A stretch of DNA of 33,812 nucleotides from an uncultured Clostridia bacterium (lineage in GTDB: Bacteria > Bacillota > Clostridia > Christensenellales > UBA1242), in contig CALWKH010000003.1 in assembly GCA_944381195.1 (NCBI GenBank), positions 1 through 33,812 of the forward strand, given 5' to 3'. This document shows, one piece after another, positions 1-33,812 of this stretch. Each line of letters begins with the position of its first letter. Position 1 is the first letter of the stretch. The position numbers and the translations under genes are program-made. A model generated the notes under the pieces. That model did not search any database and was not told where the DNA came from. It was given only the letters and a program-made list of their open reading frames with translations.

Positions 1-600
1 AATATTTTTTGTATTTAATATCTATCTCTTTTCATATTATAAGGGCTTGGCGAATTATAAAATTTTGTTTTAAGGTTGTTAGTCTGATTTTTATACATAC
101 TTTTTTCCTTTTATATTAACTTAGTGGATTGCTAAATTTTGTTTTATAGATTTGCTGGTTAGATTTTTATTTTTTATATATTTCTACTTTATTGGCTTGG
201 TGGGTTATGAGGAGCGCGCAAGGGCTTTGCGCCACGGGTGGCGCTGTGCGCACATAAAATGTGCGCTTTTGCGTGCAAACGCAAAAAGCCCTTGCAATAG
301 CCCGTTTTAACCTTTTTTGTTCCTATCTCCAACAACAAAAAAACTTAAAACAATCAAAATCTTGCATACCTGAATACCCCGTTTTAAAGGTCTTTGTTTC
401 TATTTTTACAATCTTTCATAACATCAAAAATATTCAAAGCCCTCACAAAATTGTTTTAAATGTTTTTATCTCTATTCTCTCTCGTAACACAAAAACTAAA
501 CAACTAAAAACTTGCAAATATAACTTTTACATCTGTTGTTTTTTAAAATATTTTCTCTCTTATAATCTAGGCTTGAAGAGTGAGTGGATTTTTTGTTGTT
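1..600. repeat. Degenerate ~75-nt tandem repeat array, non-coding
   Basis: No convincing gene lies here. A GTTTTAA/GTTTTAT head recurs at 67, 141, 304, 381 and 453, followed each time by a T-rich stretch of the type TTTGTTTCTATTTTT. The first units also share a tail of the type GGCTTGGCGAATTATAAAATTTT (near 44, 119 and 192). Spacings are 74, 163, 77 and 72 nt. The 163-nt step becomes 75 if the 88-nt GC-rich block at 209-296 is removed. Units are too divergent for a CRISPR array. The array probably continues to the left of the window. The similarity was judged by eye. Confidence 0.55.
202..303. other. GC-rich cloverleaf-folding element
   Basis: This is the only strongly GC-rich non-coding block in the window. 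An 11-bp outer stem (218-228 with 285-295) encloses three perfect hairpins. They are 229-234/239-244 with a 4-nt loop, 248-255/259-266 with an AAA loop, and 267-274/279-286 with a GCAA loop. The last hairpin and the outer stem compete for two A residues. A further 7-bp stem with one G-T pair (202-208/297-303) can close the whole. The strand is undetermined because palindromes fold either way. It could be a structured RNA, a mobile palindromic repeat or a cruciform protein target. The pairing is read from the sequence; the function is unknown. Confidence 0.6.
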
Positions 601-647
601 GACTGAATTTTTATCTATGTTTGGTAAAAAAATTCATTAAAAATTTA

Positions 648-675
648 AAAAATGGAGTATATCTACTCCATTTTT
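648..675. terminator. Bidirectional intrinsic terminator
   Basis: A 12-bp perfect stem (648-659 with 664-675) has a 4-nt loop and A/T tracts on both sides. It lies directly downstream of the M1-type peptidase gene on the minus strand. Confidence 0.75.
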
Positions 676-695
676 ATATAATACTTTTTATCATC

Positions 696-2189
696 TTACG
701 CACTGAGTTCTTCCAAAATCACTGTTCCGTCAAGCCAAGAAGCAATGTAACTTTCAATTTTTCGTCCACTTGTTTTGCTGAAAGTTTCTATCATTTGTGT
801 GGGAGTGATTTCCTGCATTGCATATTTTTCATAGAGTGCTTGCAAGCATTTTTCCATTTTGCTTTGTCCTATCACCTCTGCAATGCTATCAAACATCAAA
901 ACACCCTTTACATATGTTAGATAGACATATTCTGTTTCGGTGTTAAAGGTGGAAATTGGTCTGTTCATTGAACTGTCCAGATTGCCATACACCTCGCCAT
1001 AGACATCACAAAAAAGGAGATAGGAACTTAAGGCATTGCCAATCACTTCGCTTGTTGTCTGCCCATATTCTTCGTTAAGGTCATAGAACAGCGCGGTTGA
1101 ATATTCCGCAAGTCCTTCATCAATGAAGCCATATTTGATTTGGTTATTGCCAACCACACCATACCACCATTGATGAGCAATTTCGTGAATTATGACATTG
1201 TTATATTCAGCCTCGTTGGTAACTTGGTCGGAGATATAAACAAGATTTGAATATTCCATTCCCCCGTGAAGAAAGCACGCTTTTACAACATTTAGAACAT
1301 TGTAGGGATATTCCCCAATTAAATCGTTAAAAGTTTCAAGCGCGTCAACAGCAGTTTGCAAATGAGCCTGGGCATTTTCATCTTCAAAATAGAAATAATT
1401 TATGGTTACATCGTCAACCTGCGTGCTGATAACATCAAACTCGCTGGAAAGAACCATGGCAAAATCTCTTATTGCAAGAGCCTGATAGACATCGGTTGTT
1501 TTTCCGTTTTCGGTCGTTGAAGATTGAAGTTCGCCCGAACTTGCAAGGGTTAGACTGCTGTCATATGTGAGTGTTACAACATAGTTTGCAATTTGATTGT
1601 AAAATGGGTCACCAGACGGAAGATAGCCTTCAGTGTTCCACTCTTCTCCTTCAAAAACACAAACTGACGGATACCAGTTTCCAAGATTGATGGTGTGTTT
1701 GCCATATCCAAAGCGGTGATTTACATTTGGTATTGTTAACTGAAAATCAATTTCAATTTCGGTCATGTCACCACTTTTGAGTGCGTTTGAAAGGTCAACT
1801 TTCAAAAGGTGGTCATCAGCACCCTCAACAGAAAAGTTTGTGTCTTCTCCGTTTTGTTTTGCTGACAAAATTTCAATGCCACCGTATGAAACGCCATTAT
1901 CATACGCCCTTTCGGCTTGCGTTTGGCTTACAGCATAATTTGTGCTTGCACCCTCACTGAAAGCATTTGGATGAAGATGAAAATAGATAAACTCAAATGT
2001 GCTTGCGCTTTGATTGGTATAACTAAGCGTCATACTGGCAGAAAGAGTTTTGTTTTCATTATCCAAAGTTGCAACAATTTCATAGGTATTGGCAGTTTCA
2101 CTTGCCCTTGTTACAATATCGGTCGTTGAACAGCCAAAAAACAAAAAAGGCAAAAATAAAATGCTTAAAAATGCAAGAATTTTTTTCAT
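696..2189 (-). CDS. M1-family (gluzincin) metallopeptidase, lipoprotein
   Basis: A predicted zinc peptidase of 497 residues anchored outside the cytoplasmic membrane. The first 20 residues form a lipoprotein signal ending in a lipobox LFFGC, so Cys20 should be lipidated. The M1 signature is intact: HEIAH at 335-339 and the third zinc ligand Glu358 exactly 18 residues after the second His. A GGMEY stretch upstream replaces the GAMEN exopeptidase motif. It is shorter than classical aminopeptidases N (about 850 residues), so it probably consists of the beta-saddle and catalytic domains only. The start is set by AAGGGGG five bases before ATG. It is transcribed alone, with a terminator just after the stop. 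The natural substrate is unknown. Family assignment is firm; exopeptidase activity is inferred. Confidence 0.88.
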   Translation of the reverse strand: MKKILAFLSILFLPFLFFGCSTTDIVTRASETANTYEIVATLDNENKTLSASMTLSYTNQSASTFEFIYFHLHPNAFSEGASTNYAVSQTQAERAYDNGVSYGGIEILSAKQNGEDTNFSVEGADDHLLKVDLSNALKSGDMTEIEIDFQLTIPNVNHRFGYGKHTINLGNWYPSVCVFEGEEWNTEGYLPSGDPFYNQIANYVVTLTYDSSLTLASSGELQSSTTENGKTTDVYQALAIRDFAMVLSSEFDVISTQVDDVTINYFYFEDENAQAHLQTAVDALETFNDLIGEYPYNVLNVVKACFLHGGMEYSNLVYISDQVTNEAEYNNVIIHEIAHQWWYGVVGNNQIKYGFIDEGLAEYSTALFYDLNEEYGQTTSEVIGNALSSYLLFCDVYGEVYGNLDSSMNRPISTFNTETEYVYLTYVKGVLMFDSIAEVIGQSKMEKCLQALYEKYAMQEITPTQMIETFSKTSGRKIESYIASWLDGTVILEELSA

Positions 2190-2267
2190 AAATTCCCCCT
2201 TTAACGCTATTTTATGAGGGTATTTGTCTATGTTATGATTTTTATTTTATAAATTTTGCAATTTCTA

Positions 2268-2296
2268 TTGTTTTAATTGTAAATTTTTGATATATT
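2268..2296 (+). promoter_or_regulatory. Sigma-A type promoter of the primosome pair
   Basis: TTGTTT at 2268-2273, a 17-nt spacer and TATATT at 2291-2296, preceded by TG (extended -10). The expected transcript start near 2303 leaves a leader of about 14 nt that contains GAGG (2304-2307). This rules out the longer frame starting with TTG at 2287. Confidence 0.6.
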
Positions 2297-2316
2297 TAAC
2301 TTTGAGGTTATTAAAA

Positions 2317-3774
2317 ATGGCTTTTTGTAAATTTTCAAGTGAAATTTCTCAAGATGGTGTTACCGTTGTAAATAACACCTTTTTTGAACAATTTTTGCCT
2401 TTTGCAACAGGCACACAAATTAAAGTTTATCTTTATGGGCTTTATCTTTGTTCAAACCAAGATAGCCTTAAATCAAATCTTTCCAACCTGCAAACTTTTG
2501 CTGACAATCTTTCTCTGTCTTGTGATGAAGTGATGAATGCTTTTGGCTTTTGGCAAGAACAGGGCTTGGTGCAAATTATTGAAACCACTCCTCCACAAAT
2601 TCAATATATGCCAGCAAAACTTGCTATTCCAAAAAAGAAAATCAGTTCAAACAAATATGAACAATTCAACCTGCAGGTCCAAAGCGTCATTTCTGGCAGA
2701 ATGATAAATCCAAATGAATATAACGAATATCACCTTTTGCTTGAAACATTGAACATGAGCAAAGAAGCACTTTTGATGATTATTCAATATTGTGTGGAAC
2801 TTAAAGGCAACAAAGTTTTATATCCATATATCATAACCATTGCAAAGCAGTGGGCGTATGAAGGCATTTTGACACTGGAACAAGTGGAAGAAAGACTGAA
2901 AGAATATAATGAAACTGATGATAGTTTAAGAAAAATTTTAAAGGCTATGGGAATTTCTAAAAATGCAAGCCTTGAAGAGCGTGAAATGTTCCTTAAATGG
3001 ACAAAGAAGTTTGAATTTTCATTTGATGTTATTCTTTTTGTTGCAAAAATGCTTAAAAAAGGTGGATTTACAAAACTTGACAGCAAACTTACAAAATATT
3101 ATGAACAACGCCTTATGAGCCAAAAAGAAATTGAAGACTATGAAAACAACAAAGATACTCTTTTTGGCATTGCAAAGGAAATCAACAAAACTCTTGGAGT
3201 TTATTATGAGAATCTTGAAAACATTGTTGATACCTATATCTCCCCTTGGCTGAACCGTGGATATAATCTTGATACTTTAAAAATTATTGCAAACTATTGC
3301 TTTAAAAACAGCATACGCAATCTTGAAGGAATGAACACTGTTGTTCAAAAATTTTACAAAATGGGACTCACCTCTGTTGAAAGTCTTGCTCAATTTGTGG
3401 CAAGGTCAAAAATGCAAGATGAACAAATCAGAAAAATTCTTGACAAGGCAAACCTTATTAGAAATGTTACTTCGCTTGACCGAGAATTCTATCAAACTTG
3501 GGTGTATTCTTGGAATATGCCACAAGATGTGATTGAGTATGCTTCCACCCTATCAGCTAAGTCGGCACAGCCAATGCAATATATCAACAAAATTCTTGCA
3601 AACTGGTTTGAAAAGAAAATTAGCAATTTAGAAGACGCTCGCCTTGCAAGTGATTTGTTTAAAGTTGGTGCAGGCATTGAAGGAACAGAAGACAAAACAG
3701 TTTATCATGGAAGGACATATTCAAAAGAAGAATTGGACAGTCTTATTTGTGATATTGACGAAATTGAAATTTAA
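2317..3774 (+). CDS. DnaB/DnaD-like primosomal replication protein
   Basis: A 485-residue protein that probably remodels origin DNA and helps recruit the replicative helicase. The first ~100 residues look like a DnaD-type winged-helix region. The middle and C-terminal parts carry helical modules of the DnaB_2 type, the clearest near the end with the pattern MQYINKILANWFEKKI. The start at ATG is supported by GAGG nine bases upstream and by the promoter position. The next gene, a DnaI-like loader, starts 11 nt after its stop, the arrangement known for dnaB-dnaI in Bacillus. The sequence is too divergent to say whether it is the DnaB or the DnaD orthologue, so no symbol is given. Confidence 0.75.
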   Translation: MAFCKFSSEISQDGVTVVNNTFFEQFLPFATGTQIKVYLYGLYLCSNQDSLKSNLSNLQTFADNLSLSCDEVMNAFGFWQEQGLVQIIETTPPQIQYMPAKLAIPKKKISSNKYEQFNLQVQSVISGRMINPNEYNEYHLLLETLNMSKEALLMIIQYCVELKGNKVLYPYIITIAKQWAYEGILTLEQVEERLKEYNETDDSLRKILKAMGISKNASLEEREMFLKWTKKFEFSFDVILFVAKMLKKGGFTKLDSKLTKYYEQRLMSQKEIEDYENNKDTLFGIAKEINKTLGVYYENLENIVDTYISPWLNRGYNLDTLKIIANYCFKNSIRNLEGMNTVVQKFYKMGLTSVESLAQFVARSKMQDEQIRKILDKANLIRNVTSLDREFYQTWVYSWNMPQDVIEYASTLSAKSAQPMQYINKILANWFEKKISNLEDARLASDLFKVGAGIEGTEDKTVYHGRTYSKEELDSLICDIDEIEI

Positions 3775-3785
3775 AAGAGGAAAAT

Positions 3786-4721
3786 ATGGACAAAATATCA
3801 ATCATTGAAGAAGTCTTAAGAGAACTTTCGCAACAAAGAGTCAGCGCAGAACTTTTGGCAAAGCAAAACCTGCTTGATGCAAGAAAAAAAAGTGCTGGCT
3901 TTAAAAAAATTGATGATTTAATAAGAGAAAAAACGGTTGAATATGCAAGTTATAACAAAGAGGAAGACCGCGCAAAAAAACTTTTGTTTGAAATCAGAGA
4001 ACTTAAAACAAAAAGAATTGATGAACTTAAAAAAATTGGCATGACAAAAAAAGACATCGAACCGAACTTTGATTGTGAAAAATGTAAAGACAAAGGCTTT
4101 GTTGACGGCAAGATGTGTTCGTGTTTGGCTTCAAAGGTGCATGAGAAACTTTTGAAACGAAGTGGACTTCCAACATTTGTTGGACACAATTTTAAAGATA
4201 GCAATGAAAAATTTTTAGAAGAAAATAAAACTCTTGCAAAAACTTTTGAGCTTGCAAAAATTTATGTTGAAAAATTTCCAGATGTCAAAACACCAAATCT
4301 CATTTTTATGGGTGATGTTGGAGTTGGAAAAACCTTTTTGCTTGAATGTATAGCAAGTGCTTTGATTGAAAAATGCGTTTATGTTGTTTATGTGACAGCA
4401 TTCAATTTTTCAAACACCATGCTTAAAGCCCTTACCCTTGAACCAAATGAAAGGGAAATTATTTTGTCTAATTTCTTGGACTGCGACATTTTGATTATTG
4501 ATGACATGGGAAGTGAACCAATGTATCGCAACCTTTCTACTGCAAATCTTTTCACCATTTTTAATGAAAGAGACATCAAGGGTAAACCAACTTTGATTTC
4601 AACGAATTTAAATTTTGAAGATTTTGAAAAAAGATATGGCACAAGGCTTTTCAGCAGAATTTTTAACAAAAGAACAGCAAGAGCAATTTTGTTTGAAGGC
4701 AAAGATTTGAGAATCAGTTAA
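3786..4721 (+). CDS. dnaI: DnaI/DnaC-like helicase loader ATPase
   Basis: An AAA+ ATPase of 311 residues predicted to load the replicative helicase onto DNA. The N-terminal half is coiled and charged and ends in a zinc-binding cluster, Cys97, Cys100, Cys111 and Cys113, as in B. subtilis DnaI. The ATPase domain has Walker A GDVGVGKT (176-183), Walker B DILIIDDMG about 60 residues later, and an STNL sensor 1 region. Length matches DnaI (311 in B. subtilis). AGAGG lies five bases before the ATG. It is the second gene of a two-gene operon with the DnaB/DnaD-like gene. The main alternative, an IstB-like transposition ATPase, is unlikely because there is no transposase and the zinc domain is present. 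Confidence 0.85.
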   Translation: MDKISIIEEVLRELSQQRVSAELLAKQNLLDARKKSAGFKKIDDLIREKTVEYASYNKEEDRAKKLLFEIRELKTKRIDELKKIGMTKKDIEPNFDCEKCKDKGFVDGKMCSCLASKVHEKLLKRSGLPTFVGHNFKDSNEKFLEENKTLAKTFELAKIYVEKFPDVKTPNLIFMGDVGVGKTFLLECIASALIEKCVYVVYVTAFNFSNTMLKALTLEPNEREIILSNFLDCDILIIDDMGSEPMYRNLSTANLFTIFNERDIKGKPTLISTNLNFEDFEKRYGTRLFSRIFNKRTARAILFEGKDLRIS

Positions 4722-4735
4722 AGTTTTTAAATAAA

Positions 4736-4769
4736 AAAAGGATAGTAAAATTAAAATTGCTATCCTTTT
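4736..4769. terminator. Bidirectional terminator between convergent operons
   Basis: A 10-bp stem, AAAAGGATAG with CTATCCTTTT, around a 14-nt loop. The T-tract is strongest on the minus strand, and the plus side is TTTTATTTT. It serves the primosome operon (plus) and the DivIVA-like gene (minus). Confidence 0.7.
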
Positions 4770-4830
4770 ATTTTGTCACTTTCAAAGGTCACAGACATTT
4801 TTTATTTTTTAATTTTTAAAATTTAATATT

Positions 4831-5595
4831 TTAATCATCAAGATTGAATGCTGTCATAATTTCGGCAAGGCTTTCTTTTGGTGTTAAAGCCTCTTCAAGT
4901 GAAAAGCCGTTTGTTTTCTTGTTCATTGCCTGCATAAATTCCCTTGGTGGAATTGAAAAAATTTCCTTACCCATACCCATTGATTTTGGAATTTTGCCAC
5001 CCTGACCATTAAGAAATTTTTCTGCCTCCGAAGGTGTTACGCTTTCTGTTTCGTTTTTCTGCGAAGTGGAGGCTTGTTTTTTGTTTTGAATTGTTCTTGA
5101 ATTAAAAGCACTGTAGTCATTTTTTAAATTCTTATCAAAACTTGGTGCTGCTGGCATGATTCCAGACATTCTGGAAAGCACACTTTTTGCATAACTTTTT
5201 GTGGCTTGATGTTCGGCTGTGGAACTGTCTACAATGACCTTTAAAGCATATTGAAAATCTTGCGTCAAGTCAAGAATTTCATCATATGAAACCAAAGGCA
5301 CAACTTTATCTTTCAATCGTTGCCAAGTTTGTGTCCATTTTTTATATAACAGTTGCAATCTCTGTGCCTCAAGTGAACGCAAGTTTTGTGTTGACTCAAT
5401 TATGTTTTGAGTTTTTTCTTCTCTTTGAACATAATCAAGAACAATGTCCTGCAAGTTATGTATCTTTCTTTCCAACGAGGAAATCATGCTGTTTTTTTCT
5501 TTTATTTGCGCCTGATGTTCTGCTTTAAGGCGTGCCAAAGTTATGTCTACTTCACGGGTAGAATAGCCATTTTGCTCTCTTGAAAATTGCTCCAT
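4831..5595 (-). CDS. DivIVA-like coiled-coil protein
   Basis: A 254-residue soluble protein. Residues 2-20 match the DivIVA/GpsB N-terminal pattern F-x5-GYS-x-REVD-x2-L, the region that in that family senses membrane curvature. A charged coiled coil covers about residues 20-90 and a second helical part about 90-150. The last 100 residues are polar and low in complexity, with short conserved-looking patches. The start at the second in-frame ATG is fixed by GGAGG six bases upstream, which sits inside the last codons of lgt. The gap to lgt is 1 nt, so the two are co-transcribed and probably coupled. The exact cell-division or envelope role is not shown by the sequence. The family call rests on the short N-terminal motif. 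Confidence 0.55.
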   Translation of the reverse strand: MEQFSREQNGYSTREVDITLARLKAEHQAQIKEKNSMISSLERKIHNLQDIVLDYVQREEKTQNIIESTQNLRSLEAQRLQLLYKKWTQTWQRLKDKVVPLVSYDEILDLTQDFQYALKVIVDSSTAEHQATKSYAKSVLSRMSGIMPAAPSFDKNLKNDYSAFNSRTIQNKKQASTSQKNETESVTPSEAEKFLNGQGGKIPKSMGMGKEIFSIPPREFMQAMNKKTNGFSLEEALTPKESLAEIMTAFNLDD

Positions 5596-5596
5596 T

Positions 5597-6379
5597 TTAA
5601 ACCTCCACTTTAACTTTCTTTGCCTTTTTGAAATAAAGAACAAGTTGAGTTATTAAAAGTGCCACACCGCCAATTATAATCAAAATGCTTAAAAATTGAC
5701 TTACCTTGATTGAACCAATAAAGAGTGCAGCGCTGTCATCTCTTAAGCCTTCCAAAAATGCCCTGATGATTCCATAGCCAATCATATATCCGCTTAGCAC
5801 AACACCTTTGATAACATTTTTCTTTGGCAAAACCAAAATCAAAATAAGAGCGATGCAAAGCAAGAAGTTAAAGAAACTTTCATAGAAAAATGTTGCCAAA
5901 TGCCATTCTCCATTAATCATGACAGACATTGGAAAATATTGCAGACTTTCATTTGTTGTTTCAACACCATAGCAACACCCAGCAAAATAGCAACCAATTC
6001 TGCCAATTGCCTGCCCCAAGATTAAGCAAGGCGCAGCCACATCTGCAACATTAAGAAAGTTTTTCTTGCGAACAAGACAATACAGCATAACACCAAAGGC
6101 ACCACCAATAACAGAACCATATACTGCAAGTCCACCAGACCAAATTGCAAAAGACTCCCAGCCCCATGGTCCGCCGTTAAAGATTAAAAAGTAAAGCCTT
6201 GCGCCAATGATTGCTGGAATGATTACCCAAAGCAAAATTTCAAAAATATCATCTGTTTTAAGCCCTCTGTATTTTGCCAAAAAACAACCCAAGACAACAG
6301 CCAAAATTATGGCAAGAGTTATTATAATGCCATACCAATGAATTGATAAACCAAAGATTGTGAAAGCCACATCGCTCAT
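5597..6379 (-). CDS. lgt: Lgt-family prolipoprotein diacylglyceryl transferase
   Basis: An integral membrane enzyme, 260 residues, about seven hydrophobic segments. The family transfers diacylglycerol from phosphatidylglycerol to the lipobox cysteine of prolipoproteins. The signature region reads GRIGCYFAGCCYG (126-138): the essential Arg of GRxGN is kept (Arg127) but Asn is Cys130. The catalytic His of the FHGG segment appears as Tyr87 in LAVYGS. This cysteine-rich form is, from memory, common among clostridial Lgt-like proteins. The lipobox protein encoded nearby shows that an Lgt activity should exist in the cell. It is the first gene of an operon with the DivIVA-like gene and has a strong promoter. 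Confidence 0.82.
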   Translation of the reverse strand: MSDVAFTIFGLSIHWYGIIITLAIILAVVLGCFLAKYRGLKTDDIFEILLWVIIPAIIGARLYFLIFNGGPWGWESFAIWSGGLAVYGSVIGGAFGVMLYCLVRKKNFLNVADVAAPCLILGQAIGRIGCYFAGCCYGVETTNESLQYFPMSVMINGEWHLATFFYESFFNFLLCIALILILVLPKKNVIKGVVLSGYMIGYGIIRAFLEGLRDDSAALFIGSIKVSQFLSILIIIGGVALLITQLVLYFKKAKKVKVEV

Positions 6380-6402
6380 TACAAACTCCCACCTTTTATT
6401 TC

Positions 6403-6431
6403 ATTATAAAACGGAAAGACAAAAAAGTCAA
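6403..6431 (-). promoter_or_regulatory. Strong sigma-A promoter of lgt operon
   Basis: Read on the minus strand: TTGACT (6431-6426), exactly 17 nt, then a perfect TATAAT (6408-6403). The lgt ATG is 23 nt past the -10, with GGTGGGAG between. Confidence 0.8.
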
Positions 6432-6797
6432 TGAAATTTAGTTTATAAAAAATCAAACTGTGAATAAATTTTAGTTCTAGACTATATAAAAATTTAATTT
6501 TATTTTTTTTCAAAATAAAACAAGCATAAGATTTTTACACTAACTTAACTAGATGTAAGTGATTATGTTGGAGAATTTAAGATTATATAAAAATTAGACA
6601 GGTCTTTAAACTCGCCATTTTTCTCATGCTCTTTAACAATCTCTTCAACCAAGCCCATACCAACATTTTTTAAACCACCTAACCCAAATAAATAATTTTG
6701 TTTTGCGAATAATTTTTATGAATAAACCACGTAATTTTACAAAAATAACTAGAACAGATTTAAAAATGTTTGTATTTTATTTTACAATCTTAACAAA
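6432..6797. other. Intergenic AT-rich stretch holding a gene relic
   Basis: Between the lgt promoter and the terminator of the two-TM gene. Apart from the DnaE-like relic at 6590-6697, I see no reading frame, hairpin or promoter I can support. Confidence 0.5.
6590..6697 (-). pseudogene. Relic of DnaE-type DNA polymerase III alpha subunit
   Basis: An open stretch of 36 codons on the minus strand reads NYLFGLGGLKNVGMG followed by LVEEIVKEHEKNGEFKDLSNF. This matches the DnaE segment GL-x-IKNVG-x-G-x2-E-x-I-x3-R-x2-NG-x-F-x-S/D-L/F-x-DF, which precedes the tandem helix-hairpin-helix region of C-family polymerases. Eight codons beyond it a TAA ends the frame, and upstream it closes after six more codons. 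No start, ribosome binding site or other part of dnaE is present. It is therefore a fragment left by recombination or decay, not a working gene. The match is from memory of the family pattern, not a search. Confidence 0.6.
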
Positions 6798-6845
6798 AAA
6801 ATGTTGAAAACTTTTGCAATATTTGCTTGTCATTTTCAACATTTT
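6798..6845 (-). terminator. Intrinsic terminator of the two-TM gene
   Basis: A 13-bp perfect stem (6798-6810 with 6833-6845) has an inner GCAA/TTGC hairpin. On the minus strand it is followed by TTT (6797-6795). It begins 18 nt after the stop codon of the upstream gene. Confidence 0.7.
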
Positions 6846-6862
6846 CATATGTTTATCTAAAA

Positions 6863-7792
6863 CTATGGAGCTGGAGGAGTTGGCTCTGGCGCTTTTCTAG
6901 AAGCGATTGATGTTTTAAGTGCTTCCAATTCCTCTTTGCTGTATGTATCAGTTCCCGCAACGACTGTTTTTGTGTCTCGAAGTGGAGTGTCATCTACTGA
7001 GTGTCTGATAACAACCCTTGAAATTCCCTCCGTTTTGTTTATAAGATTCTTTAAATCATAACGAAGCATATCATAATAAACATCATTATCTGCTACTGCA
7101 ATATCAGTTCTTCCATATGTGTTGCCATCAGTGCCAATAAATTTAACGTAATCAATCTTAGCATTTTTCTCTGTTGTGTTATATTCACGTTTAATCTTTT
7201 CTTTTTGCTCATCAGAATAATCAAAAGTTTCAAGAATTTTCAAACTTTCTTCCAAGCTTAATTTATCTTTGTTTCTCCAATCTTCAACAGACTCATCTGT
7301 TCTGTCAACACCATCATGAATGCGGTTTTTTAAATATTCAAATTCTTTATCTGATAGGTATTTTTTCTTTTCCGCCTTGTTCATATCTTTGGCAAATTTT
7401 GCTTCATTTTTGAGTAAAGCCTTGGCATCCAAAGGTTGACCCCGTTTGTTTGTGCGTTCATCTCTTTTTCTACTTTCTTCCAAAAGACGAATTTTTAGAC
7501 GATTTTTTCTGTTCGCAACCCATGCAACCACCGAACCAATTGCGCACCCTATTGCAGAAAAAGCAAGGGTTCCATTTATTGCATACCACATTGGACCAAA
7601 AGCAGCAAAAACGCCACCAAAAGAAAGCATTCCAGCAACCAAAAAGCCAATAAGACCTGCCGCAACAAGCCCAAGAGCAATGTAAACACGCTTTGACCTC
7701 TTTGATGCTTTATAAAGGTCTTGAATTTCAGCATCATCTGGAAGGTCTACTCTTTCCGCTCTTCTCCTTCTTAATTTATCAAAAATCCCCAT
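6863..7792 (-). CDS. Two-TM membrane protein with long cytoplasmic domain, unknown function
   Basis: I do not recognise this 309-residue protein. It has a basic, charged N terminus (1-35) and two hydrophobic helices (about 36-61 and 70-93). A long charged region with coiled-coil character follows (100-220). The C-terminal domain (about 225-290) contains repeated Asp/Tyr-rich segments. The tail is proline-rich (PEPTPPAP). Both termini are probably cytoplasmic, since Arg/Lys flank the helices. The start is set by AAGGAAG eight bases before ATG and by a strong promoter just upstream, which excludes a 20-residue longer form. It lies 98 nt downstream of the DUF4132 gene but has its own promoter and terminator. 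Confidence 0.7.
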   Translation of the reverse strand: MGIFDKLRRRRAERVDLPDDAEIQDLYKASKRSKRVYIALGLVAAGLIGFLVAGMLSFGGVFAAFGPMWYAINGTLAFSAIGCAIGSVVAWVANRKNRLKIRLLEESRKRDERTNKRGQPLDAKALLKNEAKFAKDMNKAEKKKYLSDKEFEYLKNRIHDGVDRTDESVEDWRNKDKLSLEESLKILETFDYSDEQKEKIKREYNTTEKNAKIDYVKFIGTDGNTYGRTDIAVADNDVYYDMLRYDLKNLINKTEGISRVVIRHSVDDTPLRDTKTVVAGTDTYSKEELEALKTSIASRKAPEPTPPAP

Positions 7793-7823
7793 TTTTTGAA
7801 CTTCCTTTTTTCTTTGTATGCAT

Positions 7824-7852
7824 ATTATAACATAAAATAAGAAATAATGCAA
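7824..7852 (-). promoter_or_regulatory. Sigma-A promoter of the two-TM gene
   Basis: On the minus strand: TTGCAT (7852-7847), 17 nt, TATAAT (7829-7824), with TG at the extended -10 position. It closely resembles the tRNA-Lys promoter in this window (TTGCAT-17-TATAAT). Confidence 0.78.
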
Positions 7853-7890
7853 TACCCTTTTTTAAAATCTTTTATGCTGCTTATTTATTA

Positions 7891-10152
7891 TTATTTTTTA
7901 CCTGCATTTGTGATTTCATATAGAACTGTTGAAAAGAAACGCTCATTAACAGAACCAATATCCAGTGCATTTTTCTTGTTTGTGATGAAGTTATTTCCAG
8001 TTTTTATCACATCATCCAAACGATAAAAACGAAGTTCCTCTAGACTTGTGCTTCCATCATGCATATTTTGATATGCCTTTGAGGAAAAATCTAGTTCAGC
8101 AAGCAGTTGAAGGTCGTTATTTATCTTCTGCAAACTGGAAAAATAGCCGTTCATTGTTGGTCTTGCATATCTCCAACCAAATTTTTCCATTCGCTCAAAA
8201 AATGTTTGACTGTTAACAAAAAACCCATTAAATCTGCTCACAACCGATGAATATGCATCAAACTTTGATTTTGGGAATACATCTATATATAATTGATTAA
8301 ACGGAGACTGCCTTCCATTAAACATATATGTCCAATCTGGTTCACTGAATTCAACAGGGTGGAAAATTCCAATTTGATAGTTGGTTGTTTTGTCAGACTG
8401 AACAGACATCAAGTTCACAAAACCATTATCTTCAATTTTAAACACACTTATGAGAGCATTTTCAACATATTTCCCCCATAAAAGTTTTCGTGCAAGAAAA
8501 TTCATTAAAGGATTCTTTATTATAAAATCATCAAAGTCTTGCTTCGACCACAGCCTTCCACTTATCATTGCGTTTTCAAGCCTTTTTGATTGTCTGGTGA
8601 TTTCACGCTCTAGTTTCTTTTTCTCAACCAGTGCATTTTTTGTTATTTCTGCACCACTTGGCTGAATCTCTACCTCAAAATTTGGCTTGATAACAATGGT
8701 GCAATTATCAACATCAAGTGCACTATCTTTAAGACTGAAATATGGCACCATTTTATCTTTTAAGGCTTCAATCTCCATTGGAGTTAACTCTTCTGTTTCT
8801 ATAAATCCCTTTAAAAGTGCATTTAAAATCAGTCTATGTTCAAATTCAAGCGGATTTAATTCTTTGAAAAGCTCTAAACTTTCTGCTTTCTGCTCTTTAA
8901 CAAAAATTCTAACAAATTTATCTATATTTTGCGAAGAGTTCTTCTTGTTTTCAATCATTTTAAGCAAAACGGTCAATGCTCCATTTGGTGCAATATTTTG
9001 GGCAACTAGACAAAAAATCCAATCTTTTTTGTCATCTTTTTGTGGTTTTATTATTTGGGAAGAAAGTTCCAAGCAAAAATTATTCAAACTTTTTGGTTCA
9101 AAAAATGATTTTAGATAGTTATTTTCAAAACAAGCATTTGTTGAATATAAATTTTGATATAGATTTATAATATATTTAACAACTTGAACACTTGCTTTTT
9201 CATTATTATAAAAAATCAGTTCTGGCAAAGAAGAAACATCAAAACTGCACTCCTTTTCATCAAAGCGTTGAGCGTTTTTCTTAAATTGAGCAAAATTTGG
9301 CTTATTAGAAGCGGAAAGTCTAACATTGTCTGCAATAAGTTTTTTCAACCCTTTATCTTTTTCATGATAATATATGTTTTGCAGTGCTGAAACAACCTCT
9401 TTTTGATTCTTAAAAAGCAAAAGCAATTTTATCACAATTTCAACGCTTAAATTGCCATTTTTTTGTTGCTGATTAAGATATTCTTTCACTTCAGCGTAGT
9501 GCTGTTTTAAAATGTTTTTTACCTGCCTTTCCTCTTTGAAAGAATGGTATAAATAAAGTTTGATAAGCTCATTGATTGCAGAAGGAACAGAGTTATCAAT
9601 TAAAAATTCAAATATCAGCATACCATAGGAAGAAAAGTTATCATAGGCAAACTTATAGAATTTCTTTTCATCCTTTTGGCACAAATCAAGCAAATAGTCT
9701 CTTGTTGGACGATACCACTTGTGCAAAATTGATGTGTTATTTGAGCCAAGAATGGCAAGCAGAAAATCACTCCACTTTGCAAAAGGCAAATTGGCAAAGA
9801 TTATGCTTTCCATGAAACGGTCAAAATTCCTTTCTGTTATATCAAAATCTTTTTGATTTCTGCTGGCAAAAACTACTTTTCCAATATGGGAAACAAAAAG
9901 TTTGCCAAAAAAAGTGATAAGTGCAGAATATTTTTTATGCACAAGCATAAAACTCAAAAAATTTCGCATATAAACAGGTTCTTCACTTGGCAAAAATTCT
10001 GCAAGCAAAGAAAGTTCATTTATACTAAAATCAACATTTGGAATATCATCTGCCTTTTGTGCTGATGAAGACGAAAAGAAATTATAAAGAACATCTCCTT
10101 GTTCTTTGCCCTTGAAACAATCTTTGTAAAACTCTATCAAATTACTATTCAT
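7891..10152 (-). CDS. DUF4132-domain protein
   Basis: A 753-residue, probably cytoplasmic protein without signal peptide or membrane segments. The first ~480 residues are alpha-helical and repeat-like (HEAT-type by appearance). The C-terminal third matches DUF4132. About residues 525-570 contain the pattern GRLW-x11-NPLMNFLARKLLWG. Further on come FHPVEF-x4-W, then SPFNQLYIDVF, and a GWRY segment. The family is best known from E. coli YehI and WGR-DUF4132 proteins; its biochemical role is not established. AAAGG lies eight bases before the ATG. It is a single gene with its own promoter, between the spoIVFB-like gene and the two-TM gene. Domain call from memory of the family pattern. Confidence 0.7.
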   Translation of the reverse strand: MNSNLIEFYKDCFKGKEQGDVLYNFFSSSSAQKADDIPNVDFSINELSLLAEFLPSEEPVYMRNFLSFMLVHKKYSALITFFGKLFVSHIGKVVFASRNQKDFDITERNFDRFMESIIFANLPFAKWSDFLLAILGSNNTSILHKWYRPTRDYLLDLCQKDEKKFYKFAYDNFSSYGMLIFEFLIDNSVPSAINELIKLYLYHSFKEERQVKNILKQHYAEVKEYLNQQQKNGNLSVEIVIKLLLLFKNQKEVVSALQNIYYHEKDKGLKKLIADNVRLSASNKPNFAQFKKNAQRFDEKECSFDVSSLPELIFYNNEKASVQVVKYIINLYQNLYSTNACFENNYLKSFFEPKSLNNFCLELSSQIIKPQKDDKKDWIFCLVAQNIAPNGALTVLLKMIENKKNSSQNIDKFVRIFVKEQKAESLELFKELNPLEFEHRLILNALLKGFIETEELTPMEIEALKDKMVPYFSLKDSALDVDNCTIVIKPNFEVEIQPSGAEITKNALVEKKKLEREITRQSKRLENAMISGRLWSKQDFDDFIIKNPLMNFLARKLLWGKYVENALISVFKIEDNGFVNLMSVQSDKTTNYQIGIFHPVEFSEPDWTYMFNGRQSPFNQLYIDVFPKSKFDAYSSVVSRFNGFFVNSQTFFERMEKFGWRYARPTMNGYFSSLQKINNDLQLLAELDFSSKAYQNMHDGSTSLEELRFYRLDDVIKTGNNFITNKKNALDIGSVNERFFSTVLYEITNAGKK

Positions 10153-10181
10153 TTGTTAAACCTTTTTTATTTTCTCTGCTT

Positions 10182-10210
10182 ATTTTAACATAAAATATTT
10201 TTTTGCACAA
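10182..10210 (-). promoter_or_regulatory. Probable promoter of the DUF4132 gene
   Basis: On the minus strand: TTGTGC (10210-10205), 17 nt, TAAAAT (10187-10182), with TG upstream of the -10. It is weaker than the lgt promoter but correctly placed, about 30 nt before the ATG. Confidence 0.5.
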
Positions 10211-10227
10211 TTAAAACAACTAACATT

Positions 10228-11073
10228 TTAACTTAAAATTGTTTTTAATGTGGCACTAGCTGGATATATTTGCACCAATTTTTCCAGTTGATTTTCACTG
10301 ATATAGCCAGACACTGTTAAATCACTTTTCAGCACCCGAAAATTTGTTATGCTGTCTGCCCTGACCTGAGACACAAGTTTATAAAGTGTTGTATCTTCGT
10401 GAACAGCAACTTCCCGCACAACAAGTCCGTTTTTTAGCCCACTTGTTTTGCTGTCTAGAAAACTTGTTTTTTGATAGATGTTGGTTTTATCTTCCCAAAT
10501 AACAGTTAAAAAACAAAAGATAGACATCACAAGCAAATTAAACTTCACAACAAAAAATGTTGTTATAACAAAACTAACCAGCAGAAGAAAAGACACAACA
10601 AGTCCAACTATTTTCAAAATGCCGTATGCCCTTTTCCTTGTTATTTTTTGTCCCAAAAAAGCAAGGGCAATTCTGCCACCATCCATTGGAAAAATTGGAA
10701 GCAAATTTATTGCACCTGTTATCACATTTGCGATGACAAAAACTTCGGTATATACATATGTAACTGGGAATATCCACCAAAGAGCTACACAAAGAATTGC
10801 AAGAATAAAGTTGCAAAGTGGACCAGCAAGTGCAATTAAAATTTCGTCTTTATATGAAAAAAGAACATTTTTTCCGCTTAGACTTATTCCATGTGGCATA
10901 AGCGTGAAACGATTGAGGTGATAGCCCAGCCTGTTTGCAACAAGATAGTGCGCAAACTCATGTAATATTATAGTTATCAAATAGGCAAGCAAAAGTTCAA
11001 ACAGCCCTTGATAGATAAAGACAAACATAAGCAAAATAAAAAGCGGATGAATTGTAAACTTCAACTTTTTCAT
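10228..11073 (-). CDS. SpoIVFB-like site-2 (M50) metalloprotease
   Basis: An intramembrane zinc protease of 281 residues with about six hydrophobic segments. The active-site HEFAH is at 38-42 in the second hydrophobic segment, and the third ligand is Asp131 in the LLPIFPMDGGR motif. Both positions match SpoIVFB of B. subtilis. The last ~70 residues look like a single CBS-type region. In spore formers SpoIVFB cuts pro-sigma-K. In other bacteria related proteases have other substrates, so sporulation is suggested and not proven. The ATG follows the minE stop codon with no gap, so it is translationally linked to minE. No spoIVFA neighbour is present. Confidence 0.8.
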   Translation of the reverse strand: MKKLKFTIHPLFILLMFVFIYQGLFELLLAYLITIILHEFAHYLVANRLGYHLNRFTLMPHGISLSGKNVLFSYKDEILIALAGPLCNFILAILCVALWWIFPVTYVYTEVFVIANVITGAINLLPIFPMDGGRIALAFLGQKITRKRAYGILKIVGLVVSFLLLVSFVITTFFVVKFNLLVMSIFCFLTVIWEDKTNIYQKTSFLDSKTSGLKNGLVVREVAVHEDTTLYKLVSQVRADSITNFRVLKSDLTVSGYISENQLEKLVQIYPASATLKTILS

Positions 11074-11319
11074 TTAAACCCCTTTTGGCAATATGCCCAT
11101 TATTTTCAGCCTTTGGCATTTGGCTTTAAGGCGCAAAACATATTCCCCTTTTTCATCAATGCTGATATTAACCAAAACATCGTCTGGAGAAAGTTCCATA
11201 TAATTTGATAAAGATTTAAACATCTCGCTTCTAATTAAATCAGCAAAAAAACTTGGATGAAAATGCTTGTCATTTATCAAAATCTTTTTTAATTTTTCAA
11301 TACCTCGTGTTTTAAACAT
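11074..11319 (-). CDS. minE: MinE cell-division topological specificity factor
   Basis: An 81-residue protein, normal for MinE (80-90). The anti-MinCD helix region is about residues 5-20, with a basic segment IEKLKKILIND. The topological-specificity domain follows, ending in the typical pattern of an LSPDDVLVNI strand and a VLRLKAKC strand. MinE stimulates MinD ATPase and drives the Min oscillation that keeps the division ring at mid-cell. The start at the internal ATG has AGGAGG seven bases upstream, so a longer N terminus is unlikely. It sits between minD (92-nt gap) and the spoIVFB-like gene (no gap). Confidence 0.8.
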   Translation of the reverse strand: MFKTRGIEKLKKILINDKHFHPSFFADLIRSEMFKSLSNYMELSPDDVLVNISIDEKGEYVLRLKAKCQRLKIMGILPKGV

Positions 11320-11411
11320 ATTTTTCCTCCTTTTATTTTTTAAATTTTGCATATAAAAAACAAATTTTTTTTATAATTTTTTGCTATATTTTTACAAATT
11401 TGACAATCTTA

Positions 11412-12209
11412 TTAAAATCTTCTTTTCAGTTTATTTTTTATTTTTGCAAAAAAGCCTTTATATTTTTGAGTGTAGTCAAACATTTCATTACTTCCGCTAT
11501 GAAGATTATTTGCTAAAACATTAAAGGCACGCTCGCTTTGTTCATCAATTGCAATACCATCTCCATATATGCTTGATGAAGATGAAATTTCATCGCTTTC
11601 GGGAATAATTCCCAATAGTTTTAAATTCAATGATGAGGCAACTTCTTTTGCTTTTAGCATATTATTTGAAAGAACAAGGTCAGCACGAAGCCGATTGCAA
11701 ACCAAAGAAATTTCGTTGAGGTAATAACCATTTAATAAAGATGCCACTTTGTTTGCATCTCGAACAGCAGAAATATGCGGTGTGGTTACAATGATTGCTT
11801 CATTTGCACAAAAAACAGCACGATGAAAACCAAGTTCAATTCCCGCAGGACAATCAATTAGAATATAGTCAAAATTATTAGACAGTCCATTCACCACTGC
11901 CCTTAAAGTGTTTCCGTCAACTTTGCCAACATTATACGAATGAGCGCTTGGCAAAATGTAAAGTGATGGAAAATTTGGATGCTGAACAAGCGCCTGAGTT
12001 GGACGGCATTTGCCCTCTATGATGTCAACAATGTCAAAAACGACCCTGTTTTCAACACCCGAAACAACATCAAGGTTATTAAGACCAATGTCAACATCAA
12101 GAAGCATCACACGAAGCCCTTGCCTTGCAAGAGCTATTCCAAGATTGACGCAAATTGTTGTTTTACCCACTCCACCTTTACCGCTGGTAATAACAATTTT
12201 CCTAGCCAT
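11412..12209 (-). CDS. minD: MinD septum-site-determining ATPase
   Basis: A 265-residue ParA/MinD ATPase. The deviant Walker A motif GKGGVGKTT (10-18) has both lysines, Lys11 and Lys16. Next come the VDIGLNNLDVV switch region and Walker B ILIDCPAGIE. The C terminus GFFAKIKNKLKRRF is the amphipathic membrane-targeting helix. ATP-bound MinD dimers sit on the membrane and recruit MinC, and MinE releases them. An upstream GTG is only 1 nt from the GAGG site, while the ATG chosen is 7 nt away. It is the first gene of minD-minE-spoIVFB-like. minC, usually just upstream, is not in this window. Confidence 0.93.
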   Translation of the reverse strand: MARKIVITSGKGGVGKTTICVNLGIALARQGLRVMLLDVDIGLNNLDVVSGVENRVVFDIVDIIEGKCRPTQALVQHPNFPSLYILPSAHSYNVGKVDGNTLRAVVNGLSNNFDYILIDCPAGIELGFHRAVFCANEAIIVTTPHISAVRDANKVASLLNGYYLNEISLVCNRLRADLVLSNNMLKAKEVASSLNLKLLGIIPESDEISSSSSIYGDGIAIDEQSERAFNVLANNLHSGSNEMFDYTQKYKGFFAKIKNKLKRRF

Positions 12210-12404
12210 TTTCACACCTCACAAATAGAATAACATTCAAGTTATAAAAAGTAAAATACTGAAAAAAATTTTTAGACACTCGGCAAAAAAAGTAAAAAAT
12301 CGTTAAATTTTAACTTGATTTATGCTTGTTTAATCTTTTTCGACATTTTTTGATAATTTTCTAATGTTTATAAAAAAAATTTAGCATATTTTTCATTCTT
12401 CATT

Positions 12405-12434
12405 TAGACAAAATCTTTTGCAAAATATTATAAT
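12405..12434 (+). promoter_or_regulatory. Promoter of the small hypothetical gene
   Basis: TAGACA (12405-12410), an 18-nt spacer and TATAAT (12429-12434). Start is expected near 12441, giving a 13-nt leader with AAAGGAGG. This excludes an upstream TTG start. Confidence 0.62.
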
Positions 12435-12453
12435 TAGAAAAAAGGAGGAAAAA

Positions 12454-13020
12454 ATGTTTAGTAATTCACTAACGCAAGAAACCGCTAAAAAATTTCAACC
12501 AACACATCTAGAAAAGCAAAATGAACTTGAAATTGCTTATGAAAAATTAAAAGAAATAGGAAAAAAGCAAATTCAGTTTGAAGAAGATAATGAATTGGAA
12601 TATAAACTTTTATCAAGTGGTCTGTCTTTTTACTACGCATCAGAAGATTGTGTTCGTCAAAGAATGTTTGCATACATTCCACTTCCAATCATCAGTGTTA
12701 CCATTGCAATAAACTATGGCTTTGCGGGAAAATTTCTTTGTGAATATATTTTGGAAAAATTTAACATCACCTATGAAAAAGGGCTTTCTTTGAAAGAACT
12801 ATATTTCAAACTGCCCACAGAAATTCAAAAAAGCATTTCAGACCAATTGTTTTTTGAAACAAACTCTTTAAACGATTTAATTGACCTTTCAAAAATTGCA
12901 GACTACACCACAGACACCAAAAAAGCATTTGAGCACACAAAGTTTTTAATTCCACTTATAAGAAAACTAAAAGATTTTGCCTGGGATATTTCGCAAAACA
13001 ATTTTTTTGTTGATGTTTAG
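12454..13020 (+). CDS. Small hypothetical protein, possibly HEPN-like helical fold
   Basis: I do not recognise this 188-residue protein. It is almost all helical, with no signal peptide. A central stretch around residues 70-125 (IAINYGFAGKFLCEYIL, then LSLKELYFKLP) resembles the A-x-E-L-x-LK helix and H-x-L-x2-L step of HEPN-type proteins, but the RX4-6H catalytic motif is not evident. A later AFEHTKFLI segment fits the final helix of such domains. GGAGG lies five bases before the ATG. It is monocistronic with its own promoter and terminator, divergent from minD. A decayed partial copy of its 3' end seems to lie about 240 nt downstream. The function is unknown. Confidence 0.65.
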   Translation: MFSNSLTQETAKKFQPTHLEKQNELEIAYEKLKEIGKKQIQFEEDNELEYKLLSSGLSFYYASEDCVRQRMFAYIPLPIISVTIAINYGFAGKFLCEYILEKFNITYEKGLSLKELYFKLPTEIQKSISDQLFFETNSLNDLIDLSKIADYTTDTKKAFEHTKFLIPLIRKLKDFAWDISQNNFFVDV

Positions 13021-13075
13021 TTTAAATTTAGATTCATTTTTTGATAAAAATCAAATGAAATATTTTAGAAAATTT

Positions 13076-13104
13076 AAAAACACTTTATTGTATAAAGTGT
13101 TTTT
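13076..13104 (+). terminator. Intrinsic terminator of the hypothetical gene
   Basis: A 12-bp perfect stem (13076-13087 with 13093-13104), a 5-nt loop and a T run, 56 nt after the stop codon. It also reads as a terminator on the minus strand. Confidence 0.75.
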
Positions 13105-13257
13105 TCATAATAGTTGCCAACAAAAAAACGTGTTCTATTTTAAGTTTTCCACATAATGTTAAAAATTTTTTATAATGTTTAAAAATAAACTGATTTTGCA
13201 TTTAAAAATGTAAAATTGTGCCCACCTCTTTTCATGAATAATATAAACTTTATGTAG

Positions 13258-13365
13258 AACAAAGATTTCACGCTATTTATCAAACAAGTTACAAAGCAAG
13301 CATATGAGCACATCACTTTCAATATAAAAAAGTTTTTAGATAAAAGAAAAGTTTATCAATTTTAA
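13258..13365 (+). pseudogene. Decayed partial copy of the hypothetical gene's 3' end
   Basis: A 35-codon open stretch contains VTKQAYEHITFNI, which aligns with DTKKAFEHTKFLI near the C terminus of the hypothetical protein (7 of 13 identical). At DNA level 13299-13312 and 12924-12937 differ at one of 14 positions. A TGCCCAC block also recurs upstream in both (13219 and 12812), with about 32 nt missing between the blocks. A TAG precedes the stretch and there is no ribosome binding site. It looks like the remnant of a tandem duplicate. Chance similarity in AT-rich sequence cannot be excluded. Confidence 0.4.
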
Positions 13366-13492
13366 AAATTAAAGATAGAAGTTAGTTTTAAACGAAAAAT
13401 TTAAAATATCTATGAAAAAATTCTATCTTTTGCTTATGCATTGTTTTATTTTTAAAATACTTAATATTTTTTTATCATTTTTTAAATTTCTC

Positions 13493-13521
13493 TTGCATAT
13501 CAAATTTTTTTGTGATATAAT
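13493..13521 (+). promoter_or_regulatory. Promoter of tRNA-Lys
   Basis: TTGCAT (13493-13498), 17 nt, TATAAT (13516-13521), with TG at the extended -10. The mature tRNA 5' end lies 21 nt past the -10. Confidence 0.82.
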
Positions 13522-13541
13522 GATATCGTTAACTCCTTTAT

Positions 13542-13617
13542 GGACGTTTAGCTCAGTTGGTAGAGCAACTGACTCTTAATCAGTGGGTCCAGGGTTCGAG
13601 TCCCTGATCGTCCACCA
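13542..13617 (+). tRNA. tRNA-Lys (anticodon CTT)
   Basis: A 76-nt cloverleaf with encoded CCA. The acceptor stem GGACGTT/ATCGTCC has six pairs and one T-T mismatch at the 6-67 position. The D arm is GCTC/GAGC. The anticodon stem ACTGA/TCAGT carries loop CTCTTAA, giving anticodon CTT at positions 34-36, which reads AAG lysine codons. The T arm CAGGG/CCCTG has loop TTCGAGT. A clear promoter lies upstream and a terminator downstream, so it is a single-gene transcript. The acceptor mismatch is unusual but all invariant bases are present. Confidence 0.95.
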
Positions 13618-13652
13618 GTTGTTTTTTAGGGAAAATGCCCTATTTAAGCCAA

Positions 13653-13705
13653 AAACTCAAGGTTTTGTCATATTTTATTTTGACCTTGGGTTTTTTCTTT
13701 TTTAT
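13653..13705 (+). terminator. Terminator after tRNA-Lys
   Basis: An 11-bp stem with one G-T pair (13653-13663 with 13683-13693), a 19-nt loop and a run TTTTTTCTTTTTT. Confidence 0.75.
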
Positions 13706-13816
13706 TTAATTTTTATCAAAAAGTTGTGTCAAAGTTGTTTCAAAGTTTAAAATATAGATTATTATATAATTTAAACACATCTTCTTTCACTTTGTGCACA
13801 AACATTTATATCTGTT

Positions 13817-13888
13817 GGTGTGGAAATATAACGTAACTCACATTCGTGCGTGAGCGATTTTAAAGTAGGTCACCCCTACCGCTATACC
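13817..13888 (+). ncRNA. tRNA-sized folded element, candidate small RNA
   Basis: Seventy-two bases can fold with a 7-bp closing stem (GGTGTGG 13817-13823 with CTATACC 13882-13888, two G-T pairs). Two internal hairpins lie inside: CTCAC/GTGAG with an 8-nt loop (13837-13854) and GTAGG/CCTAC with a 5-nt loop (13865-13879). Size and closing stem recall a tRNA, but the D arm and a standard T loop are missing. A perfect terminator begins 33 nt later, so a short transcript is plausible. It could be a degenerate tRNA or an unrelated small RNA; the sequence does not decide. Confidence 0.35.
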
Positions 13889-13920
13889 AAAAATAAGGAC
13901 ATTTTGTCTTATATATAGAA

Positions 13921-13948
13921 AATCACTAGATAATCTAGTGATTTTTAA
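13921..13948 (+). terminator. Perfect 10-bp terminator, no upstream gene
   Basis: AATCACTAGA, loop TAA, TCTAGTGATT, then TTTAATTTT. The nearest upstream gene (tRNA-Lys) already has its own terminator, so this one implies a separate transcript. Confidence 0.7.
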
Positions 13949-14083
13949 TTTTAAGAGCTAACCTCTTTTTATTTTATAATTATAAACTTTTATTTTATTT
14001 ATGTATTATAAACAAAAATATAAGCATATATATTTAAATATAAAATATAAATTATTTATTTTTTTGATAACTTGTAACAAAAT

Positions 14084-14111
14084 AAAATAGTTAGTAAATG
14101 CTAACTATTTT
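14084..14111. terminator. Terminator of pgi, bidirectional
   Basis: An 11-bp perfect stem (14084-14094 with 14101-14111) with a 6-nt loop, 39 nt after the pgi stop on the minus strand. T-rich on both sides. Confidence 0.72.
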
Positions 14112-14149
14112 TTTATTTGCACCATGCTTTAGAATTAAATTTGGTTACA

Positions 14150-15448
14150 TTATTTTATGCCTTTATCATTTTTTAGAATTTCTTTCACATTTATTTTTAT
14201 AAGTTCCACACTTGGTTGATTATAAGTGTTTATTTCCATAAGCGCACCAGTGAATGAGGTTTCAAGAAAGAAATACATCATAAGTTCGCCAAAATAGAAT
14301 TCGTTTAACTTTGGCAACATTATTATTTGATTTGGTCTGCCCCTTTCAAAAAGCGCTTTTGCTGTTGAAAGCATGGAGGTGTTAAGCACATGAGAAAGTG
14401 GTTTATTTCTTGCAAAATCTGGCAAATAAGGTGCGTCTGTTGTTTGAAGTTCTTTTTCAAAGTTTTTGACACCGATAAAAGTTATAACTTTATCATATGG
14501 TCCCTCCAAACAAAGTTGAAGTTGGCTGTGCTGGTCAACCGTTCCAAGAGCACGAACAGGTGTTTGCCCAAGGTTAACTGTCTTTCCATTTTCTTGTTTT
14601 TCTTTGCCCAAACTTTCCGCCCAAAGTTGACAATACCACTCTGCAAAAACTGCAAGATTTTCAACATATGGCATCAAAAATGAAATTGATTTTCCATTAT
14701 CCATTGCTATTTTTTGCAAAATAGCACCATAAAGTGCTGGGTTATCAAAAACAGAATTATTTTTGCACATTTCAAGCATGCTTTTTGCACCTTGCAAAAT
14801 TTGCTTGATATCAACGCCGCAAGCACAAACAGGCAAAAGCCCAACAACAGACAAAGCAGAAAATCTTCCACTTAAGTCTTGAGAAAAATAAAATGTTTTA
14901 ATGTTATTTTTATCTGCCCACTCAGCAAGCGCACAATCTTTGCTTGCAGTTATTACACAAAAATTATTTGCAAAACTATTGCCTAATTTGTCCTTTAACA
15001 TTTTTTCCACAATGCTTGTCTGACAAAGAACTTCAAGCGTTCCACCACTTTTTGAAACAACAACAAACATTGTTTTTTCAATTTCTATATCATTTAAAAA
15101 ATCAGCAAATTGCTGTGGGTCAATGCAATCTTTCACAAAAAGTTTTGGCACATTTTTTCCCTTTTTAGCAAATGCCGAATAGATTGCTTTTGTTCCAAGC
15201 GCAGAACCACCAATTCCAAGCACAACAATGTTATCAAATTTTTGAAGGTATTTTGCATAATTTTCAAGTTCACTTGTTTCTTGATTTACAACATCAAAAT
15301 ATGACTGCGTTTCTTTTGACGGATGTGCAATCACCTCATCGTAAGCCTTTTTGATTTTATCTTTATATTCCTCTATTTTCTCCTTTGTTATGTTATTATT
15401 TTGATTATTAATAAACATGTTATCATGATTAAATTCTATTTTGTCCAA
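14150..15448 (-). CDS. pgi: Glucose-6-phosphate isomerase
   Basis: A cytoplasmic enzyme of 432 residues that interconverts glucose 6-phosphate and fructose 6-phosphate. Seen are the phosphate-binding GIGGSALGTKA (78 onward), the signature DLSGRFSALSVVG, and a region ending EWYCQLWAESLGK that carries the second signature in altered form. Length fits the short Bacillota form (about 450). The start is unusual. The first ATG of the long frame overlaps the -10 box and cannot be in the message. AGGAG precedes a TTG codon by eight bases, so TTG is the likely start. It is transcribed alone and divergent from alr. Confidence 0.92.
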   Translation of the reverse strand: MDKIEFNHDNMFINNQNNNITKEKIEEYKDKIKKAYDEVIAHPSKETQSYFDVVNQETSELENYAKYLQKFDNIVVLGIGGSALGTKAIYSAFAKKGKNVPKLFVKDCIDPQQFADFLNDIEIEKTMFVVVSKSGGTLEVLCQTSIVEKMLKDKLGNSFANNFCVITASKDCALAEWADKNNIKTFYFSQDLSGRFSALSVVGLLPVCACGVDIKQILQGAKSMLEMCKNNSVFDNPALYGAILQKIAMDNGKSISFLMPYVENLAVFAEWYCQLWAESLGKEKQENGKTVNLGQTPVRALGTVDQHSQLQLCLEGPYDKVITFIGVKNFEKELQTTDAPYLPDFARNKPLSHVLNTSMLSTAKALFERGRPNQIIMLPKLNEFYFGELMMYFFLETSFTGALMEINTYNQPSVELIKINVKEILKNDKGIK

Positions 15449-15476
15449 TTTTAAATCTCCTGTTATGTTTAATTTC

Positions 15477-15505
15477 ATTATATTATAGATTATAATTAAA
15501 GTCAA
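15477..15505 (-). promoter_or_regulatory. Promoter of pgi, overlapping a decoy ATG
   Basis: On the minus strand: TTGACT (15505-15500), 17 nt, TATAAT (15482-15477). The next base makes TATAATG, so the ATG at 15478 lies within the promoter. Transcription should start near 15470, about 22 nt before the TTG start. Confidence 0.8.
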
Positions 15506-15543
15506 ATAGACACAAATATAATTTGAAAAAAATATTATACTTT

Positions 15544-16614
15544 ATGAAAAATTTACAGAAATTTATCGATAAAAATGCACTTTTAAACAATTTTGAAATT
15601 ATAAAAAACGAAAATAAGAACAGTTTAATTTGTTCAATAATAAAAGCCAATGCCTATGGTCACGGTATGAAAGAAGTTATATATGCATTAAATGAAAAAA
15701 CAGATTATTTTGCTGTTTTTACTTTTGATGAGGCAATTAAAGCGAGAAAATATACCACTAAACCAATTTTAACATTGGGAGCCATTGATTTTACACGACT
15801 TAAAAAAATTATTGCTAAAAACATTGAAATTGCCGTCATTTGCAAAAATGACATTGAAAAAATTATAAAAAAAGTGAAAAAAACTGGTCAAAAATGTGCT
15901 ATTCATCTTAAAGTTGATACTGGCATGAACAGACTTGGTATCAAAAACTTTAATGAATTTAAAGATATTTTAAATCTTATTGAAAATTGCGAAAATATTG
16001 TTTTAAAGGGGATTTTCACACATATTGGAAGTGAACAAAACGCAACAAGGCAAATTGACAGATTTAATATTTTTACCAAACAAACTTCTTTGAATCTTTT
16101 AAAACACTATGCCAGTTCAAATATTGCGGTCAGCAATAAACCTATGGATAACAAAAGTATGCTGAGAATTGGCATTGCACTTTATGGTTATGGTAAATTT
16201 AAGAACCTTATGCCAGTGATGAGTGTTTATGCGAAAATTATCAATATAAACCATGTTAAAAAAGGTGAATTTATTGGTTATGGAATAAAACACAAAGCAA
16301 ACAAAAATATGCAAACTGCAACCCTTGCTGTAGGATACGCTGACGGACTTATGCGCTGTTACAACAAAAAAGGCTTTGTTTTAATAGATGGACAAAAATG
16401 CAAAATTGTTGCAGACATTTGCATGGGAATGACTATTGTTGATGTATCAAAAGTTAAAAATATAAGAATTGGCAACTTTGCTGTGATTTTAGGGCAAAGC
16501 GGAAATCAAAGAATAACAGCACAAGACATAGCCAAAAAATGTGGAACAAGTGAATATGAAGTCTTGATAAACTTTTCTGAAATCTCATGCACCAAAAGAA
16601 AACCTGCCACATAG
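15544..16614 (+). CDS. alr: Alanine racemase
   Basis: A PLP enzyme of 356 residues that makes D-alanine for peptidoglycan. The PLP lysine is Lys34 in IIKANAYGHG. Other family motifs are TGMNRLGI, RIGIALYGY (pyridine-nitrogen Arg) and AVGYADG with the catalytic Tyr of the second barrel face. The segment normally reading G-R-x-C-M-D is ADICMGMT, with Gly in place of the conserved Asp. The start is uncertain: the ATG used has no Shine-Dalgarno site, and an upstream in-frame TTG lacks one too. A TATAAT at 15517-15522 could give a short leader. It faces away from pgi and ends before a hairpin array and terminator. Confidence 0.88.
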   Translation: MKNLQKFIDKNALLNNFEIIKNENKNSLICSIIKANAYGHGMKEVIYALNEKTDYFAVFTFDEAIKARKYTTKPILTLGAIDFTRLKKIIAKNIEIAVICKNDIEKIIKKVKKTGQKCAIHLKVDTGMNRLGIKNFNEFKDILNLIENCENIVLKGIFTHIGSEQNATRQIDRFNIFTKQTSLNLLKHYASSNIAVSNKPMDNKSMLRIGIALYGYGKFKNLMPVMSVYAKIININHVKKGEFIGYGIKHKANKNMQTATLAVGYADGLMRCYNKKGFVLIDGQKCKIVADICMGMTIVDVSKVKNIRIGNFAVILGQSGNQRITAQDIAKKCGTSEYEVLINFSEISCTKRKPAT

Positions 16615-16623
16615 AATGATAAT

Positions 16624-16690
16624 GTGAGTGGTAATCACTCACCCTACTAATCGAGACACTGTCTCGTGGCTTTAATGGCAACATTAAGGC
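16624..16690. repeat. Run of three perfect short hairpins
   Basis: Three inverted repeats follow the alr stop codon by 9 nt. GTGAGTG/CACTCAC has loop GTAAT (16624-16642), and CGAGAC/GTCTCG has loop ACT (16652-16666). GCTTTAATG/CATTAAGGC has loop GCAA and one G-T pair (16669-16690). They are richer in GC than the surroundings. The layout of three hairpins with the last capped by GCAA recalls the GC-rich element at 202-303. It could be a 3'-end RNA structure of alr or a palindromic repeat. Confidence 0.55.
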
Positions 16691-16712
16691 ATATAGATAA
16701 AGTGTACACTAA

Positions 16713-16742
16713 AAAAGCAAGAAGGTTGCCCTTCTTGTTTTT
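16713..16742. terminator. Terminator of alr, bidirectional
   Basis: A 13-bp stem with one G-T pair (16713-16725 with 16730-16742), a 4-nt loop and flanking A and T tracts. Confidence 0.75.
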
Positions 16743-17120
16743 ATTTCAAAGATTTAAAATGGCTTAAAGTCCGCTTGATTTTTTCATATCATATTCACAT
16801 CAATTTTACTCAAAACTTTAAATATGACAGTAAAAACTAAAATTGTAAAAAATAATTTTTTATATTATTTTTTCTTTTTTTATTTTAAACATAAATTTTT
16901 TAAAAGTCCATTATTTGACAAAAATTTTGCAGATAATTTTACTTAATTTATCTTTTTATAACTTAATTCAACAAAGTTTTTGATGCAAAAAAGCAAGTTT
17001 ATAATATATAATTTTTATTAGGGCACGCACCAAAAAGTGTCTAACTTATGGAGTAAGTTTCATTTAGTGCTATATTTTTCTTATTAAAAATTTGTAAATT
17101 TCTTCCATTAAAAGTCAATT

Positions 17121-17570
17121 TTATTTTATTACACCGCAAGCAATACGAACTCCACTGTCGCCTGCTGGTTGAGAAGAAAAATCATCTCTCTGTGAATGAA
17201 TGACAACAGTTCTGCCGACTATTTCATGAACAGTAAATTTATCAATCAAAACAGCACTTAGCGCATGACCCTGGTTTGAATATAACGGTGGCAAATCTCC
17301 AGCGTGGTTAGGGTGTTCTGCTTTGTTTGGGTTGTAATGAGAACCTGCATCAGCAAAAGTATCTGGCGGAGAACAACTTCCACCCTCATGAATATGAAGT
17401 CCCAAAAACTTGTTTGTAGGCAAGCCGTAGACATCAAACAAACAGACCACACCATATTTTGTGCCCCAAAAGTATGCATTACCTTCAATTTTATTGCCTT
17501 TTATTTTTGCTGTTAAATCTGGCTCTGAGCGAGTTTTATTTAAGATTTGCATAGTTTCAAAATTTATCAT
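17121..17570 (-). CDS. sodC: Cu/Zn superoxide dismutase, without signal peptide
   Basis: A 149-residue enzyme predicted to dismutate superoxide. All ligands can be placed: copper His59, His61, His78 and His125; zinc His78, His86, His89 and Asp92. The substrate-guiding Arg is Arg142, and Cys66 with Cys145 form the conserved disulfide. The end reads GVRIACGVIK as in the family. There is no signal peptide or lipobox, so export is not evident, although bacterial SodC is usually exported. The ATG is chosen because AGAGG lies nearby; an in-frame GTG 6 nt upstream is too close to that site. It is a single gene with no visible partner. Confidence 0.93.
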   Translation of the reverse strand: MINFETMQILNKTRSEPDLTAKIKGNKIEGNAYFWGTKYGVVCLFDVYGLPTNKFLGLHIHEGGSCSPPDTFADAGSHYNPNKAEHPNHAGDLPPLYSNQGHALSAVLIDKFTVHEIVGRTVVIHSQRDDFSSQPAGDSGVRIACGVIK

Positions 17571-17576
17571 AGACAC

Positions 17577-17844
17577 CTCTTATTTAGTGTATATGAAAAT
17601 TTCTCTTAAACTGTGTTTATAACTATGCGTAAAATAAAAAATTGCCTTACAATTAAATAAGCAAATTTAATGTTTATATATAAATATCTTATAAATAATA
17701 TGTTTATGATTAGACAAACTATACTATAGATAAAACATATCAAAACTCTTTCTATAATTTGCTATTTCTAGACAAAATCATAAGTAAATGAATTGTATAA
17801 AAGTATGAGTTAATCACAATAATAAATTTCAATATACAAAATAT
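17577..17844. other. Intergenic, AT-rich, nothing recognised
   Basis: It separates sodC from the ribosomal cluster. I see no gene, no convincing promoter for sodC and no structure apart from the terminator that follows. Confidence 0.5.
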
Positions 17845-17845
17845 A

Positions 17846-17877
17846 AAAAAACTTTATCGCTTTTGATAAAGTTTTTT
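17846..17877. terminator. Terminator of the ribosomal protein supercluster
   Basis: A 13-bp perfect stem, AAAAAACTTTATC with GATAAAGTTTTTT, and a 6-nt loop. It lies 40 nt after the rplQ stop on the minus strand. It could also act on the plus strand. Confidence 0.8.
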
Positions 17878-17917
17878 AAATATCATGTAAATTTATAGAT
17901 AAGTCTTTAAAACATTA

Positions 17918-18430
17918 TTATACAAGTTGTATAATTGCTGCTTCAGCACCATCGCCACGACGAGGACCAACTTTGAGAACACGAGTGTATCCACCACCTT
18001 GACCAGTGTCTTCTTTACGCTTTGCATAACGAGGACCGTAGATGTTGAAAATCTTTTCAAGAAGTGGGTGGAAAATGTCTTCTGTTCTTCCGATGAAAGC
18101 GGTTTTTGACTCTTTTGGCATTCTTTGTTCTTGAATATCATAAACTTGAGCCATTATCTTGCGTCTTGCATTCAATTTTGTTGGACCATCATTGATAACT
18201 TCTTTTTTGCTTTTAACACCTTTCTCATTTGTTACTGTCTTTGTTACTTTAACAGTGTCTTGATAGGTGTTTACAGCAAGTGTTATAATTTTTTCTGCAA
18301 TGCGTTGAACAGCCTTTGCACGAGCAAAAGTTGTTTCAACTTTGCCATACCACAAAAGGTCGGTTACCTGACGGCGAATGATTGCATCACGAAGTGAACC
18401 TTCTTTTCCTAATTTGTTATAACCTGCCAT
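17918..18430 (-). CDS. rplQ: 50S ribosomal protein L17
   Basis: A 170-residue protein of the large subunit near the exit tunnel. The N terminus MAGYNKLGKEGS and the end GGYTRVLKVGPRRGD are typical. It is about 45-50 residues longer than the E. coli protein (127). The extra parts are a Lys/Val/Thr-rich insert (about residues 54-85) and a second one around 100-125. Such inserts occur, from memory, in Clostridia. It is the last gene of the alpha operon, 14 nt after rpoA and before the terminator. Confidence 0.95.
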   Translation of the reverse strand: MAGYNKLGKEGSLRDAIIRRQVTDLLWYGKVETTFARAKAVQRIAEKIITLAVNTYQDTVKVTKTVTNEKGVKSKKEVINDGPTKLNARRKIMAQVYDIQEQRMPKESKTAFIGRTEDIFHPLLEKIFNIYGPRYAKRKEDTGQGGGYTRVLKVGPRRGDGAEAAIIQLV

Positions 18431-18444
18431 TTTCTATCTCCCTT

Positions 18445-19398
18445 TTATTCATCTTCACTTTTTAAAGTTAAACCAAGTTCAACGAGTTTATTTTTAACTT
18501 CTTCAAGCGATTTTTGTCCTAGATTACGAACTTTTCCAAGTTCACGATCCGTCTTTCTAACCAAATCTTCCACAGTTAAAATGTTTGAGCGTTTAAGACA
18601 GTTTGTGCTTCTAACTGAAAGTTCAAGGTCGTTAATTGACATTTCAAGAACTTTTTGTTGCTGGTCTTCTTGACGAGCAACCAAAATGTCGGTGTCTTCC
18701 ATGTTATCAACAAGTTCAATGAACATCTTCATGTGGTCATTGATTACTTTTGCTGCAAGACTGGTAACTTCTTTTGCCGAAGTTGCTCCGTTGGTGGTTA
18801 CTTCAAGTGTTAACTTGTCATAGTTGATGTCTTGACCAACACGAGCACTTTCAACAGAATATCTTACCTTCTTAACTGGTGTGAAGATTGCGTCCATTGG
18901 AATGAATCCAATGCTGTCAACAACATCTTTATTCTCTTTTGCAAGAACATAGCCTCTTCCACGACCAACAATGATTTCCATATCAACAACTGCGCCTTTT
19001 GACAAAGTGCAAATTGGCAAATCTTCATTTAAAATTTCAATGTCATCACTGACAATGATGTCTTTTGCGTAAAGAGTTCCCTCTTCTTTGCTTTTAAGAT
19101 ACAGTGTTGCTCTGAAATCTGGTTCTTGATGTTTTGTTTTTATGATTAAACTTTTGAGATTTAATATGATATCTGCAACATCTTCACTCACACCAGGAAT
19201 AGTTGAAAATTCATGTTGAACACCTGCAATTCTAACAGCAATTGGAGCAATGCCTGGAAGCCCACCAAGAAGAACTCTTCTCATTGCGTTTCCAACAGTT
19301 GTTCCAAAGCCTTTTTCCATTGGTTCAATAACAAAAGTTGCAACTGCACCATTTTGACTTTCTTGAACTGTTAAATTTGGTTTGTTTATTTGCATCAT
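18445..19398 (-). CDS. rpoA: RNA polymerase alpha subunit
   Basis: A 317-residue subunit that starts polymerase assembly. The N-terminal domain (1-230) contains the dimerisation segment GFGTTVGNAMRRVLL. After a linker, the C-terminal domain (about 250-310) has two helix-hairpin-helix turns (LKRSNILTVEDL and VRNLGQKSLEEV) that touch UP elements and activators. AGGAGG stands 11 bases before the first of two adjacent ATGs. Standard place between rpsD and rplQ. Confidence 0.98.
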   Translation of the reverse strand: MMQINKPNLTVQESQNGAVATFVIEPMEKGFGTTVGNAMRRVLLGGLPGIAPIAVRIAGVQHEFSTIPGVSEDVADIILNLKSLIIKTKHQEPDFRATLYLKSKEEGTLYAKDIIVSDDIEILNEDLPICTLSKGAVVDMEIIVGRGRGYVLAKENKDVVDSIGFIPMDAIFTPVKKVRYSVESARVGQDINYDKLTLEVTTNGATSAKEVTSLAAKVINDHMKMFIELVDNMEDTDILVARQEDQQQKVLEMSINDLELSVRSTNCLKRSNILTVEDLVRKTDRELGKVRNLGQKSLEEVKNKLVELGLTLKSEDE

Positions 19399-19421
19399 AA
19401 TTAAAAATTCCTCCTAACCCA

Positions 19422-20051
19422 TTATCTTGAATATAACTCAATGATTAAGTGTTCAGCAATATTCAAGTCGATGTCACTTCGGTCAGGAATTGCGATCACT
19501 TTACCACTCATGTTTGAAGCGTCAAGTTGTAGCCACTTAGGTGTTACTGTCTTGTTCTTCTTCAAATCTTTAAAGAGTTCAGAACTTTGATCGCTTTCAC
19601 GAATTGCAATCACATCTCCAACTTTTACTTGATATGATGGGATATCAACTTTCTTTCCGTTAACTGTGATGTGTCCGTGGTTCACGATTTGACGACATTG
19701 TGCTCGGGATACCCCAAAACCTAAACGATATACAACATTGTCTAATCTTCTTTCCAATAAAGACAACATAACTTCACCAGTAGCACCTTTTTGGCGCTTA
19801 CCTTCGAAATAATATTCTTTAAATTGTTTTTCGAGCAAACCATATGCTCTTTTAACTTTTTGCTTTTCGCGGAGTTGTAAAACATATCCTGTTGCTGGCT
19901 TGCGGCGTGCATTTGCATCACCGTGTTCGCCTGGAATTGTTGGGCGTCTGTCAAGTGCACATTTTCCTGTTACACAACGGTCGCCTTTGAGGAATAGTTT
20001 ACAGCCTTCACGACGACATAATCTACAATCTGCTCCAGTGTATTTAGCCAT
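19422..20051 (-). CDS. rpsD: 30S ribosomal protein S4, zinc-binding form
   Basis: A 209-residue primary 16S rRNA binder that nucleates assembly of the small-subunit body. The zinc site is retained: Cys9, Cys12, Cys26 and Cys31, with an extra Cys17. The S4 RNA-binding fold appears in the middle ([25 protein letters not shown]). In E. coli S4 represses its own operon at the rpsM leader. Here the gene is the third of rpsM-rpsK-rpsD-rpoA-rplQ, behind a 120-nt leader, the same layout. It also appears in antitermination complexes. Confidence 0.97.
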
Positions 20052-20065
20052 AACTTTTCTCCTTT

Positions 20066-20446
20066 TTAAACTCTTCTTCTTTTAGATGGTCGGCAACCAT
20101 TGAAAGGTATTCCAGAAACATCTTTGATTGAGGTTACTTCTAACCCTGTGTTTGCAAGTGCACGAATTGCTGCTTCTCTTCCTGCACCAGCACCTTTAAC
20201 ATAGACTGCAACTTGATTTAAACCCATGTCTTTTGCCTTTTTACCTGCTGTTTCTGCAACAAGTTGTGCTGCATAAGGGGTGTCTTTCTTGTTACCTCTG
20301 AATTTAAGTGCGCCAGAACTGCACCATGAAATCACATCACCTTTTGCATCTGTGATGGTAACCATGTTGTTGTTAAAAGATGATTTAATGTAAACGGCGC
20401 CGTTTGACAAACTTCTTGCTGTTCTTTTCTTCTTAACTATTGCCAT
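20066..20446 (-). CDS. rpsK: 30S ribosomal protein S11
   Basis: A 126-residue platform protein near the 3' end of 16S rRNA and the E site. Family markers are [18 protein letters not shown]-like N-terminal strands, an internal [13 protein letters not shown] loop and the basic end CRPSKRRRV. Full length. It lies 18 nt after rpsM and 14 nt before rpsD. Confidence 0.97.
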
Positions 20447-20464
20447 TTTTAACTTTCCCCCTTA

Positions 20465-20854
20465 TTAACCCTTCTTACCAACTTTTGCCTTTCCTCTTGA
20501 AACCGTCTTTCTTGGTCCCTTACGAGTTCTTGCATTAGTTTTTGTTCGTTGTCCACGAACAGGCAAATTACGACGATGACGAATTCCGCGATTGCAGCCA
20601 ATTTCCATGAGACGCTTTATGTTAAGGTTTACTTCTCTGCGAAGGTCACCTTCTACCAAAAGTTCATTCTTTTCAATATATTCACGAATTTTTGCAATGT
20701 CGTTTTCAGACAAGTCTTTAACACGAACATCTGGACTGATTCCAGTCCCTGCTAAAATTTCATTAGACTTTTTTCTTCCAATTCCGTAGATATAGGTTAA
20801 ACCTATTTCTACTCTTTTCTCTTTGGGTAAGTCCACACCTGCTATACGAGCCAT
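20465..20854 (-). CDS. rpsM: 30S ribosomal protein S13
   Basis: A 129-residue head protein that contacts L5 and the P-site tRNA. It starts [20 protein letters not shown] and has the helix-hairpin-helix segment [12 protein letters not shown]. The basic tail begins with [14 protein letters not shown]. Full length. It is the first gene after the only long gap in the cluster (120 nt), so it probably starts a separately regulated translation block. Confidence 0.97.
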
Positions 20855-20974
20855 TTATTCCTCCAAATAAATTTTATTTTAGTTTAGTTTATATGTAACG
20901 CTGTGGAAAAAATCAGCCGCCCACATCGATTGTTTTCAAAATAAGAGCAAAAAGCAAACAATCAAGAATAAAAA
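20855..20974 (-). promoter_or_regulatory. Folded leader before rpsM, candidate autoregulatory site
   Basis: The 120-nt gap is the only one over 50 nt inside the supercluster. It can form GATTGTTT with AAACAATC (20928-20935/20956-20963). Nearer rpsM, two mutually exclusive pairings share the same bases: TGTGG/CCACA (20902-20906/20921-20925) and GCTG/CAGC (20900-20903/20914-20917). No poly-T tract or clear promoter is visible. By analogy with the E. coli alpha operon it may be the S4 target. Confidence 0.35.
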
Positions 20975-21091
20975 TTATCCTTGAACTTGTTTGTGCTTCT
21001 TGCTTTTTGAGCAAATAACCATAACCTTTCCGTTTCTACGAATAACCTTGCATTTATCGCAAATAGGTTTTACTGATGGTCTTACTTTCAT
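20975..21091 (-). CDS. rpmJ: 50S ribosomal protein L36
   Basis: A 38-residue zinc-ribbon protein of the large subunit, with a start [19 protein letters not shown] typical of the family. The ligands are Cys11, Cys14, Cys27 and His33. The spacing between the last two is five residues instead of the usual four because of one extra Lys (CSKSKKHKQ). AAGGAG stands eight bases before the ATG. The gene lies 19 nt after infA and is followed by the long rpsM leader. Its order infA-rpmJ-rpsM is standard for Bacillota. Confidence 0.95.
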
Positions 21092-21110
21092 TTTGTTTTC
21101 TCCTTAATTT

Positions 21111-21362
21111 TTATTGAGCCTCATCATTGTGTTTGTGTGCCATATTGTTTGTTCTCCAAACAATTCGACCTCTTGTTAAATCATAGGGTGACATTTCAAG
21201 AGTTACTTTATCTCCAACAAAAATTCGAATTCGTCCCAGCGTAAGTTTTCCTGCTGGATATGCTGTTACGATATGACCGTTTGGCAAACGCACTTTGAAC
21301 ATTGCGTTTCTCAAACTTTCAATAACTTCTCCTTCTGCTTTGATTGCATCCTCTGTTGCCAT
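21111..21362 (-). CDS. infA: Translation initiation factor IF-1
   Basis: An 83-residue OB-fold protein that occupies the A site of the 30S subunit during initiation. The family pattern is clear: [20 protein letters not shown], then a [12 protein letters not shown] loop, then [20 protein letters not shown]. It is about ten residues longer than the usual 72 because of a polar tail ([12 protein letters not shown]). The gap to the KOW gene is 2 nt, with AGGGGAG inside the end of that gene, so translation is coupled. Confidence 0.97.
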
Positions 21363-21364
21363 TT

Positions 21365-21646
21365 TTACTCCCCTTTATTTCTTTTTTTATACTCATATAA
21401 TGAGTGATAAACCATTTGATTATTTATTGTTATTCCATTTTTAAGTTTTTCAGCAATTTCTGTTATAACAACATTTGTTGGTCTTATGTGCAAAAGATTT
21501 TTCTTTTTAGGAGTTAATATTGTTTTAGATTTGCCGTCTGCAAGTCTTGCAAACTGGCTGTTTACCTCTAAAACAATATAGAATTCCCCTTTATCTCTGC
21601 CTTGCAAAGATTGCACAATTTGGCCACATTTAATTTCATTTGACAT
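21365..21646 (-). CDS. KOW-domain RNA-binding protein (L14e-like)
   Basis: A 93-residue basic protein. The KOW motif is at the N terminus ([21 protein letters not shown]), followed by an NLLHIRPTN segment. A protein of this kind is regularly found between map and infA in Clostridia and is annotated as KOW/L14e-like, with a probable role in ribosome assembly or function that has not been established. The start ATG has AGGT about six bases upstream. It is co-transcribed with infA. Confidence 0.85.
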
Positions 21647-21682
21647 AATATTACCTGACTTTAAACAAATAACAAATTAAGC

Positions 21683-22426
21683 TTATAATGTTAAAATTTC
21701 AACACCATCTTTTGTTATCAAAAGAGTGTTCTCATAGTGCGCTGCCATGCTTCCATCATCGGTTGCAACTGTCCAACCATCTTCTGCTACAAAAACTTCT
21801 GGACTGCCCATTGTTATCATTGGTTCGACAGCAATGGTCATGCCTTCTTTCAAAAACTCGCCAGTTCCTTTTTTGCCAAAGTTTGGAATGCCTGGGTCTT
21901 CGTGAATTTGACAGCCCACACCGTGCCCTTGCAGTTCACGAACAACACCATATCCAAAACTTTCTGCATACTTTTGAACAGCCTCACCGATATCACCAAC
22001 TCGACTGCCTGCCTTTATGTGCTTTATTCCTTCAAAGAAAGATTGCTTTGTTACTTCAATAAGTTTTTTCTTATCTTCACTAACTTCGCCAACACAAAAG
22101 GTTCTTGCTGCATCAGTGTGCATACCCTTATATAACACACAAAGGTCAACACTGATGATGTCTCCGTTTTGAAGTTTTGTGTCATCAGGAATTCCGTGAA
22201 CAACAACCTCATTAACAGATGTGCAAATTGATGCGGGATAGCCCATGTAACCTAGGCAACTTGGTTTTGCACCTCGACTTACAATGTATCGATGTGCAAA
22301 CTTGTCTATGTCTTTTGTGGTTATTCCTGCTTTGATAAATTCTTCAATTTTCAAAAGGGTATCTCTTAAAATTCTACCGCTTTCTCTCATTGCTTGAATT
22401 TGTTTTTCATTCTTTACAATAACCAT
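21683..22426 (-). CDS. map: Methionine aminopeptidase, type I
   Basis: A 247-residue enzyme that removes the initiator methionine from new proteins. The five metal ligands are Asp94, Asp105, His168, Glu201 and Glu232, with the accessory His78. Length and the short N terminus match type Ia enzymes. No Shine-Dalgarno site precedes the ATG. Instead an extended -10 element ends 5 nt upstream, so a leaderless message is likely in addition to the long operon transcript. Typical adk-map-infA neighbourhood. Confidence 0.97.
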   Translation of the reverse strand: MVIVKNEKQIQAMRESGRILRDTLLKIEEFIKAGITTKDIDKFAHRYIVSRGAKPSCLGYMGYPASICTSVNEVVVHGIPDDTKLQNGDIISVDLCVLYKGMHTDAARTFCVGEVSEDKKKLIEVTKQSFFEGIKHIKAGSRVGDIGEAVQKYAESFGYGVVRELQGHGVGCQIHEDPGIPNFGKKGTGEFLKEGMTIAVEPMITMGSPEVFVAEDGWTVATDDGSMAAHYENTLLITKDGVEILTL

Positions 22427-22431
22427 GATTT

Positions 22432-22460
22432 ATTATACCACACTTTTTATGATATTTAAA
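22432..22460 (-). promoter_or_regulatory. Internal extended -10 promoter directly before map
   Basis: On the minus strand: TTTAAA (22460-22455), 17 nt, TATAAT (22437-22432) preceded by TGG. The map ATG starts six bases after the -10, so transcription should start at or next to the A of ATG. The -35 overlaps the adk stop codon. Confidence 0.55.
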
Positions 22461-23094
22461 GACTTTTTTCAAAAAATTTATCTATTTTTTCAAAAATCTC
22501 GTTTAAAACCTCTTTTTTGCTTCTTTCGGCATTTATTTCAATCAGTTTGCCCTCTTGACGAAAACTTTCAATCACTGGCAAAGTTTCTTTTTCATATTGC
22601 GCAATTCTTTTGTTGACTGTTTCAATGTTGTCGTCATAGCGTTTTTCAAGTTCAGCCCCGCAATGCAAACAATGGTTGGTAGTGTTCTCATCAACGCTGG
22701 TAACCCGTTTGCATTTTGGACAAATCAGTCTTTTTAAAATTCTGTTTCTTATGACATCAAAGTTAACAATTTTAAGCCAAACAGCAGCATCAATTTCAAT
22801 GTTTTTCATTGCATCTTTTTGCTGCATATTGATTGGTGCTGTGTCTATGATAAACCCATCAAACCCCTTGGTGTTTTTTATTTGTTTATCAAGAACATCA
22901 ATCACAATCTCGCTTGGAACAAATTTGCCAACGCTGGTGTATTCATAAAGAATTTTGCCCAAAGATGTTTTATTGCGGATTTCGTCTTTTACAACATCTC
23001 CAACAACAACATGTTTTAAGTTATATTTTTTTGCAATATGGTGTGTTTGTGTCCCCTTGCCACTGCCTGGGGCACCTAAAATAACTAATCTCAT
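22456..23094 (-). CDS. adk: Adenylate kinase with altered AMP-binding motif
   Basis: A 212-residue enzyme that converts ATP and AMP into two ADP. The P-loop GAPGSGKGT is at 7-15. The lid has a four-cysteine zinc site: Cys125, Cys128, Cys142 and Cys145. Lid arginines are present (RYDD at 152, Arg163). The nearly invariant AMP-site motif DGFPRT is replaced by DTAPIN (84-89), and the TGDMLR segment reads VGDVVK (31-36), so two AMP-binding arginines are missing. The frame is intact and the place between secY and map is standard. It is most likely a real but diverged Adk. Confidence 0.9.
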   Translation of the reverse strand: MRLVILGAPGSGKGTQTHHIAKKYNLKHVVVGDVVKDEIRNKTSLGKILYEYTSVGKFVPSEIVIDVLDKQIKNTKGFDGFIIDTAPINMQQKDAMKNIEIDAAVWLKIVNFDVIRNRILKRLICPKCKRVTSVDENTTNHCLHCGAELEKRYDDNIETVNKRIAQYEKETLPVIESFRQEGKLIEINAERSKKEVLNEIFEKIDKFFEKSL

Positions 23095-23140
23095 AAATTA
23101 TCCTTTTTCTTTTAAAATAGATAGAACTATGCGTAAAAAA

Positions 23141-24460
23141 TTATTTCAAGAAGCCACGATAGTTTTTAGCAAGAAGTTGAGCGTTAAGTTGCTTGTCAAA
23201 TTCAAGAGCAACACTAACAACAATTAAAAGTCCCGTTACAGTGAATGCGTTAACCAAACTGCCACTTACTATTGTTCCCTGTGGAACAAGTGAAAGTGCC
23301 ACTGTTGGAACAACAAAGATGAGTGCTAAATAGGTTGCGCCAAAGAAAGTTATTCTTCTGGAAATTTTCTTTAAATAATCAGTGGTTGGTTTACCCGCAC
23401 GAATTCCTGGAATGAACCCACCGTTTTGTTGCAAGGTTCTGCTGACTTCTTCTGGATTAAATGTTATTTGAGCATAGAAATATGTGAAGAAGAATATTAA
23501 CAGTGCATTAACAAGGAAATAGATTACTGTTCCTGTTCCAAGCCAATCTTGCCACCAATCATAGAAAGCGTTTCCATCGGTTACACCAACAAGTTGCATT
23601 ATAAGTTGAGGGAATGCAACAAGCGCTGTTGCAAAGATGATCGGAAGAACACCGCTTCCGTTAACTTTGATTGGAATGTAGGTTGATTGTCCACCATACA
23701 TTTTTCGCCCTTTAATTTGCTTTGCATAGTTCACAGGAATTTTTCTTTCTGCAAGGTCAACAAATACAATAAGAGCAAACACGATAAACAGCATTGCTGC
23801 AAAGATTAAAATTGTCCAAAGTCCATCAAGGTTGTCAGCACTAAGTCCTGTAAAAGCGTTTAAAACTGCGTTTCCAGCACTACAAATGATACCAACAAAA
23901 ATGAGTAAACTTACACCGTTTCCAATGCCAAGGTCAGTGATTTTTTCACCAAGCCAAAGTGTGAACATTGAACCTGCCACCAAAACAAGCACAATGACTG
24001 CAGATACAACCCAACCTGGAACAGAACTGCTGAGCGCAGATTCATTGATCGTTCCACTTGCTGAGAATGTTAACACAATTGCGATTGCTTGAATTAAAGC
24101 AAAAATAAGTGCTGTTATTCTGGTGTAGAAAGTTATTTTTCTTCTGCCTTCCTCCCCTGCTTTGCTGAGTCTTTCAAGTGCAGGAATTGCAACTGTTAAA
24201 AGTTGAATGATGATTGATGCAGAGATATATGGAATCACTCCCAGGGCGAGCAAAGAACCATTCGCAAGCGCTCCACCCGTTACTGAACTTAGAAGTGACA
24301 AAAAGTCACTACCAGAAACAGATTCGTTGAACGCTGCAAGGTCAAGCCCCGGAATCGGCAACCAACAGCCGATGCGGTATATAAAGAGTATTCCAAGTGT
24401 TATAAGAATTTTTTTGCGCAAATCTTTTGACTTAAACGCTTGAACTAATGTTTGAAACAT
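23141..24460 (-). CDS. secY: Protein translocase subunit SecY
   Basis: A 439-residue, ten-helix core of the Sec channel that moves proteins across or into the cytoplasmic membrane. The N-terminal LRKKILITLG helix, the plug region after TM1 (GLDLAAFNE), and the cytoplasmic loops with LTKAGEEGRRKITFYTR-like and GGFIPGIRAGKPT segments are seen. Full length. The start ATG overlaps the rplO stop (TAATG), so it is coupled to L15. The gap to adk is 46 nt. Confidence 0.98.
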   Translation of the reverse strand: MFQTLVQAFKSKDLRKKILITLGILFIYRIGCWLPIPGLDLAAFNESVSGSDFLSLLSSVTGGALANGSLLALGVIPYISASIIIQLLTVAIPALERLSKAGEEGRRKITFYTRITALIFALIQAIAIVLTFSASGTINESALSSSVPGWVVSAVIVLVLVAGSMFTLWLGEKITDLGIGNGVSLLIFVGIICSAGNAVLNAFTGLSADNLDGLWTILIFAAMLFIVFALIVFVDLAERKIPVNYAKQIKGRKMYGGQSTYIPIKVNGSGVLPIIFATALVAFPQLIMQLVGVTDGNAFYDWWQDWLGTGTVIYFLVNALLIFFFTYFYAQITFNPEEVSRTLQQNGGFIPGIRAGKPTTDYLKKISRRITFFGATYLALIFVVPTVALSLVPQGTIVSGSLVNAFTVTGLLIVVSVALEFDKQLNAQLLAKNYRGFLK

Positions 24461-24903
24461 TATGCCTCCTCAGTCTTTCCACCGGCTTTTTCAATTTTCT
24501 TAACTGCCGTTTTGGAGAATTTATTTGCTTTAACGGTTAACTTCTTAGATAATTTTCCATTTCCAAGAACTTTTAAACCGCTTTTTTCAATTTTTCCAAT
24601 TATTCTCTTTTCCTTAAGAAGTTCTGCTGTAACAACTGTGCCATCTTCGAAAACTTCCAAGTCCTCAACATTTATGATTGAGAACACATCACCATAAGGG
24701 TTGTTGAAACCTCTTTTTGGCAAACGGCGAATAAGGGACATTTGTCCACCTTCAAACAAAGGACGAGTTCCTCCGCCAGAACGCTTGTTTTGACCATTCT
24801 CTCCGCGACCAGAGGTTTTACCTCTGCCACTGCCAAGACCACGACCAACACGTTTCACACCTTTCTTAGAATTTGGTGCAGGGTTAAGTTCATGAATATT
24901 CAT
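24460..24903 (-). CDS. rplO: 50S ribosomal protein L15
   Basis: A 147-residue protein. The extended basic N terminus is glycine-rich ([20 protein letters not shown] and on) and threads into 23S rRNA. The globular C-terminal part ends with a Lys/Ala-rich helix and EEA. Full length. The terminal codons GAG GCA TAA overlap the secY start by one base. Confidence 0.97.
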
Positions 24904-24915
24904 AATGTCGTCCTC

Positions 24916-25137
24916 CTATTCTTCCACCTTCACCAAGTGTTTAACAACTTCAATCATGCCACGAATTGCTTCGTTGTCTGGCATAACCTTTGTTTTGTTT
25001 ATTTTGTTTAAACCCAAAGCCTTCATTGTTGCCTTTTGCTTTGGATTACAACAAATAACACTGTGAATTTGTGTGATTTTTATTGTTTTTCCACCTTTTG
25101 TGGCTTTTTTAGGAGTGTTTGTTTTACTTGTTTCCAT
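24916..25137 (-). CDS. rpmD: 50S ribosomal protein L30
   Basis: A 73-residue protein. The L30 core starts at about residue 18 (KTIKITQIHSVICCNPKQKA) and ends in a VIKHLVKVEE-like helix. An extra polar N-terminal segment of about 15 residues (Thr/Lys-rich) precedes it, since L30 is usually about 60 long. AGGAGG seven bases before the ATG supports this longer start. It lies between rpsE and rplO as usual. Confidence 0.95.
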   Translation of the reverse strand: METSKTNTPKKATKGGKTIKITQIHSVICCNPKQKATMKALGLNKINKTKVMPDNEAIRGMIEVVKHLVKVEE

Positions 25138-25148
25138 AAAAATACCTC

Positions 25149-25790
25149 CTATAAGTCTTCCGTGGTCTTGCCACGAAGTTTAGCAACTTCATCTTTTGTG
25201 CGCATTGCCTTTAATGCGTTAAAAGTTGCTCTTACTATGTTGATTTTGTTGTTGCTTCCCTGTCTTTTTGCTGTGATATCTTTAATTCCAGCAAGTTCCA
25301 AAACTGGACGAGCAGCACCACCAGCAATAACTCCTGTTCCCTGCTTTGCTGGGATAAGACGAATTACGCTTGCGCCATATTTCATTGTTATTGCGTGTGG
25401 AATTGTTGTGTTATCAATTGAAACAGTTATCATGTTTTTCTTGGCTGAGTTGAAGCCTTTTTCAATTGCATTGGTTGCTTCACGAGCCTTTCCTGTTCCA
25501 ATTCCAACACGACCTTTTTTATCTCCAACAACACAAAGTGCGCTGAAACTTTGAACACGGCCACCTTGTACTGTTTTTTGAACGGAGCGAATGTCTACCA
25601 TTCTCTTTTCAAACTCATCAGCCTCACGTGGTGGTCTGTCTGAACGAGGGCGTCTGTTTTTGTCAAACTTTCCGCCACGGCGTTCATTTTTGCCTTTTTG
25701 CTCTGGCTTTTCTGCTGTTTGAGCGCTTTCAGTGTTAACATCTGCGCTAACTTCTGCTGAAACTTCATTTTCTTTTACTTCTTCTGCCAT
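25149..25790 (-). CDS. rpsE: 30S ribosomal protein S5 with acidic-basic N-terminal extension
   Basis: A 213-residue protein at the mRNA entry side, important for accuracy. The double-stranded-RNA-binding half begins near residue 60 (FEKRMVDIRSVQKTVQGGR), followed by VVGDKKGRVGIGTGKA and the second domain with GGAARPVLELAGIKD. The first ~58 residues are extra: an acidic Glu/Ala/Val part, then a basic Arg/Lys/Asp part. AGGGGG precedes the first ATG, and no better internal start is visible, so the extension is probably translated. Confidence 0.96.
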   Translation of the reverse strand: MAEEVKENEVSAEVSADVNTESAQTAEKPEQKGKNERRGGKFDKNRRPRSDRPPREADEFEKRMVDIRSVQKTVQGGRVQSFSALCVVGDKKGRVGIGTGKAREATNAIEKGFNSAKKNMITVSIDNTTIPHAITMKYGASVIRLIPAKQGTGVIAGGAARPVLELAGIKDITAKRQGSNNKINIVRATFNALKAMRTKDEVAKLRGKTTEDL

Positions 25791-25799
25791 AATATCCCC

Positions 25800-26168
25800 C
25801 TAAAACTTTAATCCAGCAGCTCTTGCGCTATCTGTTAATTTTTTAACTCGACCTGTGTAGAGATATCGTCTACGGTCACAAACAACCGTTTCAATACCTT
25901 TTTTTAATGCTCTTTTTTCAATTTTTGTTCCAACGATTTCTGCTTGTTCTACTTTTGTTTTTCCTTCAACTTTTGATTTTAAATCTTTTTCAAGTGAAGA
26001 AGCACTCACAAGAGTTACACCCTTTTCATCGTCAATGATTTGAGCATAGATGTTGCTCACACTACGGTAAATACATAAACGAGGGCGTGCTTGTGTTCCG
26101 CTGACAGTCTTGCGAACTCTTGTGTGTCTGCGTTGGCGTTCTTTATTTTTGTCAATTTTTGTTATCAT
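25800..26168 (-). CDS. rplR: 50S ribosomal protein L18
   Basis: A 122-residue 5S rRNA-binding protein of the central protuberance. Markers are the basic N terminus with [20 protein letters not shown], the [16 protein letters not shown] strands and the end [20 protein letters not shown] followed by AAGLKF. Full length. It sits 19 nt after rplF and 9 nt before rpsE. Confidence 0.97.
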
Positions 26169-26187
26169 TTTTCACTTTCCTCCTTTA

Positions 26188-26730
26188 TTATTTACCTGCT
26201 TTTTTGCCTTCTTTCTTGATTACAACTTCATCAGAATATCTAATTCCATATGCGTGATAAGGCTCGACTGGTCTTAACGCACGAATGTTTGCAGCCATTT
26301 GTCCAACAGCCTCTTTGCTGATACCTTCAACCTTGATTTCAAGTGGAGAAGGACAACTTAGAGTGATGTTTTCCATTGGATGAACAAACACTGGGTGACT
26401 TAGTCCAAGGTTAAGTTCAATGTCTTGTCCTTTTTGAGTTGCTTTATAACCAACACCATTGATGACAAGTGTCTTGCTGTAGCCTTGTGTAAGTCCTGTA
26501 ATCATATTATTAATTAATGTGCGATATAGGCCATGCATACTGTTTGCTTCTGTTGTTTCCTTAACAGGTGTTAATGTAACAACGCCATCTTCAACCTTAA
26601 CATTTATAAGTTTGCTTACTGGTTGAACAAGTTTGCCTTTCGCACCTTCAACAGTAACTGTGTTGTGTTCATCAACACTGACAGTTATTCCTGCTGGTAT
26701 GTTAATGGGTTTCTTTCCTATTCTTGACAT
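26188..26730 (-). CDS. rplF: 50S ribosomal protein L6
   Basis: A 180-residue protein with two similar domains near the factor-binding site. It starts MSRIGKKPINIPAGI. The second domain carries the C-terminal signature ANIRALRPVEPYHAYGIRY, slightly altered from P-PEPYKGKGIRY: here YHAYG replaces YKGKG. Full length. Standard position between rpsH and rplR. Confidence 0.97.
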   Translation of the reverse strand: MSRIGKKPINIPAGITVSVDEHNTVTVEGAKGKLVQPVSKLINVKVEDGVVTLTPVKETTEANSMHGLYRTLINNMITGLTQGYSKTLVINGVGYKATQKGQDIELNLGLSHPVFVHPMENITLSCPSPLEIKVEGISKEAVGQMAANIRALRPVEPYHAYGIRYSDEVVIKKEGKKAGK

Positions 26731-26739
26731 AATAGCCTC

Positions 26740-27138
26740 CTACCACACATAAGCCAGCACTTCGCCACCAACATTGTTGGCTCTTGCCTGCTTATCTGTC
26801 ATTATTCCTTTGCTTGTTGAAATGATTGCAATTCCAAGTCCACTTAAAACTTTTGGAAGTGTGTTTACACTTGCATAGATTCTAAGTCCTGGCTTTGAAA
26901 TTCTTTTAAGCCCTGAAATTACATAATTAGCAGAAGGAGATTCTTTTAAAGTTATGTGAATCATTTTTTCAACGCCTTCTCCAACAACTTCAAAATCTGT
27001 GATGTAACCTTCATCTTTAAGAATTTGAGCAATTGAAGTTTTTACCTTGCTAACTGGAACATCAACTGTTAGGTGTTTTGCACCAATTGCGTTTCTTATT
27101 CTTGTTAGCATATCTGAAATAACATCTGTAACTACCAT
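26740..27138 (-). CDS. rpsH: 30S ribosomal protein S8
   Basis: A 132-residue primary binder of the 16S central domain. It starts [17 protein letters not shown]. The C-terminal signature appears as [31 protein letters not shown]. In E. coli S8 is the translational repressor of the spc operon. No equivalent target is obvious here. Full length, with 9-nt gaps on both sides. Confidence 0.97.
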
Positions 27139-27147
27139 TTTATCCTC

Positions 27148-27333
27148 CTACCAACTAGCCTTTTTAACACCAGGGATTTCTCCACGGTAAGCCATTTCTC
27201 TAAAACAAATACGGCAAATTCCATATTTCTTTAGGACAGCGTGAGGTCTTCCACAAACTTTGCAACGAGTGTATTCACGGGTTGAAAACTTTTGTGGTTT
27301 TTGTTGTTTTAAAACTAATGCTTTTCTTGCCAT
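27148..27333 (-). CDS. rpsN: 30S ribosomal protein S14, zinc type (S14Z)
   Basis: A 61-residue short form of S14 in the 30S head. The zinc ribbon is complete: Cys24, Cys27, Cys40 and Cys43. The end [11 protein letters not shown] is the family signature. This form is typical of Bacillota. A zinc-free long S14 paralogue, if present, would lie elsewhere. The gaps on either side are 9 nt. Confidence 0.97.
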
Positions 27334-27342
27334 ATTATCCTC

Positions 27343-27921
27343 CTACGCCTTCTTGAAAGGCATTCCAAGTTCTGTGAGCAATGCCTTTGCCTCATTGTCT
27401 GTTTTTGCTGTGGTTACGATACAAATATCAAAACCACGAACTTTCTCAATTTTATCATAGTCAATTTCAGGGAATATGAGTTGTTCTTTTACGCCCATTG
27501 CAAAATTGCCTTTTCCGTCAAACGACTTTGGAGAAATTCCACGGAAGTCGCGAACTCTTGGAAGAGCAATTGAAATCAAACGGTCCAAAAACTCCCACAT
27601 TGTGTTTCCACGCAAAGTAACCTTTGCTCCAATTTTCATTCCTTCACGAAGTTTAAAGTTTGCAACTGCTTTTTTTGCTGTTGTAACAAGTGGTCTTTGA
27701 CCTGTGATCAATGCAAGTTCATCAACTGCTTGATTAAAACTTTTTGAGTTGTCTTTTACATCTCCAAGCCCTGCATTAACAACAATTTTTTCAATTGCTG
27801 GAACTTCGTTGATGTTTTTATAGTTAAACTCTTTTTTAAGTGCAGGAACAACACTTTCCTTGTAGAAAACCTCTAGGCGAGTTTTGTTTCCTTTTGCTTC
27901 AACTTTGTTTTGTTTTTCCAC
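27343..27921 (-). CDS. rplE: 50S ribosomal protein L5
   Basis: A 192-residue protein that binds 5S rRNA and contacts S13 and P-site tRNA. Markers are [20 protein letters not shown], the [20 protein letters not shown] segment and [10 protein letters not shown]. The start codon is GTG, with GGAGG seven bases upstream. The N terminus has about 12 extra polar residues. Standard position between rplX and rpsN. Confidence 0.97.
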
Positions 27922-27936
27922 TTTTATTCCTCCAAA

Positions 27937-28461
27937 CTATTTACCTGTTGACTTTGCTTGAGGTGTTTTTCTTTTAGTAGTTGCTGTGTCGACCTTGGCT
28001 TTTTGTGCCACAGCGGTTTTCTTAACTGATTCTTTCTTTGCTCTCACTGGAGTTTTTTCAGTAACAGGTTCTGCCTTTGCTTCTTTTGCTGTTTCTTTTG
28101 CTGCCTTTTCCTTTGATGCTGGCTTATCTTTTACTCTCTTTTCTCCATCCATGAAAGCGCCACATTTTTTACAAGCACGGTGTTTAATGCCTTTTTCATC
28201 AAACTTTTGAGCAATTCTTGTTGCTTTGCCACAACTTGGGCAAATGATTTGCACATTGCTGATGTCAATTGGGGCTTCTTCTTTTTTGATTCCGCCCTTG
28301 TCGTTTTGTGAACGAGGCTTTCTGTGTTTGCTTACAATGTTGACATTTGCAACTGTAACACGGCCCTTGTGTCTGTTGCAAGCGGTTATCTTACCGGTTT
28401 TTCCTTTATCTTTTCCAGCAATCACCAAAACGGTATCGCCTTTCTTTAATTCTGTGTTCAT
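27937..28461 (-). CDS. rplX: 50S ribosomal protein L24 with zinc ribbon and long basic tail
   Basis: A 174-residue early assembly protein; the family is usually about 100-110 long. The KOW domain is at the N terminus (KKGDTVLVIAGKDKGKTGKI), followed by a zinc ribbon Cys74, Cys77, Cys97 and Cys100. From about residue 108 to the end runs a low-complexity tail rich in Lys, Ala, Thr and Glu. The tail is in frame and ends before a normal SD for rplE, so it seems real. Confidence 0.96.
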   Translation of the reverse strand: MNTELKKGDTVLVIAGKDKGKTGKITACNRHKGRVTVANVNIVSKHRKPRSQNDKGGIKKEEAPIDISNVQIICPSCGKATRIAQKFDEKGIKHRACKKCGAFMDGEKRVKDKPASKEKAAKETAKEAKAEPVTEKTPVRAKKESVKKTAVAQKAKVDTATTKRKTPQAKSTGK

Positions 28462-28472
28462 ATTTTATCTCC

Positions 28473-28841
28473 TTATAGCACTTCGTTTGCAAGAGATACA
28501 ATCTTCATATATCCCTTGTCACGAAGTTCTCTTGCGATAGGGCCAAACACACGAGTTCCTTTTGGTTGTTTATCTTTGTCGATAATCACACAAGCATTAT
28601 CATCAAATCTAATGCTACTTCCATCTGGGCGACGAACACCACGAGATGAACGAACAATAACTGCCTTCACAACATCACCCTTCTTAACGCTTCCGCCAGG
28701 AATTGCTGATTTAACTGTTCCAACAATTATGTCGCCAATGTTTCCAAATTTTCTAAAAGAACCACCCAAAACACGAATGCACATTAAAACTTTTGCACCT
28801 GTGTTGTCGGCAACTTTTAGTTTTGATTGAGGCATTATCAT
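28473..28841 (-). CDS. rplN: 50S ribosomal protein L14
   Basis: A 122-residue protein at the subunit interface. It starts [20 protein letters not shown] and contains the signature [20 protein letters not shown]. Full length. AGGAG stands nine bases before the first ATG; a second ATG two codons later is too far from it. Standard place between rpsQ and rplX. Confidence 0.97.
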
Positions 28842-28859
28842 AATGTATTACTCCTTTGA

Positions 28860-29120
28860 TTACTTCGCTTTTTCAATTATTTTCACCAATCTGAAGTATT
28901 TGTCTTTAGAAAGGTGACGAGTTTCAGTGATTTCGACCTTATCACCAACATTGCACTCATTGTTTTCATCGTGAACTTTGAATTTTTTGGTTGTTTTTAC
29001 AATCTTTTTATATAAAGGGTGGCGAACATTGTCTGCAACTGCAACAACAATTGTTTTATCCATAGCGGTGCTAACCACTGTGCCCACTCTTGTCTTTCTG
29101 AGATTTCTTTGTGTTTCCAT
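28860..29120 (-). CDS. rpsQ: 30S ribosomal protein S17
   Basis: An 86-residue OB-fold protein of the 30S body. It starts [20 protein letters not shown]. The S17 signature [19 protein letters not shown] is near the end. Full length. It lies 14 nt after rpmC and 18 nt before rplN. Confidence 0.97.
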
Positions 29121-29134
29121 TATTTCGCTCCCCC

Positions 29135-29341
29135 TTATTCAGCCTTTTTCTCTTTTAATTCTCGTTCTCTCAAAGTTGTTAGCACCCTTGCAATGTCTTT
29201 TTTAACGGTGTTTAACATCATTGGATTTGTAAGTTGTCCTGTTGCATGAGAGAAACGAAGGTTGAAATGTTCGGTTTTAAGTTCTTTGAGTTTGCTGACA
29301 AGTTCGTCATTGGTCATATCCTTAAATTCCTTGGACTTCAT
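29135..29341 (-). CDS. rpmC: 50S ribosomal protein L29
   Basis: A 68-residue two-helix protein near the exit tunnel, where trigger factor and SRP dock. Markers are the start [20 protein letters not shown] and the [16 protein letters not shown] turn, followed by a [15 protein letters not shown] helix. Its ATG overlaps the rplP stop by one base, with the SD GGAGGGGA inside the rplP end. Confidence 0.97.
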
Positions 29342-29841
29342 TATTGTTCCCCTCCTTCTTGCTTGGTTTCAACTTTTGTTTCTGCTTCGGTTACCTTTTT
29401 GCCTGCAAGGCGAGCATCAACTTCTTTGTCAAGTGCTTCTTTTGTGTAGAACTTTGTCTTGATTGGAAGTTTGTGACTTGCAAGTCTCAGTGCTTCACGA
29501 GCAACAGCTTCCGAAACGCCCGCAATTTCAAACATAACTCGACCTGGTTTTACAACTGCAACCCAGCCTTCAAGGTTTCCCTTTCCTTTACCCATACGGG
29601 TTTCAAGAGGCTTTTTGGTGTATGATTTGTGTGGGAAAATCTTTATCCAAACTTTTCCAACACGGCTCATATATCTTGTCATTGCAACACGAGTTGCCTC
29701 AATTTGATTAGATTTAATCCAACCAGATTCAAGAGCAACAAGTCCATATTCACCATAAGAAATTCTGTTGCCACGAGTTTCTGCGCCCTTCATTCTTCCA
29801 CGTTGCATTTTTCTAAATTTAGTTTTCTTTGGCATTAACAT
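29341..29841 (-). CDS. rplP: 50S ribosomal protein L16
   Basis: A 166-residue protein that helps position tRNA in the A and P sites. Markers are [16 protein letters not shown] at the start, the signature [19 protein letters not shown], and [14 protein letters not shown]-terminal addition of about 20 polar residues ends in QEGGEQ, whose codons form the rpmC Shine-Dalgarno site. The first ATG overlaps the rpsC stop (TAATG); a second ATG two codons later is possible. Confidence 0.97.
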
Positions 29842-30515
29842 TACTGCTCACCCCCTTGTTTTGAGGTTGATTTTTTGTCTAGGACTTCACCCTTGTAAAT
29901 CCAAACCTTAACACCAAGAACACCATAGGTTGTGTGTGCTTCAACAAAGCCATAGTCTATGTTTGCTCTTAATGTGTGAAGTGGAACTGAACCTTGTGCA
30001 AACTTTTCACTTCTTGCCATTTCTGCACCGTTGATTCTTCCATTTACCACAATTTTACAACCAAGAGCGCCAGTTTTCATTACCTTTTGAAGAGCCATTT
30101 TGATTGCTCTTTTAACAAGAACACGCTTTTCAATTTGGCTTGCAATGCTTTGTGCAACAACTGTTGCGTCAAGGTCTGGCACTTTGATTTCTTTTATGTT
30201 TATGGAAACTTGCTTTCCAGTAACAATTTTGTCTAGACTCTTTTTAAGAGCTTCAATTCCAGCACCCTTTTGACCAATAATAACTCCTGGTCTTGCGGTG
30301 AAAACATTAACAACAATTTTGCCATTAACACCCTGTGTTCTCTCGATAACAACGCGAGAAACAGATGCGTCTTTATATTGTTTTTTGATAAACTCACGAA
30401 TCTTGTTGTCTTCAACAAGGTTGTTTGCAAAGTCTTTCTTGTCTGCATACCAAGTTGCATCCCAAGGCTTAACAATGCCAACTCTTAATCCGTGAGGACT
30501 TACTTTTTGCCCCAT
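29841..30515 (-). CDS. rpsC: 30S ribosomal protein S3
   Basis: A 224-residue protein at the mRNA entry channel. It starts [20 protein letters not shown]. The KH domain has the [16 protein letters not shown] loop, and the C-terminal domain contains [20 protein letters not shown]. Full length. The last codons (KQGGEQ) make the SD for rplP. The start lies one base after the rplV stop. Confidence 0.97.
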
Positions 30516-30516
30516 A

Positions 30517-31122
30517 TTATTTCTCGCCTCCTTCTTGCGTTTTATCTTTCTTTGTTTTCACAGTTTTGTCTGCTGATTTTTTTGTTGTGGTTGTTGATGC
30601 CACTTTTTTTGTCTCTGTTTTTGCTGGTTTTGTTGTTTTTGTTGTTTTTGCTTCTGCCTTTTCTTCTTGTTTTACTTCTGCTTGTTTAACTTCGGCTTCT
30701 GCTTTTTTGGTTGCCTTTTTTACAGGCATATCATCATCTTTTTTCTCATCTAAGATGATTTTGATGTGACTTGTTCTTTTCTTAATTATGTCAGCACTTC
30801 CGTGTGAACGATACCAATATCTCTTCATTGTCATGCCTTCGTTTGCATAACATTCAGCAACATATAGGTCATTTTTGCTGAGGTTTTGGTTGTTCTCTGC
30901 ATTTGCACCAGCACTTTCAAGAACTTTAATGATTGCTTCGCTTGCACGCTTTTGAGTGTTTTGCAAAATTCCCAAAGCGGTGAAGTAATCTTTTCCACGA
31001 ATTAAGTCAAGCACAACACGAACTTTTGGTGGACTTATTCTAATGTATTTTGCAAGTGCTTGTGGACGATTGTCCTTTTCAGCAATGCGTTTTGCTGTTT
31101 TTTCTTTCATTCTCTTTGCCAT
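30517..31122 (-). CDS. rplV: 50S ribosomal protein L22 with long charged C-terminal tail
   Basis: A 201-residue protein lining the exit tunnel; the family is usually 110-120 long. The core spans residues 18-126, with ALAKYIRISPPKVRVVLDLI at the start and the loop segment RYWYRSHGSADIIKKRTSHI. From about 127 on there is a tail of Lys, Ala, Glu and Thr with no globular pattern. The final QEGGEK codons contain GGAGG for rpsC. The tail is in frame with normal flanks. Confidence 0.96.
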   Translation of the reverse strand: MAKRMKEKTAKRIAEKDNRPQALAKYIRISPPKVRVVLDLIRGKDYFTALGILQNTQKRASEAIIKVLESAGANAENNQNLSKNDLYVAECYANEGMTMKRYWYRSHGSADIIKKRTSHIKIILDEKKDDDMPVKKATKKAEAEVKQAEVKQEEKAEAKTTKTTKPAKTETKKVASTTTTKKSADKTVKTKKDKTQEGGEK

Positions 31123-31135
31123 AACAACACCTCAC

Positions 31136-31417
31136 CTAGTTTGATTTTCCAGCAACTTTTGAGCCGGAGTGTCCTTTGAACAAACGAGTTGGAGCAAATT
31201 CTCCAAGTTTGTGTCCAACCATTTCAACTGAACAATAAACAGGAATGAATTTACGACCATTGTGAACCTGAACAGTGTGTCCAACAAAATCTGGATAGAT
31301 TGTTGAAGAACGAGACCAAGTTTTAACTGGCTTCTTTTCGTTTGCTTCATTCATTTTTTGAATTCTTGACATCAAACGCGCTTCTACATATGGCTTTTTC
31401 TTTAAACTTTTACTCAT
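31136..31417 (-). CDS. rpsS: 30S ribosomal protein S19
   Basis: A 93-residue head protein that pairs with S13. It starts [20 protein letters not shown]. The family signature [26 protein letters not shown] is complete in its key residues. Full length. Gap of 9 nt to rplB and 13 nt to rplV. Confidence 0.97.
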
Positions 31418-31426
31418 AATTTACTC

Positions 31427-32254
31427 CTAGTTTGCTCTCTTAATTATCATTCTACTGCTTGGCTTACGCTTGTTGCGTGTTTTCTTTCCAAGAGTTGGTT
31501 TACCCCAAGGTGTGCTAGGGCTTGGTCGACCGATTGGCGCTTTCGATTCACCACCACCATGTGGGTGGTCAACAGGGTTCATAACACTACCACGAACGGT
31601 TGGTCTTATGCCCTTGTAACGATTGATTCCCGCCTTTCCAATTTTTACAAGTTCGTGGTCAATATTGCCCACTTGTCCGATTGTTGCACGACATTTTGAT
31701 GAAACCATGCGCATTTCCCCACTTGGAAGTTCGATGGTTGCATGAGTTCCTTCTTTTGCAACAAGTCTTGCAGAATTTCCTGCACTGCGAACCATTTGTC
31801 CGCCTTTTCCTGGTTGAAATTCAATGTTGTGAATAACAGTTCCAACTGGCATATCTGCCATTGCCATTGCGTTTCCAACTTTGATTTCACTTCCTGCGCC
31901 ACTTTGAACAATTTGACCAACTGTTAAGCCAAGTGGTGCAAGAATGTATCTCTTTTCACCGTCAGCATAGTGCAAAAGCGCTATGTATGCACTGCGGTTT
32001 GGGTCATATTCAATGCTTGCAACTTTTGCTGGAACACCATCTTTGTTTCTTTTGAAGTCAATCACACGATATTTTCTTCTAACTCCGCCACCTTGATGAC
32101 GAACAGTGATTCTGCCTTGATTGTTGCGCCCAGCCTTGCTGTTAACTGTTCTAAGAAGGCTTGCTTCTGGCTTATCTGTTGTGATTTCTTCAAATGTTGG
32201 TCTAACCATATGACGCATAGAAGGTGTGATTGGTCTATATCTTTTAACTGCCAT
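31427..32254 (-). CDS. rplB: 50S ribosomal protein L2
   Basis: A 275-residue protein next to the peptidyl-transferase centre, needed for subunit joining. It starts [16 protein letters not shown]. The catalytic-centre signature is near the end, with [14 protein letters not shown]. The basic C terminus is [18 protein letters not shown]. Full length, with 11 nt to rplW upstream. Confidence 0.98.
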
Positions 32255-32265
32255 TTTTATACCTC

Positions 32266-32559
32266 CTATGATAAGCTCTCAAAGAATGCTATTGGCTTGC
32301 TGTCTTTCTTTAAGGTTACAATTGCCTTTTTGATTGAACTTGTATAGCCACTAACTCTTCCGTGACGCTTTTTTGGTTTTTTTGCTGTGATTGAAGTGTT
32401 TACGCTGTCAACTTGAACGCCAAACATTTCTTCAACTGCGAGTTTGATTTGTTCTTTTGTGGAGTTCTTGTCCACTACGAACCAATATTTTTTTGCTTTT
32501 ATATCAGAGTATGCTTTTTCTGATAATAAAGGTTTTATGATAATTCTATTTGCTTCCAT
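32266..32559 (-). CDS. rplW: 50S ribosomal protein L23
   Basis: A 97-residue protein at the exit-tunnel rim, docking site for trigger factor and SRP. It starts [19 protein letters not shown]. The family segment with [15 protein letters not shown] is present. It overlaps the end of rplD by 14 nt. Its SD AGGAGG lies nine bases upstream inside rplD, which indicates coupled translation. Confidence 0.96.
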
Positions 32560-33184
32560 CAGTATAAGCCTCCTCTAATTTTTTGATTGCGTTTTCCGTG
32601 AACAAAATTCTGTTATTAGCCACAACTTCATATGTGTTAAGAAGGTCATAGTTCACAACGCTTACCTTTGGCAAGTTTCTGCAAGCAAGCATAACATTTT
32701 CGTTTGGCTCATCAAGAACAACAAGAACGCTTTTGTCAAACTTGAATGCTTCAAGAACTTTTACCATTTGTTTTGTTTTGTTTGTTTTGAATGTGAATTT
32801 ATCAACAACTGTGATTTCTTTTTGTGCAAGTTTTTCACTCAAAGCACTGCAAAATGCAATTCTCTTTGCTGTTTTGTTGACCTTTTGTGAAAAGTCGCGT
32901 GGTTTAAGAGCGAATGCCATTCCACCTTTTATCCATTGTGGACCACGACGGCTTCCTTGTCTTGCACGACCAGTGTGTTTTTGTCTCCAAGGCTTTCTTG
33001 CTCTTCCTCGAACTTCACCTCGGTTAAGTGTGCTTTTTGTTCCTTGTCTTTGGTTTGCAAGGTATGCAACCACCACTTGATGAATAAGTGCTTCGTTATA
33101 AGGAGCCTTGAAAACAGCATCACTTAATTTAATCGAGCCAACTTCTTGGGCTTTCATATCATAAACTTTTGTTGTTACAGACAT
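32546..33184 (-). CDS. rplD: 50S ribosomal protein L4
   Basis: A 212-residue protein whose long loop reaches the exit tunnel. The loop segment is seen as RGRARKPWRQKHTGRARQGS, followed by PQWIKGGMAFALKPRDF. The C-terminal half has the Rossmann-like strands VLVVLDEPNENVMLACRNL. In E. coli L4 represses the S10 operon, and that leader would be outside this window. It overlaps rplW by 14 nt. Confidence 0.97.
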   Translation of the reverse strand: MSVTTKVYDMKAQEVGSIKLSDAVFKAPYNEALIHQVVVAYLANQRQGTKSTLNRGEVRGRARKPWRQKHTGRARQGSRRGPQWIKGGMAFALKPRDFSQKVNKTAKRIAFCSALSEKLAQKEITVVDKFTFKTNKTKQMVKVLEAFKFDKSVLVVLDEPNENVMLACRNLPKVSVVNYDLLNTYEVVANNRILFTENAIKKLEEAYTDGSK

Positions 33185-33201
33185 TTTCTTTCTCCTTATT
33201 A

Positions 33202-33812
33202 TTATCTGGCTTTAACTGCATTTCTCAGCATAACCACACCATTGCGTGGACCTGGAATTGCGCCCTTAACCAAAATTAGATTTCTTTCGCCATCAACCCT
33301 TACGACCTCAAGGTTTTGAATGGTAACCTGTGTTCCACCATAGCGTCCGGCCATCTTTTTGCCTTTGAAAACTTTTCCAATTCCTGGACCACTTCCAAGA
33401 GATTGGTGGCGGTGAATTTTATATCCACCGTGAGTGTTGTCTTGATGCTTCATGTTCCAACGGTAAAGTGAACCTGTAAATCCTCTTCCGCGAGAGTCAG
33501 CAATTGCATCAACCTTGTCTCCGTCTTTGAAAATATCACACTTTATCTCTTGTCCAACAGCGAAAGCTGATATGTCATCAAAGCGGAATTCCTTGAGTAT
33601 TCTCTTTGGGGCAACTCCTGCCTTTTTGAACACTCCCTGTCTTGGCTTATTTACCAAGTTTTCTCTTATCTCTCCATAAGCAACAACAAGTGCGTTGTAA
33701 CCGTCGTTGTCTTCATTTTTAATTTGAACAACAACATTTGGGTTTGCCTCTACAACAGTTACAGGAATAACCAAACCTTTTGGTGAGAAAACCTGTGTCA
33801 TACCAAGTTTTT
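33202..33812 (-). CDS. rplC: 50S ribosomal protein L3, 5' end cut by window edge
   Basis: An early assembly protein near the peptidyl-transferase centre. The visible part is about 202 residues. The frame is open to the window edge, reading KLGMTQVFSPKGLVIPVTVV, so the Met of GMTQVF is internal and about ten N-terminal residues are missing. The family signature is present with the FKGKKMAGRYGGTQVTIQNL segment. It is 17 nt upstream of rplD; rpsJ is expected beyond the edge. Confidence 0.96.
   Translation of the reverse strand, partial: KLGMTQVFSPKGLVIPVTVVEANPNVVVQIKNEDNDGYNALVVAYGEIRENLVNKPRQGVFKKAGVAPKRILKEFRFDDISAFAVGQEIKCDIFKDGDKVDAIADSRGRGFTGSLYRWNMKHQDNTHGGYKIHRHQSLGSGPGIGKVFKGKKMAGRYGGTQVTIQNLEVVRVDGERNLILVKGAIPGPRNGVVMLRNAVKAR

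Follow-up and report, generated by a model that had tools for sequence, protein, structure and literature searches.

Several described elements are palindromes or act as folded DNA. Integron attC sites are recombination sites that work as folded single-stranded DNA; they lie at gene cassettes, and their folds carry mismatches and extrahelical bases. The terminal hairpins of AAV and other parvoviruses are viral, stand at genome ends, consist of a stem with two internal hairpins and occur in flip and flop orientations. The double-hairpin elements of Allomyces, which can be likened to the cloverleaf described below, are reportedly short GC-rich palindromes of mitochondria. Miniature inverted-repeat transposable elements (MITEs) have terminal inverted repeats, are non-autonomous and multicopy, and leave empty sites.

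The mitochondrial GC clusters of yeast, among them the conserved 42-bp sequence GC42, are GC-rich palindromes in an AT-rich genome, and a merged 86-nt cluster has a predicted fold of its own (excerpt of PMC4478555). In bacteria, REPINs are inverted REP doublets tied to a RAYT gene (excerpt of PMC3116915).

Here, we describe a GC-rich block in a window of 33,812 nucleotides, which is the whole stretch of DNA analysed (contig CALWKH010000003.1 of assembly GCA_944381195.1, an uncultured Clostridia bacterium). The block is one of 17 copies of a dispersed, non-coding, shape-conserved element in its genome. We favour, as somewhat probable, the reading that this element is a non-autonomous, selfish mobile palindrome: as single-stranded DNA it would fold into a four-way junction, and template switching would keep it perfect and sometimes flip it.

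Structure of the window copy

An earlier note, made from the letters of the window, had claimed an 11-bp outer stem enclosing three perfect hairpins, one with a GCAA loop, in a GC-rich block of an AT-rich gap at 202-303. Sequence and folds bear out the architecture: the stem and its hairpins (6, 8, and 6 bp) form a 78-bp core at 218-295 (Table 1), with TGT between hairpins 1 and 2, TT between hairpins 2 and 3, and five unpaired bases in the + strand junction. The composition is likewise as claimed, with a GC content of 0.58 in the core against 0.22 at 1-200 and 0.26 at 310-660 (0.35 in the whole window). The span was too generous: the core lies inside it, but the extra 16 and 8 bases are flank. 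The left flank amounts to 217 bp because the window opens at base 1 of its contig, C3.

A stem with three hairpins implies a four-way junction. Folded as DNA, the core reaches approximately -33 kcal/mol on both strands versus -17 and -16 kcal/mol for shuffles (z = -6.2 and -7.2 on the two strands), and none of 200 shuffles equalled it; folded as RNA with its flanks, it gives z = -3.7 and -5.2. The outer stem has 11 bp on the + strand, whereas the predicted optimum on the - strand has 9 bp (DNA) or 10 bp (RNA) because the junction bases have an alternative pairing.

Elsewhere in the window, positions 17121-17576 encode a copper/zinc superoxide dismutase domain (PF00080, E 5e-28); the host is related to Christensenella, a group of anaerobes. 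Positions 7891-10152 encode a 753-aa protein with a DUF4132 domain (PF13569), adjoining a 329-aa protein without a Pfam match.

Table 1. Positions of the cloverleaf and its flanks in the window
Feature	Position	Strand	Basis or remark
AT-rich leader	1-200	+	parts of 100-126 bp match the copies on C36, C47, and C77 at 85-89%
Left foot flank tgggttatgaggagcgc	201-217	+	similar across the four leader-sharing copies
Cloverleaf DNA palindrome core	218-295	.	DNA and RNA folds, genome copies, shape-only scan; "flip" orientation relative to the shared leader
Outer stem, left arm GCAAGGGCTTT, 11 bp	218-228	.	sequence
Hairpin 1, 6 bp, loop CGGG	229-244	.	sequence and DNA fold
Hairpin 2, 8 bp, loop AAA	248-266	.	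sequence and DNA fold
Hairpin 3, 6 bp, loop GCAA	269-284	.	sequence and DNA fold
Outer stem, right arm AAAGCCCTTGC, 11 bp	285-295	.	sequence
Right flank with two 31-bp units (296-326, 373-403), 77 bp apart, 81% alike	296-403	+	gapless repeat matches

Copies and their orientation

We searched the window's genome (G000; 1,003,947 bases in 97 contigs, 91% complete) and that of a sister species (G008; 89% complete), both drafts. BLAST with the window block returned three near copies, on contigs C36, C47, and C77. A covariance model (R1) built from the four near copies retrieved diverged ones, and after two further model rounds the element was placed at 17 distinct sites in the 1.0 Mb of G000 (C3, C4, C12, two on C18, two on C27, C33, C36, two on C43, C47, C56, C64, C65, C71, and C77) and at four in G008. 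None of these 21 copies lies inside a called gene, the calls being those of a home-made hexamer scorer. The elements measure ∼70-95 bp with outer stems of 7-13 bp, and GGGCT of the left arm is identical throughout the alignment (17/17 copies); the C71 copy is imperfect, with a mismatch in the outer stem.

The block is not a single-copy feature, which would have spoken against the earlier note's suggestion of a structured RNA or mobile palindromic element. Many near-identical copies, named there as the sign of a mobile repeat, were found in part: there are 17 copies, but near-identity is confined to four, and the remaining 13 are alike in shape more than in sequence. The exact common-type pattern, sought in one genome per species across 84,980 species (a set that may omit G000 itself), was confined to a single assembly, "uncultured Christensenella sp." CASEYA01, and to three of its contigs. 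Within the window's genus, seven of the nine genomes had no model match.

Orientation varies relative to the shared leader. For C47 and C77, the match to the window is on the opposite strand in the cloverleaf (96% and 85%) but on the same strand in the leader (85% and 89%); on C36, cloverleaf and leader match on one strand. Relative to the leader, the window and C36 cloverleafs therefore point one way and those of C47 and C77 are reversed (two of four inverted, on draft contigs). Since the fold is close to palindromic, a same-orientation alignment of the C47 copy to the window also exists, at 72%.

When the cores are set in a common direction, a hand count has the gene on the right pointing toward the element at 13 of 17 loci (two-sided p 0.049) and the gene on the left at 9 of 16. 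The C65 copy of G000 and its G008 orthologue on C55 are 100% identical over the element and 140 bp of flank (∼220 bp, L089/L091), compared with 84% over the surrounding 4.6 kb, a pattern closer to that expected of constraint or a recent exchange than of a neutral relic.

Beside the C43a cloverleaf, a neighbouring gene, which we take to be nucleotidyltransferase-like, is inverted in G008 (L081 3359-4000 versus L090 1492-2070). Two other palindromic structures were seen in G000. At a contig start (L051, C13, 87-368), the palindrome CTCACCCCTTGCGGGGTGAG repeats with differing spacers inside a longer repeat with GTTTCAATTC, resembling a CRISPR array; at L068 (C30, 9005-9122), a 118-bp nested hairpin of -69 kcal/mol has several perfect stems and is unlike the cloverleaf design.

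Conservation of shape

Across 12 diverged copies (alignment A5, 12 rows), 92.5% of structure cells are paired, a percentage lowered by misalignment in A5 of hairpin 1 (its 3' arm, four rows) and of hairpin 2 (one row). Pair changes are two-sided in 37 cases and one-sided in 4, and none of 500 shuffles reached the covariation score; versions of the structure slid along the alignment pair at 24-53%. Homologues with conserved pairing, whose lack the earlier note would have counted against its proposal, are thus present and show strong two-sided changes. Pairing is roughly as strict in the inner hairpins as at the ends.

A scan by shape alone over 775,711 bases of G000 returned 13 elements and one tRNA; one dinucleotide-shuffled copy of the same length gave no three-branch fold. 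Of the 14 copies known from models in the scanned sequence, the scan detected 13 and missed C27b; the other 228 kb of G000 were covered by model search. In 799,698 bases of G018, a genome of another genus (g11), it found four elements, three beyond the one found by model. When two or more hairpins were accepted (G000 and G018, 1,575,409 bases), the yield was 18 three-branch folds (17 elements and one tRNA), two weak two-branch folds (-10 and -13 kcal/mol) and no four-branch fold. The scan found none in 299,340 bases of G002, from the window's genus, or in 50,000 bases of E. coli.

Structure probably kept as DNA

RNA tolerates G.U pairs, whereas a structure kept as DNA on both strands, or repaired by copying, does not. 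In the 17 G000 copies, none of 577 predicted pairs is G.U on one strand and 5 of 581 are on the other, C33 and C4 having been taken from an exact-arm script and the others from BLAST or covariance models that permit G.U. In a set of 35 elements, which leaves out G8_55 (identical to C65) and the G272 copy, the counts are 6/1190 and 11/1195 on the two strands; nine of these elements have limits set by the shape scan, in which no more than one G.U is allowed, and for five of them that scan was the sole source. The 21 tRNAs called in scanned G000, folded in the same way, have 50 G.U among 501 pairs (10%). The Watson-Crick-only stems point to a structure kept as DNA, and it is chiefly the near absence of G.U that leads us to prefer DNA over RNA.

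A structured RNA family, either a small RNA or a 3'-UTR element with a four-way junction in the manner of tRNA-shaped regulators, would account for the strong covariation, the intergenic placement with its weak orientation lean (13/17, p 0.049), which a 3'-UTR RNA would predict, and the perfect conservation of the C65/C55 element with 140 bp of flank. We nevertheless consider it quite improbable: G.U pairs are almost absent compared with the tRNAs of the same genome, the element occurs in both orientations beside a shared leader, hairpin sequences and loops differ between genera, and Rfam has no match over the cloverleaf, either in the window at gathering thresholds or, with E allowed up to 1, in eight loci. 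An RNA gene as the main reading was set aside on the near-zero G.U and the two orientations, and a known RNA family on the Rfam result; the window block received no tRNA or tmRNA call.

Among the checks that the earlier note named for choosing between a structured RNA and a mobile palindromic element were Rfam and covariance searches. These gave strong covariation (37 two-sided against 4 one-sided changes) but no Rfam match, and its second option, as a mobile DNA palindrome, is favoured by presence/absence at orthologous loci and by the two orientations, whereas the G.U counts disfavour RNA.

Other genera and candidate insertion sites

Elements of the same shape with unrelated hairpin sequences occur in genera g11, g26, g34, and g41 and in family f11. 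Hairpin sequences and loops vary between genera and no sequence motif is common to all; the GGGCTT/AAGCCC foot is found in the window's genus (g1) and in part of g11. Outside the window's genus, 16 elements were collected, six of them by the shape scan only; the G266 and G268 copies have no clean three-hairpin fold.

With E ≤ 0.01, model R3 matched 9 of 309 genomes of the larger family, spread over 5 of 42 genera, and model R2 matched 6 of 147 genomes. An order-wide search with E ≤ 0.001 matched 3 of 396: the genome of the window, a second from its family, and a third from another family. Absences in the family and order searches are weak because few candidates were scored per genome (11-30), under stricter filters.

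A locus in g11 gives a presence/absence comparison. Some part of the probe matched in 33 of 34 genomes, and in an alignment of 10 of the 30 fetched loci the element is present in G018 and G268 and absent in eight others, one of which (G270) carries an unrelated stretch of ∼47 bp at the site. Several loci outside the alignment have longer intergenic spaces with no cloverleaf fold. G018 and G268 keep the same foot, but their hairpins differ. Next to the same gene end, a different cloverleaf is present in G267 and G272; it is nearly identical between the two and unrelated to the G018/G268 type. Against the empty sites, the G018/G268 element shows a 3-bp TAA that may, though not clearly, be a target-site duplication. 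The G008 orthologue of the C27a region lacks both the G000 copy and its surroundings (∼380 bp in all), suggesting that the moving unit may be larger there.

These loci bear on whether the element is instead a site used by the host, either a bidirectional terminator or a binding site for a nucleoid or junction protein, that was duplicated and rebuilt under selection for shape. Placement between genes fits such a site, as does the strong conservation of one locus between species; hairpin 2 of some g11 copies is set between an A-tract and a T-tract like a two-way terminator, and window hairpin 2, with TTTT after it, has a terminator-like score. However, a T-rich stretch lies directly beside the core in only 7 of 21 copies, in DNA that is very AT-rich, and a host site sits poorly with the absence of the copy from eight aligned relatives at the g11 locus, the lack of a model match in 7 of 9 genomes of the window's genus, and the lack of a motif common to all genera. 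We judge it rather unlikely.

Leader, flanks, and solo feet

The leader of the window copy contains two 47-bp units (26-72 and 100-146), 74 bp apart and 72% alike, and the first ∼20 bp of the right flank, from 296, resemble the other leader-sharing copies. The evidence for the flank units is gapless repeat matches, as Tandem Repeats Finder reported no array of ∼75 bp next to either the window copy or C43b. Solo feet stand upstream of a full copy on C77 and on C43. Flank units and solo feet could be the mark of a polymerase that stalled at the hairpin and then restarted; this is the weakest part of our argument.

Repeated flank units are also what a purely mutational origin would lead one to expect, in which template switching keeps building and perfecting short inverted repeats and mobility plays no part. 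Such an origin would agree with the different cloverleafs at the same g11 locus and with reports of arm homogenisation and spacer inversion (excerpt of PMC8604942) and of perfect hairpins (excerpt of PMC8794818). Neither the exact number of three hairpins nor the shared foot nor the presence of similar copies at 17 sites would follow from it, and we assign it little probability. A mobile palindrome in which template switching repairs the stems remains our preferred reading.

Other repeats were seen near cloverleafs. The G184 cloverleaf (L117, 1100-1590) terminates a stretch in which intergenic units of ∼80 bp (CGCTCTC..CCGGCAGAGT) appear, by eye, to be repeated, like the leader units beside the window copy. 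A dispersed intergenic repeat (GTGTTCCACAC..GAGAGTTATTG / CGGAGCGCACCAAC) is common to C4, C65, and the sister genome (L089 near 5500-5720, L034 after 15100, L021 1-200). One or two further families (CAAGTTGGGTCAAGGGGCAACGCTCC; TTCTTGACCTATCTTGG) lie around several cloverleaf copies (L081 about 6050-6400, L050 about 1700-2200, L110 about 1630-1884).

Search for a mover or parent element

The RAYT family (Y1, PF01797) had no match in the draft genomes of G000 (91% complete) and G008 (89%), and IS110 transposases had none in 20 genomes, all drafts; RAYT and IS110, the two transposase families searched for, were accordingly rejected as movers for the carrier genomes tested. PF01797 was matched in one of the nine genomes of the genus, G004, by a Y1/RAYT-like gene with internal stops (L116, contig C2, 115933-116247); model search found no cloverleaf in that genome.

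Inverted feet with arms of at least 10 bp, 0.2-5 kb apart, number 10 pairs in 776 kb of G000. Two correspond to the solo feet at C43b and C77, two (C36 and C46) end in or near housekeeping genes, and of the remaining six, five are on C4 and one on C8. The five on C4 form a cluster at about 28000-32200 of L035, with GGGCTT-containing arms of 10-11 bp, 2-4 kb apart. Outside known copies, six 10-base foot patterns gave 17 matches in the 776 kb. Two of these have flanks in common with a full copy that lies downstream; the other 15 were presumed to be chance. On these matches, an autonomous parent with the same ends was provisionally set aside for the sequence searched.

The same pairs speak to an ordinary MITE of a DNA transposon, in which the outer stem would be the terminal inverted repeat and the inner hairpins accidental. 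Terminal inverted repeats of 7-13 bp, the GGGCTT foot in g1 and part of g11, and the empty sites at the g11 locus are as a MITE would have them. The 10 far pairs, with two being solo feet and two having ends in or near housekeeping genes, fit less well, and accidental inner hairpins would hardly be paired about as strictly as the ends; we regard an ordinary MITE as highly improbable.

A phage or plasmid origin was rejected, as all searches came back empty: no similar DNA was found in 50,697 phage and 72,556 plasmid records, viral contigs had no exact match to the common-type pattern (which the window's own copy does not fit), and the neighbouring M1-peptidase gene, used as a query, retrieved no viral contig.

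Proposed mechanism and significance

For the cloverleaf, we infer both mobility and mechanism, as follows. The element would act as single-stranded or extruded (cruciform) DNA, and an enzyme of the host or of another element would recognise the folded junction or its foot (GGGCTT/AAGCCC) and move it. The constant number of three hairpins suggests that a four-way DNA junction is recognised by some enzyme. Where a replication fork meets the folded strand, polymerase template switching would repair the hairpins to Watson-Crick pairing; it could also change hairpin sequence, invert the interior between the outer arms, and perhaps duplicate flanks.

Template switching would explain both the pairing and the flips, and we propose it for the repair and inversion steps because it is a published mechanism for inverted repeats elsewhere: in other organisms, switching between inverted repeats homogenises the arms and inverts the spacer (excerpt of PMC8604942), and it is reported to create perfect hairpins (excerpt of PMC8794818).

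Counting against this reading are the failure to find a mobilising enzyme (two families, in drafts), the C65/C55 identity, the orientation lean (13/17), the ambiguous target-site duplications, the ∼380-bp gap at C27a, the scoring of 9 of 309 family genomes, the imperfect C71, G266, and G268 copies, and the fact that the flips are known from draft contigs.

A bolder version, which we hold tentatively and as doubtful, has the element defined by DNA shape alone: each single strand would fold into a paired, Holliday-like four-way junction, an enzyme that reads the junction instead of the sequence would move it, and template switching would let its sequence drift while the three hairpins are kept.

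The constant three hairpins are a concrete, unexplained constraint. Repeat finders and BLAST look for shared sequence, and cloverleafs of different genera share almost none; if the element is indeed defined by shape, sequence searches would miss it, and it might be common. If it is mobile, a junction, and not a sequence, could be what specifies a replicating DNA parasite, and template switching would become testable as a force that rewrites and perfects bacterial hairpins.

Comparison with known systems

We compare the element, a shape-conserved four-way-junction DNA palindrome that is probably mobile and of which we found no description among the open-licence papers listed, with its nearest relatives in design. 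Among the literature matches listed, which come from open-licence papers represented by excerpts (mitochondrial palindromes, REPs, MITEs, and stem-loop surveys), none describes a bacterial element with three hairpins.

Viral terminal hairpins of the AAV/parvovirus kind offer an analogy of shape only, with no relation implied. Compared with attC sites, the cloverleafs are nearly perfectly paired and have three hairpins. MITEs share with them the terminal inverted repeats, non-autonomy, multiple copies, and empty sites, but no parent transposon was found for the cloverleaf, whose interior itself consists of three widely varying hairpins.

REPs and REPINs are likewise small, intergenic, non-autonomous bacterial palindromes predicted to form hairpins in single-stranded DNA, but a REPIN is a doublet, whereas the cloverleaf is three hairpins and a stem (excerpt of PMC3116915). 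The REP tag GTAG/CTAC occurs at the feet of none of 21 copies and CGTC/GACG at those of one (C33).

Yeast GC clusters share the GC-rich palindrome in AT-rich surroundings, presence/absence variation, and constraint on pairing (excerpt of PMC4478555). GC42, however, is a mitochondrial element of conserved sequence, whereas the cloverleaf resides on bacterial contigs and keeps its three hairpins while their sequence varies (for GC42, excerpt of PMC4478555).
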